Part shown: positions 1-64,000 of the stretch, piece by piece | Layout: the number at the start of each line of letters is the position of its first letter | Position numbering within the stretch: the first letter of the stretch is position 1 | NCBI GenBank assembly: GCA_003133385.1 | Contig: PKXF01000012.1 | Coordinates: 2,933-66,932 of the forward strand | Length of the DNA: 64,000 bases | Source: Candidatus Saccharimonadota bacterium | GTDB lineage: Bacteria; Patescibacteriota; Saccharimonadia; Saccharimonadales; UBA4665 | Direction of reading: 5' to 3' | Notes under the pieces: model-generated | The model's database searches: none | What the model was told of the DNA's origin: nothing | What the model saw: the letters and a program-made list of their open reading frames with translations, nothing else | Position numbers and translations under genes: made by a program

Positions 1-1
1 G

Positions 2-469
2 TCTGACTGGATACAGAAAAAGGACCTCAAGTCGCTAGTAAGCACCGGCCGTCTAGGCGACAAACAAGTCATTGCTATGAAGCCTACGACTTTCATGAAC
101 CTCAGTGGTGAAGCAGTGCAGGCTGTAGCTAATTTTTATAACCTGATGCCGGCCGACATAGTTGTTATACACGATGAACTGGATATAGATTTTGGCCAGA
201 TTCGCTTACGCAACGGCGGTTCTAGTGCCGGTCACAACGGCATAAAATCGGTTACCCAGCATATTGGCGAAGATTACGGCCGAATCCGCATTGGCGTTGG
301 ACCTAAGCATCCTTCCAAAATGAAAAGTGAAGATTTTGTACTGCAAAAGTTCTCGCCTGAAGAGCAGGCGGAGCTACCTAACCTATCGCGTGAAGTTACC
401 GCCATAATGAGTGAGTATATCTTTGGCAGTGAACTGCCGCACGACACCCGCAACTTCCTGGTCCTTTAG
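2..469 (+). CDS. pth: Peptidyl-tRNA hydrolase, 5' end outside window
   Basis: Releases tRNA from peptidyl-tRNA that has dropped off the ribosome; cytoplasmic. The frame is open to the left edge, so about 35 N-terminal residues, including the expected catalytic His, are missing. What remains carries the family hallmarks: [10 protein letters not shown], the HDELD segment with the catalytic Asp, and GHNGIKS. The first internal ATG (77) lies inside the conserved KPTTFMN block and is not the true start. It ends 36 nt before the sugar transferase on the same strand. The family assignment is secure. Confidence 0.95.
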
Positions 470-487
470 AAAAAGTTTATAAAAGTC

Positions 488-496
488 TGTTAGAAT
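488..496 (+). promoter_or_regulatory. Extended -10 promoter of the sugar transferase gene
   Basis: TGtTAGAAT (TAGAAT at 491-496) ends 9 nt before the ATG at 506, and no Shine-Dalgarno sequence is seen. Transcription would start within about 2-3 nt of the start codon. Confidence 0.45.
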
Positions 497-505
497 AATG
501 TAATC

Positions 506-1189
506 ATGCCGAAAGTTGGTGAGGCTTGGATAAAAAGCCCAGGAAAACGTGCCTTTGAAGTTGCCGCCGTCGGCTCTTTATCGCCGGCTATAGGTGGCGC
601 GGCGTTGTCGACGGTCGTCTTGCTTTCCGCGTCACAAAAGCCTGGCCGGGTCACACATCACGCTGCCCGTTCGCTCTATCCGGGCCATATATTTTCGATG
701 CAAAAATTCGGTGATCCGGACAGTAACAGCAGGGTCCAGCGGTTGTGTCATCAAGCCATGATAGACGAATTACCCCAGGCACTCGATGTTCTGCGAGGCT
801 CTATGTCGTTGTTCGGCCCCCGGGCCGATAAGCCCGATCATATCGTTAAGCTTTTCGGGGCTATTGAAGGCACAGAGCTACAGAAGCGTTGGCTGGAGGC
901 CAGATCAGAGCAAAAACCGGGCATTATTAGTAGCTACTCGGTTCATTCCCATACACATAACTTAGAAGGAACTCCGGAATACGTGCGTTTTTCAGGATCA
1001 GAAGAAGAGGTATTAAGGCAAAATGCTATTATCCGGGCCCGACTCGACGTCCAGGATTTTGAGCAGGCCAGCTTCGCTCATGACAGACAGCTACTCGTGT
1101 CTGCCGGCCAGATGGTGCTGGGTAATTATCATCACTACGCCGAAAGCCACCTGCCACCTTTGCAGGCGCTCAGGAACGAAAGAACTTAA
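506..1189 (+). CDS. Bacterial sugar (undecaprenyl-phosphate) phosphotransferase-like protein
   Basis: Related to the Bac_transf family (WbaP/PglC type), which moves a sugar-1-phosphate onto a polyprenyl phosphate at the membrane to start cell-surface glycan synthesis. The 227 residues show KRAFE near the N-terminus (usually KRLFD), a short hydrophobic segment at about 20-45, a MQKFGD segment where the family has KFRSM, and the signature IDELPQ..DVLRGSMSLFGPR at about 87-110. The membrane segment and the KFRSM region are divergent, so the exact substrate is open. The stop codon overlaps the terminator of the convergent RNA at 1187-1584. Confidence 0.75.
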   Translation: MPKVGEAWIKSPGKRAFEVAAVGSLSPAIGGAALSTVVLLSASQKPGRVTHHAARSLYPGHIFSMQKFGDPDSNSRVQRLCHQAMIDELPQALDVLRGSMSLFGPRADKPDHIVKLFGAIEGTELQKRWLEARSEQKPGIISSYSVHSHTHNLEGTPEYVRFSGSEEEVLRQNAIIRARLDVQDFEQASFAHDRQLLVSAGQMVLGNYHHYAESHLPPLQALRNERT

Positions 1190-1227
1190 AAGGCCAACGA
1201 GAGGGGGTGGGCACCGCTCGTTGGCCT
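1187..1227 (-). terminator. Intrinsic terminator of the structured RNA
   Basis: A perfect 11-bp stem (1217-1227 with 1191-1201, core GGCCAACGAG) with a 15-nt loop, followed on minus by UUUU. It overlaps the stop codon of the convergent sugar transferase gene. Confidence 0.75.
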
Positions 1228-1584
1228 GTTGCAGGAGAGAACCTAAGTTCTCTCCCAAACCCTTCAACCCACCCCAGCGAAACATCGATGTCTATAATCA
1301 AATGACTCGTGTCTTCACCCCCGTGAAGAGGCAAAACCATTTAGGCTCGCTTTGAATTGGGGACCCCGGGATGAGCAAGCTCATCGAGGAATCTAGTTAA
1401 AGGGGTTAGTATGTTTTAGAGCGTGTTCAGCAGAATCTGCCGAACATCCATTTAAGAGAAAGTGGAGGGTAACAACTTTTTCATGGCGCGCTCTAAAACA
1501 ATCTAACGATCTCCTCTGCCGGTTAACGACAAAGGTGTTAGAATGGGGGTAAAGGTGCTGAATTCCCCTTACGAGGAATCATAA
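1187..1584 (-). ncRNA. Highly structured non-coding RNA of about 395 nt, family unknown
   Basis: Defined by a consensus promoter upstream (1591-1619) and an intrinsic terminator at its end. Read on the minus strand it contains: a hairpin with GUAA loop at 1562-1580; UCUAAC/GUUAGA enclosing a 9-bp hairpin (about 1502-1542); a perfect 12-bp stem pairing 1489-1500 with 1412-1423; inside it a 10-bp hairpin (about 1425-1447); ACCCC/GGGGU enclosing a 6-bp CUUG-loop hairpin; UCUUCAC(GGGG)GUGAAGA near 1310-1330; and a 9-bp hairpin 1234-1255. In the 1425-1447 hairpin the odd position is a G-U pair on minus but an A-C mismatch on plus, which fixes the strand. I do not see the conserved cores of RNase P RNA, tmRNA, SRP RNA or 6S RNA. 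Confidence 0.7.
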
Positions 1585-1590
1585 GTTGCT

Positions 1591-1619
1591 ATTTTAGCAA
1601 ATGCATGACATTATGTCAA
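1591..1619 (-). promoter_or_regulatory. Consensus sigma70-type promoter of the structured RNA
   Basis: -35 TTGACA (1614-1619), 17-nt spacer, -10 TAAAAT (1591-1596) preceded by TGC, all on minus. It is one of the two best promoter matches in the window. Confidence 0.8.
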
Positions 1620-1708
1620 TACTTTAAAATATTCTGCGAAATTATCAAGAAGCTTACGCTTGATGAGAAGACAGTCCGCAACAGCTTAGGTCCGAAAAAA
1701 TATCGTGC

Positions 1709-1714
1709 TACACT
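1709..1714 (+). promoter_or_regulatory. Extended -10 of the 58-residue membrane protein gene
   Basis: TGCTACACT with TACACT at 1709-1714; only 6 nt separate it from the ATG at 1721, implying a leaderless mRNA. Confidence 0.5.
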
Positions 1715-1720
1715 GAATTT

Positions 1721-1897
1721 ATGAAGCTTATGATTTTTCTCGGCATAATCATTGGCGGTACCATAAGAGGGTGGTTGGGTGCGGCACTTTTGGATGGCGG
1801 CAACTGGTTCGGTCTCTGGAGCCTGACGTTAAGCAGTGCTGGTTCTATAGCCGGTGTGTTCGTCGGGTATAAAGCAGGGCAGTATTTTGGGTTCTAA
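1721..1897 (+). CDS. Small membrane protein of 58 residues
   Basis: A short frame with a clear two-helix pattern: MKLMIFLGIIIGGTIRGWLG, then a Gly/Asp turn, then SSAGSIAGVFVGYKAGQYFG. The Gly-rich helices ending in GYKAGQY resemble the GlsB/YeaQ type of small integral membrane protein, but this is only a resemblance. The start is supported by an extended -10 placed 6 nt upstream. It precedes topA by about 90 nt on the same strand. Function unknown. Confidence 0.65.
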   Translation: MKLMIFLGIIIGGTIRGWLGAALLDGGNWFGLWSLTLSSAGSIAGVFVGYKAGQYFGF

Positions 1898-1986
1898 ATT
1901 TGTACATATAAAATGAGTATTTTACAGCTTGCTCTTATATATATGTTGCATTCTCAGCATAAGTACGCTTAGATGGAGAGCATTAT

Positions 1987-4296
1987 ATGACAAAAAACCT
2001 CGTGATCGTTGAAAGTCCCGCTAAAGCTAAGACTATAGAAAAATTTCTTAGCAAAGATTATGTGGTAAGAAGTAGTTTCGGCCACATCCGCGATTTGCCT
2101 AAGAAGGGTTTAAATATTGATGTAGAGCATAATTTTGAGCCAAAATATGAAATAAGCGCTGATAAGAAAAAAGTTGTCAGTGATCTCAAAAAAGCCGCGG
2201 CTGGCAATGAAGTCTGGCTGGCAAGCGATGAAGACCGGGAAGGCGAGGCGATAGCCTGGCACCTAACGCAAGCGCTGAAGCTCGATCCGTTAACTACGAA
2301 GCGTATCGTGTTTCACGAAATCACCAAGCCGGCCATAGAGGCCGCTATAGCCAACCCAAGAACTGTAAACCGCCAGCTGGTTGACGCCCAGCAGGCACGC
2401 CGTGTACTTGATCGTCTTGTGGGCTATGAATTATCACCAATCTTATGGAAGAAAATCCGAACTGGCCTTAGTGCTGGCCGGGTACAATCGGTTGCCGTAC
2501 GCCTCATTGTTGAACGTGAGCGCGAAATAAAAGACTTTATGGCCCAAAGCTCGTTTAAAGTGATCGCTGTTTTCGTTAACAACGATAGCCATGAAATATC
2601 AGCTGAATTGACGGTAAAATTACCTGACGCTGAGGCTACATCCAATTGGTTAGAAAAGACCAAAGACGCGTCGTTCAAGATTAGTAGCATTGAAAAGAAA
2701 CCTGGTAACCGTAGCCCGGGTGCGCCATTTACCACTAGCACGCTCCAGCAAGAAGCCAGCCGCCGTCTAGGCTACAGTGTGCGCCAGACTATGACGCTGG
2801 CTCAGCGCCTCTATGAATCAGGGCATATAACCTATATGCGTACAGACAGCACGACGCTATCAGCTACAGCGATTAATGCCGCTGCAAACTACATTGACAA
2901 GACCTATGGTGCGAAGTATCAGCAAACTCGCCAATACAAAACAAAAAATGCAAGCGCACAAGAGGCTCATGAGGCTATTAGGCCGACAGAATTCACAAAG
3001 ATATCGGCAGGTAGTGATGAACAGCAAAAAAAACTGTATCAACTCGTTTGGCAACGAGCTCTCGCTTCTCAGATGGCAGCCGCCCAATTAGAAAGAACGG
3101 AAGTTACTATTGGAATAAGTACCCAGCCAGAGATATTTCTCGCTAAGGGCGAGATTCTGCGATTTGATGGTTTCATGAAAGTCTATGGCGGGGGCAAAGA
3201 AGACGTAATATTGCCAGACCTTCGTGTTGACGAACCGCTCACCGCGCAGTCCATAACCGGCACGGAAACGTTCAGCCGTCCGCCGGCACGCTATTCAGAG
3301 GCAGCCCTGGTGCGCAAACTTGAAGAACTTGGTATCGGACGCCCGAGTACCTATGCTCCTACAATTTCAACCATTCAAACCCGCGGATACGTAGAAAAGG
3401 CTGACCTAGAAGGAGTAGAGAGGGAAATTACCGAAATTACTCTAGTAAAAGGTAAGGTCACTACCGATAAATCGACAGTTATAACTGGAGCGGACCGCGG
3501 CAAGTTGGTGCCAACAGGCATTGCTGACGTCGTTACGGACTTCTTAGTAAAATATTTCCCGTCTATAGTTGACTTCGATTTTACGGCACGCGTAGAGGCC
3601 GACTTCGACAATATAGCCGAAGGGAACCAATCCTGGGAAAAGATGATAGCCGGCTTTTATAAGGATTTCCATCCACTGGTTGAACAGTCAGCTGATATAT
3701 CTCGTAGTGAGGTGTCACAGTCAAGAGAATTAGGTATTGATCCCAAGACAAACGAGCCTGTATATGCCCGTTACGGCCGTTATGGACCTATGCTGCAGCG
3801 GGGGAAGACAGAAGATGAGACTAAGAAGCCGGCCTTTGCGCCAATGCCGACTGGAAGCACCATCGACACCGTAAAACTCGAGCAAGCCTTGGCTATGTTT
3901 GAGTTGCCGCGTGTCGTAGGCTCAACCGCTGACGGTCAGGAAATTAAAGCCAATATAGGCCGGTTCGGCCCATACGTACAAGTCGATAAGACTTTCGTAT
4001 CAATTAAGCCGCTTGACCCCCGTACAATTACCGAGGCCGAAGCCCGTGAGCTATTTGAGGCGAAACAAGTCAAGGATGCCGCCAAGAACATTAAGGAATT
4101 TGCCAGTGGTATCAAGATTTTAAACGGTCCATATGGTCCGTACGTAACCGACTCTAAGAAAAATGCCCGTATTGACAAGGGTCAAGACCCTGCAAAGTTG
4201 ACTGAATCTCAGGCCAAGGCTTTACTTGCCGCAGCGCCCGCCAAAAAACGCGGCTCAAGAAGAGGTACTAAGCGCCGTACCAAGACAAAGTCATAG
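1987..4296 (+). CDS. topA: DNA topoisomerase I
   Basis: Type IA topoisomerase that relaxes negative supercoils by nicking and passing one strand. The 769 residues begin with the TOPRIM domain (LVIVESPAKAKTI, then DEDREGEA near residue 80). The catalytic Tyr is in ITYMRTDS, at about residue 283. The C-terminus has no Cys4 zinc fingers; it has three GRYGP/GRFGPYVQ/GPYGPYV repeats (TopA C-terminal repeat type) and a Lys/Arg-rich tail. A GGAGAG ribosome-binding site lies a few nt before the ATG. Length and motifs match the family. Confidence 0.97.
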   Translation: MTKNLVIVESPAKAKTIEKFLSKDYVVRSSFGHIRDLPKKGLNIDVEHNFEPKYEISADKKKVVSDLKKAAAGNEVWLASDEDREGEAIAWHLTQALKLDPLTTKRIVFHEITKPAIEAAIANPRTVNRQLVDAQQARRVLDRLVGYELSPILWKKIRTGLSAGRVQSVAVRLIVEREREIKDFMAQSSFKVIAVFVNNDSHEISAELTVKLPDAEATSNWLEKTKDASFKISSIEKKPGNRSPGAPFTTSTLQQEASRRLGYSVRQTMTLAQRLYESGHITYMRTDSTTLSATAINAAANYIDKTYGAKYQQTRQYKTKNASAQEAHEAIRPTEFTKISAGSDEQQKKLYQLVWQRALASQMAAAQLERTEVTIGISTQPEIFLAKGEILRFDGFMKVYGGGKEDVILPDLRVDEPLTAQSITGTETFSRPPARYSEAALVRKLEELGIGRPSTYAPTISTIQTRGYVEKADLEGVEREITEITLVKGKVTTDKSTVITGADRGKLVPTGIADVVTDFLVKYFPSIVDFDFTARVEADFDNIAEGNQSWEKMIAGFYKDFHPLVEQSADISRSEVSQSRELGIDPKTNEPVYARYGRYGPMLQRGKTEDETKKPAFAPMPTGSTIDTVKLEQALAMFELPRVVGSTADGQEIKANIGRFGPYVQVDKTFVSIKPLDPRTITEAEARELFEAKQVKDAAKNIKEFASGIKILNGPYGPYVTDSKKNARIDKGQDPAKLTESQAKALLAAAPAKKRGSRRGTKRRTKTKS

Positions 4297-4408
4297 GCTA
4301 AAAATTTGCCCATCCGTAAAACTAGTGGATAAGTAGTATTTTTACAACATAGAATGTGTAGAGCTGTCAGTTATGTGCTACAATAATTAACAGATAAATA
4401 CACAGGTA

Positions 4409-4437
4409 TTGACTTTTAAATTTTATAGTTTTATAAT
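4409..4437 (+). promoter_or_regulatory. Consensus promoter of the sigma4/HARE-HTH gene
   Basis: -35 TTGACT (4409-4414), 17-nt spacer, -10 TATAAT (4432-4437). The predicted leader is about 34 nt and contains AGGGAAG before the ATG at 4478. Confidence 0.8.
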
Positions 4438-4477
4438 AGGAACTAAGTTATGCTAATAACAGGGAAGAATTAACCGT

Positions 4478-5518
4478 ATGGCCCAGAATACAACCACTGT
4501 AGAACTAAGTACTAAAGAACTAGTAAACAGTGTGCTGTCTAGTATTGAACGAGAGCGAGAGCGAGAAATTGTGGCTCGCCGTTTTGGGTTATTTGACCGT
4601 AAAGAGACCCTGGAACAGATTGGCGAGATGCTAGGCATCACTCGTGAGCGTGTACGCCAACTGGAAAAGTCTGTTGTTATTCACCTTAAATCATCTGTAG
4701 AGCAGGGGACTATCCCGCATATTGCTGATTTTCAGGGTAAAGTAGTTGGATTGCTTGAAGCAAATGGCCAGATTGCTCGCGTCAGTGAATTGACAAAGCA
4801 ATTGACCCCTGAAGCTACTCGAGAAGAGCAGGCTCGTGTGGCTTTCTTGAGCCAGCTTTGCAGCGGGCTTATAGTTATCAATGAGGATGACAACTTCTAT
4901 AACAACGTTGGTGTTAAGAAAGCTCACGATGAAAAAGCAATTAAAAACCTTGTTGCCCAGCTTATCGAAACTATTAAGCAACTAGGCGAGCCTAAAGACA
5001 TTGAAACCATCGCTAAAGCTGCCAAGATCGAGGATCCAAAGCAGGCGGCAGCCCTGGCTAGCACTTCTAAGCAATTAGCGACACTGAATGGTCGCTGGGG
5101 ACTTATAAAGTGGCCAATGGTTAACCCAAAGAATATCCGTGACAAGATCTACGTTATTCTTAAAGAAAACGGCAAGCACATGCACTTTAACGAGATCTCT
5201 GACGCCATCAAAGATAGCGACTTCAAGCGCAAAGATGTTACCACCCAAGCAGTCCACAACGAACTTATTAAAGACAAGCGCTTTGTACTAATAGGGCGGG
5301 GAATCTACGCTCTCAAGGAGTGGGGTTACAGCAAGGGCACCGTAGCCGATATTATCACTGAGGTTCTGAAACAGGCTGGGGAACCACTGCACCGTGACGA
5401 GATAGTCAAGCGCGTCCTCAAAAGTCGTTTTGTTAAAGAAACAACCATTCTGTTGAACCTTCAAGGCAAGCCTCAATTCAAGCGAGTAGCAAAAGCTACC
5501 TACGCTTTATCTGAATAA
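4478..5518 (+). CDS. Sigma-70 region 4 domain fused to tandem HARE-HTH domains
   Basis: A 346-residue putative transcription factor. Residues about 30-75 are a sigma region 4.2 helix-turn-helix (LEQIGEMLGITRERVRQLEK), normally the -35-binding part of a sigma factor, but regions 1-3 are absent. A middle stretch (80-210) is helical without a recognised motif. The C-terminus holds two winged-helix HARE-HTH-like units, about 218-285 and 290-345, the fold also found in RNA polymerase delta. It follows topA under its own consensus promoter. Likely RNA polymerase-associated; target genes cannot be read from the sequence. Confidence 0.8.
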   Translation: MAQNTTTVELSTKELVNSVLSSIEREREREIVARRFGLFDRKETLEQIGEMLGITRERVRQLEKSVVIHLKSSVEQGTIPHIADFQGKVVGLLEANGQIARVSELTKQLTPEATREEQARVAFLSQLCSGLIVINEDDNFYNNVGVKKAHDEKAIKNLVAQLIETIKQLGEPKDIETIAKAAKIEDPKQAAALASTSKQLATLNGRWGLIKWPMVNPKNIRDKIYVILKENGKHMHFNEISDAIKDSDFKRKDVTTQAVHNELIKDKRFVLIGRGIYALKEWGYSKGTVADIITEVLKQAGEPLHRDEIVKRVLKSRFVKETTILLNLQGKPQFKRVAKATYALSE

Positions 5519-5550
5519 GGTATACTTATTTTTGTTAATACTGGTTATTA

Positions 5551-6528
5551 ATGATTGCAACTTATCCGGAACAAATAGAGTTAGAGACTACCGAGGAACC
5601 TGAAACCGATGAGACACTTCAGCCTCTAGCAACTGCATTGGCACAAGGTATAGGCAGCCAAGTAGTGCCTATATCTTTTGAAGTTGTTGGTGCGCGTCAT
5701 GATAGCCCGAGACATAACCAATATGCCTATGCTACTGAAGTATTGTTTAACAATATGGATCCAGATTTTGTTTCTATAGGAGAAGTGCCGAACTTAAGTG
5801 AGGATGAGCCTGATTTATGCTTTGACGCAGCAGCCGTACACGGCGATATATCAAAAATTGTACCTGTTGTTACTATCGTTGAAGTTGATAAGGCAAGATC
5901 AGATGAGCAATTCGATGCTTCAGTCACAATGAATAGATACAGAGGGTGGGGAATTGAAAAAGTCTTGGTGCAACCTCATCAGATCGACCATGCAGGCGAG
6001 ACTATGTGGATGCAAAATACTGCCGAACTTATTCAACACGTTCGGGCAGCCGGTCCATTCGATACTGTCGGCGTCATCGTGAATCCAGAAAGGACCGCTA
6101 GCACGGCCAGCGTAGGGGAAGATTATGATCGGATTGCTGGGGAACTATCAGTGGCAGACTTTGGCATAACTCAGTTTCTACTAAATCCCGCACCCTACAT
6201 TGACCTAGTACGAGCTATGCGTGAGCGGCAAGTAACAACCCCAATTTTACCCGGGATTAAGCCTTTCCGGCAATATCATGAGATTAAGACTGCTTCTCAG
6301 ACCAGTAACGTAAGTTTAGGTGAGGAATTAATGCACATAATGCCACCAAGCCTAAGCCGTTCAGACATACTTAGACAATCAGACGAACTAATGAGTTACT
6401 TTATAGGAGTGGGATTTGATCTTGTTAAACACATTGGCGCCCCTGGGCTACATATATATACAGATAATAACGTACGGACTGCACAACGCCTAGCGCAAGG
6501 AGTGCAACAGGCTATTAACTCCTTATAA
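5551..6528 (+). CDS. Methylenetetrahydrofolate reductase (MetF)-like protein
   Basis: A 325-residue protein with the MTHFR TIM-barrel signature in order: ISFEVVGAR (E44 in the position of the catalytic Glu of FEFFPP), DPDFVSIG, VGVIVNPE, FGITQFLLNP, TTPILPGIKPF and GAPGLHIYTDNN. MetF makes 5-methyltetrahydrofolate from methylenetetrahydrofolate using FAD. The N-terminal 35 residues are acidic and extra, and several loops are divergent, so activity is not assured. It stands alone, without metE/metH nearby; the only other methionine-linked gene in the window is the SAM-riboswitch-controlled PLP enzyme. No good Shine-Dalgarno site is seen. Confidence 0.75.
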   Translation: MIATYPEQIELETTEEPETDETLQPLATALAQGIGSQVVPISFEVVGARHDSPRHNQYAYATEVLFNNMDPDFVSIGEVPNLSEDEPDLCFDAAAVHGDISKIVPVVTIVEVDKARSDEQFDASVTMNRYRGWGIEKVLVQPHQIDHAGETMWMQNTAELIQHVRAAGPFDTVGVIVNPERTASTASVGEDYDRIAGELSVADFGITQFLLNPAPYIDLVRAMRERQVTTPILPGIKPFRQYHEIKTASQTSNVSLGEELMHIMPPSLSRSDILRQSDELMSYFIGVGFDLVKHIGAPGLHIYTDNNVRTAQRLAQGVQQAINSL

Positions 6529-6561
6529 ACATCTGTATTATCTAATAATTTTTTAAAGTGT

Positions 6562-6574
6562 ACAAAATACGAAC
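6562..6574 (+). repeat. 13-bp direct repeat, left copy
   Basis: ACAAAATACGAAC, identical to 7122-7134; the copies bracket about 550 nt of non-coding DNA. Confidence 0.7.
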
Positions 6575-7121
6575 ATGGGTAGGTAGCTTGGTGAAGAGCA
6601 GATAGCATTCGCCAGGCAAATTATTTGAAGCATAGGGCGTGGGAAGAGAGCAGTAGAAAAAAATCAAAACAAATATATGAGTGAGGGAAATATTTTCTAG
6701 GACCCGGACCAGAGCAGAGTGCCAGACCGAGCTATAGACATAACGTCGCACAATGTATATTTTGCGACACGTATATTGTAATTAAAGATGGGAACTAATA
6801 CCCCTACCGCAGGGGAGTAACAACTCGGTTTGTCTATTTACTATGACCTAAGCACTGCTAGCCCATAGCCTTTAGCATTCTCTTACACGTATATGCCGCT
6901 ACTGTCTGGCTGTTGCCCAAATGGCCCTAGCGTCCTGAATGTGATTTGTAACACTATTTGACTTTTCCACAGTTGTGTCGTGAAACTATTGTTTTTTTGG
7001 CTTTGGCGCGAATTTTTTTCTCCCCTGCCTTACCTACCCAAAAATAAAAAATTTGACTTTTGCCCTACTGCATATGCTTATATAGTTTTTTTCGCATATT
7101 ATTAAGCTGCAACCATTATGA

Positions 7122-7134
7122 ACAAAATACGAAC
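7122..7134 (+). repeat. 13-bp direct repeat, right copy
   Basis: ACAAAATACGAAC, identical to 6562-6574; lies just beyond the 3' end of ftsQ. Confidence 0.7.
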
Positions 7135-7158
7135 TAACAGGGCAGAAGAACAGGGGCT

Positions 7159-8091
7159 CTATTGATAATACGCCCGGCCATCAACCTGCACATCAACATA
7201 CTTGGAGGGAATTATATTCTGTGCTTGTAATTGAGTAATGGTAGCCAGGAAAGTCCCTACCTGCTGTCGTGGGTCATCATTTTGCAGATTAAACTTAACG
7301 GTATACGCCTTCCCTGCCAGGTTGACGTCGAGTTGACTGGCGGCCGGCGGTAGGGTCATAGAGGCTACCGCATACTTCTTAGCCGATAGTTGAGCTATGA
7401 CAGTCTGCACAAAGCTCACCGTACTTGCTGCTAGTACTTGATGCCCAAGTTCTATCTTGAGGCCGCTCAGATCAGTTACTACCGGCAGGGTAACGTGACC
7501 TGCCAAGGAGTTACCGGTAGCTGTAAGAACGGCCTTGCCGCTCTCATTTATGACAAATGAGCCGCTTGCGGCCGAATTAATAATCAGAGCTGGTTCAGCT
7601 GGTGCCATATAAATGATTGGTTGGTGGCCTAGAAGTGGAATAGTTATACTGACACTTACTAGTTCTGGAAACTGGGTTAATAATTGGCGGCTAATTTGTC
7701 CGGTATCAACTGTGACTTTATTGTGATTCCATATTGATGCTGCTAGTAGTTGGTCAGCTGCACCTTGATAAGCGGCCTTATTAAATAAGATTGGCGTTGA
7801 ACTACTGTTCGTTGCGGGCAATATCTCAGCCGTCGTTGATAGCTTGAGAACATTAACAGCTGAGGCTGCTATGGCAAGCAGTAAAATAATTAGTCCAAAA
7901 CGCTGCAGCCAGAATGCGCCTGAATGGAGCGCAGGAGACTTTTTTCTGTCTACTTGCCGGCCTAGGTTGGATTCTTCATCTGAGCGCCGGGAGCGATATG
8001 AAGACCCCTGGCTCTTGGACATGCTCTCATCAAGAGTTGAATTACGTTGGCGCAACTTAGAAGTACTGAGTTTGTTTCGTCTAAGCTTCAT
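7159..8091 (-). CDS. ftsQ: FtsQ/DivIB-type division protein
   Basis: A 310-residue bitopic protein: a basic, Ser/Arg-rich cytoplasmic tail of about 60 residues, one membrane helix (about 63-85, LQRFGLIILLLAIAASAVNV), then an extracytoplasmic POTRA-like region. FtsQ links early and late divisome proteins (FtsB/FtsL). Sequence conservation is low, so the call rests on topology and on its place as last gene of the dcw cluster, with its ATG overlapping the murG stop by 4 nt. The genes that usually follow (ftsA, ftsZ) are not here. Confidence 0.75.
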   Translation of the reverse strand: MKLRRNKLSTSKLRQRNSTLDESMSKSQGSSYRSRRSDEESNLGRQVDRKKSPALHSGAFWLQRFGLIILLLAIAASAVNVLKLSTTAEILPATNSSSTPILFNKAAYQGAADQLLAASIWNHNKVTVDTGQISRQLLTQFPELVSVSITIPLLGHQPIIYMAPAEPALIINSAASGSFVINESGKAVLTATGNSLAGHVTLPVVTDLSGLKIELGHQVLAASTVSFVQTVIAQLSAKKYAVASMTLPPAASQLDVNLAGKAYTVKFNLQNDDPRQQVGTFLATITQLQAQNIIPSKYVDVQVDGRAYYQ

Positions 8092-9248
8092 ACTTGTTCC
8101 AAAATCAGCTTAGCTATTTGGTGAGTGGCGTTAGGCTGAGCCAGCTTTACGAATTCGGTTTGTAGTTTCTTTCGCTTAGCAGGTTCTTTAAGCAAGTCTG
8201 TAATGTAACGGGACAGTCGGTTTGGATCAGCAATTAGATCGTCTGGCCCCAGTACTAGTGCAGCCCCCTGCTCTGCCAAATACTCAGCATTTTTTAGCTG
8301 GTGACCCCCAGCTAAAAAGGAGCTCGGTATGACGATACAAGCCTTGCCTTGCATGGCAAATTCGGCTAGATTGGTCGCCCCCGCCCTCGTCACAATGATA
8401 TCTGCCGCCCCGCTATATTTATAAACGTCACTAATAAAGTCGTGAACCTGCAGTCTTTGGCGGTCGGTATCTGTAACTGTCTGGTCATACTTTCTCTGTA
8501 GCTCTATAAAGTTATTACGTCCGGCCGCATGAATTACGTAAAGGTCTTGGAAGTCTTCTAACAGATGAGGTACGGCTTCAGCCACCGCTGAATTTACCTC
8601 TTGCGAACCTAGGCCACCACCTATGATAAACACTAGCTTTGACTGGTGTGGAATGCTCAGCTGATCCCTATAATTCTTTTGCAGTTCACTTGTTACAGGT
8701 TTAAAATATTTATTCAACGGTATGCCGGTAGTAACTGTTTTGTCTGCGGGATAGGGATATAGCTCTTCTTTATAAGCAACCGCATGTAATTTAGCCCAAC
8801 GAGCTATAAGACGATTCGCCAAACTGGGAATAAGGTCAGAATCATGGGTTATATATGGTACGCCCCGTAGCTTTGCTCCAATTGCCACAGGAACGCTAAC
8901 AAACCCACCACGGCTAAAGACTACATCGGGCTTGATGTGCCGCATTAGGCGCCAACTCTGGTAAATACCAATGATCACAAAGAATACGTCCCTGATATTC
9001 TTCAATATAGTTGGCACGTCAAGTAGCTGCCTGAGCCCTTCGCCATGAAAACGGCGAAATTTGCCAGCTCTAACTACGTAAACCTGGTCTATATTAGTAT
9101 CTTGGGCAGGAATATCGCCGAGACTATCACCCTTCTGTCCTATATAGACAAGCTGTACGTCTGGGTTGAGCCGCTTAAGTTCGGCTGCTACAGCCAAAAT
9201 AGGCGTTATATGACCACCAGAACCGCCACCGGTGAGAACAATAGTCAA
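8088..9248 (-). CDS. murG: UDP-GlcNAc:lipid I N-acetylglucosaminyltransferase MurG
   Basis: Converts lipid I to lipid II at the inner face of the membrane. The 386 residues have the N-terminal TGGGSGGHITP loop, the HDSDLIPSLANR region, the GGGLGSQEVN motif opening the C-domain, and the UDP-GlcNAc-binding stretch ADIIVTRAGATNLAEFA. The start is a TTG overlapping the ftsW stop by 4 nt, which suggests translational coupling. The 3' end overlaps ftsQ by 4 nt. Confidence 0.96.
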   Translation of the reverse strand: MTIVLTGGGSGGHITPILAVAAELKRLNPDVQLVYIGQKGDSLGDIPAQDTNIDQVYVVRAGKFRRFHGEGLRQLLDVPTILKNIRDVFFVIIGIYQSWRLMRHIKPDVVFSRGGFVSVPVAIGAKLRGVPYITHDSDLIPSLANRLIARWAKLHAVAYKEELYPYPADKTVTTGIPLNKYFKPVTSELQKNYRDQLSIPHQSKLVFIIGGGLGSQEVNSAVAEAVPHLLEDFQDLYVIHAAGRNNFIELQRKYDQTVTDTDRQRLQVHDFISDVYKYSGAADIIVTRAGATNLAEFAMQGKACIVIPSSFLAGGHQLKNAEYLAEQGAALVLGPDDLIADPNRLSRYITDLLKEPAKRKKLQTEFVKLAQPNATHQIAKLILEQV

Positions 9249-10498
9249 TCGCTGGCCCTCCGTAATGTATTATCTCGGAAATCACGTCGCTGGTTGTCTG
9301 GATCTTCAGGGGTATTCTTGCGCGACGAACTATAGGTAGTATACTGCGAAGCCTGAAACGCCAGGCCGACTGCTGCGGCTGAGAATACGACGCTTGTACC
9401 TCCATAACTAATAAACGGCAAGGTAATACCCTTCAAAGGCAGCAGACCGATCATACCGCCAATGTTAATCAAGGCCTGGGTGCTGAACCAAGCGAGCACC
9501 CCAATAACCAGTAGACGGCTAAAGTCATCTGGTAAACGCTCGGCAATGCTTTTTAAACGCGTAAAGAATAAACCAAAGATCACAATGAGAATCATGGTAC
9601 CGATAAAACCAAATTTCTCAGCATAAATTGCGAAAATTGAATCATTTGCCGCCTCCGGCTCATAGCCGTAGGCTTGGACACTATTACCGAGACCAAGTCC
9701 AAGAATACCGCCTGAACCGACTGATATTAATGACTGGCAAGCCTGATAACCACTGCCCTGACAGTTTGAGGCTGGATGCAAGAATGTTTCAAGGCGCGCT
9801 CGCCGATATGGTGTCGCCGAAATGGTTAAAACTAGACCTATAAGGACAACACCTACAATTAGTACGATACGCCCCATAGGCAGACCGGCCACAAAGGCCA
9901 TGGTACCCATCATTACAACCAAAACACCTGTTGAACCGAGGTCACTTTGTACGCCAGCAACTACTACGCCCAAGGCCATTAGCGCTATCAAAAGAGGCCT
10001 GAACGTCTTTCCAACGCTGCGAATTGTTCCGCTATGAACGCGCTCAGCTAAAAAGCCCGCTATCCATATTAAGCCGGCGAATTTAACGAGTTCGACTGAT
10101 TGGAATGAGAAACTGCCAAGCCTTACCCAGCGATGTGCCGGATAAAGTGGATTGACTGGTAAAGCTAGGGCCAACAGCGTAGTTAGGCCAGCAAAAATTA
10201 GCAAGGGCTTATACGCCTTGCGCCATGTCTTCAGTGGCACTTTGGCAGTTACAGCAAATGCCACAAGGCTCAGTGCGATTGCAATCACCTGCTTGCCGAC
10301 ATAGTAGTTACTGCTGACGTTATTGGTTATTGCAAGTGCCGGGCTTATGGCATAAACAACGATCAGGCCAATTGCCAATAAAGTGGCGCACCAGATTAAT
10401 AACCAGTAGTCGGGCTTGTGCTTGCGCCGCCCCAGTTGCATTTGTTGCTGTTGGACTTGGGGGCGGCGTCTTGATGCGACGCTACGGTTAGGCCACAT
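9245..10498 (-). CDS. ftsW: Lipid II polymerase FtsW (SEDS family)
   Basis: Septal peptidoglycan glycosyltransferase working with FtsI. The 417 residues carry a basic N-terminal tail, about ten membrane helices, and SEDS motifs including YPAHRWVRLGSFSFQSVELVK, QSDLGSTGVLVVMMGT, and the C-terminal ITLPFISYGGTSVV. It starts 7 nt after mraY and overlaps murG by 4 nt. SEDS membership is certain; FtsW rather than RodA follows from its place in the dcw cluster. Confidence 0.93.
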   Translation of the reverse strand: MWPNRSVASRRRPQVQQQQMQLGRRKHKPDYWLLIWCATLLAIGLIVVYAISPALAITNNVSSNYYVGKQVIAIALSLVAFAVTAKVPLKTWRKAYKPLLIFAGLTTLLALALPVNPLYPAHRWVRLGSFSFQSVELVKFAGLIWIAGFLAERVHSGTIRSVGKTFRPLLIALMALGVVVAGVQSDLGSTGVLVVMMGTMAFVAGLPMGRIVLIVGVVLIGLVLTISATPYRRARLETFLHPASNCQGSGYQACQSLISVGSGGILGLGLGNSVQAYGYEPEAANDSIFAIYAEKFGFIGTMILIVIFGLFFTRLKSIAERLPDDFSRLLVIGVLAWFSTQALINIGGMIGLLPLKGITLPFISYGGTSVVFSAAAVGLAFQASQYTTYSSSRKNTPEDPDNQRRDFRDNTLRRASD

Positions 10499-10505
10499 GG
10501 CCGAT

Positions 10506-11549
10506 TTACCCCCGCCGCCCCATCAGAAAAATAATTAAGCCGACCGCGCTAGCTATCTGCCCTAGGATCCAAAAGCGCATAGTTACTTTGGTCTCCGGCC
10601 AACCTATAGCCTCAAAATGGTGATGGATCGGTGATGACAAAAAGACTTTCTTGCCGTTGCGAAGTTTCCTGGATGTACGATTAATAATAACTGAGCCCGT
10701 TTCCATAACGTAAACAGCTCCAATGATCGGTAAAACATACATAGTGTTGGTCTGCAGCGCAATAATACCGAGAGCCGTGCCGAGTGCAAAGGCACCGACG
10801 TCACCCATAAAAAAACGTGCCGGATAAATGTTAAACCACGTATAACTTAACAGCGAGCCGACTATTGTCAGGCAAAAACCAGCTAAGACGAATTTGCTCT
10901 CAACGACAGCAATAATCGAATAGGCCATAAAGGAGGATGTCAGTAGCCCGCCAGCTAAACCATCTAAGCCATCGCTGAAGTTAACTGATATAGCCGTGGC
11001 CATGACAACTAACCAGAACAAGGCAATGATAAAGATGCCGACATGCCACTGATTGTGGGCAATCCAGGGCAAGTATATAGAGTGCACGCCATTCTTTGCA
11101 TAAAACCACCAGCCAGCCGCAAGCACTAAGATACTATATAAACTAAACTTTACCCGGGCGCTCATACCGGCCACGCCACCTATACTGCGTATGTTCATGA
11201 AATCATCTATCAGGCCGATGGCTGCTGCACCTACTAAACCAGCCAACGGCAGCCAGGTTTGGCCACGGTTAAGATTAGTAGTTAATGTCACTATCGTTAT
11301 TGCCAGCACAAAAATAATACCTGCCATTGTCGGAATGTGCCGTTTGTGCTTTTCAGCATGAAGCTTAGCGTAGACCGTCGCTTTGCCTCCTGACCACGCG
11401 TCCGTGCGCTGACGCTTCCACCACTGCCGTTTATACGCTACGGTAGTATAAAGCGGTGTAATTAGCATGCTTAGGGCAAAGCCAAAAAAACTAAGTGATA
11501 ATATACGGATTAATTGGTGACTTGTAATGGCAATGTGCAGTGTATTCAT
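10506..11549 (-). CDS. mraY: Phospho-N-acetylmuramoyl-pentapeptide transferase MraY
   Basis: Transfers phospho-MurNAc-pentapeptide from UDP to undecaprenyl phosphate, giving lipid I. The 347-residue polytopic protein has the catalytic Asp motifs DDFMNIR and NFSDGLDGLAGGL, FFMGDVGAFALGTALG, and the His motif SPIHHHFEAIGWPETKV. It has its own extended -10 (11567-11572). In most bacteria murE/murF precede and murD follows mraY; here neither is present. Confidence 0.96.
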   Translation of the reverse strand: MNTLHIAITSHQLIRILSLSFFGFALSMLITPLYTTVAYKRQWWKRQRTDAWSGGKATVYAKLHAEKHKRHIPTMAGIIFVLAITIVTLTTNLNRGQTWLPLAGLVGAAAIGLIDDFMNIRSIGGVAGMSARVKFSLYSILVLAAGWWFYAKNGVHSIYLPWIAHNQWHVGIFIIALFWLVVMATAISVNFSDGLDGLAGGLLTSSFMAYSIIAVVESKFVLAGFCLTIVGSLLSYTWFNIYPARFFMGDVGAFALGTALGIIALQTNTMYVLPIIGAVYVMETGSVIINRTSRKLRNGKKVFLSSPIHHHFEAIGWPETKVTMRFWILGQIASAVGLIIFLMGRRG

Positions 11550-11553
11550 GGGT

Positions 11554-11649
11554 CTATTTTTCTTTTATTATAGCAGCTTCTATCTGGATTGTGGTTCCGC
11601 CTCCACTTACGAGAAGTTTGATATTTTTATTAAAAGCGGCGCTAATCAT
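11554..11649 (-). CDS. Possible 31-residue small ORF between ftsI and mraY
   Basis: ATG preceded by GAGAGG directly after the ftsI stop. The peptide starts MISAAFNKNIKLLVSGGG and ends just before mraY. It fills the ftsI-mraY gap almost exactly. No homology recognised, and the mraY promoter lies inside it. It may be a small coupled peptide or a chance frame. Confidence 0.3.
   Translation of the reverse strand: MISAAFNKNIKLLVSGGGTTIQIEAAIIKEK
11567..11572 (-). promoter_or_regulatory. Extended -10 promoter of mraY
   Basis: TGCTATAAT on minus, 17 nt before the mraY ATG; gives an internal promoter within the dcw cluster. Confidence 0.55.
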
Positions 11650-11663
11650 CTAATTAACCTCTC

Positions 11664-13445
11664 TTAATTTGTCTTGGGGCTAACAAACGAGTTATTGATT
11701 AGCATATGCGCCAGGTCAGCAAATACAGGCTGGCCACCGTAGGCACCGGCATAACCGGGTACGTTTGGCTTGATATTAAAGACTACTATGAGGTACTGCG
11801 GCTTGTTTCCGCCTACGAAACCAATGTAGGTGCCGTTATATAGGTTGGCGTAGTAACCACCGCCTGGCTGGGCTATCTGTGCCGTACCGGTCTTCCCCCC
11901 CACCATGTAGTTTGACGGGAAATTCATAAAGGCAAAGCCCTCATGTAAGTATGTCGTAACGACATTTTGCATTAAAGGTATTAATTCGCCACCTATATTA
12001 CTCTTTACTGTGTTCTTTATTAGCGCCTTAGGTTCATTGACTGTAACCTTGCCGTTGGAGCTAATAGTCTTTGATACAAGTGTCGGCTGGTAGTATGTGC
12101 CGCCATTTATGACGCTAGATAACGCTGCGCCCTCCTGTAAAGCAGTCAGTTGCACGCCCTGCCCGAATGCGGTGTTGGCGAACGTCAGGCCCTGAGCAGG
12201 ACCATTAGGGTCGTCTGGGGGCACATAGCCGCCTGATTCATAGCCCTGCTCTATGCCAGTCGGTTGACCAAGGTGAAAATGGTTAACCATGTAGTTGTGC
12301 CAGGCATCGATACCTTTTTGGTTAATCTGCGTGCCGCCCGGATTGCCCATTTGCATAAGCATCCAGGTTGCACCTGTATTAAGCGATAGGGATAATATAC
12401 TTGAGATACTCTGTTCCCTAGGACCGCCATCTTGTTCTATATCGGTAATATTAAAGCCGTCGATAACCCAGTGGGCTGGATCATAAAATGTCTGGTTGGG
12501 CTGTATGACACCCTGGTCAAGTGCAGCAGACGTGGTCAGTGTCTTCATTGAAGATCCGGGCTCTATATCATCAGTAACTGCTGCATTTTCAAAAAGTGCG
12601 GCGTTGCTTACGTGCTGATAATCACTGGGGTCATAGGTTGGATAATTAGCCATGGCATCAATTTGACCGTTGTTTGGATTCATAATAATAGCGCTCAGAC
12701 CTTGTGATTTAGTTGCCTGGTATTCTTGTTTGAGAATTTGCTCCATTTGCGTTTGCATTGATAGGTTGATGCTCGTAACTATATTGTCGCCTTTGACTGG
12801 TTGGGTTTCAATATTACCTTTGGTAGCAGCCAGTGGCACGCCGTTTGAGTCTGTAACAGCCTTTACCTGGCCGGGCGTACCGGCAAGTTCTTTGTTAAGA
12901 GCCTGCTCAAGGCCGTACTCACCAGTACCGCTATCGTTAACAAAACCCAATAGTTGTGAGGCCAAACTCCCGTCTGGGTAGACACGATAATCCTGGCCTT
13001 GGGTACCAACACCGGGAAGCTTAAGAGCAAGTAACTGACTGCTGTTTTGTGCGCTCAATTTTTTGGCAAGCACTACGTATTGAGTATTTTTAGTGCGCAT
13101 TTGTGAAGCATACTGGCTAGCGTTACCTCCTATAATTGAGGCGATCTTGGCAGCATCTTTATCTGGCTGCTGCACTAATGGCGGGTCTGCATAAAGCGTA
13201 TAGAGTTGTTGGTTGAGCACGATAGGAACGGCTTTATTGCTGTCATATGCTTCGATTAGACCTCGAGTAGCCGGTATTTGATACTGTTTAAATTGGTCAC
13301 TTAAGGCTGCCGACTCATAGTGAGTATGCTGGATAACTTGAACGTAGAAGAGTCTTATGCCAAAAATAATTAGAACTAGCAGCAGAGCGACGTACCATAT
13401 ACGTACTCGCTGCACCGACTGGCTAAACGCAGACTTGTCTGGCAC
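11664..13445 (-). CDS. ftsI: Penicillin-binding protein, FtsI/PBP3-type transpeptidase
   Basis: Septal peptidoglycan transpeptidase. The 593 residues have a short cytoplasmic tail, one membrane helix (about 13-35), a PBP-dimer domain, and the acyl-serine transpeptidase domain: S298-x-x-K301 in PGSSMK, SLN in the SLSLNTGATW segment, and KTGT from K518. There is no C-terminal PASTA domain. The start is GTG with GAGG about 10 nt upstream. It sits between ftsL and mraY, as expected for dcw genes. Confidence 0.93.
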   Translation of the reverse strand: MPDKSAFSQSVQRVRIWYVALLLVLIIFGIRLFYVQVIQHTHYESAALSDQFKQYQIPATRGLIEAYDSNKAVPIVLNQQLYTLYADPPLVQQPDKDAAKIASIIGGNASQYASQMRTKNTQYVVLAKKLSAQNSSQLLALKLPGVGTQGQDYRVYPDGSLASQLLGFVNDSGTGEYGLEQALNKELAGTPGQVKAVTDSNGVPLAATKGNIETQPVKGDNIVTSINLSMQTQMEQILKQEYQATKSQGLSAIIMNPNNGQIDAMANYPTYDPSDYQHVSNAALFENAAVTDDIEPGSSMKTLTTSAALDQGVIQPNQTFYDPAHWVIDGFNITDIEQDGGPREQSISSILSLSLNTGATWMLMQMGNPGGTQINQKGIDAWHNYMVNHFHLGQPTGIEQGYESGGYVPPDDPNGPAQGLTFANTAFGQGVQLTALQEGAALSSVINGGTYYQPTLVSKTISSNGKVTVNEPKALIKNTVKSNIGGELIPLMQNVVTTYLHEGFAFMNFPSNYMVGGKTGTAQIAQPGGGYYANLYNGTYIGFVGGNKPQYLIVVFNIKPNVPGYAGAYGGQPVFADLAHMLINNSFVSPKTN

Positions 13446-13460
13446 GTCTTAAAGACCTCA

Positions 13461-13808
13461 TTAATTTTGTACAGTAGCCGAAGGAGCAACCGAAACTAGA
13501 TTTTTAGCCACTGCGCTGTTTTCAACGCGGCTAAGCGATTGCAAGCGAGCCGAGGCAACCTCTAGGTTGTTGTACTGGCTCTGCAGCTGGGTTTGGCTTT
13601 GTTGCAGATCGTTAATCTGAAAACCGTAGGCATTTGTCTTGGTCACCTGCGTAAGATACAGAAGCCCGAGCAGACAAGCTAACACAATTAAAGTAATCGT
13701 GTTCGTTATTGGACCCAAGGTATGAGCCTGTGTCCGAAAGCTCACCGAATTTTGATTGCGACCTGTGAACCGGGAACGATTCATGGCTAGAGAACTTGAG
13801 TATGTCAT
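13461..13808 (-). CDS. ftsL: FtsL-type division protein
   Basis: A 115-residue bitopic protein: about 30 polar residues, one membrane helix (about 32-52, ITLIVLACLLGLLYLTQV), then a Gln/Leu-rich coiled coil (about 62-95). This topology, the size and the place between rsmH and ftsI identify FtsL, whose sequence is always poorly conserved. The ATG at 13808 is chosen; an internal Met (codon 9) is an alternative. Confidence 0.75.
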   Translation of the reverse strand: MTYSSSLAMNRSRFTGRNQNSVSFRTQAHTLGPITNTITLIVLACLLGLLYLTQVTKTNAYGFQINDLQQSQTQLQSQYNNLEVASARLQSLSRVENSAVAKNLVSVAPSATVQN

Positions 13809-13835
13809 ATGTTTTTATCTTTATTTTTATGTTTG

Positions 13836-13868
13836 GTTCCAGCCCTTTTTAGGGGGCTGGAACTTTTT
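13836..13868 (+). terminator. Terminator-like hairpin in the rsmH-ftsL gap, antisense orientation
   Basis: Perfect 10-bp stem GTTCCAGCCC/GGGCTGGAAC with an 8-nt loop. The T-tract (TTTTT, 13864-13868) follows on plus, against the operon. In the operon direction the stem has no U-tract and could act as a processing or stability element. Confidence 0.5.
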
Positions 13869-13870
13869 AC

Positions 13871-14875
13871 CTACGTTAGACCACGCGAACGTGAATCTTG
13901 TAGGCGCGGGAGCTGCTTTTTACCTGGATAGGCATTTGAGTTCCCTTTCTTTTTTATTTTCACTGCGGCTCGTAGTTTTGCGCTACGGGCTCGCGGATTA
14001 TGGGCTAATTCTGAGGGGCTTGCCGTGACTGGATGCTTGGTTAACAGGCGTAGCTCGGCATCATAACGTTCACCCGCTACTTCCTGAAGCGCCTGTTTTA
14101 CCAGCCGGTCTTCTAAGCTGTGGAAACTTATGATGGCAATCCTGCCGCCGGGTTCAAGTAGTTCAAACCATAGTGGCAGGCTCTGCTGCAATAAGTTCAG
14201 CTCATCGTTGACTGCAATTCTGAGCGCTTGGAACGTTCGTGTCGCAGGATGAATCCGATGATATCCCGGCCAGGCTGAAGCTACCACTGTCGCTAGCTCA
14301 CTCGTACGGGCTAGCGGCCGTGACGCAACAATGGCATGAGCAATTGTTGCTGCTTTTGGATCTTCGCCATATTGCCTGAGCAGATCAGTCAATTCTGTTT
14401 CGCTATAGTTATTGACTATAGCTTCCGCAGTCAGTTCTTGCGACTGATCCATTCGCATATCCAGTGGCCCGTCAGCTTTGATAGCAAAGCCACGGTGGCC
14501 CTCGTTAAGGTGCGGTGACGATGTCCCTAAATCGGCCAAAATAAGATCGAACTTCCGCCCTTTGGCGACTAGCTCTCTGCTCACGGACAAAAAATCCTTT
14601 TGTCTGATCTCAACAGTGCCACCAGTGTACATTTCCTTTAATACATTGACAGCGTTCTGGTCACGATCGACCAAGACTGCTTTTGTGAGGCTTCCAACGC
14701 GGTCCAATATCGCTGAGGCGTGCCCGCCGTATCCGGCCGTCAAATCAAGGTATGATTCCCCGACTTGCGGATCCAGAAACTGCAGAACTGCATTCAGTAA
14801 AACTGGAACATGCTGTTTGTTTTTATTTTGGTTTTTATTTTGGTGCATCTTTGCTTGTTTGTTTTGCAAGGTCAC
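13871..14875 (-). CDS. rsmH: 16S rRNA (cytosine-1402-N4)-methyltransferase RsmH
   Basis: SAM-dependent methylation of 16S rRNA C1402. The core is typical: HVPVLLNAVLQFL near the N-terminus, the SAM-binding stretch YLDLTAGYGGHASAIL, DLGTSSPHL, GPLDMRMD, and the late FHSLEDRLVKQAL. The first 19 residues are an Asn/Lys/Gln-rich low-complexity tail. The farthest start is GTG at 14875; AGGTGA also sits 5 nt before an in-frame TTG two codons on, and an ATG follows at codon 10, so the exact start is uncertain. Second gene of the mra operon. Confidence 0.93.
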   Translation of the reverse strand: MTLQNKQAKMHQNKNQNKNKQHVPVLLNAVLQFLDPQVGESYLDLTAGYGGHASAILDRVGSLTKAVLVDRDQNAVNVLKEMYTGGTVEIRQKDFLSVSRELVAKGRKFDLILADLGTSSPHLNEGHRGFAIKADGPLDMRMDQSQELTAEAIVNNYSETELTDLLRQYGEDPKAATIAHAIVASRPLARTSELATVVASAWPGYHRIHPATRTFQALRIAVNDELNLLQQSLPLWFELLEPGGRIAIISFHSLEDRLVKQALQEVAGERYDAELRLLTKHPVTASPSELAHNPRARSAKLRAAVKIKKKGNSNAYPGKKQLPRLQDSRSRGLT

Positions 14876-15137
14876 CTAATCAGCAGTCAACTTTTTGTTT
14901 TTATCTGGGGGTTTTTGTTTTTGTTTGACACGGCAAATTGTAAAATTACTATTCGCCACGTCGAGTTTGAGAGACTTATGTGTGAGGTGGAGTTTTGGGA
15001 GGTGTTTTTGAAAGGTACAAAGCGCTTTTTTATTGTGGTTTGCTATCGTATCCACATGTTGACTGCCGAATAGGTGAACTCGAGAAGTATTCGTGTTGCT
15101 ATCCGGTTAAATTGTTAAGGAACGTGCTCGGCGTCTT

Positions 15138-15506
15138 TTAGTCTCTGGATGGAGCCGTAAGACGCCAGTAACGGCCGACTCCAACAGCAACTATGTCGCG
15201 ATCTATCCCCGCGTAATCGAGCAAATGCTGCTCGAGGGTGATCCGCCCCTGCTTGCCATCGGGTGATTGGTCGATCTTGCCCATCCGAAATTGGACGTTT
15301 AGATCGGCAATCCGCTCGTCCAGGATATCACCGGCTAACCTTGGCTCAACGAGGTTATCCCACACATCTTTTGGATATAGATGCAGGTACTCGCCAAAGC
15401 CCCTGGTTACAACTGCCCCGCTGGCAAACTGGTCGCGAAGTTCCGGAGGTATGGTTAACCGCCGCTTATCGTCCAGCTTACGTTCGAAGTAGTCTACCGT
15501 GGCCAT
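15138..15506 (-). CDS. mraZ: Transcriptional regulator MraZ
   Basis: A 122-residue two-AbrB-like-domain DNA-binding protein that usually represses its own dcw operon. Seen here are DDKRRLTIPPELRD (family DxKGRxxIPxxLR) and the second copy GKQGRITLEQHLLDYAGI. It heads the cluster and has an AAGGGA site 5 nt before ATG. Its operator-like repeats overlap the promoter upstream. Note the Arg in the usual GR position of the first motif (KRR). Confidence 0.93.
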   Translation of the reverse strand: MATVDYFERKLDDKRRLTIPPELRDQFASGAVVTRGFGEYLHLYPKDVWDNLVEPRLAGDILDERIADLNVQFRMGKIDQSPDGKQGRITLEQHLLDYAGIDRDIVAVGVGRYWRLTAPSRD

Positions 15507-15565
15507 TGGTATCCCTTAAAGCTAGTAGTGGTTGTTTATTTTTGACGTGGCACGCTATTTGGCCG

Positions 15566-15602
15566 TACCATTTCTACCCACTTCCATGAGTGTACTACCC
15601 AC
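15566..15602 (-). promoter_or_regulatory. Putative MraZ operator
   Basis: On minus, GTGGGTAG occurs twice with a 21-bp period (15595-15602 and 15574-15581) and a third TGGTA half-site follows 10 bp on (15566-15570). TGGGN repeats on a helical period are the known MraZ box pattern. The copies cover the spacer and the start point of the mraZ promoter. Confidence 0.7.
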
Positions 15603-15617
15603 TATAACCCCTTGCAA
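15589..15617 (-). promoter_or_regulatory. mraZ operon promoter
   Basis: -35 TTGCAA (15612-15617), 17-nt spacer, -10 TACACT (15589-15594); leader about 75 nt. Confidence 0.65.
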
Positions 15618-15629
15618 GTAACAATGCAC

Positions 15630-15656
15630 AAAAAAGTGGTGTTTATAACACCACTT
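15630..15656 (-). terminator. Intrinsic terminator downstream of the 15736-16458 gene
   Basis: Perfect 10-bp stem AAGTGGTGTT/AACACCACTT with a 3-nt loop and a U6 tract on minus. It separates the secreted-protein gene from the mra operon. Confidence 0.85.
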
Positions 15657-15735
15657 ATCCACAGTTTTTCCAGAGGTTCATATTTATACACAACATGTAG
15701 CGCTTTAGCGTCCCTCCCCTACACCACTATAAAAA

Positions 15736-16458
15736 TTACTTTGTCGTCGGAATACCGTCGGCTTGGAGTTGTTCGTAACCGCCAGCACGTTCGAATGCTG
15801 AAACAGCAATCTTATCGATTGTGCTCGTATCATAGCCCGTGGGTACAACTTGGTTTGAAGAGTTAACATACGCATTTGTAGAGGGTTGTACGACTTCAAT
15901 GTCACCGGTAATATCTATTCCCCCATCATCGCCTACTGTTGCTGGAAGATCAGCTGAAATTTGGCTACCTTCCTTTAAATTACCGTACGGTAGTTCTACG
16001 GCAAGCTGCTGAGCTTCTAGCGCGCTTAAGTCCGCCCATACAGTGTTCTTTGCTCTATCATTTTTATTGTGTATTGAGCTTGTGTCCGTGCCTGGCATTG
16101 TAAAACCAATCCAGCCAGTTTGATCGGCGGTGTAGAGGTTAGGTGGTGAACTAACAAGGGGCAGCTTAACAACAAGCTCTTTTCCTTGAGGTACGCTACC
16201 GCCCAGATTATTAGGATTGCCTTCGGCGGTATCTTCAACATCAGGGCTAAGACGATAATTTGCTCCTGCCTTTAGTACGACAACTCTGCCTAGTACGCTA
16301 CTAGCAGTGTCCAAGGCTGTGATACGATCCTTGTTAATTATTGCTGCATTATTATCCTCAAACGATTTAGCAACACCGCCGCCTAAAGCAACCGCAGCGA
16401 TACCCGCAATAGCTTTGCCTTTGGTTGTAAGTCTAATTGGATATCTGTCTTGTTTCAT
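15736..16458 (-). CDS. Secreted or membrane-anchored protein of unknown function
   Basis: 240 residues, not recognised. A basic N-terminus (MKQDRYPIRLTTKGK) is followed by a short Ala/Gly-rich hydrophobic segment (about 17-30), compatible with an export signal or anchor; the rest is polar and acidic with no Cys. The start is supported by a -35/-10 pair (TTGACT-17-TAATAT) ending 9 nt before ATG. A strong terminator lies 80 nt after its stop, so it is a single-gene unit. It may be surface exposed. Confidence 0.6.
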   Translation of the reverse strand: MKQDRYPIRLTTKGKAIAGIAAVALGGGVAKSFEDNNAAIINKDRITALDTASSVLGRVVVLKAGANYRLSPDVEDTAEGNPNNLGGSVPQGKELVVKLPLVSSPPNLYTADQTGWIGFTMPGTDTSSIHNKNDRAKNTVWADLSALEAQQLAVELPYGNLKEGSQISADLPATVGDDGGIDITGDIEVVQPSTNAYVNSSNQVVPTGYDTSTIDKIAVSAFERAGGYEQLQADGIPTTK

Positions 16459-16467
16459 AATATTTCT

Positions 16468-16496
16468 ATATTACCATATTATACTAATACAGTCAA
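16468..16496 (-). promoter_or_regulatory. Promoter of the 240-residue secreted protein gene
   Basis: -35 TTGACT (16491-16496), 17-nt spacer, -10 TAATAT (16468-16473); the ATG follows after 9 nt, so the leader is about 2-3 nt. Confidence 0.65.
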
Positions 16497-16498
16497 GT

Positions 16499-16780
16499 TT
16501 ATACCTTGCCATGACGGCTAGGCGTACGCTGGCTGGTATCGTAGCTTATGTAATGCGGTGCTACCTCTTCACGCTCGCGTTGTACGGGGTTATTAGACTC
16601 AGTGTTTTCTGTCTCATAGGCAAACGTTGGTTGATTGGGAACAATAACCTTCATTCCTTGGTGTTCTTGCATATCCATAACGCCTACAGTCGTAGCAGCC
16701 GCCATTAGTACGACACTCGCGTGGGCGCCGAGATTCTGCAATTTCTGAGTTACCGATGTTTGTTTGTTTTTGATTGACAT
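16499..16780 (-). CDS. Small membrane-associated protein of unknown function
   Basis: 93 residues beginning MSIKNKQTSVTQKL. One short hydrophobic stretch (about 20-33, HASVVLMAAATTVG) is followed by a polar tail ending PSRHGKV. The start at 16780 is chosen because an upstream in-frame TTG (16816) is itself the -35 hexamer TTGACA and the -10 TATTAT lies 7 nt before this ATG. Function not recognised. Confidence 0.5.
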   Translation of the reverse strand: MSIKNKQTSVTQKLQNLGAHASVVLMAAATTVGVMDMQEHQGMKVIVPNQPTFAYETENTESNNPVQREREEVAPHYISYDTSQRTPSRHGKV

Positions 16781-16787
16781 CCATACA

Positions 16788-16816
16788 ATAATAGCAATAA
16801 ATATGTAATTTGTCAA
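16788..16816 (-). promoter_or_regulatory. Consensus promoter placed for a leaderless mRNA
   Basis: -35 TTGACA (16811-16816), 17-nt spacer, -10 TATTAT (16788-16793), 7 nt to the ATG at 16780. The A of ATG falls at the expected +1. Confidence 0.75.
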
Positions 16817-16842
16817 TGTTCTGTTTTAATACAAACTCAAGT

Positions 16843-17472
16843 TTATACGTCTATGTCTACTGGTATCCCGGTCTGTAGTTTATGAAAAGTTATGTTCTGT
16901 TCACTTAGTATGCGCTCAAACGTGTTATAGGTTTGCTCACGGGCTTCATCGCGCCAGTGCCAGTCATGAATCGGTAGTACATGCTGAGGCTTTAGTTCAA
17001 GCGCGAGATTGATCGCCCGGATGCTAGTTCCCCACGGCGCCGTAACTGGTAATGCCATGATGGCTTTTGTTCCATTAAAACTGTGGCTATCACCAGGATG
17101 ACTGAGTGCATCCAAGTAGTTAACACCTATCTGTTGCGGCGGTTCAGCTAAGGGTTTGACATCCTCGTGGGGTGAATCAAAGAAACTAACGCCTTCGGGA
17201 GGCTTATCACTAGCAACAATGCCCGCTTTTTTGAGTTTGGAAATAACTTCGGGGGTACTAGTTATGCGTACATCCGGAAACTTATCAACAAGCTTTGCAA
17301 TGAGTTGCGTATCAACGTGATCAGCATGGATATGAGTAATAAATATATCGTCTAGGCGGTTTATCTGATCTACGCTCAGCGCCGCTGCGCTCATGACGCC
17401 CGGGTCAAACAGCGCCACTCTATCCGACGTTTCAACCAATAAACAGGAATGAATAAATTTGGTTATCTTCAT
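16843..17472 (-). CDS. Metallo-beta-lactamase-fold hydrolase
   Basis: 209 residues of the UlaG/UPF0173-like MBL group. Metal ligands are visible in THIHADHVD (about residues 46-54), in LSHPGDSH, and in the late LPIHDWHW. Substrate unknown. An excellent ribosome-binding site (AGGAGGAGAG) precedes the ATG. It follows the flavodoxin-like gene by 25 nt, so the two probably form an operon. Confidence 0.8.
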   Translation of the reverse strand: MKITKFIHSCLLVETSDRVALFDPGVMSAAALSVDQINRLDDIFITHIHADHVDTQLIAKLVDKFPDVRITSTPEVISKLKKAGIVASDKPPEGVSFFDSPHEDVKPLAEPPQQIGVNYLDALSHPGDSHSFNGTKAIMALPVTAPWGTSIRAINLALELKPQHVLPIHDWHWRDEAREQTYNTFERILSEQNITFHKLQTGIPVDIDV

Positions 17473-17497
17473 ACTCTCCTCCTAACGTATAAATTAT

Positions 17498-18226
17498 TTA
17501 TCGGTACTCTGGGTTATCAAAATCAAATCGGCTACCAGCGTCCCATTTAGAACGCTGATTACCATAAGCCGGTATGCCTCCGTTGTCTTTTAGCATCTTG
17601 GCCATATGCAGCAAATTCCAGGCCATAAACGTAGTGTTGCGATTAGTAAAATCGTTATCGAAACCAAGTAAGGTGCCATTAGATTGCTTGTCTCCGTAGC
17701 TATCACCAGGGCCAGCCTCGCCTATCCAGCCTGCATCTGCTTGGGGAGGAATAGTATAGCCAAGGTGCTGCAAACTATAGAGAACGTTCATTGCACAGTG
17801 CTTAATTCCATCCTCATTGCCTGTAATTAAACAGCCCCCGACTTTTCCGTAAAAAGCATACTGTCCATCTGCATTCAATATACTGCTACAGGCATACAGA
17901 CGCTCAATAACTTTTTTTGTTTCACTACTGTTGTCACCTAGCCAGATAGGTCCTGCAAGTACTAGGATGTCGGCAGCCATAACCCGTTCAAAAATATCGG
18001 GCCACTCATCAGTTTTCCAGCCATGCTCTCTCATATCCGGCCATACGCCAACCGCAATATCCTGGTCGATAGTACGGATAATTTCGGTTTTTACACCGTG
18101 TTTTTCCATAATTCCCTGGCTAATTTTAATCAATTTTTCGGTATGGCTCGGCTCTGGCGATTTCGTCAAAGTACCGTTAAAAAAGATGGCTTTTAATCCT
18201 GTGAAATCCCGATCTTTATCCGTCAT
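17498..18226 (-). CDS. Flavodoxin-like NAD(P)H-dependent oxidoreductase
   Basis: 242 residues of the FMN-reductase/flavodoxin fold: KAIFFNGTL at the first strand (FMN phosphate loop, slightly divergent), ADILVLAGPIWLGDNSSETKKVIERL as the second flavin-binding loop, then GKVGGCLITGNEDG. FMN-dependent reduction of quinones or similar is the family role; the substrate is not readable. Good AAGGAGA site 6 nt before ATG; a -10 TATACT lies about 45 nt upstream. Confidence 0.8.
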   Translation of the reverse strand: MTDKDRDFTGLKAIFFNGTLTKSPEPSHTEKLIKISQGIMEKHGVKTEIIRTIDQDIAVGVWPDMREHGWKTDEWPDIFERVMAADILVLAGPIWLGDNSSETKKVIERLYACSSILNADGQYAFYGKVGGCLITGNEDGIKHCAMNVLYSLQHLGYTIPPQADAGWIGEAGPGDSYGDKQSNGTLLGFDNDFTNRNTTFMAWNLLHMAKMLKDNGGIPAYGNQRSKWDAGSRFDFDNPEYR

Positions 18227-18315
18227 GACGTCTCCTTAAAATCTACCCCAAAGATGCTGCTAACTGGTTTTTAGTATACGCCAATTCATGCCACAATCAC
18301 TACAATGAATGACCT

Positions 18316-18891
18316 CTATTTTTTCTTGTGGTCGTGATAAGCCAGCTGGCGGCGCAGCTGGTCAAGACGGATAATTTTCGGCTCGAAAGGCTTTAGAAGA
18401 CTTGAGTATTGCCAGTTGGGTGCAAGAACATGTGCTAGCCTACCCTGTTCTTCAAGATATTCAGCCAGGCTAAAGAAATCGCCGTCGCCGGAGACAATGA
18501 TAGCCTGCTCATAGTTTGGCAGCTCCTTCATTGCATAGAGAACGAGTTCAGCGTCGACGTTGCCCTTTACGGTAGGTTTTTCCTTAGCTTCAGGATTTGT
18601 GGTACCTGTAGCGGTTTCAACTTTTTGATTAGCATCGTGTTGCGCACTAACGTCGACAGTCGGCTTCAAAACGACTAAAAAGCCAAGCTCGTGCATATAT
18701 TCGTAAAGGGCCTCATTTTCACTCATATAGCCGATGAACATGTAGGCCTTGGTTACGCCGTGTTCATTGCCAAGATATTGCCGAAATTTGCGCCAGTCAA
18801 GTTTCCAGCCCATGCGTTGGGTACCTAGATTCAAATTTTGACTATCTATAAAGGCGTAAGTATTGGGTTTTTTGACTCTATTACGTGGCAT
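18316..18891 (-). CDS. NYN-domain (LabA/DUF88-type) putative ribonuclease
   Basis: 191 residues with the PIN-like NYN pattern: AFIDSQNLNLG (first acidic residue) near 14-24, GNVDAELVLYAMK around 110, and IIVSGDGDFFSLAEYLEEQG around 135. These Asp residues form the metal site of NYN nucleases. The C-terminus is basic. An extended -10 (TGTTAGACT) lies 6 nt before the ATG. The RNA target is unknown. Confidence 0.85.
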   Translation of the reverse strand: MPRNRVKKPNTYAFIDSQNLNLGTQRMGWKLDWRKFRQYLGNEHGVTKAYMFIGYMSENEALYEYMHELGFLVVLKPTVDVSAQHDANQKVETATGTTNPEAKEKPTVKGNVDAELVLYAMKELPNYEQAIIVSGDGDFFSLAEYLEEQGRLAHVLAPNWQYSSLLKPFEPKIIRLDQLRRQLAYHDHKKK

Positions 18892-18897
18892 ATCTAT

Positions 18898-18903
18898 AGT
18901 CTA
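18898..18903 (-). promoter_or_regulatory. Extended -10 of the NYN-domain gene
   Basis: TGTTAGACT on minus with a 6-nt gap to the ATG at 18891. Confidence 0.45.
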
Positions 18904-18932
18904 ACACTTTGTAGATTGCGCAGTCTGTATAA

Positions 18933-19019
18933 TTAATAATAGTGGGCGCTGACAATTGCCAGTACTTCTGAGCCGTACTTTTCAAGCTTGCGCACGCTAA
19001 AGCCCGGTATAGCCAATAA
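18933..19019 (-). pseudogene. Detached C-terminus of the PIF1 helicase HRDC domain
   Basis: Directly after the amber stop of the helicase the same frame continues for 28 codons (LLAIPGFSVRKLEKYG ... AIVSAHYY) to a TAA. This is the second half of an HRDC domain: it matches the RecQ pattern LSVNGVGMRKLERFG. Without it the domain is incomplete. The stop falls where RecQ has Glu (TAG from GAG is one change). Confidence 0.8.
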
Positions 19020-20465
19020 CTACTGATCGCTTAGCGGTTGGGTGGCAGTAGCTATGGCCTCCAAGGTGGTGTTGTGCGCAATAATGTATGGCGGAAGTTT
19101 ATCTAGCCGAGACCGTGCCAGACGCCAGCTTTTGAGCTTAGACAGTAGGGCCTGGTCAACAGCCGCTGTGCCTGCCCTTTCCTTATTATCTTCTGGCTCA
19201 TCTGCAATATCCGGCGTTTGAGCAGCTAACTGCACCGACGCTTGGCGTAAACGGTTGTCGAACTCGTGGATTTGAGGATTAAGCATAAAGGCCATGGTAT
19301 TTAAACCCTTAACATACAGCCCGCTTAAGCTTCTTACACGGGAGAGCGCCACATAGCCCATCCCAGGCGTAAATGCCCGGCTAAGGTCGATTTCTGCCGC
19401 ATCTAAGCTCATACCCTGGCTTTTGTGAATAGTTATTGCCCAAGCGAGACGTAAAGGTAGTTGGCTAATCTCGGCTCGCAAGCGGCCATCTTCAGTCAGG
19501 CTCCAGCTATGAGGCTCGACTTTTAAACGTCGGCCACCGACTAGTTCGACTATTGGCAGGCCGCCCTGGAAACCAATAACCTGGCCTCGGCTGCCGTTCA
19601 CAAAACCTTCACTAAAATTGTTCGCGACAAACATGACTTCGGCGCCGATTTTCAACACTAGAGTCTCGGGTACCAGCAAGCCTTTCGAGAGCTGCTCCAG
19701 CTTGGCTTTGGCTCCCTTGCCCTGCATGATATATGACTTTGTTGTACCCCCTAAGGACTGTAAATGACGTTCATTAATAGCGTCGACGTCGACGTTGTGA
19801 GAATACAGACGAGTAACCGCCTGCTCGGATGACGGACTCTGCTCAAGACGATCCTTAATAAGCTCGTAGTGGCTATCGTCGAGTGCCGCTGAACGCATAG
19901 CTTCCAAAAAAACTAGCAGTCCGTCACTGTTTGATTGGCGGTGTTGTTCGGTTAGATAACAAACCTTAGGATTCAGATCTTGCCAAGCCTCCGAAAGATA
20001 AACGAAATCCACCAGGTCTGAGCCACGAGTTACCGGAGGCAACTGAAAGAAATCACCAACCAGAATAACTTGCAAACCGCCAAACGGCTCATCGCTGGCC
20101 CGCAAAACTTTTGCCAATCGGTTGATCATATCAAGGCGCTGGCCATGCAGCATAGAAACTTCATCTATCACCAAAACATTGCAGGCGTTGTAGCGTTTCT
20201 TTAGCTTTTCGCTGCCTGCTAAGCGCTTCAGTTCATCATTAGATAGTTCGTCAATAATTCCCAGTCCCGACCACGAATGAATAGTATTGCCTCCAAGATG
20301 GCTAGCGGCAATACCCGTACTAGCCGTTACGGCAACTTTTTTGCCGGCCCGTTCGGCTCGCTTTATAAACTGATTTAGGACATAGGTTTTACCTGCCCCG
20401 GGTGCACCAGTCAAAAAAACATTATCGCCGCTCATCATTACTGCCAAAGCCTGAGATTGTCGCAT
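19020..20465 (-). CDS. PIF1-family DNA helicase, truncated by an in-frame amber codon
   Basis: Superfamily 1B 5'-3' helicase acting on replication intermediates. Motifs in order: Walker A GAPGAGKT, Walker B VIDEVSML, QVILVGDFFQLPPV, LTEQHRQS, TIHKSQGMSLD and YVALSRVRS. A C-terminal HRDC domain begins at SKLKSWRLARSRLDKLPPYI and is cut after PLSDQ by TAG; the missing end follows in frame (to 18933). The start at 20465 is chosen because TGCTACAAT ends 8 nt before it; an upstream in-frame TTG (20516) would overlap that promoter. The helicase core is intact. Confidence 0.85.
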   Translation of the reverse strand: MRQSQALAVMMSGDNVFLTGAPGAGKTYVLNQFIKRAERAGKKVAVTASTGIAASHLGGNTIHSWSGLGIIDELSNDELKRLAGSEKLKKRYNACNVLVIDEVSMLHGQRLDMINRLAKVLRASDEPFGGLQVILVGDFFQLPPVTRGSDLVDFVYLSEAWQDLNPKVCYLTEQHRQSNSDGLLVFLEAMRSAALDDSHYELIKDRLEQSPSSEQAVTRLYSHNVDVDAINERHLQSLGGTTKSYIMQGKGAKAKLEQLSKGLLVPETLVLKIGAEVMFVANNFSEGFVNGSRGQVIGFQGGLPIVELVGGRRLKVEPHSWSLTEDGRLRAEISQLPLRLAWAITIHKSQGMSLDAAEIDLSRAFTPGMGYVALSRVRSLSGLYVKGLNTMAFMLNPQIHEFDNRLRQASVQLAAQTPDIADEPEDNKERAGTAAVDQALLSKLKSWRLARSRLDKLPPYIIAHNTTLEAIATATQPLSDQ

Positions 20466-20473
20466 AGACTCCG

Positions 20474-20479
20474 ATTGTA
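20474..20479 (-). promoter_or_regulatory. Extended -10 of the PIF1 helicase gene
   Basis: TGCTACAAT on minus; 8 nt to the ATG at 20465. Confidence 0.55.
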
Positions 20480-20586
20480 GCACCTGGGTAGGCAGAGGCA
20501 AAAACTTAGGCAGCAATTGTTAAATTGTGATGCAAATCAAGGATGAAGCCAGCCAATTATTAGGCCCCTAGCAAGAACTGTATCTC

Positions 20587-21888
20587 TTACTTAACTAAGT
20601 CTCTTAAATTTTCGATTTTTGTACGTTCCTGCTCTGTTGTGTCCCGGCTGCGGAGAGTTACGGTATCATCGTTTAGACTGTCAAAGTCAATCGTAATGCA
20701 ATACGGGGTACCTATCTCGTCTTGCCGGCGATAGCGCTTGCCAATATTGCCGTTATCGTCCCACATGACATTACCGAACTCTTTTTTCATCATATCGTAG
20801 ACTTCCCTAGCCTTAGCAACCAGTTCCGGCTTGTTTTTTAATAATGGGCTAACGGCAACTTTCACGGGCGCCAGATGAGCAGGTAATTTAAGATAAACAC
20901 GTTTCTCGCCGTTTATTTCATCCTCGGTATATGAGTTTGAGATGACAGCCATTACATTGCGGTCCAAGCCGTAGGTAGGCTCGATAACATGGGGTATAAA
21001 GCTTTGAGTGCCGTCTTTCGGACGGTACTCGAGATTTTTGCCTGAATGCTTTTGATGATTCTTTAAGTCAAAATCAGTACGGTATGCCAACCCGCCGATC
21101 TCGTCAAAGCCTAGTGACGGAAAGTCATAGTGAAAATCGATAGTACGTTGGCTATAATGGGCGCGATCTTCAGCCGGAACCTCAATTTCCTTGATTTTTT
21201 CTTTGGACAGACCAAGTACTTCGAACCACTCTTGCGACTGCACTCGCCACTGTTCAAAATACTTTTCCCAGCTCTCGGGGTGAATAAAGTATTCCAGCTC
21301 CATAATCTCAAACTCACGGGATCGAAATATGAAATCACGTGGACTGATTTCGTTGCGGAAGTTTCGGCCAATCTGGGCCACGCCGAACGGCAGATCGGGC
21401 GAAAAACTGTCCAGAATGTTCTTGAAGTTCGTGAACATGCCCTGGGCCGTTTCAGGGCGCAAATAACTAACGCTACTCTCATCTTCGACTGGACCTACGG
21501 TGGTCTTAAACATCATGTTGAACTTACGGGGCTCACCAAAGGTGCCTTCTTTGCCGCAACTTGGACATTTACTGGTGTTAATTTTATCGGCGCGAAAACG
21601 ATTATGGCAGTTCGAGCACTCAACAAGCGGGTCGGTAAAAGTGTCGACATGTCCACTTGCCTGCCAAACCTTACGATTCATTAGGACTGTGCTATCAAGT
21701 CCATACATATCATCGCGGTTTTCAACAAAAGTCTTCCACCAAAGGTTTGTAATATTGCGCTTGAGAGCAACGCCCAAGGGACCATAGTCCCAGGTGCCGG
21801 CTAAACCCCCGTAAATTTCACTACCCTGGTAAATAAAGCCGCGCCGCTTACATAAGCTGACAATTGTTTCAAGGGAGGTATCACTCAT
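20587..21888 (-). CDS. glyQS: Glycyl-tRNA synthetase, alpha2 type
   Basis: Charges tRNA-Gly. 433 residues of the dimeric class II form found in archaea, eukaryotes and some bacteria, not the alpha2beta2 form. The N-terminus has GSEIYGGLAGTWDYGPLG, a four-Cys insertion (CSNCHNRF ... CPSCGKEG), motif 2 FRNEISPRDFIFRSREF with EFEIMELEYF, EPTYGLDRNV (motif 3), and a C-terminal anticodon-binding domain. It follows recO by 12 nt; a TATAAT overlaps the recO stop codon. Confidence 0.96.
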   Translation of the reverse strand: MSDTSLETIVSLCKRRGFIYQGSEIYGGLAGTWDYGPLGVALKRNITNLWWKTFVENRDDMYGLDSTVLMNRKVWQASGHVDTFTDPLVECSNCHNRFRADKINTSKCPSCGKEGTFGEPRKFNMMFKTTVGPVEDESSVSYLRPETAQGMFTNFKNILDSFSPDLPFGVAQIGRNFRNEISPRDFIFRSREFEIMELEYFIHPESWEKYFEQWRVQSQEWFEVLGLSKEKIKEIEVPAEDRAHYSQRTIDFHYDFPSLGFDEIGGLAYRTDFDLKNHQKHSGKNLEYRPKDGTQSFIPHVIEPTYGLDRNVMAVISNSYTEDEINGEKRVYLKLPAHLAPVKVAVSPLLKNKPELVAKAREVYDMMKKEFGNVMWDDNGNIGKRYRRQDEIGTPYCITIDFDSLNDDTVTLRSRDTTEQERTKIENLRDLVK

Positions 21889-21900
21889 AGATGGTTCAGA

Positions 21901-22593
21901 TTATATCCGAATATACGTCTGTAGCATAGTCTGCACTAGCGGCACGCAGTCCGGCAGCAAGCTATCAAGATCGTTTATGTGGCTTAGGATTTGCGGGGTA
22001 TTGCCGCTAAAGACCAGTCTTAAAAATTTTATGTGGCCACTTGAAAAGCGCCCTTCGGCATGGGTCGTAAAAGCGACAAAGTCAAAGTCAAAGTTATAAA
22101 GCTTATCCGCGACTAACTTATCTCCTTCCGTATCGGTTTTTAGGTTTGGTGAATGGCCGGCATACCTTAGTAGCTGAGCCTCAAACCACAGGCGGATCAG
22201 GCCAGTACTAATTACGGACTCGTCGAGTGCTGCGAAGGCTGCTTCTAATAGCTCAAAATACTCAGGCTCCGGTTGATCCTCAGTAGCCCTATTAATTAGC
22301 TTTATAAGCTCATAACCAAGCTGTACGCGGTCAATGTTTTGAACGATACTGGCGTAATAGTGAACCAACCGTGCTGAGGTGAGTGTGCCAATTTGTCCCC
22401 GCCCTTTTATATAGCTAATGTCAGCAACGCTGAAAAGCTCAATACCGCCTGCCAGTTTTGACTTAGCACGGCGGACGCCTCGAGCCATTAAGCTTAACTT
22501 ACCATGTTCGGGCGTCAGTAAACTGATTATGCGGTCGGCCTCACCATAATCGGTGCGGTTGAGAATAATGGCCTGGGTTTGCAGTTGGTTCAC
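21901..22593 (-). CDS. recO: DNA repair protein RecO
   Basis: Mediator loading RecA on SSB-coated gaps. 230 residues: N-terminal OB-fold (TQAIILNRTDYGEADRIISLLTPEHGKLSLMARG is typical, followed by KSKLAG and LFSVADI), then a helical C-domain. The zinc-finger Cys of many RecO proteins are absent. It overlaps the upstream receiver gene by 4 nt (ATGA type), so the degenerate kinase, the receiver and recO form one operon. Confidence 0.9.
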   Translation of the reverse strand: MNQLQTQAIILNRTDYGEADRIISLLTPEHGKLSLMARGVRRAKSKLAGGIELFSVADISYIKGRGQIGTLTSARLVHYYASIVQNIDRVQLGYELIKLINRATEDQPEPEYFELLEAAFAALDESVISTGLIRLWFEAQLLRYAGHSPNLKTDTEGDKLVADKLYNFDFDFVAFTTHAEGRFSSGHIKFLRLVFSGNTPQILSHINDLDSLLPDCVPLVQTMLQTYIRI

Positions 22594-22979
22594 TGGGTTA
22601 CGAGACTATGTTCTTTGATGCTGCTTAGCAGCTGGCGCAGAGACGTGCTGGGTTTGTACATATAGGCCCTAACACCGAGTTCACCACGCAGTAAATGCCA
22701 GTTATCGTTAAATTCAGCAAAAGGAACCATGGTTTGCACTAATACTGGTATAGACTGCCATTCTGGATACGACCGGAATTCGTATAAAAACTCCAGCCCG
22801 GAGTGCTCAATTAGCTGTAATTCCAAAATAACCAGATCGGGCTTACGCTGATCGGCTGCCATAATAGCTGTCTGGGCGCCTGTAACACTTATAACCTCCG
22901 TTAAACCGTCAGCTTCTATAGCCCGCTTGTATACTTCGGCCAGAACACGGTCCGGCTCAATGAGAAGCACCTTGTTCAT
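22590..22979 (-). CDS. Single-domain receiver with Glu in place of the phospho-acceptor Asp
   Basis: 129 residues, a stand-alone response-regulator receiver fold. The acidic pair (E8, D10), the switch Thr (T83) and the conserved Lys (K109) are present, but the acceptor position in DLVILELQL is Glu (E53), not Asp. Glu often mimics the phosphorylated state. No output domain. It overlaps both neighbours by 4 nt and is partnered with a kinase-like protein that lacks its His. Compare the normal receiver at 28925-29341. Confidence 0.85.
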   Translation of the reverse strand: MNKVLLIEPDRVLAEVYKRAIEADGLTEVISVTGAQTAIMAADQRKPDLVILELQLIEHSGLEFLYEFRSYPEWQSIPVLVQTMVPFAEFNDNWHLLRGELGVRAYMYKPSTSLRQLLSSIKEHSLVTQ

Positions 22980-23692
22980 ACTAGCTGTAGTTGATGATTA
23001 GATTGTAGTACCGTACCAAGACCATGCAAACGATGATGACGGCTTGCCATTAGGTGCAAGTCCATGGCATGCAGAATGGCGTCGGCTACGAATATGCCAG
23101 CACCATTTGACTGGCTAAGATTGAGCAAAGGTTGGCGACTACGACCTTGGAGGCGGCGGCCCTTCTGCAGTGCTTCGTTTGACAGCTTTTTGGTATCGGC
23201 ATAGACCCCGGCTATGATCCCATAACGGCTGCGGTGAGTAGCTAGGTGAAGCTTTAGCTGCTGATTACCCTCTAGAGCTGGTATTGCCTCAATGAGAGCC
23301 GCACCGACACTGACCAGTGCCGCTTGGAGACCTTGCTTATTAGCTAAGACTGGGCCGTATTTACCGGCTATGTTAAGTTCCAAACTTACGCCATAGCTTT
23401 TGGCAAATGCATCAAGCTGTTGGCTGGCGTCGTACAAAACCGACGATACGGAAACTGCTTCGAGCGGAAAGTGTTGGGGCTCTAGTGCCAGACGCACCCC
23501 CAGCACATAGTTATCTAGAAGTTGTAACGCTGTCTGCGCCGTAGCTTGGACGGTAGCTAGGTTAGTGCTGCCGTTGAGCTGGGCTAGTTCAAGCTGGCGG
23601 GCAATTTGAAGGAGAGGCAGTTTAAGTTCCTCGGCCACGCCAACCAGAAGTTGCTGGGACAATATTGATGCTGGGTAGCCGTCACCTGCCAT
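22976..23692 (-). CDS. Degenerate histidine-kinase-like protein (His replaced by Glu)
   Basis: 238 residues resembling the DHp and ATPase core of a histidine kinase. AEELKLPLLQI aligns with the SHELRTPL box, but the phosphorylated His is Glu (E21, codon GAG checked). The N-box is worn (VSVGAALIEAIPAL for NLLxNA), while a G-box-like SNGAGIFVADAIL and GLGTVL remain. No membrane segment or sensor domain. It is first in the operon with the Glu-receiver and recO. Probably a pseudokinase; function unknown. Confidence 0.7.
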   Translation of the reverse strand: MAGDGYPASILSQQLLVGVAEELKLPLLQIARQLELAQLNGSTNLATVQATAQTALQLLDNYVLGVRLALEPQHFPLEAVSVSSVLYDASQQLDAFAKSYGVSLELNIAGKYGPVLANKQGLQAALVSVGAALIEAIPALEGNQQLKLHLATHRSRYGIIAGVYADTKKLSNEALQKGRRLQGRSRQPLLNLSQSNGAGIFVADAILHAMDLHLMASRHHRLHGLGTVLQSNHQLQLV

Positions 23693-23700
23693 ACGCTTAA

Positions 23701-23706
23701 TTTATA
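23701..23706 (-). promoter_or_regulatory. -10 element of the pseudokinase-receiver-recO operon
   Basis: TATAAA on minus, 8 nt before the ATG at 23692; no Shine-Dalgarno site. Confidence 0.4.
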
Positions 23707-23747
23707 CCCTCACTTCCTAATCATCTTCAGTATAGACCAAAGAAAGC

Positions 23748-24413
23748 TTAGGGCGAAAAACTAAAGTGCGGCAGGATTATGCTATTGAAATCGCTCAGGT
23801 AGGCTGTACCGTCAGTCCAGATTTCAATTGTATTCGTTCTATCTGGGAGAATTATCATGACGCCAGTGCTTCCAGGGGTAACCTGCAATGGCCCGCTGAC
23901 TTCGACGCCGACAACGCTAGGTAACAGCGGTAAAGTATACGCGTTAGAAGTTAACGTCTTCTGACCTTGCAGTTGTTGGACAATAGACGCGTAAGTTTGA
24001 TTTAACACCTGGACACGCAGCGCAAAATTTGACGTCTGATCATTCACTGAAGATAAAATTGGTGGCATAAAATACCCGTCAAGCAAAGCCGAACCACTGG
24101 AACCGCTGACGTTAACGTACGAGCTCCACGTTCTCGGGTACTGAAAGCTAATACTGCCATACTGCGGAGGCCCTTGATAGGTGTAATATGGCTGTTTTTC
24201 ATCCTGGGCAAGCTGAGCCTTTTCCGTGACCACCGATTGAGCTTGCGCGACCGCAACAGCCACTTTTATCTTGCCGTCAACGTTGTTCTTGTAATCTTGC
24301 CGGCTGCTAAACGCCCAGCCGCCAAAGACCGCCGCGGCTATTAGTAAAATAACCGCTAGAACCAAGGAAATTACCAGGCTATTTACGGCGCCATCTTGGT
24401 TATGCTTGATCAT
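23748..24413 (-). CDS. Membrane-anchored extracytoplasmic protein of unknown function
   Basis: 221 residues. A short basic start is followed by one strong membrane helix (about 12-34, LVISLVLAVILLIAAAVFGGWAF), then a coiled Lys/Gln/Ala stretch and a beta-rich outer domain with YQGPPQYGSISFQYPRTWSSYV, reminiscent of PsbP-like or lipoprotein-like outer domains. No catalytic motif seen. -35 TTGCCA and -10 TACCAT precede the ATG with a 6-nt gap. Confidence 0.6.
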   Translation of the reverse strand: MIKHNQDGAVNSLVISLVLAVILLIAAAVFGGWAFSSRQDYKNNVDGKIKVAVAVAQAQSVVTEKAQLAQDEKQPYYTYQGPPQYGSISFQYPRTWSSYVNVSGSSGSALLDGYFMPPILSSVNDQTSNFALRVQVLNQTYASIVQQLQGQKTLTSNAYTLPLLPSVVGVEVSGPLQVTPGSTGVMIILPDRTNTIEIWTDGTAYLSDFNSIILPHFSFSP

Positions 24414-24419
24414 TGTTCA

Positions 24420-24448
24420 ATGGTACCTCAGATGCAAGCTACTGGCAA
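24420..24448 (-). promoter_or_regulatory. Promoter of the 221-residue membrane-anchored protein gene
   Basis: -35 TTGCCA (24443-24448), 17-nt spacer, -10 TACCAT (24420-24425), 6 nt to ATG. Confidence 0.55.
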
Positions 24449-24462
24449 CAACCTTAAATAAT

Positions 24463-24951
24463 CTAACTGTAAGCGTAGAGATAAAGTCCAGCTTTTTGGC
24501 GCACCGGTTTTTTATTGGGTACTTCAAACGCAAAACTTACCAGCTTGATAGGACTATGGGCGTATTGCATACATTTTTTATCCAGCTTTGGCATGTATTT
24601 CGGTAATAAAAATACAAATATTGCTTCTGCCTGGGGCCAAGGACGTTGCCAGAAATTACCCCATATAACGTGCACTTGTGGGCCGTATCGCCTGGTACGA
24701 AGCCAGGCTATTAGCGCTAAAATAGGGTTGAGCTCATAGCCAACAACCTGTATGCCCTGCTGCGCCGCCGCAATCAGCACTTTGCCGTCGCCACAACCCA
24801 ATTCAAGCAGCGTCTGACCAGCTTTTAAGTCGGCTAGCTCTAAAGCAGCCGCTACCTGCGGTTTAAGCGTCGGTACATAAGGTGCGCCAACCAGTAGCAC
24901 GCCGCAAAAACAGATAAGCAAGCCGCCGATTAAAACGAAGACCCAGATCAT
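24463..24951 (-). CDS. Membrane-tethered class I SAM-dependent methyltransferase
   Basis: 162 residues: an N-terminal membrane helix (about 3-25), then a small Rossmann methyltransferase with motif I LLELGCGDGKVLIAAA, motif II VVGYELNP, and a motif IV region AIFVFLLPKYMPKL. The target is unknown; proteins of this arrangement occur in several CPR genomes. Its ATG overlaps the xseB stop (TAATG), so it is the last gene of the xseA-xseB operon. Confidence 0.75.
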   Translation of the reverse strand: MIWVFVLIGGLLICFCGVLLVGAPYVPTLKPQVAAALELADLKAGQTLLELGCGDGKVLIAAAQQGIQVVGYELNPILALIAWLRTRRYGPQVHVIWGNFWQRPWPQAEAIFVFLLPKYMPKLDKKCMQYAHSPIKLVSFAFEVPNKKPVRQKAGLYLYAYS

Positions 24952-25166
24952 TAATCGCCTTTATTGAACCGGGCTTTAAGCTCTTGTACAGTATTTTCAG
25001 CTGTTTTTAGATACTTATCCAGCTGTTTAACTAGTTCAAGACCGCGTTCATACAGCTTGAGCGCCTCATCGACATCAATATCCTCAGCCTGGAGCTTAAC
25101 CATGATATTTTCCAGCTCATCTTTCATCATCTGGTAATTCGGGCTGGTTTTTTTGGGCTTGGTCAC
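24951..25166 (-). CDS. xseB: Exodeoxyribonuclease VII small subunit
   Basis: 71 residues, mainly two helices. The core MKDELENIMVKLQAEDIDVDEALKLYERGLELVKQLDKYLK matches the family pattern (LExIVxxLExGxxxLExALxxYExGxxL). It binds XseA to form exonuclease VII, which degrades single-stranded DNA. It begins 3 nt after xseA. Confidence 0.92.
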   Translation of the reverse strand: MTKPKKTSPNYQMMKDELENIMVKLQAEDIDVDEALKLYERGLELVKQLDKYLKTAENTVQELKARFNKGD

Positions 25167-25169
25167 TTC

Positions 25170-26312
25170 TTAAATACTACCTTTCGGGCTACTAATACTC
25201 TTAACAGCGGCGTCAAAACTACCAGCGGCCAGCTGCACTTCAATCATAGCACCGGCTTTTAATATACGGTTGCTGCGGACGGTTTGTCCGTCGTGCCGTA
25301 CTATGGCATAGCCCCGGCGTAAGATGGCAGCCGGATTAAGGGCCTCAAGCAGTTGCCGATTGCCTCCTACCGCTGCTTTAAGTAGCTCTAGGATTCGTAT
25401 GAGCCTTTGTTCAAGCGCTTCAGATTGCTCCTGCAAGTCATTCCGCGCTTGTTGTAGATGGCGAGCACCGTAGTATTGCAAGTCTGCAGCTATAGCTTGT
25501 AGTTGCTCCAGTACCTGAGTCCGGTCAGGTACTAATAACTCGGCAGCATTACTAGGGGTGCTGGCCCGGCGGTCAGCTGCAAGTTCTGCCAAGCTAAGAT
25601 CTACCTCATGTCCAATGGCAACAAGCGTTGGTACCCGGCTGCTGGCTACAGCCCGTGTGACTAGTTCTGTGCTAAATGATGATAGATCCTCGGCACTGCC
25701 ACCACCGCGTATGATAACAACGGCATCAGGCGGTTCAGCCTGTGCGCTGAACTGTTCAATGGCACTGGCTATTTGGATTGGTGCAACTTCCCCCTGTACC
25801 TGAACGTCAATAAGCTCAATTGATACGCCCTGCCAACGAGCCTTAAGAACTTTAACGAAGTCGGCATATGCAGCCGATTGCTTGGAAGTAACTAGACCTA
25901 TACGCTGGGGCGGATAAGGCACTGGCCGTTTCCGGGATTCATCAAACAGGCCTTCACTAGCCAGTTTAGCTCTTAGCAGATCGGCAGCCCGGCGAATACT
26001 GCCTTCACCGGCCGGTTGAAGGCTGATAACATTAACGCTAAAGCCATAGAGGTTGTGTAAACGCGGTTGGCCGCGCACTTTAAGCAGCATGCCGTCCTCC
26101 AAGGGCCCAGGCAAATTATATACAGTACCGAAAAACTTAACGCTGGCGTTGTCATCCTTGAGGTCAAAGTAGACCCAACGGTTTTTGCTCACCCGGAAGT
26201 TGGCCAGCTCCCCCACAATCACCACATTCGGATAGGCAAAATCCAGCGTCTGGTTTAACAAACCCACAAACTCGCTGACGCCTAATTCTAGACTGCTCGT
26301 GTCAGTTAGCAT
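25170..26312 (-). CDS. xseA: Exodeoxyribonuclease VII large subunit
   Basis: About 380 residues. An N-terminal OB-fold (VIVGELANFRVSKNRWVYFDLKDDNASVKF) is followed by the catalytic domain with RIGLVTSKQSAAYADF, VVIIRGGGSAEDLSSF and VAIGHEVDLSLAELAADRRASTPSNAAEL. The C-terminal coiled region is shorter than in E. coli. The start at 26312 (MLTDTSS) limits the overlap with the upstream gene; a more upstream ATG at 26336 is possible. Confidence 0.93.
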   Translation of the reverse strand: MLTDTSSLELGVSEFVGLLNQTLDFAYPNVVIVGELANFRVSKNRWVYFDLKDDNASVKFFGTVYNLPGPLEDGMLLKVRGQPRLHNLYGFSVNVISLQPAGEGSIRRAADLLRAKLASEGLFDESRKRPVPYPPQRIGLVTSKQSAAYADFVKVLKARWQGVSIELIDVQVQGEVAPIQIASAIEQFSAQAEPPDAVVIIRGGGSAEDLSSFSTELVTRAVASSRVPTLVAIGHEVDLSLAELAADRRASTPSNAAELLVPDRTQVLEQLQAIAADLQYYGARHLQQARNDLQEQSEALEQRLIRILELLKAAVGGNRQLLEALNPAAILRRGYAIVRHDGQTVRSNRILKAGAMIEVQLAAGSFDAAVKSISSPKGSI

Positions 26313-27366
26313 CGGGAACCCCTGGTTGCTGTTCACGACCTCTCAAGTTTTTCTGGTACAGATAGTAACCGGGTGGAATTTGAATCGCAGTGTTAACAAC
26401 CCGGTACATGACTACTACCGGCAGACTAACTGCTGCCGACACTCCGGTACTGGCTAGAACTGCAGTCATCAGTGCCTCATAGATACCAATCCCGCCGGGT
26501 AGAACTGATACCAGGCCGGCAAAGTTAGCAATGCCGTAAGCCAGAATAACAGCGCCGACATTTACCGGTTTACCAAATGCCAGAAAAACAACGTAGAGAG
26601 CCATTACTTCCGTTATATTGGCGACTAGCGCGTACCAGAACGGACTTTTTAGTTGGTCTAAGTTCTCTTCAATTGCTTCGTAGTTATCATGAAAATCATC
26701 AAATACTTTGCGGGCACCTTTAATATTAATAGTCTCTGGGTAGCCCGGCCGAACGATGTGAATTAATCGGTTGAGGCCCTTTGTAACTGTGGTGAAAAAC
26801 CCATTGATGCGGACTTTGCTGCCCACTACATAAACAAAGCCAACGGTACCGACAATAAGCAGTGTAGATAACGATGCAGCCACCAAAATTACTAAATTAT
26901 TGACCCTGCCCATGACAGCCAGGCAGAACAAACCGAAGATAATCAGTATTTCGAACGATAAAAAAGTCAGCCCTAGCTTCATGACCTGTACGAGAGTTGC
27001 TTTGCCGCTGCTGAGTTTGTCGCCATCGCGCATTCTTAAACCGAAGTAGGATACCCCTGTCACCCCGCCACTTGGAAACACGTGATTAACGAAATTGAGC
27101 TCTACGGCAGTTCTATAAAGGTGTTTGTAGGATATGCGATTACCGACAATACCGAACAGGCGCTGATACAGCCTAGCCTGGGCATGATAATTCAAAGCTT
27201 CAATCGGAATTAATAGGACTAGCGCCCAGGCATCAACATGCGCCAGATTACGTATGGTATCGCCCAATTGATGCCGAATTGCATATATAAGAATCAGAAG
27301 AGCTATAAAAGTTACGAGATTAAGGATTAATTTCCAGCGGCGGCCAATCCAAGAGTTTTTACTCAT
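26302..27366 (-). CDS. Flippase-like (LPG synthase TM / UPF0104) membrane protein
   Basis: About 354 residues with roughly eight membrane helices and the UPF0104 signatures LNFVNHVFPSGGVTGVSYF and the late VSVLPGGIGIYEALM. This family includes the transmembrane half of lysyl-phosphatidylglycerol synthase and AglD-like proteins; it likely handles lipid-linked substrates. The synthase domain is absent. An ATG at 27375 overlaps the -10 element, so the Met at 27366, 7 nt beyond TATAAT, is preferred. Divergent from the 27406 gene. Confidence 0.8.
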   Translation of the reverse strand: MSKNSWIGRRWKLILNLVTFIALLILIYAIRHQLGDTIRNLAHVDAWALVLLIPIEALNYHAQARLYQRLFGIVGNRISYKHLYRTAVELNFVNHVFPSGGVTGVSYFGLRMRDGDKLSSGKATLVQVMKLGLTFLSFEILIIFGLFCLAVMGRVNNLVILVAASLSTLLIVGTVGFVYVVGSKVRINGFFTTVTKGLNRLIHIVRPGYPETINIKGARKVFDDFHDNYEAIEENLDQLKSPFWYALVANITEVMALYVVFLAFGKPVNVGAVILAYGIANFAGLVSVLPGGIGIYEALMTAVLASTGVSAAVSLPVVVMYRVVNTAIQIPPGYYLYQKNLRGREQQPGVPDAN

Positions 27367-27373
27367 ATCGTCC

Positions 27374-27379
27374 ATTATA
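27374..27379 (-). promoter_or_regulatory. -10 element of the flippase-like gene
   Basis: TATAAT on minus, 7 nt before the ATG at 27366; only 13 nt from the divergent -10 on plus. Confidence 0.6.
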
Positions 27380-27392
27380 CAGATAGATAGGC

Positions 27393-27398
27393 TATAGT
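27393..27398 (+). promoter_or_regulatory. -10 element of the RNA methyltransferase gene
   Basis: TATAGT on plus, 7 nt before the ATG at 27406; faces the minus-strand promoter. Confidence 0.55.
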
Positions 27399-27405
27399 TA
27401 TTAAG

Positions 27406-28644
27406 ATGGAAAGTTTATTAATCCTGGGCCGCCAGCCAGCGCTCGGTCTAGCCGAGCTGGAAAGCTTATATGGCGCTCCGGCCACGCGGGCTATAGGCAC
27501 GCAAGCCGCAATCGTAAGTGTTGACCCCTGTATATTAGCTTTCGACCGCTTAGGGGGCAGCTTAAAGTTTTGCAAGGTATTGACTACGCTTGATACTACC
27601 GACTGGGCCGAGATTGAAAAATTTTTAGTACGGGTTTCGCCTGGCCAAAGCCAGACAATGCAGCCGGGAAAAATGCAGCTCGGTCTTAGTTTGTACGGTT
27701 TTAATGAGACAGTTAAGCGGATTACCGCTACCGGACTAAGCCTTAAAAAAGCCGTACGAAAAACTGGCCGCTCGGTGCGTTTCGTGCCCAATCAGACCGC
27801 TGAGCTCAATAGCGCCCAGGTAATACATAACCATCTGGCTGGACCTAATGGCTGGGAGTTAGTTTTTGTACGCGACGGCCCTAGGACGATCATTGCGCAG
27901 ACAATCAAAGTCCAAGATATTGAGTCTTACGCGCGTCGTGACCGTGAACGCCCGAACCGTGATGCCAAAGTCGGCATGTTACCGCCAAAACTCGCCCAAA
28001 TCATTATAAATCTGGCTGTAGGGCGACTGCCCGAGGCTGCTTTGCAATCAATCTGTGAAATTCCGGCTGGCGAACCAATACCGACGCCAATTTTAGACCA
28101 GAAAATATTAGACCCTTTTTGCGGTACAGGGGTTATACTCCAAGAAGCCATGCTAATGGGTTACGGTGCATATGGCAGTGATATTGAACAACGTATGGTC
28201 GATTACTCTTTGGCAAACGTTCGCTGGCTGAGTAACCACTACCCGGTATCGGATAGTGAGTCGCTCTTTGAAAAAGCCGATGCAACACATTATAAATGGC
28301 CGCAACAATTTGATTTTGTTGCTTCAGAAGTCTACCTTGGCCGGCCGTTTACTAGCCCGCCGGCCCCGGAGATAATTGAGCGTACCAAGTCTGAATGCCA
28401 GCTCATCATTACAAAATTCCTTCGAAATATCGCTACCCAGATTAAACCTGGCACCCGCCTCTGTCTCGCAGTTCCTGCCTGGCAAACCAAGCAAAACCAC
28501 TTTCAACACCTACCACTTATTGACCAGATGGACGATTTAGGCTATACTCGAATAAGTTTTGAGCACGCTGGGGATAATCAACTTATGTATTATCGGCCAA
28601 ATCAGATTGTTGCTCGTGAGCTTATAGTAATCACAAGGAAGTAA
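27406..28644 (+). CDS. THUMP/TrmG10-like RNA methyltransferase
   Basis: 412 residues resembling archaeal Trm-G10/Trm11-type tRNA guanine-N2 methyltransferases. An N-terminal THUMP-like region (LILGRQPALGLAELESLYG) leads to RDRERPNRDAKVGMLPPKLAQIIINLA, the UPF0020 hallmark, and SAM motif I DPFCGTGVILQEAMLMGYGAYGSDIE. The expected catalytic DPPYG motif is replaced by SEVYLGRPF, so activity or target may differ. The next gene rpmA follows after 2 nt, so they are co-transcribed. Confidence 0.78.
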   Translation: MESLLILGRQPALGLAELESLYGAPATRAIGTQAAIVSVDPCILAFDRLGGSLKFCKVLTTLDTTDWAEIEKFLVRVSPGQSQTMQPGKMQLGLSLYGFNETVKRITATGLSLKKAVRKTGRSVRFVPNQTAELNSAQVIHNHLAGPNGWELVFVRDGPRTIIAQTIKVQDIESYARRDRERPNRDAKVGMLPPKLAQIIINLAVGRLPEAALQSICEIPAGEPIPTPILDQKILDPFCGTGVILQEAMLMGYGAYGSDIEQRMVDYSLANVRWLSNHYPVSDSESLFEKADATHYKWPQQFDFVASEVYLGRPFTSPPAPEIIERTKSECQLIITKFLRNIATQIKPGTRLCLAVPAWQTKQNHFQHLPLIDQMDDLGYTRISFEHAGDNQLMYYRPNQIVARELIVITRK

Positions 28645-28646
28645 AG

Positions 28647-28919
28647 ATGGCACACGTCAAAGCCGGCGGTACAGCAAAAAATATTCACGACTCACCTGGC
28701 CAACGCCTGGGCGTTAAGTTATTTGGCGGCGAAAAGGTAAAAGTCGGCCAAGTAATCGTCCGGCAGACCGGTATGACCAAGCGTCCAGGCGTAGGTACGT
28801 CCATTAGCCGTAATTTTACCATTCACGCCTCTCGCGACGGTGTTGTTGCCTACACCAAACGAAGAGTCCGGCTTTTTACCGGACGTTCAGTTAGCCGCAC
28901 CGAAGTAAGCGTTCGCTAA
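28647..28919 (+). CDS. rpmA: 50S ribosomal protein L27
   Basis: 90 residues starting MAHVKAGGTAKN, with the L27 core RLGVKLFGGEKVKVGQVIVRQTG and the flexible N-terminus that reaches the peptidyl transferase centre. There is no Firmicute-type N-terminal extension. AAGGAAG lies 5 nt before ATG. L21, its usual neighbour, is absent; the partner here is an RNA methyltransferase. Confidence 0.95.
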   Translation: MAHVKAGGTAKNIHDSPGQRLGVKLFGGEKVKVGQVIVRQTGMTKRPGVGTSISRNFTIHASRDGVVAYTKRRVRLFTGRSVSRTEVSVR

Positions 28920-28924
28920 TTTTA

Positions 28925-29341
28925 TCAAATTTCCAGCTGCTGACGAATACGCTCGACTACGTCAGCGATGACGACTTGTGATTTTACAAGGTAATCGTTA
29001 ACACCGAGGGCTTTGGCACGCTCAATGTCGCTTTCTTGGCCAAGTGCAGTCAGCATCACGACTTTGACATTGCTTGTTTCGGGGGTATTTCGCAAAATAT
29101 CAAGCACATCAAAACCGCTGACCTTGGGCATCATAACGTCAAGTAGCACAAGGTCAGGATGGTACTTAAGGGCGGTAGCAAGCGCTTCCTCGCCATTAGC
29201 AACCCTAAGAACGTCAAAGCTTTCGGCCTGTAATCGAATCAGGTAAACATTAGCTAGCGCATCGTCATCTTCTACGAGCAGGATGCGTTTTTGCACACTC
29301 GGTTTTTTTTGTTCTGAATCTGGTGCTTGTGCAGGTTCCAT
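28925..29341 (-). CDS. Single-domain response regulator (canonical receiver)
   Basis: 138 residues: a polar 17-residue N-terminus, then a complete receiver with the acidic triplet EDDD, the phospho-acceptor D68 in LVLLDVMMPKVSG, the switch Thr in VMLTALG, and Lys in YLVKSQ. No output domain. No kinase is adjacent, so its partner is elsewhere. TTGAAC-17-TAACAT ends 7 nt before ATG. Confidence 0.9.
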   Translation of the reverse strand: MEPAQAPDSEQKKPSVQKRILLVEDDDALANVYLIRLQAESFDVLRVANGEEALATALKYHPDLVLLDVMMPKVSGFDVLDILRNTPETSNVKVVMLTALGQESDIERAKALGVNDYLVKSQVVIADVVERIRQQLEI

Positions 29342-29348
29342 ATAAGTT

Positions 29349-29377
29349 ATGTTAACTTATTGGGTGCTATTGTTCAA
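29349..29377 (-). promoter_or_regulatory. Promoter of the response regulator gene
   Basis: -35 TTGAAC (29372-29377), 17-nt spacer, -10 TAACAT (29349-29354), 7 nt to ATG. Confidence 0.55.
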
Positions 29378-29383
29378 CCGAGT

Positions 29384-30997
29384 CTAGAGGAGTGACTGTA
29401 TGAAACCATCGAACATTGGGTGCGGACGGTTTGGGCGGCTCTTGAATTCTGGGTGAAACTGGCTGGCTAGCAAGAACGGGTGATCAATACCCTCTATAAC
29501 TTCAACTAGGTTACTGTCGGGATTAATACCGCTTGCTTGAATTCCCCAGGCTGGTAATTGATCTCTATAGCTGTTATTACACTCTCCACGGTGACGATGA
29601 CGCTCAACAATATCGGTTTTGCCGTATAACCGGGCTGCCAGGCTGCCTGATTCTAACTTGCACTTATAATCACCAAGGCGCATGGTCCCTCCAGTCATAT
29701 GCTTGTCGACTTGATCGGCCATAGTAGTGATAACCAGGTTTTTGGCGTCAGGCTTTAACTCAAACGTATTGGCATCTTTGAGACCCGCATTACGAGCAGC
29801 AGCAACAACAGCTACTTGTAAGCCTAAACAGAGCCCTAGGTATGGCAATTTGGACTTCAGGGCATACTGGGCGGCCTTAATCTTACCTTCTAAACTGCGC
29901 GTGCCGAAACCACCTGGCACCACAATACCATCATAAGCCTGCAATACTTGGCCAATATTAGCGCCAGGTTCATCAAATTTGGAGGCATCAATCCAATTAA
30001 TATCTATCGAGCACTTATTATGCCAAGCGGCGGCTTTGAGCGCCTCAAAAACTGACATGTAAGTGTCGGTATTGTCCATGTATTTAGCTACAAAACCAAC
30101 TTTTACGGTTTTGTCGTAATGAGCAACAGCCCTCTCTACGACTGCCCGCCACTCCTTGAGATCGGGTTTTGAAACTTTCAGGTCCAGATGCTCGGTAATG
30201 ACATCAGCGATGCCGCTATCCTCGAGTGTTAGTGGCACTTCGTAAATACTCCGGGCGTTCGGCAGTAAAGCAATGGCGTCTTCGGCAACACCGCTAAATA
30301 AACTGAGCTTGCGCTTTACCCCGTTATTGGCCGGTTTCTCACTTCTTCCAACCAGTACATCGGGTGCGATCCCAAGCCCCCTGAGTTCACGTACCGAGTT
30401 CTGAGCCGGTTTTGTTTTAGTCTCATTACTTGCACCAAGATATGGTAAGTACACCACGTGGACGTAAACACAGTTTTGGAGGCCGACTTTGACTCCAAGT
30501 TCACGAATAGCTTCGATAAACGACAGCGATTCATAATCACCTACCGTGCCGCCAATTTCAACTATGTGTACGTCAAAACCCTCACCTGCCCTAACGATCC
30601 AATCGGCGATGGCGCCTGTAAGATGTGGAATAATTTGGACGTCGTCACCATCAAACTTGCCTGCCCTTTCGTCTTGTATAAGTTTTAACAAGACTCGCCC
30701 GCTCATCAAGCTACTTGATGAGGTCATTTCCTCATCAACAAAACGCTCATAATGCCCAAGGTCAAGATCGGTTTCGGCGCCGTCCTTAGTCACAAAGACT
30801 TCACCATGCTCGCGAGGGTTCAATAATCCGGCGTCAACATTCAGATATGGATCGCATTTTTGGAGGTTAACACGCAGTCCGCGGGCCTTTAGGAGTTTGC
30901 CAATTGAGGCGGCAGTAATACCCTTTCCTAATCCGGAAAGCACGCCTCCTGTCACAAACACATATTTAGTAGCCCTGGCAGCCACGGCTTCATACAC
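29384..30997 (-). CDS. pyrG: CTP synthase
   Basis: Makes CTP from UTP, ATP and glutamine. 537 residues: synthetase domain with FVTGGVLSGLGKGITAASIGKLL, KCDPYLNVDAGLLNPREHGEVFV and EIGGTVGDYES; a C-terminal class I glutamine amidotransferase with PGGFGTRSLEGK, catalytic Cys in LGLCLGLQ, and the late HPEFKSRP. GAGGTG lies just before ATG. The ten residues before KYVFVTGG may be extra. Confidence 0.97.
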   Translation of the reverse strand: MYEAVAARATKYVFVTGGVLSGLGKGITAASIGKLLKARGLRVNLQKCDPYLNVDAGLLNPREHGEVFVTKDGAETDLDLGHYERFVDEEMTSSSSLMSGRVLLKLIQDERAGKFDGDDVQIIPHLTGAIADWIVRAGEGFDVHIVEIGGTVGDYESLSFIEAIRELGVKVGLQNCVYVHVVYLPYLGASNETKTKPAQNSVRELRGLGIAPDVLVGRSEKPANNGVKRKLSLFSGVAEDAIALLPNARSIYEVPLTLEDSGIADVITEHLDLKVSKPDLKEWRAVVERAVAHYDKTVKVGFVAKYMDNTDTYMSVFEALKAAAWHNKCSIDINWIDASKFDEPGANIGQVLQAYDGIVVPGGFGTRSLEGKIKAAQYALKSKLPYLGLCLGLQVAVVAAARNAGLKDANTFELKPDAKNLVITTMADQVDKHMTGGTMRLGDYKCKLESGSLAARLYGKTDIVERHRHRGECNNSYRDQLPAWGIQASGINPDSNLVEVIEGIDHPFLLASQFHPEFKSRPNRPHPMFDGFIQSLL

Positions 30998-31098
30998 CTC
31001 ACTTAACCTGTATATGCTACTCTATATGCCTCAACTTAGCAAGTAGTCTAGGCGCATAAAACCGCTCGCGGCAAATGGTATTCCCAGCTTAGCCGTTC

Positions 31099-32343
31099 TT
31101 ACTTATTCAAATATGTCTGGGCGGCTTGAAGCTGAGGATCGTTTGGCGCCGCAAGATCAGTGCCGCTATCGGGGACAGTTTTATCCGGCGTAATGCCCTT
31201 ATGCTCTATGTCCTGGCCATCCGGGCGATACCAGCTGGCCACGGTAACTTTTAGCTGTGAGCCATCGCTGAAAGAAATAAGCTGCTGAACCACGCCTTTT
31301 CCGAAACTCTTTTGGCCAATAACGTAGGCATCGCTATTATCATGCAGAGCCCCCGTGGTAATTTCCGAGGAACTCGCACTGCCGCTGTTAACTAGCACTA
31401 CCGTAGGAATACCGTGTAACACATCACCGCCCTGAGCGTAATATGTCTGCACGACGCTAGTGCCTCTTTTTTCCTGCATAATGGTCTGTCCTTGCGGCAA
31501 CCATAAGCTGGAAACATCGACTGCGGCACTCAGCAAGCCGCCTGGATCGTTTCGAAGATCAAGTATGATGCCTTTAACGTTCTGGCCGGCGAATTGGCTG
31601 GCAGCCTTTTGGGCAAGGCCTGAGGTATCGTCAGCAAACGTACTTATGGCCATATAGCCAATATTGCCAGGTAGCATTTTAGTGGTGACACTTGGTACCG
31701 TAATATTCTGACGGGTGATGGTTAGATTAAGTGTCTGCGTATGGTTGCGGACAACTTGCAAGGTAACCTTTGTACCAGCCTTGCCACGGATCTTAGTGAC
31801 TGCCCCGTCGGCACTCATGCCTGACGTGCTAACCCCATTGATTGCTGCTATCAAGTCCAGTGGCTGCAAACCGGCTTTAGCAGCCGGAGTCCCACTAATT
31901 GGCGAAATTACCTCAACATTACCGTTACTGTCCTGGCTTAGCTCGGCCCCAATACCACTAAATGAGTTATTAAGTTCATTATTAAATGCTTTGGCTTCGC
32001 TCGGAGTAAAATACACCGTGTAGGGATCGCCGGGGGCAGCCGCTAAGCCTGCTTTCAACCCGTTAACTAACTGTGTTTCGGTCAGTTGACCGTCATAATT
32101 TGTTTTCAGTGCCTGATAGACCTGGTTGACCGATGAATAATTAAGCGTGTCTGGCAAACCGCCGGCCACCGGCTTGGCACTCCAAGGAAGGCGTATTGCC
32201 GGCAAGCGCCCATCACCAACGCCAACACCGGCTATAAAAACTGCTGCCAGCACAAGAACGCCCAATAACGTCAATAAGATGCCCGTTGTGCGTGTCCAAC
32301 GAAACCTAAAGAATCTCCCGCCAGCTTTTGATTTCAAACCCAT
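31099..32343 (-). CDS. C-terminal processing peptidase (S41, CtpA-like)
   Basis: Membrane-anchored serine protease of 414 residues. One membrane helix near residues 17-40, an N-terminal helical region, a PDZ domain (about 115-190, SGIGAELSQDSNG to GKAGTKVTLQV), then the S41 core with LDLRNDPGGLL, the catalytic Ser in NSGSASSSE and Lys in GQKSFGKG. The ATG at 32343 is preferred over an upstream TTG (32352) because TGCTATAAT lies 8 nt before it. Neighbouring wall genes suggest a role in envelope protein turnover. Confidence 0.92.
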   Translation of the reverse strand: MGLKSKAGGRFFRFRWTRTTGILLTLLGVLVLAAVFIAGVGVGDGRLPAIRLPWSAKPVAGGLPDTLNYSSVNQVYQALKTNYDGQLTETQLVNGLKAGLAAAPGDPYTVYFTPSEAKAFNNELNNSFSGIGAELSQDSNGNVEVISPISGTPAAKAGLQPLDLIAAINGVSTSGMSADGAVTKIRGKAGTKVTLQVVRNHTQTLNLTITRQNITVPSVTTKMLPGNIGYMAISTFADDTSGLAQKAASQFAGQNVKGIILDLRNDPGGLLSAAVDVSSLWLPQGQTIMQEKRGTSVVQTYYAQGGDVLHGIPTVVLVNSGSASSSEITTGALHDNSDAYVIGQKSFGKGVVQQLISFSDGSQLKVTVASWYRPDGQDIEHKGITPDKTVPDSGTDLAAPNDPQLQAAQTYLNK

Positions 32344-32351
32344 TGCACCCA

Positions 32352-32357
32352 ATTATA
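32352..32357 (-). promoter_or_regulatory. Extended -10 of the S41 peptidase gene
   Basis: TGCTATAAT on minus; 8 nt to the ATG at 32343. Confidence 0.6.
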
Positions 32358-32416
32358 GCAGTAAACCGTTCAGAATATACACTTAACTATTAGCAGAATG
32401 CTCCCGGGATTAACCT

Positions 32417-33613
32417 CTAATATATATAACCGGCAAACTTGCTAAGCGGACTATAGGAGTAGCGAAAATGGCCATAAAAATCATAATTCATTTCACTGAC
32501 CGCAATTTCTCCTGCCGGGACAATTCGGCCCTGGAACATCGCGCCCGGTAACGCTTGCACAACTGCGACATGACCGAATGTGCCGGCTGTTTCAACAGCG
32601 AGTCCTCCGACTTGCGGAGAACTGTGTGTTGGATAGTTAGAGGTCCCCAGCCACTGGTTGGCATTTCCACTTACGGAAAAATCGCCATGTCCTTCGACTT
32701 GGGTAAAATACCAATATGCATATGACGTGCACTCCCTATTAGGGAAATTGCCAGGCGTATTCATAGAATCTTGGACAGTATCACACCATCCTGCAGGATA
32801 ACCACCGGTCCCGCTTCCATTATTACAAATATTACTGGTGTAGGTACCGCCTCCTAAAGATTGCGTACCAGCCTGGATAATTGCAGCTTGCTGAGACTGT
32901 AGTGCAGATATCGCATGTTGGTTGGCGCTGACCTGGGCGTTATATGAATCCTGCTGTTGCTGATTGAGAGATAATAGTTGGGCTTGTTGGGCTTGGGCAG
33001 ATGCTAGCTGGGCATTTTGGGCATTTTGGGCAGTCAATAATTGATCAACTTGGGCTTTTTGTTGCTGTAAGGTGTTTTCCAAAGCCGTAATCTGTTGAAT
33101 AATGCCTGTAAGTTGGTTCTGTACTACAGTTTGATATTCTTGCTTGTCGACATATTCACTTAGGTTTTTACTAGTTGCTAGCTCTTCGATAGTCGTCATT
33201 GAACCATTTATGTACATAGTCTTAACGTCATCGGCAAGCGAAGCCTTTTTATTGGCAATCTCTTGTTGATTGGCCGTAATTTGCTGCTCAATGCTAGCTT
33301 GATGGGCCTGATTGCTGCTAATTTGTGCTTCTAGGCTGCTGATTTGGGCATCTAGTGTATTAATTGCCGCCTGGTAGCCTTCGGATTGGAGCTGAAGAGA
33401 ATTGATCGATGCCTGGGTTTGGGCGTTTTGACCGTTCAGGTTGCTGATCTGGTTTTGGCAATCTGAAATGCTGCTACAAGTTACGGCGTGTACCAGGCGG
33501 GTGAAGCCGCCCGAAACCAACACAAGCGCAACCAAGGAAACCCCCGCGGCCATAGTGATACGACGGTAAGTTAATAAAGCATGTCTACTTGATTGTTTTT
33601 TTGATTTTGGCAT
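32417..33613 (-). CDS. PcsB-like coiled-coil CHAP peptidoglycan hydrolase
   Basis: 398 residues: basic start MPKSKKQSSRH, a signal/anchor helix (about 20-43), a long Gln/Ala-rich coiled coil (about 50-270), and a C-terminal CHAP amidase with the catalytic Cys in NRECTSYAYWYF (C295) and His in FGHVAVVQ. This is the layout of PcsB/CwlO hydrolases, which are switched on by FtsEX; ftsX and ftsE lie directly upstream in the same orientation. The start 33613 follows an extended -10 and an AAGG; an upstream ATG (33673) would include that promoter. Confidence 0.88.
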   Translation of the reverse strand: MPKSKKQSSRHALLTYRRITMAAGVSLVALVLVSGGFTRLVHAVTCSSISDCQNQISNLNGQNAQTQASINSLQLQSEGYQAAINTLDAQISSLEAQISSNQAHQASIEQQITANQQEIANKKASLADDVKTMYINGSMTTIEELATSKNLSEYVDKQEYQTVVQNQLTGIIQQITALENTLQQQKAQVDQLLTAQNAQNAQLASAQAQQAQLLSLNQQQQDSYNAQVSANQHAISALQSQQAAIIQAGTQSLGGGTYTSNICNNGSGTGGYPAGWCDTVQDSMNTPGNFPNRECTSYAYWYFTQVEGHGDFSVSGNANQWLGTSNYPTHSSPQVGGLAVETAGTFGHVAVVQALPGAMFQGRIVPAGEIAVSEMNYDFYGHFRYSYSPLSKFAGYIY

Positions 33614-33644
33614 AACCTTTTTGTTTTGATTTACGCTACTTCGT

Positions 33645-33650
33645 ATTATA
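33645..33650 (-). promoter_or_regulatory. Extended -10 of the PcsB-like gene
   Basis: TGCTATAAT on minus, leader about 25 nt. Confidence 0.6.
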
Positions 33651-33772
33651 GCATGTGTTATCAAGTCATTCATTAGCTTACCCCCTATCCGGTGATTAAA
33701 GTGAGACTAGCATACGGCTGGATTTACTCCAGCGCCGGCTTTTACCCCTTATAAATAAGTCTCTGGCTTTAG

Positions 33773-34714
33773 TTATTTCGTTTTAAACTTTAGATAACGG
33801 ATGGTCGCTATAAATGAAGAACCCGCTCCTAAAAGTATACCAAGCATAACCATAGCTGCCAAACTAAGCAGAAAATGATTATCAAAATAGTTAGCCGCAT
33901 AACTAATATTCAACAAGCCGAGGGAGCTAGCTTGCAGAGAACTGCTCGCTCCTTTAAAGGCACCATAAATAATAAAAGTCGAGAGGGTACCAGAGAATAA
34001 CCCGTATAGCGCGCTTTCTACCACAAATGGCCCCCTTATATAGGCCGTACTTGCCCCAAGTAAGCGCATAATTTTAATCTCGTCTCGACGATTAAATATT
34101 GCCATTTGAATAGTATTAAAGATAATCAATACGCTTATTATCGTGAAGATAACGATTGAAAGGATGCCGACCTCTCTTAGAATATTAGTGGCGTGCGTAA
34201 TCTTATTAATGGCTACTTCTCTTTCGCCGCTGTAAGTTGGCGAATCAGATTGCAGTGCGGCAACATTGGGTTCGACTAAAAAATTCTTAATGTCTTGAAT
34301 CTTATTAAGATTGACCGGATTAATTATAATCGTGGCCGGAATAGGATTAGATAATACGTCCACTGCATTCGCTAGCTGCTTATTAGCCGTGTTTTGCTGC
34401 TCATATTGTGCCAGTGCTTGCGTCTTATTTAAATACTGTATGCTCTTTACGTTTGGCAGTCGTTTAACCTCGGCTAGAAGCGTATTGGTCTGTGCAGGTG
34501 TATCACTGTCCTTTAGAAAAACGGATATACCGATTTGGTTAGTAATCTGGGCAATTGTATTAGTAAATGCAACATTGGCAACGAATGATAGTAAAACTAT
34601 CGTCAGCGTGACAAACATAACTGACATAGCCGCAACCGACAAACCAATATTACGGATGAAGTTTATTACACCGGTTTCAAAAATTCGCCCGAGGCTTCGC
34701 AAATGGCGTCTCAT
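33773..34714 (-). CDS. ftsX: Cell division ABC permease FtsX
   Basis: 313 residues with the FtsX topology: a first helix (about 20-45), an extracytoplasmic loop (about 50-190, VFLKDSDTPAQTN), then three helices, with EIKIMRLLGAS before the third. FtsX transmits FtsE ATPase activity to a periplasmic hydrolase. It overlaps ftsE by 4 nt, and the PcsB-like gene follows. Confidence 0.95.
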   Translation of the reverse strand: MRRHLRSLGRIFETGVINFIRNIGLSVAAMSVMFVTLTIVLLSFVANVAFTNTIAQITNQIGISVFLKDSDTPAQTNTLLAEVKRLPNVKSIQYLNKTQALAQYEQQNTANKQLANAVDVLSNPIPATIIINPVNLNKIQDIKNFLVEPNVAALQSDSPTYSGEREVAINKITHATNILREVGILSIVIFTIISVLIIFNTIQMAIFNRRDEIKIMRLLGASTAYIRGPFVVESALYGLFSGTLSTFIIYGAFKGASSSLQASSLGLLNISYAANYFDNHFLLSLAAMVMLGILLGAGSSFIATIRYLKFKTK

Positions 34715-35394
34715 GATTTATAGCCAGCCTTAGTACGGTCGCTCGTTATACTGCCCGCCTGGATGGTAACAACGCGGCGCTTTAGTTTATTAACAATCTC
34801 TTGATTATGCGTAGTCAACAGAACTGTAGTTCCATAACGATTGATTTTCTCCAGAACTTTAATGACGTCCCAGGCATGTTTAGGATCGAGATTACCAGTC
34901 GGCTCATCGGCAATTAGAATACGCGGCTGGCGTACAACTGCCCGGGCAATCGCCACCCGTTGGCTCTCGCCGCCTGACAGCTCGCGCGGCATGCTGTTTT
35001 CCTTGCCTTTTAAATTGACTATGCTGAGAACTTTTGGCACGGTTTGTTTAATTTCACGTTTGCTGGCCCCGACAACTTCGAGCGCAAAAGCTACATTTTC
35101 GAAGACGGTTTTATTTGGCAGCAGTTTGAAGTCTTGGAATACCACGCCAATCTTACGGCGGAGCATCGGTATGTCTTTGTCTTTCAGCTTGTCATAGTCA
35201 ATACCGCCGACGATAATTTTGCCCGAGGTTGGCCGCTCTTCACACGTCAATAACCGTAGTAAAGTAGTTTTACCAGCACCGCTCTGCCCGATAACTATTA
35301 CGAACTCTTTTGGCTCAACGTTGAGGGTGATGCGGTGCAAGGCTTCACCTTCACTGCGCGAATACTTTTTCGTTACCCTGTCAAGCAAGATCAT
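34711..35394 (-). CDS. ftsE: Cell division ATP-binding protein FtsE
   Basis: 227-residue ABC ATPase: Walker A GQSGAGKTTLL, Q-loop VVFQDFKLL, signature LSGGESQRVAIARA, Walker B ILIADEPTGNLD, and H-loop TTHN. Works with FtsX at the septum. The start at 35394 (MILLDRVTKKYS) is preferred over an upstream Met (35427) because TGCTATAAT ends 7 nt before it. Confidence 0.96.
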   Translation of the reverse strand: MILLDRVTKKYSRSEGEALHRITLNVEPKEFVIVIGQSGAGKTTLLRLLTCEERPTSGKIIVGGIDYDKLKDKDIPMLRRKIGVVFQDFKLLPNKTVFENVAFALEVVGASKREIKQTVPKVLSIVNLKGKENSMPRELSGGESQRVAIARAVVRQPRILIADEPTGNLDPKHAWDVIKVLEKINRYGTTVLLTTHNQEIVNKLKRRVVTIQAGSITSDRTKAGYKS

Positions 35395-35401
35395 TAACGA
35401 T

Positions 35402-35407
35402 ATTATA
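35402..35407 (-). promoter_or_regulatory. Extended -10 of ftsEX
   Basis: TGCTATAAT on minus; 7 nt to the ATG at 35394. Confidence 0.65.
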
Positions 35408-35446
35408 GCAGACCTGCCCGTCAACAAAAGTCAAACGCCCGGGGTT

Positions 35447-36532
35447 TTAGGTACTTAGATTGTGCTCTAGGTAGGCATCGATAAGCGGATCCAGGCCACC
35501 GTCCAATACAGCTTCAGGATCGGACGTCTCATAATTGCTTCTTAAGTCTTTTACTTGTTTATAAGGATGTAGCACATAGCTGCGTATTTGATTGCCCCAT
35601 TCCGCAGACTGGTTGGGACCTTTCAGATCCTCGAGATGATCCTGATGCTGCTCAAGCTGTAGACCCGCCAAGCGTGAACGTAAAATAGTTAAAGCAGTTT
35701 CTTTGTTTTGCAGTTGGCTACGCTCATTTTGGATAGCAACGTTGATGCCCGTTGGCAAGTGCGTCACCCGAACGGCCGAGTCAGTGGTATTAACGCTCTG
35801 GCCGCCATGGCCGCCGCTTCTATAGACATCGATTTTAAGATCCTTATCTTGAATAAGCAGCTCGTCGGGTTTATCAATTTTAGGCATGATCTCAACCTTG
35901 GCAAAGCTTGTCTGGCGCAAGTTATCAGAGTTGAACGGACTAAGCCGGACTAATCTATGTACTCCATGTTCACCTTTTAATTTGCCGTATGCGAACGGCC
36001 CGACGACGCTAAGGGTAATGCTTTTCAGCCCCGCCTCTTCGCCTGGTGATTGGTCAACAGTTACGACGTTCCAGCCAGCCTTTTCACAGAAACGACTATA
36101 CATTCTTAGCAGCATTTGCGCCCAATCCTGGGCATCAGTACCACCTGCACCGGCATAAATACTCAGGATTGCATCATGATCATCGTATGGACCGTTAAGT
36201 TTAAGTTCCTCTTTGAGCTGTGCAAATTCACTGGCACTACGCCTATACTGCTCAATGAGTTCAGGCCGTAAACTCGGGTCGCCAAGTTCTAATAGCTCAT
36301 TACTCTCATTGATGGCCTTTTGGAGGTTCAGCCATGGCCTAACTCTGGCCTCAAGTTTGGCAATATCCTGCATGACAACCTGGGCTTTGGTTGAATCATT
36401 CCAAAAATCCGGCCGCTTCGAGGCTTCCTGCAGTTCCACCAGCTGCTCACCGAGCTTGGTAACATTTAGTTGCTTGCAAGCCTCGTTAACTGCATGCTTA
36501 AGTTCATTAACTTGTTTATGCAAATCATCCAT
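35447..36532 (-). CDS. prfB: Peptide chain release factor 2
   Basis: Terminates at UGA and UAA. 361 residues with the RF2 anticodon-like SPF motif (RLSPFNSDN) and the catalytic GGQ in [16 protein letters not shown]. There is no programmed frameshift near codon 25; the frame is continuous. TGCTATACT lies 7 nt before ATG. Its presence shows that UGA is a stop codon here, unlike in Gracilibacteria and Absconditabacteria. Confidence 0.97.
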   Translation of the reverse strand: MDDLHKQVNELKHAVNEACKQLNVTKLGEQLVELQEASKRPDFWNDSTKAQVVMQDIAKLEARVRPWLNLQKAINESNELLELGDPSLRPELIEQYRRSASEFAQLKEELKLNGPYDDHDAILSIYAGAGGTDAQDWAQMLLRMYSRFCEKAGWNVVTVDQSPGEEAGLKSITLSVVGPFAYGKLKGEHGVHRLVRLSPFNSDNLRQTSFAKVEIMPKIDKPDELLIQDKDLKIDVYRSGGHGGQSVNTTDSAVRVTHLPTGINVAIQNERSQLQNKETALTILRSRLAGLQLEQHQDHLEDLKGPNQSAEWGNQIRSYVLHPYKQVKDLRSNYETSDPEAVLDGGLDPLIDAYLEHNLST

Positions 36533-36539
36533 CGACCCC

Positions 36540-36545
36540 AGTATA
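36540..36545 (-). promoter_or_regulatory. Extended -10 of prfB
   Basis: TGCTATACT on minus directly after the stop of the M16 gene; 7 nt to ATG. Confidence 0.6.
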
Positions 36546-36550
36546 GCAGT

Positions 36551-37858
36551 TCAACTTGTGGTAGTGCGGGATTGCCATAGTGAAGCAATCTGTGTTTCTA
36601 ATTCATGCGTGAATACTTCACCGCAGTTGCCAAGTACGCCAAAGCCCCAGACATTGTCGGCGAACATTGCCCTGCTTACGTCGATAATTTGCTGTTGGTC
36701 TATAGCCTTGATACGCTCTGGCACCCTATAGTAGTCCTCGATCACGCCATCAAAGAAATAACGGCCAGCATAACCGGCAGCAGTACCGCCAACTGTTTGG
36801 GCACTCCGCTGAAAGCGGCCCAGGGCATATTGCTTGGCAGCATCAATTTCCAGCTCAGGTATCTCACCAGCCTGTACCTTATACAACTCATCTACAGTAA
36901 TTTTAAGAAGAGCTACCGCATTTTTATCAGATACTTGGGCGCCAAACCACCAATTACTGGCACTGCGGGTATGGCTAAGACCGGAATTCATGCCATAGAC
37001 CAGTCCACGCTCGCGTGCAGTACCCAGAATTTTAGAGTAGAGTGTCTCGGTCAGCATGGTATTAACCAGGCTGAGAGCATCAGTTTCAGGATCGTTAAGG
37101 CGACGCATTACAAACGTATCAATATAGAAGTATATGTTTTCCACGGTGTCATTAGGCACATACACCGGGTGCTGGCTGAGCCGCCGGGGCCGCTCATGCG
37201 GCAACGCAAAGCGGCCTTTTTGTCTTGGCAGATCAATCGCCTCGAGCAAATCATTAATAACACGGCGACGCTTCGGGATTAAGTTACCGGCAATTACAAA
37301 ACGCATATTGGCAGCGTGGTGGGTACGGGCGTAATGAGCTCGTACATCCTCAACCGTTACGTTTTTCATAAGACTTAGGCGCTCGGCATCGGTTTTGGCA
37401 ATTAACCCGAGAGCTTGGCGCATTTCCAGACTCAAGCGCCTAAAGTGATTATTGCTTCTAGCAGCCATTTCTTCTTCAACGTTACCAAATTCCGCGCTGA
37501 ATTCTTCATCTAATAGCAGCGGTTTAGTGATGGCCAGTAGCAGCAAGCCAAGTACTCGATCCCACTCAAAATCAGCACACTCGGCTTCATAGTTAATGTC
37601 GTATACGCCAGTGGTCGCATTGCTATAGGCTCCATTTTTCTCAAGCTCGGCCTGGAAATCACGAGCTTTCGGGATCAGCTCGTTAGCTCCTAGCAAGACA
37701 TGCTCCATAAGGTGGGGGACTTCCCACTTATCAGGTTTAACCAGGTATTCGCCGGCCCGAAAATTAAAGTCAAAGGTCATCACCGACGCGTCAGGTACGT
37801 GAATTAATAGGCCTTTTGCTCCATTTTTGAGAATAATTTCAGATGTAGTGTGTCGCAT
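36551..37858 (-). CDS. M16-family zinc metallopeptidase
   Basis: 435 residues of the pitrilysin/processing peptidase family. The inverted zinc motif is intact: H49-L-M-E52-H53, with the distal Glu likely in the NYEAECADFEW or FGNVEEEMA region. Two M16 half-domains are visible, the second beginning near residue 195 (NDTVENIYFYIDTF). No signal peptide, so likely cytoplasmic. It lies 16 nt after secA, so it is probably co-transcribed. Confidence 0.9.
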   Translation of the reverse strand: MRHTTSEIILKNGAKGLLIHVPDASVMTFDFNFRAGEYLVKPDKWEVPHLMEHVLLGANELIPKARDFQAELEKNGAYSNATTGVYDINYEAECADFEWDRVLGLLLLAITKPLLLDEEFSAEFGNVEEEMAARSNNHFRRLSLEMRQALGLIAKTDAERLSLMKNVTVEDVRAHYARTHHAANMRFVIAGNLIPKRRRVINDLLEAIDLPRQKGRFALPHERPRRLSQHPVYVPNDTVENIYFYIDTFVMRRLNDPETDALSLVNTMLTETLYSKILGTARERGLVYGMNSGLSHTRSASNWWFGAQVSDKNAVALLKITVDELYKVQAGEIPELEIDAAKQYALGRFQRSAQTVGGTAAGYAGRYFFDGVIEDYYRVPERIKAIDQQQIIDVSRAMFADNVWGFGVLGNCGEVFTHELETQIASLWQSRTTTS

Positions 37859-37874
37859 ATTGAAAACTGCCGGG

Positions 37875-40484
37875 CTATTTCTTGCGCCGTTTAGCGGCAG
37901 TTTTACGCTTACGCTCTACTTTGCGAGCTTTCTTAATACGTGCCGACTGTTTCTTCTTCGGCTGTCCGGCGGCCTTTTTATCATTAAAGTCCTGAGCTTC
38001 AAATTCTGTTTCGGCTGTGGTTATCTGTGAAGCATTATCTACCGAACTCCGTGCGGCTAAGGTAAGGTCAGTTTCGATTGCCCTCTGTAAGTCTTCTGGC
38101 GCAATTGGCTGGGCATGGAAAAGATGGACTAGTACATCATGCCTCAGTGAATTTTGCATGTCATCAAATATCAACTGGCCCTGGCGGCGGTATTCGACTA
38201 GCGGATCCTGCTGGCCAACACTCATCCAGTGGATTCCTTCACGCAAGTGATCCATATTCTCTAAATGTTGCATCCATAAGTTATCAAGGACCTGTAGATA
38301 AATATCACGCTCGACTTTGCGCATAATTTCTTTTGTGAAAGCGACTTCCCGAGCTTCATACAGTTCAAGCGCTTCAGTCTGCAAGACCTTCTCAAACTTC
38401 GTTGCATCCGAGTCAAACAGACGGTCAAGGGTCGCTTCTTCAAACGGAAAGATTTCGCGGACTATATCTTCAAACTGGTCTGTCGTGACTAGAGGTGAGA
38501 TTGCCAGTTCATGGGCTTCTTCTGACATAAGAATTTTTATACGTTTGGATACGTTTGCAGATCGTAAAATCTCACGGCGCATGGCATAAATAGCTCTACG
38601 GTGACGGTTCATGACGTCGTCATACTGGACGACATTTTTACGCTGATCGAAGTGGAAACCTTCAACTTTCTTTTGGGCTCCTTCTAGCGAACGGCTAATT
38701 AATCGGTTCTCTATCGGGGTCTCGTCATCAACACTAAGTCTGGCCATTATGTTGGAAATTCGGTCACCGCCGAATATGCGCATTAGGTCATCTTCGGTAC
38801 TTACAAAGAATTGGGTTACGCCGGGGTCGCCCTGACGGCCGGAACGTCCCCGTAGTTGGTTGTCGATGCGACGTGATTCATGCCGTTCACTACCCAGTAC
38901 GAAAAGGCCGCCAAGTTCTTTGATGCCTTCCCCGAGTACAATATCCGTACCCCGTCCGGCAATGTTGGTTGCCAGCGTTACGGCTCCCTTTTCTCCGGCT
39001 TGAGCAACTATTTTTGCTTCGCGTTCGTTGTTCTTAGCGTTCAGCACTTGATGAGGAATGCTAGCTTTAGTAAGCAATTGTCCAAGAATTTCATTTTTCT
39101 CGATTGAAACCGTACCGATTAGAACCGGCTGGCCCTTGGTGTGCAAGGTTTTGATCTCCCGGATAATCGCCTTGAACTTAGCCTGCTCAGTGCGGTAGAT
39201 ACGGTCTGTCCGGTCGATACGGACCAGCACGCGGTTAGATGGTATTTCCACTACGTCAAGTTTATAAATCTGGTGAAATTCTTCGGCTTCGGTAAGTGCC
39301 GTACCGGTCATACCGGCTAATTTTTCATACAAACGGAAATAGTTTTGGAATGAAATGGTCGCAAGCGTCATACTTTCCTGCTGGACCTCGACGTTTTCTT
39401 TGGCCTCAATCGCCTGGTGCAGCCCCTCGTTATAACGGCGTCCGGCCAGCAAGCGTCCAGTGAATTCATCAACGATCACAACCTCACCTTCATTAGTAAC
39501 CACATAATCTTTATCCCGGTGGAACAGCGCATGGGCGCGGAGTGCTTGCTGCAGGTGGTAAATAGTACGAATGTTCTCGGAGCCGTAAAGGTTATCAATA
39601 CCAAGAATTTTCTGGATTTTCTCAACTCCCGCGTCGGTCAGTATGACCGTTTTACGCTTTTCGTCAGTTTCAAAATGTTTCTCTTTAACAAGTTGCCGTA
39701 CTATTTTAGCGAATTGCGAATAAGCCGTACCGCTGGTGACGCTTGGTGCGCTAATAATTAACGGCGTCCGGGCTTCGTCTACAAGAATGGAGTCGACTTC
39801 GTCAACAATGGCGAAGTGCAAGTCGCGTTGCCTTAGCTGGTCTTCTTCACGGACCATGTTGTCACGCAAATAATCAAAGCCGAATTCGTTATTGGTGCCA
39901 TAAGTAATGTCGGCAGCGTAGGCTTCTTGGCGGGTTGCAGGCTTGAGGTGAGAAAATCGTTGGTCCTCATGTTCGGTATTAGTGAAGTCAGGATCATAGA
40001 TGAAGGAGTGATCGCCAACTATAACACCAGTTTTCATACCTAAAAAGCTATAGACTTGCCCCATCCAACCGGCATCCCGCTGGGCCAAGTAATCATTAAC
40101 CGTTACTACGTGCACGCCCTTTTCGGTCAAGGCATTCAGGTAAACCGGAGCTGTGGCCACCAATGTCTTACCCTCACCGGTCTTCATTTCAGCAACATTG
40201 CCCTCATGCAGAACGATACCGCCTATAAGTTGTACATCGAAATGACGCTGGCCTAGGGCCCTAGTAGCCGCCTCGCGAGCGACAGCAAAGGCATCCGGCA
40301 AGATATTATCAAGTGACTCTTTCTTAAGCCGGCCTTTGAGCACCGCCGACTGTTCACGGAGTTGCTTGTCAGACATTTTTTTGTACTTGTCTGCCAAAGC
40401 ATTGATGGCAACAACCCGTTTTCGCAAACGCTTCACGGTCTTTGCCTGTGGGTCGCCTAAAATTTTCTTAAAGACAATATTCAT
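37875..40484 (-). CDS. secA: Preprotein translocase ATPase SecA
   Basis: Motor that drives proteins through SecYEG. 869 residues: Walker A MKTGEGKTLVA near residue 100, DEVDSILVDEARTPLIISAP, the preprotein cross-linking domain, VLIGTVSIEKNE, TNIAGRGTDI and RGRSGRQGDPG of the second helicase domain. The C-terminus lacks the SEC-C zinc domain and ends in a Lys/Arg-rich tail instead. hpf lies upstream, as in many Gram-positives. Confidence 0.98.
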   Translation of the reverse strand: MNIVFKKILGDPQAKTVKRLRKRVVAINALADKYKKMSDKQLREQSAVLKGRLKKESLDNILPDAFAVAREAATRALGQRHFDVQLIGGIVLHEGNVAEMKTGEGKTLVATAPVYLNALTEKGVHVVTVNDYLAQRDAGWMGQVYSFLGMKTGVIVGDHSFIYDPDFTNTEHEDQRFSHLKPATRQEAYAADITYGTNNEFGFDYLRDNMVREEDQLRQRDLHFAIVDEVDSILVDEARTPLIISAPSVTSGTAYSQFAKIVRQLVKEKHFETDEKRKTVILTDAGVEKIQKILGIDNLYGSENIRTIYHLQQALRAHALFHRDKDYVVTNEGEVVIVDEFTGRLLAGRRYNEGLHQAIEAKENVEVQQESMTLATISFQNYFRLYEKLAGMTGTALTEAEEFHQIYKLDVVEIPSNRVLVRIDRTDRIYRTEQAKFKAIIREIKTLHTKGQPVLIGTVSIEKNEILGQLLTKASIPHQVLNAKNNEREAKIVAQAGEKGAVTLATNIAGRGTDIVLGEGIKELGGLFVLGSERHESRRIDNQLRGRSGRQGDPGVTQFFVSTEDDLMRIFGGDRISNIMARLSVDDETPIENRLISRSLEGAQKKVEGFHFDQRKNVVQYDDVMNRHRRAIYAMRREILRSANVSKRIKILMSEEAHELAISPLVTTDQFEDIVREIFPFEEATLDRLFDSDATKFEKVLQTEALELYEAREVAFTKEIMRKVERDIYLQVLDNLWMQHLENMDHLREGIHWMSVGQQDPLVEYRRQGQLIFDDMQNSLRHDVLVHLFHAQPIAPEDLQRAIETDLTLAARSSVDNASQITTAETEFEAQDFNDKKAAGQPKKKQSARIKKARKVERKRKTAAKRRKK

Positions 40485-40612
40485 TAATCAACTACGTCTC
40501 CCTCTCTGACGATTTACTACAAGTCACTTGCAAGTTATAACGTACAATTATAGACTTTTTTCACCTCAAATGCGACACCAATTTTGCTATATTTGTCCTG
40601 GAGCAGCGTAGA

Positions 40613-40975
40613 TCAGCCCGTTTTACGGCGAAAGCGTGCCACAAGATGACGGTGGAATCTGCCGTTACCATGCTTATCTTTATAAATTTGTAAACGCTTT
40701 TTGAGCTTGCCTTCAACAATATCTACTGCTGTGTACATATTATGAGAGCTGTCTTTCACTACTATAGTTTGATGTGGCAGAAATAACGTGACTTCGCACG
40801 TACAGCTATTATTGTTTTTAGCTTTGCTTTCTTTTAGAAACACCTCGGCGTGGGCGCTTTCACGACTATGCCGGGACATGTAGCGGTCCAAAGTAGCAAT
40901 CTTTTTTGTAACGTGCTTTTTTAAATCATCGTCAACGTTGGCATGTATCCCCTGGATTTCGAATTTTTTAAGCAC
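40613..40975 (-). CDS. hpf: Ribosome hibernation factor, short HPF/RaiA type
   Basis: 120 residues with the HPF fold: FEIQGIHANVDDDLKKHVTKKIATLDRYM, a central beta region, and DIVEGKLKKRLQIYKDK. The long-form dimerisation domain is absent, replaced by a basic tail. It inactivates or protects idle ribosomes. The start is GTG with a strong AAGGAGG 7 nt upstream; an ATG five nt earlier is out of frame. Confidence 0.9.
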   Translation of the reverse strand: MLKKFEIQGIHANVDDDLKKHVTKKIATLDRYMSRHSRESAHAEVFLKESKAKNNNSCTCEVTLFLPHQTIVVKDSSHNMYTAVDIVEGKLKKRLQIYKDKHGNGRFHRHLVARFRRKTG

Positions 40976-41015
40976 GACATGACCTCCTTAAAAGAAAAAT
41001 CTTAAATTAAGAACT

Positions 41016-42311
41016 TTATATTTCGTTACGGCCGCCCATATATGGCTGCAGGACTTCGGGAATTTTAACATTACCCTGCTCTGTCTGGAAATTCTCAATA
41101 ATAGCAATGAGCGGTCGCTCAGAAAAGGCCGTAGCGTCATTAGTATGCGCTAGCGCTATTGAGCCGTCATTCCGGCGTACCCGCGTCTTCATAGCCTGTG
41201 TTTGAAAATCTGTTATATAGTCGGCAGTATGTGTTTCACGGTACTTGTTTTGGCCGGGCAGCCACGCCTCAACATCCATACCGTGAGCATTAGGAAAGCC
41301 AATGTCAGCTGTACATTTGTTTAGCAGCTGGTAAGGCAAGCCGAGCTGCTGCATAAGATACTCCTGAATGGCAACTAGAAACATATGTTCATCTAAGGAA
41401 TCCTCGGGCAAGTTGAAGCATTCCATTTCAAGTTTGTTGAACTGGTGAAGGCGCAGAATACCCTCTGTGTCTTTGCCGTAGGTACCAGCCTCCCGCCTAA
41501 AAGCCGTAGTATAGCCAACGTAGCGAAGCGGTAAATCCGCCTCAGGTAAAATCTCATCCATATACATCGGGGCCAACGTGTGCTCGGCGCTAGCATTCAG
41601 CCATAAATCTTCATCCTCGATTTTGTATGTTTGCTCTTCCTTATTCAACCGTCCAGTTGCTTCATAAACCTCTTTTTTGGCAACTGCCGGCGGTAGTACG
41701 GGTATAAAAGGCTTGGCACTGACCTTTAGATTATTATCTTTGGCTATTTGTTCTAGGATGGTTTGGTCAGTCAATACCTTAAGGGCAAAATGCCAAAGAG
41801 CAAATTCTAGCAGGACTAGGTCGCCTTTCAGGTAGACAAAACGTGCGGCAGCGACCTTGGTGGCCCGTTCTTTGTCAATCCAGCCTTTGGTTTCACCAAT
41901 CTGCCAGTGGTTTTTCGGCGTAAAATTAAAATTCGGTTTTTCTCCCCAGTGCTTAACCGCAACATTGTCATCTTCGCTAGCACCAAGCGGCACATCATCA
42001 AGCGGCATATTCGGCACGGTTTTGAGTAAAGCTTGAAACTCTAATTCGATCGAGGCTAACTGGTGCTCTAGTTTAGCTAGCTTGTCTTTAATATCGCGGC
42101 CGGCTGCTACTTGCTCCTCATTTGGTCTTTGGCCTTTAGAGGCACCGCTCAGTTCATTACGCTTACGCCTGAGGTCTTCAACTTGCTGCTTGAGCTGCCG
42201 GCGCTCATCATCGAAACCCAATAGCTGGGTAATATCAACGGTGTAGCCCTTTTGCAGGGACTTCTCAGCAACCAATTCAGGGTTGTCGCGAATCAACTGA
42301 ATATCTAGCAT
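41016..42311 (-). CDS. serS: Seryl-tRNA synthetase
   Basis: 431 residues: N-terminal antiparallel coiled coil (residues about 25-100) for tRNA-Ser, then the class II core with TAEHTLAPMYMD, motif 2 FRREAGTYGKDTEGILRLHQFNKLE, and motif 3 NDATAFSERPLIAIIEN. MLDIQLIRDNPE is the typical N-terminus, so the start is 42311, 7 nt after TATAAT; an upstream ATG at 42389 is not used. Confidence 0.97.
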   Translation of the reverse strand: MLDIQLIRDNPELVAEKSLQKGYTVDITQLLGFDDERRQLKQQVEDLRRKRNELSGASKGQRPNEEQVAAGRDIKDKLAKLEHQLASIELEFQALLKTVPNMPLDDVPLGASEDDNVAVKHWGEKPNFNFTPKNHWQIGETKGWIDKERATKVAAARFVYLKGDLVLLEFALWHFALKVLTDQTILEQIAKDNNLKVSAKPFIPVLPPAVAKKEVYEATGRLNKEEQTYKIEDEDLWLNASAEHTLAPMYMDEILPEADLPLRYVGYTTAFRREAGTYGKDTEGILRLHQFNKLEMECFNLPEDSLDEHMFLVAIQEYLMQQLGLPYQLLNKCTADIGFPNAHGMDVEAWLPGQNKYRETHTADYITDFQTQAMKTRVRRNDGSIALAHTNDATAFSERPLIAIIENFQTEQGNVKIPEVLQPYMGGRNEI

Positions 42312-42318
42312 GTAGAAT

Positions 42319-42324
42319 ATTATA
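42319..42324 (-). promoter_or_regulatory. -10 element of serS
   Basis: TATAAT on minus, 7 nt before ATG. Confidence 0.6.
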
Positions 42325-42363
42325 CGGCATAGGGTGCTACTCGAAACCAGACTATATAAGAAC

Positions 42364-43146
42364 TTAAGAGCTTTTCTTGGGAAGCGCACTCAAAGTTAGT
42401 TCAGTGCGCGCGCGAGCGTAGCCGCAATAGTCACACGATCCGCCCATAGCGGCTTCGCCAACTGGTGGCATATCGTCACTGTCCATACACTGCTTCATCT
42501 TTAAAAGCGTTGGTTCTACCCAGGCATCATTACCCGTATACGGAATGAGCTTGGTATGAAATTCCAAATGGTCGTTAAAACCATCAAGGTCAAGACGGGC
42601 ATTAGTGTAGACAAAATAGCCAACATCGCTGACTTGAAAGTCATTTTGGCGCAGAAGCCATTGATAGACTTCCATTTGACGTTTATAACTGATCTGCCAA
42701 TCGGCATCAAGGTTCACCGGAGTGGCTTTGGACGTAGCTTTATAGTCAACCACAATGAGCTGGTCATCATCGCCTACCCAGACATCGTCAACAGCACCAA
42801 AAACGTGAAGATTGGTTGGTTTATGCAATGTAGTCACACCCGTGAAATTAGTGCGCCAGGTATTAAGGTCGTCATGGGCGTACGGTATGGCTTTAATTTG
42901 ATTGTCAGACATAATCGGGTGCGGTTTCCCCTGAGTCCTATAACGGTCAAACTCTTTTTTGAACAATTCATCAATGGCCTTGTTGATATTGAAAGGCGGC
43001 GAATTCGGGCGGCGAATTTTTAAACGTACATCGAGCCAGAAACAGCGCGGACACTGCGTAAATAATTCTATTTTAGAGCGCGAAACCTTAAATGGCTCCG
43101 CCTGACCCGGTTTATAGGGCTGCGACCGTACCCTGCTGTATGCCAT
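42364..43146 (-). CDS. PD-(D/E)XK nuclease-fold protein with Cys cluster
   Basis: 260 residues of the Cas4/AddB-type nuclease group. The core motif is GAVDDVW ... LIVVDYKAT (Asp and D-x-K). Cys pairs near both ends (C32 and C35 in QCPRCFW; CDYCGY near the C-terminus) look like the four ligands of an iron-sulphur cluster. No CRISPR array or helicase partner is adjacent, so a repair role is more likely than adaptation. TGCTACAAT ends 7 nt before ATG. Confidence 0.82.
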   Translation of the reverse strand: MAYSRVRSQPYKPGQAEPFKVSRSKIELFTQCPRCFWLDVRLKIRRPNSPPFNINKAIDELFKKEFDRYRTQGKPHPIMSDNQIKAIPYAHDDLNTWRTNFTGVTTLHKPTNLHVFGAVDDVWVGDDDQLIVVDYKATSKATPVNLDADWQISYKRQMEVYQWLLRQNDFQVSDVGYFVYTNARLDLDGFNDHLEFHTKLIPYTGNDAWVEPTLLKMKQCMDSDDMPPVGEAAMGGSCDYCGYARARTELTLSALPKKSS

Positions 43147-43153
43147 ACCTACT

Positions 43154-43159
43154 ATTGTA
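43154..43159 (-). promoter_or_regulatory. Extended -10 of the nuclease gene
   Basis: TGCTACAAT on minus; 7 nt to ATG. Confidence 0.55.
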
Positions 43160-43214
43160 GCAGCCTGGCAGTTGCAATATTATTTGCGAATTGATAGATT
43201 TCTAGGCAAGCTGT

Positions 43215-43709
43215 TCAGATGCTCGAGTTAAAGTTGGCTGTGTAGCCGCTGACATCCTGGCAATTCACGCCTTTGTGGTGAATGGGATTAATGTATAGGT
43301 AGGAATAGCTATAGCTCCCCTGATAATATTGGTTTGCATTATAATTCGTCCCTGCTCCTACGCCCCGCGCCACAACATTTTGGGCAAGGCTGCTGGCACT
43401 AAAGTCATTGCTAGTCAGCTTGTAGGTCACACAAAACCTATACGAGTGACGGCCGGTCTTGGTATAGCTAATGGTACTAGGTGCGTTGTTAATACCAGCC
43501 TCGGGTAGAGAGTTAGGTGCAGGCCCGGTGAGGCTATAACCGTTATAGTTATTGAGTTCAGTGGCTATATTGTTTGCGGAATCTTCGGTTTTTTGGTCTT
43601 GACGGGTAGCCGAAGCTTGCACTAGTACCACGGCTAGAATTACCAAGGTAAATAAACCGATTATTCCAAGACCTATACGATATTTGGTAAGTGAACGTTG
43701 CATAGGCAT
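43215..43709 (-). CDS. Membrane-anchored extracytoplasmic protein of unknown function
   Basis: 164 residues. One membrane helix (about 12-31, GLGIIGLFTLVILAVVLVQA) is followed by a Ser/Asn/Tyr-rich outer domain with two Cys. The layout is pseudopilin-like, but the type IV pilin prepilin cleavage motif is not clear. It follows the Pro-rich membrane protein gene by 11 nt. Confidence 0.6.
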   Translation of the reverse strand: MPMQRSLTKYRIGLGIIGLFTLVILAVVLVQASATRQDQKTEDSANNIATELNNYNGYSLTGPAPNSLPEAGINNAPSTISYTKTGRHSYRFCVTYKLTSNDFSASSLAQNVVARGVGAGTNYNANQYYQGSYSYSYLYINPIHHKGVNCQDVSGYTANFNSSI

Positions 43710-43720
43710 CGTTTTAGGTG

Positions 43721-44398
43721 CTAGCTTAACCTATGCTCATCTCTCCAGTAGTAGAAAAGAACTCCGCCGGCTACAACCAAGATGACTAGCACATCAAGAA
43801 TCACCTTCATGATTGAGCCGCTGTAAGAACCGCTAAGCTTAGCAAAAATCGTAGCTAGAAAACCAATAAGTGTAAAGAAACAGACTACAAAGCTGCTGAT
43901 TTGAATAAACTGCGTACTGCGCCGTTTGGAAGCGTCAAGCCGGGCTGCCGGATCGAGCAGTTCTGCTTGTTTGAGCCGTAAAAAAAGCCAAGAGAACACA
44001 GGTACAGACACCAGTAAAAGCGCCAGCGGAAAGTACAGCACTGAAAAACTATAATTGCCGTTGACGACAGCCAGTAATGCGCTGGCCAGTCCAATAGCAC
44101 CAGTCACAAGTGCTATGGTCATAAATACATATTCAACGCCTCGGGGACTTAGTACTTTGACAACTGGTTGTGGGACCATGCTTTGGGGTGCAGGCGGGTT
44201 TGGTATAGGGTCTTGTGGCGGAGCTACGCGAGTTGGTGGCGGTGGAGGTGGCGGCGTCTGCGGATAAAACGAATGGTGCTCCGGCGGGCGGTGATGAGGT
44301 CTCTCGGCGGTTGCCATATCCGTTAAATTTTCACTAGGTGTGAACGCGGCAGGCTGATGTTCGTATTCGTGATAATCGGATTTAGGGTTGTTGTCCAT
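43721..44398 (-). CDS. Pro-rich multi-pass membrane protein
   Basis: 225 residues: a disordered His/Pro-rich cytoplasmic tail of about 85 residues (with a PPPPPPP run), then four predicted membrane helices; the tail with SPRGVEYVF resembles DUF5671-type proteins. Function unknown. A TATAAT and an AAGGAT site precede the start, so this one has a normal leader of about 23 nt. Confidence 0.65.
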   Translation of the reverse strand: MDNNPKSDYHEYEHQPAAFTPSENLTDMATAERPHHRPPEHHSFYPQTPPPPPPPTRVAPPQDPIPNPPAPQSMVPQPVVKVLSPRGVEYVFMTIALVTGAIGLASALLAVVNGNYSFSVLYFPLALLLVSVPVFSWLFLRLKQAELLDPAARLDASKRRSTQFIQISSFVVCFFTLIGFLATIFAKLSGSYSGSIMKVILDVLVILVVAGGVLFYYWRDEHRLS

Positions 44399-44476
44399 TA
44401 ATAATATCCTTAATTGACTTTTATTATACAGTCACGATTATTAAACACAAGTATTGTGCCCTTATAGGCATTAGCT

Positions 44477-45103
44477 CTAGACTTCTTCAAGAATTCGCAT
44501 AAGTTCAGCTGGCGTGTCAGCAAGAGCCGTTGGGCGAATGGCAACCAGCTTGCCTCGCCTGGCAAAGCCCCACGTCACAGCTATCGTTCTTACGCCAACT
44601 GCTTGCGCGGCTTCAATGTCACGCAGCTCATCACATACATAAATTGCCTCTTCTGGTGTTAGGTGCTGTTGTTTGAGTAGCTGTCTAAGGCCTGGCGCTT
44701 TGGAGAATACGCCTACCCCGGCGTAGATTTCTAAAAAGTATTTATGAATTTTTTGATCATCCAGAAAATGGTGGACATTGCGCAATGAATTAGTGCTTAA
44801 AATAAAGAGTTCGTGTCCCTCATTATGCAATTTCCGAATTACTTCCGGCATACCGGCAAATGCCTGAAGATTCTTACTTTTAATGGAGAGCCGCATGCGC
44901 TGCCGGCCCCGAACAAATAATCTCGGAGCATCCCACCAATGATAGCCTAGCTGATGAGCCATATCGCGCATAGATAAACCGCGTAAACTGCGTTTTTGCT
45001 CATCGGTTAATGGCGGCAACTTGGCTTGTTTGACTAAAAATTCAGAGACATAGTCAAAGCTGTCGGCAATTGTGCCATCCATGTCAAAAATAATTGCACT
45101 CAT
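44477..45103 (-). CDS. HAD-superfamily phosphatase
   Basis: 208 residues: nucleophile motif IIFDMDGTIAD (D7, D9), motif II LFILSTNS, and motif IV YVCDELRDIEAA (the second acidic pair is D-E-x-x-D). Cap domain of the helical type. It resembles Gph-like phosphatases; substrate unknown. TACACT lies 6 nt before ATG. Confidence 0.85.
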   Translation of the reverse strand: MSAIIFDMDGTIADSFDYVSEFLVKQAKLPPLTDEQKRSLRGLSMRDMAHQLGYHWWDAPRLFVRGRQRMRLSIKSKNLQAFAGMPEVIRKLHNEGHELFILSTNSLRNVHHFLDDQKIHKYFLEIYAGVGVFSKAPGLRQLLKQQHLTPEEAIYVCDELRDIEAAQAVGVRTIAVTWGFARRGKLVAIRPTALADTPAELMRILEEV

Positions 45104-45109
45104 ATACCT

Positions 45110-45115
45110 AGTGTA
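45110..45115 (-). promoter_or_regulatory. -10 element of the HAD phosphatase gene
   Basis: TACACT on minus; 6 nt to ATG at 45103. The -35 is poor. Confidence 0.4.
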
Positions 45116-45133
45116 CTAAAAATGTGGCTGATA

Positions 45134-45162
45134 TTGTTTGCTGCCTGAAAACAACGTACCAT
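45134..45162 (+). promoter_or_regulatory. msrA promoter
   Basis: -35 TTGTTT (45134-45139), 17-nt spacer, -10 TACCAT (45157-45162), 6 nt to the ATG at 45169. Confidence 0.55.
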
Positions 45163-45168
45163 CTACAT

Positions 45169-45705
45169 ATGACATCACTAACGCTTGCCACACTTGGAGG
45201 AGGTTGTTTTTGGTGCCTTGAAGCGTTCTACCAGCGAGTTAATGGGGTAGAAGCCGTAACCTCCGGTTACAGCGGCGGCCACATTGATAATCCAACAACT
45301 GAGCGAGTATATATGGGTGATACCGGCCACGCCGAAGTCGTACAACTCAGTTTTGACCCCAAGTTAATCTCCTATGAAGAAATCCTGGAAATTTTTTTCG
45401 TCATGCATGATCCTACAACCTTAAACCGTCAGGGTTACGACGTGGGCAGCGAGTATCGTTCAGTTATTTTCTTCCACGACAAAACCCAAGAAGAAACAGC
45501 CGAACGCGTTACCAACGGCTTCGCCACTGAGCTATGGCATGATTCGATTGTTACGCAAATCGTACCGTTTGAGAAGTTTTGGCCGGCCGATGATTACAAT
45601 CAAGACTTCTACAATAGCAACCCGAATGTCGGTTATTGCCAAGTTATTATTGATCCGAAACTTCAAAAACTCCGTCAAAAATTCGCGGCCAAACTCAAGC
45701 CTTAA
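45169..45705 (+). CDS. msrA: Peptide methionine (S)-S-oxide reductase
   Basis: Repairs oxidised methionine. 178 residues with the catalytic GGCFWCLE motif near the N-terminus, GHAEVVQLSFDP, DVGSEYRSVIFF and FWPADDYNQDF. A second resolving Cys near the C-terminus is present in VGYCQV. The start at 45169 (MTSLTLATLGGG) is chosen over an upstream ATG because the promoter elements lie between them. It is the only + gene in this stretch. Confidence 0.95.
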   Translation: MTSLTLATLGGGCFWCLEAFYQRVNGVEAVTSGYSGGHIDNPTTERVYMGDTGHAEVVQLSFDPKLISYEEILEIFFVMHDPTTLNRQGYDVGSEYRSVIFFHDKTQEETAERVTNGFATELWHDSIVTQIVPFEKFWPADDYNQDFYNSNPNVGYCQVIIDPKLQKLRQKFAAKLKP

Positions 45706-45716
45706 GCTTACTGAAT

Positions 45717-46250
45717 TCAGGTAACCAAAGTCAGCGGAGAATCAGGCTCTTCAAGATTAGTTGGTCTAGTCAAGTTTACAAAAGCTTCTATGATATTCTC
45801 GGCGACTACTTCTTCCCTGGTCCATATTAAATCTTCATTGAGCGCCCACCAGCCCACAACGTTATCACCGTCCCTGCCAAGAGAATCTATGGCTGCATCT
45901 CTAATATAGCCGGTGGGCTCTATTGAGGACTCAGGGTGCTTTGCCCATTTATGCCACTCCGGAAGCGTCTGCTCCTCTTGCTCATCGGTGCACACGAAAT
46001 GTACATCTTCAATGTAGGTCGGCCTTGCCAGGGTCTGCGTGACTATTTTTAGCCTGCTCGCAGCATTAGCAATCCTATTAGCTGATCTTGCATCGGCATC
46101 AACCCCAAACTCATGGTTAGCCATATATGCTAGATCAACTCCTGCTCCGGCATCGAAGAGAACTCTCGCTACGCTAGTCTTACTAACGAAAGGATCAGGC
46201 CCGCGCTCATCGCTGGCCGATTCAAGTCTTTGTACTAATCGAAAATTAAT
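45717..46250 (-). CDS. Protein of unknown function, possible AUU start
   Basis: From the only conventional start (ATG 46124) the product is 135 residues, but the same frame is open and protein-like for a further 42 codons upstream (INFRLVQRLESASDERG ... LFDAGAGVDLAY). No ATG, GTG or TTG lies in that stretch. AAAGG followed by a 10-nt gap precedes an ATT at 46250, and a TTGTAA-17-TACTGT promoter lies before it. So either an AUU start gives 177 residues or the 5' end is decayed. The protein is acidic, with WW and Trp-rich segments; no family recognised. Confidence 0.45.
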   Translation of the reverse strand: MNFRLVQRLESASDERGPDPFVSKTSVARVLFDAGAGVDLAYMANHEFGVDADARSANRIANAASRLKIVTQTLARPTYIEDVHFVCTDEQEEQTLPEWHKWAKHPESSIEPTGYIRDAAIDSLGRDGDNVVGWWALNEDLIWTREEVVAENIIEAFVNLTRPTNLEEPDSPLTLVT

Positions 46251-46347
46251 GGTATTAATTCCTTTATTACCTAAACAGTACCACCTAAAAGCCTAATTTA
46301 CAAGCATAAACTCAATAATTGGGCGTATTGCACCGTAATTTTGGGAG

Positions 46348-46650
46348 CTAATCTACAACTTGGACGTCTCGCCAGAAGGCTACGTAGTTGGTGTAGTCTT
46401 TTTTGACGATATCTATTGAGCTAGGTTTAGGATCAGGATAAGTCCAGGCATTGTCCTTGGACGTCTTGTCACCATTGACAACGTTAAAGTATTGGCAGAC
46501 ACCTTTCCATGGACAAGTATATGGCGTATCGCTTTTCTTTAGGTATTTATTTTTAACGCTGCTTGGTGGAAAATACCAATTCCTTTCAATGTAAATAAGC
46601 TCTTCTCTGTCAGCCTCTGCGATAATTATATCGTTCCAAATTGCTTTCAT
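46348..46650 (-). CDS. DUF427 protein
   Basis: 100 residues matching DUF427: MKAIWNDIIIAEA, NWYFPPSSV, TPYTCPWKGVCQYFNV, AWTYPDPKP and VAFWRDVQV. The family is a small beta-barrel of unknown biochemical role. GGAG lies 6 nt before ATG. Confidence 0.88.
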   Translation of the reverse strand: MKAIWNDIIIAEADREELIYIERNWYFPPSSVKNKYLKKSDTPYTCPWKGVCQYFNVVNGDKTSKDNAWTYPDPKPSSIDIVKKDYTNYVAFWRDVQVVD

Positions 46651-46688
46651 GTTGCTCCGTTAATTATAATTTTATTAAAACTAGTCCG

Positions 46689-47021
46689 TTATAAACCGAC
46701 ATTAAAGACTGTCAGCAGTGTCATTATTGCAATGCCCAGGCCTAGCAAACGACGGAGATAGTTAACGCCCTGAAAAACCTCGTACAGTGCCCAGATGCCA
46801 AGTGCTACAGTCGCTAACCACCAACTTGCTATTTCCACGCGGTGAGAACCGACAAATAGCGAGATAGCTTCGAAAATGAACCAGAGAATAAGCCAGATGT
46901 TCGGCGTTTGCCAGATAACAATACGGCCATGTCTGTCTCGCCAAAATCTATCCCACAAACTCCGGTTGTCGGCTTTATGCTTTATTTTAGATTGTATGTA
47001 ACGAGCGAATTTATTATTCAT
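46689..47021 (-). CDS. Small integral membrane protein
   Basis: 110 residues: a basic amphipathic N-terminus of about 38 residues, then three predicted membrane helices (IWLILWFIFEAISLFVG; IASWWLATVALGIWALYEVF; LLGLGIAIMTLLTVFNVG). Family not recognised. A TATACT lies about 11 nt before ATG. Confidence 0.6.
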   Translation of the reverse strand: MNNKFARYIQSKIKHKADNRSLWDRFWRDRHGRIVIWQTPNIWLILWFIFEAISLFVGSHRVEIASWWLATVALGIWALYEVFQGVNYLRRLLGLGIAIMTLLTVFNVGL

Positions 47022-47080
47022 CTGTGCGATTAAGTATAAAGCAACTTACTAAAAAGCCGCCAATAACACTTTGTCCAAGG

Positions 47081-47449
47081 CTACTCTAAGTTACTAATCT
47101 GGCCGTGATCAAGCCCATAGTAATGGGCGATCTCATGCCATAGGGTGTGTTTAATTTGCTCTTTTAGCTCTGCTGGCGTATTGGCGTGATACTGCAATGG
47201 CCGCTTAAAAAGAGTTATTTTGTCAGGCAGGACACGGGTCATGCCCTGGCGTTGGCTTAGAGGTAAGCCTTCATATAGACCGAGTAACGTCTGGTTGTCG
47301 TGCAAATTCACCTTCATTCGTTGCTCTGGCGTCGGTATATCTTCGTAGAGAATAGCAACATTCTTGATATTCCGGACATGTTCACCAGGTAGCTCACTCA
47401 AAGCCTGGTTAATCAGGGCTTGAAATTCGTCATCACTGATCTCAATCAT
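47081..47449 (-). CDS. Zincin-like metallopeptidase (PF06262 type)
   Basis: 122 residues ending in the zinc motif HEIAHYYGLDH, with ITLFKRPL and LWHEIAHYYG spaced as in the small MTES_1575/zincin_1 family common in Actinobacteria and CPR. No signal peptide. It lies 6 nt after lysS, so probably co-transcribed. Confidence 0.85.
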   Translation of the reverse strand: MIEISDDEFQALINQALSELPGEHVRNIKNVAILYEDIPTPEQRMKVNLHDNQTLLGLYEGLPLSQRQGMTRVLPDKITLFKRPLQYHANTPAELKEQIKHTLWHEIAHYYGLDHGQISNLE

Positions 47450-47455
47450 AAATAA

Positions 47456-48967
47456 CTAACCGAACTTTATGTCGGGATAAATAGTTCTGGTGACTTCGTC
47501 AATCTCATGGCGCAATTGCGGGAAAGGGACGCCTTCGCGGGCCGACACACCTTCAAAGATCCAAAACAAGCGTTCCGAGTAGCTAAAGCCACAAGCTGGT
47601 GGCATGCCGTATTCCAGCATCTCGACGAAATCAATATCAAGCATCATAGCTTCGTCATCACCTTGATCGCGCAGTTGTTGCTGCTCCCGAAAGCGCTGTA
47701 GCTGCTCAAGTGGGTCATTTAATTCCGAAAAGTCATTGGTCAGTTCACTGCCAGCAATAACTGCTTGAAAGCGCTGGGTGGTTTCCGGACGGTCAGGGTT
47801 AGATTTGGCTAGCGGGCTGATAAACAAAGGCGTGTTAATAAGCCAGATGGGACCTGCAACGTCTTTTCGTATATTTTTCCAGAGTTTGTCGATACCACGA
47901 GCTTTATTTTCAGCTTGCTCAACCTCCAGCTTATGTTCGGCCAGAATTTTCGTAACATCATCTAGTGAACAGTTAAAAATGTCCAAGTTGTAGTGTCTCT
48001 TGATGGTCTCGGCATAGTCCCAACGCTCCCACTCTTTGTTTAAATTAACCTCAAACTTATCAAGTTTAAACTGCAGCGACCCAAACGTTTGCTTCAATAC
48101 ATACTTTATAAGCTCCTCCATAAAGGCCATACCTTGCATCCAGTCAGCGAAAGCCCAGTAGAATTCCATGGCAACGTGCTCCGGCAGGTGCTCATCGGAA
48201 TAGTTCTCGTTTCGAAAACGCGGGCCAATATCATAGACTTTCTCAAAACCGGCACCGAGCAGGCGCTTTAATGGTAATTCGTGACTGATACGAAGGTAAA
48301 AGTCTTGATCGAGCGCATTCATGTGAGTAGTAAACGGGTTAGCGTCAGCTCCGCCGGTCGTGTGTTCCAGAACGGGAGTATTAATCTCAACAAAGTCATG
48401 TTTATTAAGAAAATCGCGTGTCGCCTGCCAGAACCTGCTACGCCTAGTGAAACGGTCACGGACATCGGGGTTGATATTCATATCGATATAACGGCGGCGC
48501 AAGCGTTCTTCCTTGTTAGTAAAGCCTTCATGAGTTACCGGCATTGGCCTGAGCGATTTTGTTAACAATCTCAGCTGCTGGACTTCAACTGAGATTTCGC
48601 CAGTCTGAGTTTTGATGACTTGACCATGAGCCTCGATAAAATCACCGCTATCGAGCAGTGGCAGCTGGTCAAACCCTAGTTGACTTTTGGTATCGTTTAA
48701 CCCGGCGACTTTGTCCTGTCCTAAGAAGAGTTGCACTTGCCCACTCTGGTCACGTAAAACAACAAAAGCGATTTTACCGAACTTACGGATATTCACAATC
48801 CGGCCCACAACACTGACAGACTGGCCCTCTAGCTCACTGAACCGCTTGGTAATATCGGCCAAAACATGGCTCCGCTCAGCCTGTGCCGGAAATGGGTTAA
48901 TTCCGAGCTGCTTCAGCTCATTTAATTTCCTAAGGCGCTCATCGCGCAGTTCTTTGAGAGTTGCCAT
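47456..48967 (-). CDS. lysS: Lysyl-tRNA synthetase, class II
   Basis: 503 residues: N-terminal OB-fold anticodon domain (SVVGRIVNIRKFGKIAFVVLRD), then a class II core with motif 1 (FLNKHDFVEINTPVLEH), motif 2 (FRNENYSDEHLPEHVAMEFYWAF) and a motif 3 end (ERLFWIFEGVSAREGVPFPQLR, divergent from GLGID...DRLVM). The C-terminus therefore departs from the norm, but length and OB-fold/core order fit LysS. Near-leaderless start. Confidence 0.88.
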   Translation of the reverse strand: MATLKELRDERLRKLNELKQLGINPFPAQAERSHVLADITKRFSELEGQSVSVVGRIVNIRKFGKIAFVVLRDQSGQVQLFLGQDKVAGLNDTKSQLGFDQLPLLDSGDFIEAHGQVIKTQTGEISVEVQQLRLLTKSLRPMPVTHEGFTNKEERLRRRYIDMNINPDVRDRFTRRSRFWQATRDFLNKHDFVEINTPVLEHTTGGADANPFTTHMNALDQDFYLRISHELPLKRLLGAGFEKVYDIGPRFRNENYSDEHLPEHVAMEFYWAFADWMQGMAFMEELIKYVLKQTFGSLQFKLDKFEVNLNKEWERWDYAETIKRHYNLDIFNCSLDDVTKILAEHKLEVEQAENKARGIDKLWKNIRKDVAGPIWLINTPLFISPLAKSNPDRPETTQRFQAVIAGSELTNDFSELNDPLEQLQRFREQQQLRDQGDDEAMMLDIDFVEMLEYGMPPACGFSYSERLFWIFEGVSAREGVPFPQLRHEIDEVTRTIYPDIKFG

Positions 48968-48998
48968 ACTGAACTATAGTGTACCGCAAGCGGTCAAT

Positions 48999-49457
48999 TT
49001 AGCCGATGCTAACGATCTTGTAAGTGCTCGTGTCCGCTGGAGTAGCAATTTCTACTGTATCGCCCACGTTTTTACCAAGCAAGGCCTGGCCTATTGGCGA
49101 CTCATCGGAAATTTTGCCGCTGAGTGGGTCAGCTTCAACGGTGCCAACTACCTGGAACTCCTTGGTTTTGCCATCACTTTTAAGCTTCACGACTGAGCCT
49201 AGTTGGACTTTGCTATCACCGCGTGGCTTCTTGATAATTTCAGCGTTTTGTAGAATGTTTTCAATATCAACTATCCGGGTTTCATTGCGGTCTTGCTCTG
49301 CCCTGGCCGATTGGTATTCAGCATTCTCGGCTAGGTCACCCAGTTCGCGGGCAGTTTTAATAGCATCAGCAATACCTGCGCGTTTGGCAATCAACGTTTC
49401 AAGTTCGGACTTCAATTCATTAACACCCGCTTGAGTTAACCGAAACAATTTCTTCAT
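48999..49457 (-). CDS. greA: Transcription elongation factor GreA
   Basis: Rescues backtracked RNA polymerase by stimulating transcript cleavage. 152 residues: coiled coil with the acidic tip (RELGDLAENAEYQSARAEQ) and the C-terminal FKBP-like domain (GSVVKLKSDGK ... ISDESPIGQALLGKNVGDTVEI). The start MKKLFRLTQAG follows AAAGGAGA at 8 nt; an upstream GTG/ATG would add 14 residues. A TGCTATAAT lies just past proS. Confidence 0.95.
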   Translation of the reverse strand: MKKLFRLTQAGVNELKSELETLIAKRAGIADAIKTARELGDLAENAEYQSARAEQDRNETRIVDIENILQNAEIIKKPRGDSKVQLGSVVKLKSDGKTKEFQVVGTVEADPLSGKISDESPIGQALLGKNVGDTVEIATPADTSTYKIVSIG

Positions 49458-49534
49458 AACAACATTCTCCTTTCTCAAAACAAGTGTGTAATCTACCACT
49501 AACTCTTATAACTACCTATATCTGTCTGGCGACT

Positions 49535-49540
49535 ATTATA
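49535..49540 (-). promoter_or_regulatory. Extended -10 of greA
   Basis: TGCTATAAT on minus, overlapping the end of proS; leader about 75 nt. Confidence 0.55.
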
Positions 49541-49547
49541 GCAACGC

Positions 49548-50804
49548 TTAAGCGTCAATGCCTAGCGTTTTTAGTAATTGCTCGGCACTAACCTGTTCGG
49601 CAGCCTGGGCTTTACGCCGTTTCCACTCATATGTGCCACTGCTGACAGTTTTATCACTTACTACAACCCGGTGGGGAATGCCAAGCAAATCGGCGTCGGC
49701 AAATTTCTCGCCAGGTCGTACATCACGGTCATCATATAGTACTTGAATGTCGGCTGCTGTCAAGAGGTTATATAGCTCATCAGCCTGCTTAACCACGTCA
49801 GGATTATCACCAAGGCGCGCCAAGTATACCTTGGCAGGCGCCACTGCTTCAGGCCAGACGAGACCTTTATCGTCTGCGAAATGCTCGGCAAGCAGACCCA
49901 TGAGGCGGCTAATGCCAAGGCCGTAGCAACCCATAATTATTGATTGCTGTCCGCCTTGTTCGTCAGTAAAATATACGCCAAGAGCATCGGAATATTTGCT
50001 GCCAAGTGGGAAAATGTTGCCAACCTCAACTGCCCGCTGTTCAACCAGTTCGTCTCTATTAAGACCTAGCTGCGTTAAGATTTCATCAGTAAATACCTCT
50101 TTATTGACTGCAATCCGCCGGTTTTCATCGACATAAATCGTATCCTCACCTACGTCACTTAAAACCTGGAACTCATCACTAAACTGGCTGAAAATACCAC
50201 CGCTGGCATACGTCCTATAGGTACTGTCGCCGATACCAAGTCGGCTGTAGATCCTCATATATGCTTCGGCGGCTTTTTCATAGAACTCATCGTGCTCGGC
50301 TTGGTTACGGCTAAAAGAATAGAGATCTTTCATTAAAAATTCACGTCCCCGCAGCAGCCCGCTCTTGGCTCGCAGTTCGTTACGAAACTTGTTACCTATC
50401 TGATAGATATAAATTGGCAGATCTTTATATGAACTGATAAACTCGTGCAGCATATCAGTTATCGGCTCTTCGTTGGTCAGACTAATGCCCAGCTCTGTAC
50501 CATTTAGCAGCTTGGTTTTGAACCAATTATCAACCTTTTCGTTATCCCAGCGGCCGGTCTTTTCCCAGATATCTTTGGGCTGAAGTATGCTCATTGATAC
50601 TTCGTTGCCGCCAATACCATTCATTTCCTCGCGGACAATCTGAGCAATATTATCAAGTACTTGTTTGCCAAGTGGTAAATAGGCATATACGCCTGCCATC
50701 TCTTTGTGGATGAAACCTGCTTGAATCAACAGCTGCGCGCTGCGCGCCGTTTCATCGGCCGGTACAGTTTTGCTGGTTTTAGTGAATAGTTGGCTTAATC
50801 GCAT
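49548..50804 (-). CDS. proS: Prolyl-tRNA synthetase without editing insertion
   Basis: 418 residues. Class II core with GVYAYLPLGKQVLDNI (motif 1), FRNELRAKSGLLRGREFLMKDLYSF (motif 2) and GCYGLGISRLMGLLAEHF (motif 3), then the anticodon-binding domain (VYLARLGDN to VVVSDKTV). The roughly 180-residue INS editing domain of typical bacterial ProRS is missing, as in the short alphaproteobacterial type. It is the second gene of an operon whose leader looks like a proline attenuator. Confidence 0.96.
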   Translation of the reverse strand: MRLSQLFTKTSKTVPADETARSAQLLIQAGFIHKEMAGVYAYLPLGKQVLDNIAQIVREEMNGIGGNEVSMSILQPKDIWEKTGRWDNEKVDNWFKTKLLNGTELGISLTNEEPITDMLHEFISSYKDLPIYIYQIGNKFRNELRAKSGLLRGREFLMKDLYSFSRNQAEHDEFYEKAAEAYMRIYSRLGIGDSTYRTYASGGIFSQFSDEFQVLSDVGEDTIYVDENRRIAVNKEVFTDEILTQLGLNRDELVEQRAVEVGNIFPLGSKYSDALGVYFTDEQGGQQSIIMGCYGLGISRLMGLLAEHFADDKGLVWPEAVAPAKVYLARLGDNPDVVKQADELYNLLTAADIQVLYDDRDVRPGEKFADADLLGIPHRVVVSDKTVSSGTYEWKRRKAQAAEQVSAEQLLKTLGIDA

Positions 50805-50822
50805 TGTTATCCTAAATCCTGT

Positions 50823-51623
50823 TTATTGTACCACCCTGCTGCACACCAAGTCCCCTGCCAGTAGTGCCCTGCAATCGACAAAGGCATTACCTAATATGAC
50901 ATTTATACCCGCTTCGGCGGCTTTTCCGGCAGCCAACAGTTTACTGTCCATACCACCTGTTCCTGATTCGCTAGGATCACCGCAATATTGCAGCATGTCA
51001 GGAATATCGGCAACTTTAATCTCCGGTACAACTTCATCGTCAACCTCAAAACCGTGTTTGTTGGTAAGCAGTAACAAGCTTGCAGCGCCGACCGATATAG
51101 CGGTATGGGCCGCCAGCCAATCGTTATCGGCTTCACTATCACCCTCGCCGCGCTTTCTAGCCTCTTGTCCTTGTTCGTATTCTACGAGCTCTTTGATGGC
51201 TGCGGCATTGTTTTCATTAAGCACGACTAACATGCCTTTGCCGGTGGCACTTTTAATATTGTTGATGATATGTGTCCCCTCGGCAGTATCATCAATCTCT
51301 TCATGGGTGGCCAAAACTTGTCCAATAGCTATACCGTACGGCTCACACGCCATTTCCCAGTGGCGTATCTGTCCGGCAGTTCCGGCTATGGCCAGTTCTT
51401 CTTCGGTAAAATCTTCAATACGCAGTCTAAGTCGGCGCATCTTTTCTTTGCCCTCGACTACGGCCCCGGAAGCTATTTCTATCGTATCAAAGCCGGCTCT
51501 ACGCAAATTGTAATGTTGCCGGCCATGATTATTAGTCTTGGCCTGGTTAATGCCTATACGATTGTATTCCTCTGACACTGATGCACCATGTTTGATAGCT
51601 ACCGTTTCTCTGCCATTCATCAC
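50823..51623 (-). CDS. Glutamate 5-kinase-like amino acid kinase
   Basis: 266 residues of the amino-acid-kinase fold closest to ProB, the first enzyme of proline synthesis. Seen: VAIKHGASVS, IASGAVVEG, AGTAGQIRHWEM, IGQVLATHEE, LVVLNENNAA (ProB PIINENDTV), ADNDWLAAHTA (GDNDxLSA) and GTGGMDSKLLAA (GTGGMxTK). There is no PUA domain and no proA nearby, and several residues differ from ProB, so the substrate is probable rather than certain. Strong AGGAGAAAG site. First structural gene after the proline-type leader; proS follows after 18 nt. Confidence 0.75.
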   Translation of the reverse strand: MMNGRETVAIKHGASVSEEYNRIGINQAKTNNHGRQHYNLRRAGFDTIEIASGAVVEGKEKMRRLRLRIEDFTEEELAIAGTAGQIRHWEMACEPYGIAIGQVLATHEEIDDTAEGTHIINNIKSATGKGMLVVLNENNAAAIKELVEYEQGQEARKRGEGDSEADNDWLAAHTAISVGAASLLLLTNKHGFEVDDEVVPEIKVADIPDMLQYCGDPSESGTGGMDSKLLAAGKAAEAGINVILGNAFVDCRALLAGDLVCSRVVQ

Positions 51624-51634
51624 ATCTTTCTCCT

Positions 51635-51720
51635 AAAATTAAAACCTCCGTTCTTTATGTCGAGCGGAGGCGTAAGTTTGCTAAATATTCACTAAAGTGA
51701 AACTACGCCCTAGTGGGCGG
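51635..51720 (-). promoter_or_regulatory. Proline-type transcription attenuator of the kinase-proS operon
   Basis: Four RNA segments on minus: 1 = CCGCCC (51715-51720), 2 = GGGCGTAGTTT (51700-51710), 3 = AAACTTACGCCT (51668-51679), 4 = CGGAGG (51645-51650). Pairing 1:2 is a 5-bp hairpin with ACTA loop. Pairing 2:3 is 11 bp with one bulged U, with a TCAC/GTGA hairpin inside its loop. Pairing of CCTCCG (51665-51670, overlapping segment 3) with segment 4 plus UUUUAAUUUU (51635-51644) is an intrinsic terminator. 2:3 and the terminator exclude each other. The leader peptide's Pro codons cover segment 1. Confidence 0.8.
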
Positions 51721-51759
51721 TAGCGGGAGAACAGATGCAAAACGTAATTTCTTGCTCAT
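51703..51759 (-). CDS. Proline-rich leader peptide, 18 residues
   Basis: MSKKLRFASVLPLPPTRA. Three of four consecutive codons at 12-15 are Pro (CCG CTA CCG CCC) and these codons form attenuator segment 1; the TAG stop lies in segment 2. An extended -10 ends 6 nt before the ATG, so the mRNA is leaderless. Known leader peptides of biosynthetic attenuators have the same design. Confidence 0.75.
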   Translation of the reverse strand: MSKKLRFASVLPLPPTRA

Positions 51760-51765
51760 AGTCGT

Positions 51766-51771
51766 ATTATA
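51766..51771 (-). promoter_or_regulatory. Extended -10 of the leader peptide-kinase-proS operon
   Basis: TGCTATAAT on minus, 6 nt before the leader ATG; abuts the stop of the CPBP protease gene. Confidence 0.7.
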
Positions 51772-51774
51772 GCA

Positions 51775-52605
51775 TTAATGTATGTAAGCTGCAAATAATG
51801 CTATGAAGGCAACAGTGTTCTTGAGGGCATGGAGTGTCATGCTGGCCCACAAACCACCAGTTTTTTCCCGCAGTAGTATAAGAATAAGACTGAGTATAAA
51901 GGTGTCAATTGCAGCAATATACAGTGGTCCGGCCGAACCGCCTTCCGGCAAATGCCCGACGGCAAATAAGACACTGGTCCCAATGACTGCCGCTGCGGTC
52001 GGCAGATTTTTTTTCAAGCTACTATATAAAAAGCCACGAAAGAGAATCTCTTCTGCTATAGGCGGTAAGATAACAAGACTTAGAAACGTAAGGGCTATCT
52101 GCCCTGCCCCACTGGGATTGCTAAAACCAAGTTGTTGCTTTTCGCTGACATTAAGTCCGGGTATAAAATACGTAATAATGCCGACTGCAACAAGATAAAT
52201 AATTAAGTAGGGCAGTAGTGCCGACAAGCCCCAGAGAGGGTCAGTCCAGCGCGGTCGCCTGAGACCAATCACTTGCAAACCATTTTTGTAACGACGGACA
52301 AATAAGTAGACTCCCAATACTACTAGAAATTCTGCAATTAATATAAACAGGAACTGGGCACTTATAGAATTAGTAAGCCAGTCCAAAACCTGCTGGTTTG
52401 TCCAATGTTTTGGGTAGCGATAATATGATAAGAAGACCCCACTGATAACTTGGGCGCCGAAGAAAATTATTGCTGCCAAGAACACGCCCAGTACCGGATT
52501 CCAGCTAGCGGACAGCGATGTATTCGCATTATCCGATGCGGTCCCCGCAGGCGGAGATACGGGCTTCTTCGGCGGCTTTAGCGCCTTAGTAGAAGCGCTT
52601 GACAT
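51775..52605 (-). CDS. CPBP (CAAX/Abi) intramembrane protease-like protein
   Basis: 276 residues: a Pro/Lys/Ala-rich tail (about 1-35), then about seven membrane helices. The conserved motifs are EEILFRGFLYSSL (EExxxR), then FAVGHLPEG (FxxxH) and a late HALKN. Such proteases are related to Rce1. Substrate unknown. It overlaps the end of rseP by 20 nt. Confidence 0.88.
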   Translation of the reverse strand: MSSASTKALKPPKKPVSPPAGTASDNANTSLSASWNPVLGVFLAAIIFFGAQVISGVFLSYYRYPKHWTNQQVLDWLTNSISAQFLFILIAEFLVVLGVYLFVRRYKNGLQVIGLRRPRWTDPLWGLSALLPYLIIYLVAVGIITYFIPGLNVSEKQQLGFSNPSGAGQIALTFLSLVILPPIAEEILFRGFLYSSLKKNLPTAAAVIGTSVLFAVGHLPEGGSAGPLYIAAIDTFILSLILILLREKTGGLWASMTLHALKNTVAFIALFAAYIH

Positions 52606-53728
52606 CGGCTATGGTAATTAGTACGAACAAGAATAGCAGCACTACAACACTCGCAAGATTAATGGCTTCCTCCCGCTTAGCCGTTAGCGGTCGTTTAATA
52701 GCTCGCGTAATAAGCGTTATATATAATCTGCCACCGTCAACCACCGGTATCGGCAGAATGTTCATGAAGGCCAGAACCAGTGATATATAAGCCACTATAA
52801 AAAGTACAAATTGATAGCCCAAAGCAGAAGTCGAACGTAAAATTGCAAAAATACCTACCGGGCCTGTGAGATTAGCTGTGGCAGCAGACTGGCCATTTTG
52901 ACGAGCGACTGTATTATGTGTGACGGCTCCGGCTATAAGGCCTCCCAGACCGGCCAGCGAATGACCAAGGCCCTGAAGCGTGGCAATTATTAATTGGCCG
53001 CCCAGGCCTAGCGCTACTAATGGAGCCGCCCAAGTTGATCGAGATAAGTTCATCTGCTGCGTACCCACACCGAGTTCATAATTGGAATTAGACGATAAAA
53101 AATGAACTTGCACGATCTGCGATTTGCCATCTCTTTCGTAGTGGACAGCAACTGTCTTACCTGCAAACTTTTGGGTTAAACTGCGCAGTTTATCAGCTTG
53201 GGTTATAGCCACCGTACCCCTGCCGCCAGACTGCACAAACCCAGTCAGCTGATCGCCAACTCGCAGCCCGGCTTTAGCAGCCGGCGAACCTGCTACTACA
53301 TCATTAATAATTACTCTCCGAGTGAGCAGCTTGGTATTGCTCTTTACAGTGTATTGGTTATTAATAACCTGGGGCATGCCTATAACAGCTAGTACCGTTA
53401 ATAAGACTAGGCCGGTTATAAGGTTCACTGTAACTCCGGCCAACAAGATTTTGCACTTTGCCAGTAACTTAGCTGCGCCGTAAGTACCGGGCTCGCGGTC
53501 ACTATCGTGTTCCCCTTTAAGTTTCACGAAGCCGCCAAGCGGCAAGGCATTAATACTAAAGACCCAGCCCGCTTTAGTGGTATGACTGTATATCCTAGGC
53601 GGGAAAAAAATACCGAATTCCTCGATTTCAACACCGTTGCGCCGAGCCACAATAAAATGCCCAAATTCGTGGCTAACGATCAGGCCCACAATTAAAATGA
53701 TTCCGAGAACTAATAACACAATCGCCAT
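52586..53728 (-). CDS. rseP: Site-2 (RIP) zinc metalloprotease RseP
   Basis: Cleaves membrane-bound signalling or signal-peptide substrates inside the membrane. 380 residues: zinc motif HEFGH at 20-24 in the first helix, ALPLGGFVKLKGE, one PDZ domain (about 135-215, VVAGSPAAKAGLRVGDQL), and the second metal motif MNILPIPVVDGGRL. TGCTACAAT ends 7 nt before ATG. Confidence 0.95.
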   Translation of the reverse strand: MAIVLLVLGIILIVGLIVSHEFGHFIVARRNGVEIEEFGIFFPPRIYSHTTKAGWVFSINALPLGGFVKLKGEHDSDREPGTYGAAKLLAKCKILLAGVTVNLITGLVLLTVLAVIGMPQVINNQYTVKSNTKLLTRRVIINDVVAGSPAAKAGLRVGDQLTGFVQSGGRGTVAITQADKLRSLTQKFAGKTVAVHYERDGKSQIVQVHFLSSNSNYELGVGTQQMNLSRSTWAAPLVALGLGGQLIIATLQGLGHSLAGLGGLIAGAVTHNTVARQNGQSAATANLTGPVGIFAILRSTSALGYQFVLFIVAYISLVLAFMNILPIPVVDGGRLYITLITRAIKRPLTAKREEAINLASVVVLLFLFVLITIADVKRFY

Positions 53729-53735
53729 TCTCCCT

Positions 53736-53741
53736 ATTGTA
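53736..53741 (-). promoter_or_regulatory. Extended -10 of rseP
   Basis: TGCTACAAT on minus; 7 nt to ATG. Confidence 0.6.
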
Positions 53742-53765
53742 GCAAATATCTTGCACTCTTAAGGC

Positions 53766-53793
53766 TTTACAAACCTTAGGGCGTCTATATAAT
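53766..53793 (+). promoter_or_regulatory. Promoter of the L,D-transpeptidase gene
   Basis: -35 TTTACA (53766-53771), 16-nt spacer, -10 TATAAT (53788-53793). Confidence 0.55.
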
Positions 53794-53853
53794 TAGGCTT
53801 GGTTATGCTTATGAGAAGCTTTGGCCCAAGTAACAAACAGAGAGGTTTTAAAA

Positions 53854-55041
53854 GTGAGTCGCGGGATATCACACGCTGTCGCTATTGGTAACGAATTTAT
53901 GCTACCCAAACGATCTTTGCTTAGTGTGGCAAAATCCGAAGAAACCTCCGAACCACCTTTCGTTGTGCCAAATGTGCCTATTGAAGACATTCCCCACGAA
54001 GAATCTATACATGTGACAGTAACTTCATCAACGCCGCGGTTACACACCCCATTCAGCCACTTGCTAAATTTCGCCCACCGCTACAGTTTGGCCAGCTTTG
54101 CACTACTTTTTCTGCTGGTTGGATCAACCGGCATAATTGTTGGTGGCCGTTATTTGTCATCACAGATAGGTCTCAAAATTAAGCCTCCGTCATCTAATGC
54201 TCCTCTCACTCACACCATTGCCGGTTTGAGTCTTGCCGTGCCTGGTAATCAGCTCCAGTCGGAATTGCAAAACATTACATCGCAGCCGGCTAGCGTAACA
54301 GTCGGCACCCAAACTGCGACTATCAGCCCGGATGTCATAAAGAGTTGGCTTACGATTACGCCTAGCGGGAATAAAGTCCAGGACTATTTACAGATTAATA
54401 CAGGTGCCATGGATACATCCCTGTTGGCAATTGCTAATCAGTTTGTGGTAGCGCCAGTTAGTCAAGTCAGCGTCACACACACTGACGGCATTACGCCATC
54501 GGGTATTATTGTGGCCGGTAGAAATGGTACTGCTTTGAGCGATCCAAGCACTCTAAGCGCTCAGGCTCAGCAGTACGCCAAGAGCGTTATGGACGCCAAA
54601 GGTCTCCAGTTCAGCACGCCATTACAAATCGTTCCTTTCCAGGCTGTTACGCCAGCTGCCTTCCCTAAGCTATTAGAGGCCGACTTAAGTACAGAGCGTC
54701 TATACGCCTGGCAGAATGGCCAGCTAGTTAACACCTTTCTGGCATCTGCCGGTGCTCCAGCCACGCCTACACCAATTGGCGAGTTCCAAATCTGGAACAA
54801 GCTAACAACTCAAACGATGAAAGGCTTAAATCCCAATGGCACCCCTTATGTCCAGCCAAATGTTCCATGGGTTAATTATTTCGACCACTCCGGCGATGCC
54901 ATACACGGCAACTACTGGCGGCCGGTTAGCGTTTTTGGCAGCGTCAGTACTTCCCATGGCTGTGTCGGTTTACAGGTTGGCGACGGGGAGTGGGTATATA
55001 ACTGGGCTCCTGTTGGCACCACAGTCATTACCCACACATAG
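53854..55041 (+). CDS. Membrane-anchored L,D-transpeptidase (YkuD)
   Basis: Cross-links peptidoglycan between mDAP residues or anchors proteins. 395 residues: cytoplasmic tail of about 80 residues, one membrane helix (about 90-110), an outer region with weak repeat-like character, and a C-terminal YkuD domain from about residue 270 with HGNYWRP and the catalytic SHGCVGL (H368, C370). The start GTG at 53854 has AGAGAGG 8 nt upstream; an in-frame TTG at 53821 would add 11 residues. Confidence 0.88.
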   Translation: MSRGISHAVAIGNEFMLPKRSLLSVAKSEETSEPPFVVPNVPIEDIPHEESIHVTVTSSTPRLHTPFSHLLNFAHRYSLASFALLFLLVGSTGIIVGGRYLSSQIGLKIKPPSSNAPLTHTIAGLSLAVPGNQLQSELQNITSQPASVTVGTQTATISPDVIKSWLTITPSGNKVQDYLQINTGAMDTSLLAIANQFVVAPVSQVSVTHTDGITPSGIIVAGRNGTALSDPSTLSAQAQQYAKSVMDAKGLQFSTPLQIVPFQAVTPAAFPKLLEADLSTERLYAWQNGQLVNTFLASAGAPATPTPIGEFQIWNKLTTQTMKGLNPNGTPYVQPNVPWVNYFDHSGDAIHGNYWRPVSVFGSVSTSHGCVGLQVGDGEWVYNWAPVGTTVITHT

Positions 55042-55062
55042 ATAAACCATTTAGAACCCTGG

Positions 55063-55626
55063 CTAAACTGTCATAATTTCAGCTTCTTTGGCCCTAGCCG
55101 TTGTCTCGACTTGGGACCTAGCTTTGCTCATGGCTTCCTCAATTTGGGCTACAAAGCGCTTGGCCTCGTCTTCGCCGATTTGCTTGTCTTTTTTGGCAAC
55201 ATCTATGGACCCGATAACTTCGTGGCGGATGGCACGTAAATTAATCATGCAGTCTTCTTGTTTAGCACTTACTTGTTTAGCAAGTTCCCGGCGGCGTTCC
55301 TCATTCAGCGGTGGGATTGGCACCCGCACTACCCTTCCATCATCGGTCGGATTAAGGCCCAGTGAAGGATTATTACGTATAGCTGTTGCTATAGCCGCTA
55401 GGTTATTCGGATCAAACGGCGTAATTTGCAGCAGCTGGGCTTCGGGCGCCGTAACCGTAGAGACTTGGTTCAGCGGCATTAACGTGCCGTAAACTTCCAC
55501 AACCACTTCCTGCAACATACTGGCATTTGCCCGGCCGGTACGCAGGGTTTTTAGTGTATCTTGAAAGCGGTCGACACTCTGGGTCAGTTTTGTTTTGGCG
55601 TCAGTTACTACCTGGCTAGGATTCAT
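55063..55626 (-). CDS. frr: Ribosome recycling factor
   Basis: Splits the post-termination ribosome with EF-G. 187 residues: FQDTLKTLRTGRANASML, LLQITPFDPNNLAAIATAI, GRVVRVPIPPLNEERRRELAKQV and IRHEVIGSIDVAKKDKQIGEDEAKRF are all typical. TGCTATAGT ends 6 nt before ATG, so it has its own promoter behind tsf. Confidence 0.97.
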   Translation of the reverse strand: MNPSQVVTDAKTKLTQSVDRFQDTLKTLRTGRANASMLQEVVVEVYGTLMPLNQVSTVTAPEAQLLQITPFDPNNLAAIATAIRNNPSLGLNPTDDGRVVRVPIPPLNEERRRELAKQVSAKQEDCMINLRAIRHEVIGSIDVAKKDKQIGEDEAKRFVAQIEEAMSKARSQVETTARAKEAEIMTV

Positions 55627-55632
55627 AGTTTT

Positions 55633-55638
55633 ACTATA
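55633..55638 (-). promoter_or_regulatory. Extended -10 of frr
   Basis: TGCTATAGT on minus in the 18-nt tsf-frr gap; 6 nt to ATG. Confidence 0.6.
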
Positions 55639-55644
55639 GCACTT

Positions 55645-56256
55645 TTATGAGGAACTACTGGGACTGACTTCCCCTAAGGCTAAACGGCTAAAACGACGCA
55701 CTACGATATTTTCGCCCAAACGTGCAATGTGATCTTTTATATATTCGCCCACGGTTTGATCAGGGTTTTTGACGAATGGCTGCTGCAAAAGACAACGTTC
55801 GGCAAAATATTTTTTAAGTTGCCCGTCCACGATTTTCTCGACCATATCAGCCGGCTTACCTTCAGCAATTGTTTTTTCACTGAACTCGGCACGAATTTTC
55901 TCCAGCTCAGAAGCAGGAACAACGTCAACGCTTACGTACTGCGGGCTGCTGGCAGCAATATGCATGGAAATGTCTTTGACAAGCTCGGTAAAAATTTCGT
56001 TGCGTGCCACAAAATCTGTTTCACAATTTACTTCCACCAAGACACCAATACGACCATCGTGGTTGTAGCTGCCTATCAAGCCAGCGCGGGCTTCTTTCTC
56101 GCCCCGTTTCTCGGCCTTAGTCAGTCCCTTCTTGCGCATAGCAGTCAGGGCTTTGTCAAAATCACCGTTCGTTTCCTCAAGTGCTCTCTTGGCGTCAGTT
56201 AGCCCGACGCCGGTTAGGTCCTTGAGACGTTTTACGGCTGCTATATCAACTGCCAT
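55645..56256 (-). CDS. tsf: Elongation factor Ts
   Basis: Guanine-nucleotide exchange factor for EF-Tu. 203 residues: N-terminal UBA-like part VKRLKDLTGVGLTDAKRALEE, RAGLIGSYNHDGRIGVLVEVNCETDFVARNEIF core, then a shortened dimerisation region. AGAGGAG lies about 7 nt before ATG. Follows rpsB by 5 nt. Confidence 0.97.
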   Translation of the reverse strand: MAVDIAAVKRLKDLTGVGLTDAKRALEETNGDFDKALTAMRKKGLTKAEKRGEKEARAGLIGSYNHDGRIGVLVEVNCETDFVARNEIFTELVKDISMHIAASSPQYVSVDVVPASELEKIRAEFSEKTIAEGKPADMVEKIVDGQLKKYFAERCLLQQPFVKNPDQTVGEYIKDHIARLGENIVVRRFSRLALGEVSPSSSS

Positions 56257-56261
56257 AATTA

Positions 56262-57041
56262 TTACTCCTCTTTAGTTTCTTTTGATTCTGTTGCCTTAGT
56301 TTTGGCTGCAACTTTTTTGGTGTCTTCCTCGGTCTTATCGACAGTCTTTTTAGCTGAAGCCTTGCCTGTTTCTATGGCACGCTGAACGTAATCCATAATA
56401 AGCTGAATGGTCTTGATCGCGTCATCGTTTGCCGGAATTGGGTAGGTTATGAGTGTCGGGTCAACATTGGTGTCAACCATGGCAACGATTGGCACGCCAA
56501 GTTTGGTAGCTTCACGTACGGCATTAACATCGTGCAAAATATCAACTACAAAAACCGCACCAGGCTTCTTGTTAAGTTCCTTAACGCCGCCGTATAGCAC
56601 GTTCATTTGATTAATTTCTTCCTGGAACCGTTGGACTTCAAGCTTGTTGTACTTGTTAGCAAGCTCGCCGCTGGCCATTCGGTTTTCAAGATCTTGCAAG
56701 TATTTAACGCGGCCGCCAATTGTAGTCCAATTGGTTAACATGCCTCCAAGCCAACGTTCGGTTACGTATGGCATGCCGGTGGCTTCGGCGGTTTTGCGTA
56801 CGATATCTTGGGCCTGGCGTTTAGTGCCAACCAGGAGGATTTGCTTGCCTTCGCCTGATGTCTTTTCGATAAAACGCAGTGCAATCTCTAAACACGCCAC
56901 CGTTTTAGTGAGATCAATAATATGCGTACCGCCACGTTTGCTGTGAATGTACGTGGCCATTTTAGGGTGCCAGCGTTCGGTCTTGTGACCAAAATGTGCG
57001 CCGGCCTCTAATAGTTGCTTGATGTCGACTTCTGTCGCCAT
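56262..57041 (-). CDS. rpsB: 30S ribosomal protein S2
   Basis: 259 residues: LLEAGAHFGHKTERWHPKM, LVGTKRQAQDIV, ERWLGGMLTNWTTI, and VPIVAMVDTNVDPTLITYPIPANDDAIKTI. The C-terminus has a Lys/Glu-rich extension of about 35 residues. AAAGGA precedes ATG. It has a leader of about 95 nt after a TTGTAG-17-TACAAT promoter. Confidence 0.97.
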   Translation of the reverse strand: MATEVDIKQLLEAGAHFGHKTERWHPKMATYIHSKRGGTHIIDLTKTVACLEIALRFIEKTSGEGKQILLVGTKRQAQDIVRKTAEATGMPYVTERWLGGMLTNWTTIGGRVKYLQDLENRMASGELANKYNKLEVQRFQEEINQMNVLYGGVKELNKKPGAVFVVDILHDVNAVREATKLGVPIVAMVDTNVDPTLITYPIPANDDAIKTIQLIMDYVQRAIETGKASAKKTVDKTEEDTKKVAAKTKATESKETKEE

Positions 57042-57139
57042 GTGATTGTCCTTTCTCTTCGATTGGGAGCTTCTATAGTGCCTACACGGCTAACCTATGA
57101 AGAGGATCAAACCCCAACCTGATTAATATTGACTTTCTA

Positions 57140-57168
57140 ATTGTAACAGATAGTAAACCGTACTACAA
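57140..57168 (-). promoter_or_regulatory. rpsB-tsf promoter
   Basis: -35 TTGTAG (57163-57168, overlapping the thrC stop), 17-nt spacer, -10 TACAAT (57140-57145, as TGTTACAAT). The leader to 57042 could fold (GGGGTTTGATCCTC region) and might mediate S2 autoregulation, but no known rpsB leader motif is recognised. Confidence 0.65.
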
Positions 57169-58470
57169 GCTACCGACCGGCGACTTAACTGTCCTTAAAA
57201 AATCCAAGAAATCTTCAACGTGATTAATCTCAGTGTAACGCTCACGTCTTTTGCGAACCTCCGTCAAGGCTGCGCTGTCGTCAACTTCAATGCCGGTTGC
57301 ATGGAATATCTCTTCAGCAAATTTAATTCGCGATGCCGTAGACACGATGACGTCAATTAAGTCGCCGTCGCTGTCCACTACTTCGCTGGCTCGCCACGCC
57401 ACAGCCGTATGAGGATCAAGTACATAGCCTGTTTCGCTATGAACTTCCCTTATGGTATCGATTATCTCATTGTCGTTGACCCGGACAGCTTGTATGACGG
57501 CTCTCATGCGCTTCATATCGCCGCCGAATAACCAGTCCAGCCGCGGCTTATTGCGGGGATCATTGACGTCCATAGCGTTGGCTATGGTGGGAATCGTCTC
57601 TGTTGGCGTGTAGTAGCCGGTATCTAGATAGCGAGTCAGGACATCATTGGAATTATTGGCGGCCAGGAACGGCCCCAGGGACACTCCCATGGCATCAGCC
57701 AAGACGCCGGCACTTAAATTGCCTAAATTGCCGCTCGGTATGACTTTTCGGGCTGGTTCGCCCTTGAGCTGGCTGTACATGCTGGCATAGTAGGTGGTCT
57801 GTGGTAATAAGCGGCCTATATTGGTGGAATTAGCCGAGGTCAGGTTCAGGCCTTCACGCAGTTCCGGGTCGGCAAAAGCAGCTGTTATAAACTTGACGCA
57901 GTCGTTAAAGGTACCATCGACTTCGACGGTGTGTACGTTATCCGGAGCCCGGCGCAGCCTCTCTTGCTGAAATTGGCTAACACGGCCTTTCGGGTAGGCC
58001 ACCACCAGCTCGACTCCTTCCATATCGGCCAAACCCTCTGCCATTGAGTCGCCGGTATCTCCGCTGGTCGCCACCAGTACCATCGATTCCCGGCCGGTTT
58101 TGCCGTTGTAGTATCTCATGAGCGACCCCATATAACGCGCGGCCACGTCTTTAAAGGCCATAGTAGGGCCATGGGAAAGTTCTAATACTTTTTTGTCGCC
58201 GACATTTACAAGAGGTGTCGGAAAGGTTACGGCTTTGCTGACAATATCGTGCAGATCGGCTTCCGGTATCTCTTCAGCTACAAAGGGCCGAAGCATTGTT
58301 TTACCTATTTCTACGGGGTCGGCGCCGATGAGCTGTTCGACCACATCGCTTGACAGCTGAGGTATGAATTCTGGTACATAAAGACTGCCAGGATCTTTTG
58401 GCAAACCATTTGCCAGGGCTTCCTGGAAAGAAACATTATCAGCTGGATTAGCTAGGCTCGTAAATCTCAT
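57163..58470 (-). CDS. thrC: Threonine synthase
   Basis: PLP enzyme converting O-phosphohomoserine to threonine. 435 residues of the longer class: N-terminal FQEALANGLPKDPGSLYVPE, the PLP lysine in SHGPTMAFKDVA, the phosphate-binding VATSGDTGDSMAEG, and IPSGNLGNLSAGVLADAMG. No thrA/thrB are nearby, so the source of substrate is not evident. It lies behind its own promoter, 112 nt after the SAM-controlled PLP enzyme. Confidence 0.95.
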   Translation of the reverse strand: MRFTSLANPADNVSFQEALANGLPKDPGSLYVPEFIPQLSSDVVEQLIGADPVEIGKTMLRPFVAEEIPEADLHDIVSKAVTFPTPLVNVGDKKVLELSHGPTMAFKDVAARYMGSLMRYYNGKTGRESMVLVATSGDTGDSMAEGLADMEGVELVVAYPKGRVSQFQQERLRRAPDNVHTVEVDGTFNDCVKFITAAFADPELREGLNLTSANSTNIGRLLPQTTYYASMYSQLKGEPARKVIPSGNLGNLSAGVLADAMGVSLGPFLAANNSNDVLTRYLDTGYYTPTETIPTIANAMDVNDPRNKPRLDWLFGGDMKRMRAVIQAVRVNDNEIIDTIREVHSETGYVLDPHTAVAWRASEVVDSDGDLIDVIVSTASRIKFAEEIFHATGIEVDDSAALTEVRKRRERYTEINHVEDFLDFLRTVKSPVGSL

Positions 58471-58524
58471 ACGTTTAATAATTCATTGGCCCGTTAGCCG
58501 AGCCTTAGTACTAAAACTTTTTAG

Positions 58525-58553
58525 ATTATACAGTTTTTCCTACTTTTTGACAA
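58525..58553 (-). promoter_or_regulatory. thrC promoter
   Basis: -35 TTGTCA (58548-58553), 17-nt spacer, -10 TATAAT (58525-58530). The leader of about 50 nt holds a 6-bp hairpin (GGCTCG/CGGGCC) and a three-codon ATG frame ending at 58475; no clear Shine-Dalgarno site. Confidence 0.7.
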
Positions 58554-58582
58554 ATCACGAGATCTGTGTAAATACTGATTTA

Positions 58583-59896
58583 CTAAGCATCAACGGCAGC
58601 TTCGAATAAAGCTCCTGCCAATGCATCCGAATCTATATCGTAGCCACCTGCGACTCTAACGTAAGGAGCATGGCGGTCATATAGCAGACGTGCTTCCTTA
58701 AAACCAAAGCTTTGACCCATAAATATCTGCCCCTCATTGATTTGTTCCTTCATCTTCGGATGTTTAACAATCCTCTTGAGCAGCTGCCTTGCTTGCGCCG
58801 GATCAAATCCATTGCAAGCCATAAAGACCACCGGAGCAATTCCACGCAAGAAATGCTTAGTAGCGTAGTCATGATGCGGGTGGTCTTCGAAGGTCGGAAA
58901 AGAAACCGTGAACTCCGGGTCGCTACCTAGCTCACGTTGGGCCTGGGCCATTGCCACGGCAAGCTTCCCCGTACTCGCATACAAAGCTTTATTACGTTCA
59001 TGAAAACCGGGAGTTGTCGCTTGAATCGCACGCAAATAAGCAATGTCAGCGTGGGTTGAAGTTACAACTCCATGTGTTGCTTTATACTTTCGGAAGTCGT
59101 CCATTAACTCTTCGTTCTTGCTATATACGACTCCAAGATGATCGCTATTATGCATTGCGCCTTTGGTTGCGCTTTCAGCTATTAAGACCTTGTCTTCAGG
59201 GGTCAGAATATCCGTAAAGTCTAGCCCGGTTGAGAGCGCCGCAGTATGGTCAAACACTACAATCGGGGCTTTATCCTCTGGTAATGCCCTGGTTATTGCC
59301 AACAGACCGTGAACATCAAAAACTGGCATGCCCGGAGTATTGGCAACCGTCTCGAAGCATACGACATCCGGCTCTTTATCGGCCATTAGGCTTTCTACGG
59401 TGTTGGTACCGACATCAAATCCATCAACATGTACGCCCATATATTTTAGATCAGCAAACGCCGCCAAAGATTGGGAATAATGTTCTATTCCGTGGACAAA
59501 CTTGGGTCCTCGCCCGGGCCATAGTTGTTTGCCTCGGGTTTTAAGAGCAAACTCGACTGACGCAGTTACCGCAGCCATGCCTGACGATACGATCACGTTA
59601 TTCCTCTGCCCTGGGATTGTGAGCGCTGATATGGCTGTCTCTACATCAGTTACATTCGCCGTTCCGTCACGGGGATAGAGTCCCCGGCCAGGCCTGGCTG
59701 TACCCTTCCTCAGCAGCGATGCCGTTAAGCCACGTTCCGTTTTATAAACATTGGGTGCTGGTTTCGGCAGAACTTGCGGAACCGTTAAGTCAGGTCCGGC
59801 TATATAGATGTCAGGGGCTTGGGTCGGCAGAGCTGGAGCAAGGCCATTTAATTCAGGCAATTCAGGCGATGGTAAGAGCTCTAATGTTCCGGGCAT
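58583..59896 (-). CDS. Cys/Met-metabolism PLP-dependent enzyme
   Basis: 437 residues of the cystathionine gamma-synthase/lyase and methionine gamma-lyase family. Seen: NVIVSSGMAAVTAS (PLP phosphate loop), a DVVCFETVANTPGMPVFDV segment (family LVxxETPSNPxxxxxD), VVFDHTAA, and the PLP lysine K245 in SATKGAMHNSDHLG. The start MPGTLELLPS at 59896 is fixed by the riboswitch terminator and AGAAAGGA just upstream. Control by SAM points to sulphur-amino-acid metabolism; which reaction it catalyses is not decidable by eye. Confidence 0.85.
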   Translation of the reverse strand: MPGTLELLPSPELPELNGLAPALPTQAPDIYIAGPDLTVPQVLPKPAPNVYKTERGLTASLLRKGTARPGRGLYPRDGTANVTDVETAISALTIPGQRNNVIVSSGMAAVTASVEFALKTRGKQLWPGRGPKFVHGIEHYSQSLAAFADLKYMGVHVDGFDVGTNTVESLMADKEPDVVCFETVANTPGMPVFDVHGLLAITRALPEDKAPIVVFDHTAALSTGLDFTDILTPEDKVLIAESATKGAMHNSDHLGVVYSKNEELMDDFRKYKATHGVVTSTHADIAYLRAIQATTPGFHERNKALYASTGKLAVAMAQAQRELGSDPEFTVSFPTFEDHPHHDYATKHFLRGIAPVVFMACNGFDPAQARQLLKRIVKHPKMKEQINEGQIFMGQSFGFKEARLLYDRHAPYVRVAGGYDIDSDALAGALFEAAVDA

Positions 59897-59933
59897 AAAA
59901 AATCCTTTCTCCGAAATGTTACGGAAAAAGGAT
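59897..59933 (-). terminator. Riboswitch terminator/SD-sequestering hairpin
   Basis: 12-bp stem (59922-59933 with 59902-59913, one G-U pair) with an 8-nt loop, then U6 directly before the ATG at 59896. Its 3' strand contains the ribosome-binding site GGAGAAAGGA. GGGAAAAGAT (59951-59960) can pair with the 5' strand as antiterminator. Confidence 0.88.
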
Positions 59934-59946
59934 ACATGCAAGGATT

Positions 59947-60068
59947 CAATATCTTTTCCCGATAATCGGGCTAGACGTAGCACCGTTTCGACAATTTGGA
60001 AATCCGGAATTATCGAATGGTTGCTGGCGGGTCAACGAGCTAGATCTCTCACCGCACTCTGTATATTT
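59947..60068 (-). promoter_or_regulatory. SAM-I-type riboswitch aptamer
   Basis: On minus, in order: P1 5' AATAT then ACAGAG (SAM-I CAAGAG); P2 with a K-turn, GCGG-TGA-GAG ... CTC-GT-TGA-C-CCGC; the conserved GCAACC (60019-60024); P3 TTCGATAATT/AATTGTCGAA; the conserved GGTGCTA (59978-59984); P4 CCCGA/TCGGG; P1 3' AGATATT. CTAG in the P2 loop and CTAG after GGTGCTA can form the pseudoknot. Order and conserved bases match SAM-I. Confidence 0.88.
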
Positions 60069-60090
60069 ACCTAATTGTTAAAGCCTTCTA

Positions 60091-60120
60091 ACTATATCAC
60101 GGCGCGTCAAATTTTAACAA
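60091..60120 (-). promoter_or_regulatory. Promoter of the riboswitch transcript
   Basis: -35 TTGTTA (60115-60120), 18-nt spacer, -10 TATAGT (60091-60096); start about 15 nt before the aptamer. Confidence 0.6.
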
Positions 60121-60186
60121 ATTGAATAGACAAAATTTAATGTTTATATTATACTAGCATTCTGAATTATGGAGACAAGCTAAATT

Positions 60187-60717
60187 ATGGCAACGGAATT
60201 TGCAGGACAGCCGGGAATTAAGCACGTCAAACAGCCGGAAGGCAGCGAGCTGTGTTTCGCTGCTATAGTTTCAGCTTTGGATAATCAACGGCCTATAGAA
60301 CAAGTACACGAAGTGCTGGTTGATAGCGGTATTTCCACCACTGACGGCAGCACGTCAAACCCAGGAGAGGCTCAAACCATACAATTGACCGCTGATACAA
60401 AACTTGCGGTTGAGCCATTCGTGGGTATTAGCACCGAGCGTTTTATTACAGCAATCAATGAACGCCTCCAAGACCGTAAGCCTGTCGCCTTACTACATAA
60501 AAAGAATGATGACGAGCTTGATGACCGCCTGCACTGGTCTCTCATTGCTGGGCGATATCATATTGATGGAGAGACAGAGCTTGCCGTAATTATGGACCCG
60601 ATGCAGTCTGAGAATGCATATGTAGATCCACTAGAAGTTACAGATATGGTAGAGCGCACCGTCGAGTTTTTCGGTGGTGTATGGGCTTGTGCCTTGAGTG
60701 TTGAACAACCCGCGTAA
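60187..60717 (+). CDS. Peptidase C39-like protein
   Basis: 176 residues with the papain-like C39 arrangement: VKQPEGSELCFAAIVSAL (oxyanion Gln and nucleophile Cys near residues 16-23), HWSLIAGRYHIDG (His) and IMDPMQ (Asp). The C39 family cleaves leader peptides or acts as bare hydrolases; no transporter or signal peptide is seen, so the role is unknown. Divergent from the SAM-controlled gene. GGAG lies about 11 nt before ATG. Confidence 0.6.
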   Translation: MATEFAGQPGIKHVKQPEGSELCFAAIVSALDNQRPIEQVHEVLVDSGISTTDGSTSNPGEAQTIQLTADTKLAVEPFVGISTERFITAINERLQDRKPVALLHKKNDDELDDRLHWSLIAGRYHIDGETELAVIMDPMQSENAYVDPLEVTDMVERTVEFFGGVWACALSVEQPA

Positions 60718-60740
60718 TTAAATAGCGATGCTGTTGCTCG

Positions 60741-61400
60741 CTATGCTTGTATCTCGGCTAGCATTTTTTCGTTAAACTCTTCCAGTGAATCGATGATTAG
60801 ATCGGCGATTTGGATAAATGGATGGTTTTTGGTTTCTGGATCCGGAACAGCAATACAACTCATCTTGGCAGCTTTAGCAGCCAATACTCCAGCTGGTGCA
60901 TCTTCCAATACCAGAATGTCGTGCGCAGATACACCGAGCAGGCCAGCCGTCGTAATGAAGACCCCCGGGTGCGGTTTGCCAAGTGCCTCATGTTCAGCAG
61001 AATATATGTAATCGAAGTAGCTACGGATTTTTAGAGAATCTACAACGGTGTTAATTATTTCGTTTGTTGAGGACGAGGCTATAGCCAGTGGTAGCTTGGC
61101 CCGCTTGCAGACATCCAGTGCATGATGCACTCCGGGCCGCATACTACCCTCACTTTTAATTAAAGTTATGAGCTTATCTACAATCAGAGCCTCAATATCT
61201 TTTTGTGACGGGCCTTCCCAAGGATATTTACTATACCAGTGGGCAATAACTTCGGTCAGCTTTGTACCTATTAGCTCATACATCTGCTCATCGCTTAGTT
61301 CAAAACCTACCGTCTTGAAAGCCGCCCGTTCGGCCCGCCGCCAAAGCGGCTCACTGTCTATCAGCAAACCATCCATATCAAAAATAACTGCTTGGATCAT
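60741..61400 (-). CDS. HAD-IA phosphatase, beta-phosphoglucomutase-like
   Basis: 219 residues: VIFDMDGLLIDSEPLW (D8, D10), helical cap, LAIASSSTNEII (motif II), HEALGKPHPGVFITTA (motif III Lys) and LVLEDAPAGVLAA (motif IV). Close to the YniC/HxpB sugar-phosphatase group. TATTAT lies 8 nt before ATG. Confidence 0.9.
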   Translation of the reverse strand: MIQAVIFDMDGLLIDSEPLWRRAERAAFKTVGFELSDEQMYELIGTKLTEVIAHWYSKYPWEGPSQKDIEALIVDKLITLIKSEGSMRPGVHHALDVCKRAKLPLAIASSSTNEIINTVVDSLKIRSYFDYIYSAEHEALGKPHPGVFITTAGLLGVSAHDILVLEDAPAGVLAAKAAKMSCIAVPDPETKNHPFIQIADLIIDSLEEFNEKMLAEIQA

Positions 61401-61408
61401 GCGCTATC

Positions 61409-61414
61409 ATAATA
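61409..61414 (-). promoter_or_regulatory. -10 element of the HAD-IA gene
   Basis: TATTAT on minus; 8 nt to ATG at 61400. Confidence 0.4.
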
Positions 61415-61434
61415 CCAAACTCTCATCACGGGCG

Positions 61435-61464
61435 TTGACCGAGAGTCAACAGATGTGGTATTAT
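61435..61464 (+). promoter_or_regulatory. rpmE promoter
   Basis: -35 TTGACC (61435-61440), 18-nt spacer, -10 TATTAT (61459-61464), 9 nt to the ATG at 61474. Confidence 0.6.
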
Positions 61465-61473
61465 TGACCGATC

Positions 61474-61830
61474 ATGAAAAAAGACTTGCATCCCGATAAC
61501 TACCGACTAGTTGTTTTTGAGGATCTTAACAACGGTTTTAAATTTCTAACCCGCTCTACAACTGCCAGTGATGAGGTTACCAAATGGGAAGACGGCAACG
61601 AGTACCCTCTTGTGAAAGTACACATTACTAGCGCTTCTCACCCCTTCTTTACCGGCGAAGAACGCATTCTAGATATTGAAGGCCGCGTTGATAAGTTCAA
61701 AGCAAGGGCGGCAGCTGGGGCGGCAGCCAAAGAAAAGCGGGCATCGGCCGCACAAAAACAGGCAAAGCGCCTGAACGCCAAGATCGAAAAAGCTGAAGCC
61801 AAAGCCGAGAACTCCAAACCAAGTAAGTAG
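61474..61830 (+). CDS. rpmE: 50S ribosomal protein L31 type B
   Basis: 118 residues starting [24 protein letters not shown], with [20 protein letters not shown], the L31 signature without zinc Cys (type B). The last 45 residues are an Ala/Lys-rich extension not found in standard L31. Followed by prfA after 57 nt. Confidence 0.93.
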
Positions 61831-61887
61831 TTTACTTACGACTCAATTTGATGCTGGTCGCGTACTTCTTATGAGGTGTTATAGTAA

Positions 61888-62949
61888 ATGATTATGGACA
61901 GTAAAGAACATCAACTACGCTCAGAACTCAAGGAACTGGAGGAAAAGCTCGAGGATCCTGCTATTTATAGTGACAAAAACTACCCGAAGCTAGCCAAACG
62001 TAAAAGCGAGCTGGAAGACACCGTCGCCCTGTTTGACGAGAAGTCCAAGCTCAATAAAGCCCAAATCTCGGCCGAGCAGCTGCGTGTCAGCGAAGATGCT
62101 GAGATGCAAAAGATGGCCGTTACTGAGCTTGAGGAGCTGGAGGCAAGAATTGCCGCCAACGAAACTGCACTGCATGAGATTCTAACCCCCCACGACCCGA
62201 ATGACGGCCGCGACGTCATCATCGAGATCCGAGCCGCGGCTGGTGGCGACGAATCAAGTTTATTTGCCGGCGAACTTTATCGTATGTACGCCCGGTGGGC
62301 AGAAAATCACAACTACCAAGTAGAGTTAATCAGCCAATCGCCCAACGAAGTCGGTGGCTTCAAGGAAATCACTTTTGCCGTTAACGGTGGCTCAGCTTAT
62401 AAAAATCTGAAGTTCGAAGCCGGAGTCCACCGGGTGCAACGCGTACCAGTAACCGAGAGCCAGGGACGCGTACACACTTCCACTACTACCGTAGCGGTGC
62501 TGCCTGAAGCTGAGGAGTCGGATATAGAGATTAATCCTGCCGACTTGCGTATTGATGTTTACCGTAGCGGTGGCCACGGTGGCCAGAGCGTGAATACCAC
62601 GGATTCGGCAGTTCGTATTACCCATCTGCCAAGCGGCTTAGTCGTATCAAACCAAGACGAGAAGTCTCAAATTAAAAATAAAGCTAAAGCCATGAGCGTA
62701 CTGCGCTCCCGGTTGTTGCAGCTTAAAATTGACGAGGAGCAACGGGAGGTTTCTGACGCTAGGCGCAAGCTCATTGGTTCAGGTGACCGTTCCGAAAAAA
62801 TTCGCACCTACAATTTCCCCCAGGATCGAATAACGGATCATCGTATTGGCTACAGCCGGAGCAATATCCCAGGCGCTCTTGCTGGCGACATTGACGACCT
62901 TATTGAAGAATTGCAGTCCGCCGAGCACCAACTTATGAGCCAAGAGTAA
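61888..62949 (+). CDS. prfA: Peptide chain release factor 1
   Basis: Terminates at UAG and UAA. 353 residues with the PVT form of the P-x-T tripeptide ([14 protein letters not shown]), the GGQ loop in [16 protein letters not shown], and [19 protein letters not shown] lies about 9 nt before ATG. prmC, which methylates the GGQ glutamine, follows after 12 nt in the same operon. Confidence 0.97.
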
Positions 62950-62961
62950 ACTTGGAGTAGT

Positions 62962-63795
62962 ATGACGATTAGTGAATGGTTGAGCCAGGCTACGTCGTTA
63001 TTAAAAGATAAGGATGTTCAAACTGCCAGTTTGGATGCAATTATTTTACTCGAAGACTGTGTGCTTAAAAACCGGGCGTGGATATTGGCACACCCAGAGT
63101 CTCAATTATCTTCAGATCAAGTTGCATCACTCAAAAAGTTGCTCAATCGAAGATCACTTCATGAACCACTAGCCTACGTTCGTGGTAAGGCTGAATTCTA
63201 TGGCCGGGAATTTGTACTCAGCCCCGCTGTCTTACAGCCTAGGCCTGAAAGTGAGACTTTTATACAGCTACTAAAGGAACTTAGTGGCAACGGGCTCTTT
63301 GGACCTAATGCGGAGCATGTTGTACGTATTGCTGATGTTGGTGCTGGCAGTGGCGCACTTGGAATCACTGCAGCACTTGAACTACCGAACTGCCAGGTTG
63401 AGCTACTTGAAGTCGATCCCAAGGCCGCCGAAGTGGCAAAAATTAATGTAGATAAATTTACATTAAATATAGGCGTTACTGTAGGCGACCTACTCGCTGC
63501 CACCGAACGGCATTTTGATGTATTTTTATGTAACCTACCCTACGTACCAGATGGATATCAGATTAACAGGGCAGCTACATACGAGCCACAGCTGGCAATT
63601 TTTGGTGGCTCTGACGGGCTTGAAGTATATAGGAGACTATTTGATCAGGTCCAAAAACGTACATCTAAGCCGTTGTTTATTTTAACTGAGTCTTTTGCGT
63701 CACAACATGAGGTTTTAAATAAAATAGCAAGACAGGCAGGCTATAGCCTGCTAAAGACGGATGACTTTATACAAGTTTTCCAGCTTATTACGTAA
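62962..63795 (+). CDS. prmC: Release factor glutamine methyltransferase
   Basis: 277 residues: N-terminal five-helix domain, EPLAYVRGKAEFYGREF (ILG-like substrate region), SAM motif I IADVGAGSGALGITAAL, and CNLPYVPD where most PrmC proteins have NPPY. The Leu-for-Pro change at the catalytic motif is unusual. Operon with prfA. Confidence 0.9.
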   Translation: MTISEWLSQATSLLKDKDVQTASLDAIILLEDCVLKNRAWILAHPESQLSSDQVASLKKLLNRRSLHEPLAYVRGKAEFYGREFVLSPAVLQPRPESETFIQLLKELSGNGLFGPNAEHVVRIADVGAGSGALGITAALELPNCQVELLEVDPKAAEVAKINVDKFTLNIGVTVGDLLAATERHFDVFLCNLPYVPDGYQINRAATYEPQLAIFGGSDGLEVYRRLFDQVQKRTSKPLFILTESFASQHEVLNKIARQAGYSLLKTDDFIQVFQLIT

Positions 63796-64000
63796 GTCGT
63801 GAGTTCAATCAATTATCAAAAAATGATCACAAAAATTGTGTTTTGCCGTAAATTTGAAGTCGCAAGGCAGTCATGCCTGCAGCTCATTCAAAAGTTCAGC
63901 AGAGCCACAAAATTTCAAATATGCAGCCACGCTGTAGAGCCCTACCGCACCAATTTATTAGGTCTGAATAAGAGTTTTATGGGTTTGGGTTAGTGCCGAG
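63796..64000. other. Non-coding right edge
   Basis: No gene recognised after prmC; a short + frame from 63799 has no coding character. A CACAA/TTGTG hairpin lies near 63829-63842. Confidence 0.4.

Follow-up and report, generated by a model that had tools for sequence, protein, structure and literature searches.

The window, i.e. the whole stretch of 64,000 nucleotides that was analysed, carries on its minus strand a short leader locus, 3' of rseP and of a CPBP protease gene. Judged by its closest relative, the genome resembles those of Saccharibacteria. The T-tract of the leader is followed by the SD AGGAG of an amino-acid kinase gene, and proS lies behind that gene. The features are, from 5' to 3' on that strand:

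51766..51795 (-): promoter, TTTGCA (51795-51790), 18 nt spacer, TATAAT (51771-51766), with a TG before the -10
51703..51759 (-): leader peptide ORF, MSKKLRFASVLPLPPTRA and stop, ATG at 51759, 18 residues
51715..51724 (-): segment 1, 5' arm of the 1:2 hairpin, overlapping the Pro codons
51700..51710 (-): segment 2, GGGCGTAGTTT, containing the leader stop codon TAG
51668..51679 (-): segment 3, AAACTTACGCCT, pairing with segment 2 (antiterminator) and overlapping the 5' arm of the terminator
51645..51670 (-): intrinsic terminator hairpin CCTCCG..CGGAGG, -11.5 kcal/mol
51635..51644 (-): terminator T-tract, TTTTAATTTT
50823..51623 (-): amino-acid kinase, ProB-like, below the proB cut-off; SD AGGAG at 51634-51630, start GTG 51623 or ATG 51620
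49548..50804 (-): proS, prolyl-tRNA synthetase, 418 aa, the constant regulated gene

The promoter TTTGCA-18-TATAAT matches the consensus at 10 of 12 positions, and the leader ATG lies 6 nt 3' of the -10 hexamer. Three of the 18 residues are Pro, encoded by codons 12 (51726-51724), 14 (51720-51718) and 15 (51717-51715), and the stop codon ends at 51703. The 1:2 hairpin pairs GCTAC.GCCC with GGGCGTAGT; the alternative 2:3 pairing (GGGCGTAGTTT/AAACTTACGCCT) comprises 11 bp, including one G-U, plus one bulge. The terminator has a short stem, a large 14-nt loop with two weak inner pairs and an interrupted T-tract. It is absent from the output of a generic terminator scan because its loop is too large for that scan, which accepts loops of up to 8 nt. 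An earlier note had described here an 18-residue leader peptide with Pro-Leu-Pro-Pro, mutually exclusive hairpins and a terminator with a U-tract, and all these elements are indeed present. At the sequence level the leader, the promoter, the alternative pairings and the terminator are thus all real on the minus strand, and the locus displays the hallmarks of an attenuator: a cognate-codon leader ORF, a terminator before the first gene, and a 2:3 antiterminator exclusive of the terminator together with a 1:2 protector.

Elsewhere in the window a SAM riboswitch (53.7 bits) is found at 59946-60069 (-).

Within the order (Saccharimonadales), proS was found in 198 of the 198 genomes searched, and in 110 genomes we surveyed the DNA 5' of the gene. 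A gap of 80 nt or more precedes the proS unit in 46 of the 110; the other 64 have none, hence no leader there. Short ORFs with at least two Pro in 6 residues occur in 32 of these 46 gap regions, where shuffles predict 9.1 and the reverse strand gives 8. With at least three Pro in 6 residues the count is 18, for 1.2 predicted by shuffles and 1 on the reverse strand. Examples of the relatives' peptides are MVKRIYHISDLPLPRPI, VNCKTYFELDVPTPPSAGR, MIYDKVLVITPPAPV, MQISKLFELDVPTPPTRA, MRYQTIFSTLPTPMPI and MSSINKQLLSPPTPSRHRRLG, and the Pro leaders are distributed over at least 10 families of the order. The terminator could be resolved in 19 leaders. In 18 of them the Pro cluster begins with a codon at nt 28-37, in the other at nt 22; the end of the terminator falls at nt 101-125 (mean 112 +/- 8), the length from start to terminator being near constant. 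In two further genomes (G037 and G104) the leader is of the Pro type or resembles it, without a clearly resolved terminator. CCN triplets number 53 in frame vs 29 and 21 in the other two frames; the set of leaders used for this frame test, as for the pairing tests below, was partly picked for Pro-rich ORFs. When proS was scanned across the phylum (30 loci), no Pro leader of this type was found.

A second, shorter class of proS leaders was also observed, at L027-L030, L053, L059, L076, L083, L089, L094, L103 and L123. Here a leaderless-looking ORF starts mostly 99-112 nt 5' of proS, and a Pro codon sits in a short hairpin (CCGGC..GCCGG or CCGCC..GGCGG), on the 5' side of its stem; a T-rich stretch comes after the hairpin. 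These leaders lack a strong T-tract, and their in-frame CCN excess is not significant (p 0.057), so that this class is no more than a lead.

The pairing of segments with their own partners was then compared with pairing to partners taken from other leaders. For 2:3 the values are -13.4 vs -10.1, and for 3:4 they are -11.6 vs -6.4; in both cases the observed value was reached in none of 20,000 permutations. The 1:2 pairing is weaker, its observed value being reached by 225 of 20,000 permutations; this figure was obtained with non-overlapping windows, the initial ones having overlapped. Related leaders also display paired changes on both sides of a stem (GTCGGAG/CTCCGAC, GTCGGGG/CCCCGAC, GCCGGGG/CCCCGGC). 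The arrangement exceeds chance, as it recurs in at least 10 families with little identity between leader groups and passed the shuffle, reverse-strand, partner-permutation and other-gene controls, all of them computational. The earlier note had proposed Pro-responsive attenuation and had asked for Pro codons and pairing to be sought in relatives; both came out in favour, and this claim is supported.

Folding predictions were made for the leader RNA in different states of occupation by a ribosome. Free of ribosomes it folds into the 1:2 hairpin and the terminator (-34.6 kcal/mol), the structure with 2:3 forced reaching -23.4. When nt 1-47 are occupied, i.e. with codon 12 in the A site, and the RNA extends up to segment 3, the predicted fold is 2:3 (-12.5 kcal/mol). 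A ribosome on codon 14 or 15 masks segment 2, and 2:3 is then not the predicted fold; one at the stop codon likewise covers segment 2, and 3:4 is predicted to form. In this model only a stall at codon 12, among the three Pro codons, would free segment 2. The claim that an early stall frees segment 2 thus holds in part, for codon 12 but not for codons 14 and 15. Once the full terminator is present, equilibrium folding prefers 3:4, and this holds for the codon-12 stall as well (P 0.97). Antitermination must therefore be kinetic. Such switching by timing is inferred here without any kinetic calculation; classical attenuators are generally held to antiterminate kinetically.

The start of the leader ORF has no SD-like site: AGGA, GGAG or GAGG at -18 to -4 from the start codon was found in 0 of 19 leaders, vs 14 of 16 genes behind the leaders (the gene test also accepted AAGG). 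The distance from the -10 to the ATG, 6 nt in this leader, is mostly 6-10 nt in relatives. From this spacing and the missing SD we infer that the leader peptide is probably leaderless, with transcription starting on or next to the ATG, as the earlier note had suggested; no transcription start has been mapped. The pattern TATAAT-N5-8-ATG is not enriched genome-wide, its count equalling that of its control, and about half of 30 examined matches in this genome open ORFs of at least 70 codons. On the latter ground leaderless starts may be common in this genome, in spite of the missing enrichment.

Could the leader respond to something other than its codons? In many Firmicutes proS is a T-box target, and of 61 genomes tested in the order 11 give weak T-box matches below the gathering score (L313-L316). 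A T-box or another ligand-binding RNA governing proS is nevertheless all but excluded: the covariance model finds no T-box in this genome, Rfam searches at the gathering threshold and at E up to 10 give only chance-level matches in the leader, and the leader is only ~125 nt long.

Codon-dependent attenuation was sought at other synthetase genes with a scan blind to the amino acid, requiring a -10-like hexamer 3-12 nt 5' of a short ORF, then a terminator. The scan covered the regions 5' of proS, hisS, trpS, thrS, pheS and leuS in the order, and those of proS phylum-wide. Trp leaders, e.g. MNKLFHLYYTWFTPPQLAVCSVRL and MSNNSWQKQKSWRQ, lie 5' of trpS in 11 of 30 regions, and His leaders, e.g. MVIKLTNQHHIHLSPELSVS, 5' of hisS in 3 of 30. 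In the same order the candidates at thrS are not enriched in Thr, pheS gave one unrelated candidate and no cognate one, and leuS gave no candidate. When labels were shuffled, the cognate excess was reached in 1 of 20,000 shuffles for Pro/proS, 0 for Trp/trpS, 31 for His/hisS and 14,901 for Thr/thrS. This cognate specificity is the strongest argument for the sensing of charged tRNA rather than of peptide chemistry. The Trp and His leaders are likely to act in the same manner on trpS and hisS in this order, by way of putative antiterminators; the design, found before these two genes in relatives, extends more widely than had been claimed.

Several trpS leaders (L166, L168, L173, L174, L175, L178, L180, L189) share a conserved YWFT-like motif and repeated GGCGG boxes, and a small, poorly conserved ORF of ~60-135 codons lies between them and trpS. 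The hisS leaders (L134, L156, L161) share a conserved QHHxHLxPEL-like motif and a strong terminator.

These results bear on two further alternatives. In the first, the leader would sense polyproline stalling, i.e. EF-P activity, ribosome pausing at PPx rather than tRNA-Pro charging opening the downstream genes. In its favour, PLPP and PTPP motifs occur in this and other leaders, PP is found in 11 of 19, and effects of EF-P on transcription-translation coupling at E. coli leader sequences have been reported (PMC5021804). We consider it very unlikely because PP is missing altogether from 8 of 19 leaders (LPLPRP, LPAPLP, LPTPMP, APTKP, LPIPRP and others), because versions of the same architecture with Trp or His codons precede trpS and hisS, and because proS is always in the regulated unit. 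In the second alternative, which we rank lower still, the hairpin merely ends the rseP-CPBP transcript that comes from upstream, the genes behind it have a promoter of their own, and the peptide ORF arose by chance in a hairpin arm rich in C. C-rich arms do favour CCN codons, and the terminator lies shortly 3' of the CPBP protease gene. However, the promoter is 5' of the terminator, the kinase starts just ~12-21 nt beyond the point where the T-tract begins to end, the Pro-ORF counts exceed those of shuffles and reverse strand, the amino acid of the leader codons matches the regulated gene, and the start-to-terminator length hardly varies.

As to what is regulated, the earlier note had named a glutamate-5-kinase-like (proB-like) gene together with proS. 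This holds in part: proS is the sole gene common to all leader units (it is also constant by the design of the survey), and the first gene varies, being a ProB-like kinase in ~12 units, a protein with a tRNA-binding domain in two, and other small proteins or none in the rest. A ProB-like kinase is present in 11 of 60 relatives. The likeness in sequence is there, with kinase scores under the cut-off for proB. Among the 11 genomes tested for proA, this genome gave none and the 10 relatives none above cut-off. A role of the kinase in ordinary proline synthesis is unlikely because there is no convincing proA.

The kinase repeatedly heads the proS unit, at 50823-51623 (-) here and at L002, L004, L006, L007, L009 and L011. 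Its use alone as a search query for the locus was dropped, as it is too divergent and not constant. The protein with the tRNA-binding domain sits between the Pro leader and proS at L034 and L117 (genomes G108 and G136); the assignment of the domain to PF01588 was tested for G136.

We conclude that the locus is very likely a ribosome-mediated (trp-type) transcription attenuator which senses charged tRNA-Pro and controls the proS transcription unit. This is inferred from sequence alone, without expression data on termination or on the response to starvation. Weighing against it are the preference for the terminator at equilibrium, the masking of segment 2 by stalls at codons 14 or 15, the short stem, large loop and interrupted T-tract of the terminator, the 64 of 110 genomes without a leader before proS, and the partly Pro-based choice of the leader set. 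Transcription would start on or next to the leader AUG, and a ribosome would initiate at the 5' AUG of the leaderless transcript. When Pro-tRNA is scarce the ribosome would halt with Pro codon 12 in its A site, so that segment 2 would stay uncovered and pair with the emerging segment 3; the terminator would be prevented and RNA polymerase would proceed into the kinase gene and proS. When Pro-tRNA is abundant the ribosome would reach the stop codon and mask segment 2, or depart and let 1:2 form; in either case 3:4 would form and transcription would stop near 51635-51644.

Ribosome-mediated attenuators of the trp type are known for trp, his, thr, leu, ilv and pheST. The present locus shares with them a leader peptide with cognate codons, segments 1-4, a stop codon in segment 2 and an intrinsic terminator; it differs by its phylum, by a leader without SD and probably without 5' UTR, by its target, proS, and by its Pro codons. 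The earlier note knew of no such attenuator for proline or ProRS in CPR, which must be corrected as regards Pro in general, since Pro-responsive attenuators are known in Salmonella: at the mgtP (mgtCBR) and mgtA leaders, low Pro-tRNA was shown experimentally to raise downstream transcription (PMC3641672). Those leaders likewise contain a short ORF with Pro codons (PMC3641672), but their targets are mgtC and Mg2+ transport, an SD-like sequence precedes mgtP, the leader is larger and carries other signals, and the lineage is another. In Streptomyces two aminoacyl-tRNA synthetase genes, trpS and leuS, are likewise predicted to have classical attenuators (PMC1262725); these concern only Trp and Leu, in actinobacteria, and that paper mentions neither proline nor leaderless leaders. 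In mycobacteria, leaderless polycysteine short ORFs attenuate the genes behind them (Canestrari et al. 2020, cited in PMC9031893; PMC4633059). These are leaderless and amino-acid-responsive too, but they use Cys codons, their targets are not synthetases, and candidate cys leaders have no obvious terminators (PMC1262725). The literature searched, which covered few subscription journals, yielded no report of attenuation for Saccharibacteria or CPR. Within that literature, the combination of inferred leaderless start, terminator, several synthetases and CPR is likely to be new.

A bolder joint reading is that Saccharibacteria run proS, trpS and hisS by one general device, leaderless leader peptides with cognate codons plus terminators, and that many members of the order carry a stripped-down form at proS, in which a short hairpin ~100 nt before the gene contains a Pro codon in its 5' arm and a stalled ribosome would melt this hairpin directly, with no need of an antiterminator. 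Taken as a whole, we would give this reading as much chance of being wrong as of being right.

These bacteria rely largely on other cells for amino acids, so synthetase genes that sense charged tRNA would read out the supply directly. If the attenuator is confirmed, an ultra-small Saccharibacteria would turn on its prolyl-tRNA synthetase when charged tRNA-Pro is low. It would be, within the literature searched, the first amino-acid attenuation of a prolyl-tRNA synthetase and, for the Candidate Phyla Radiation, the first case of any amino-acid attenuation; it would also mean that cells with reduced ribosomes can couple transcription to translation when initiation is leaderless.
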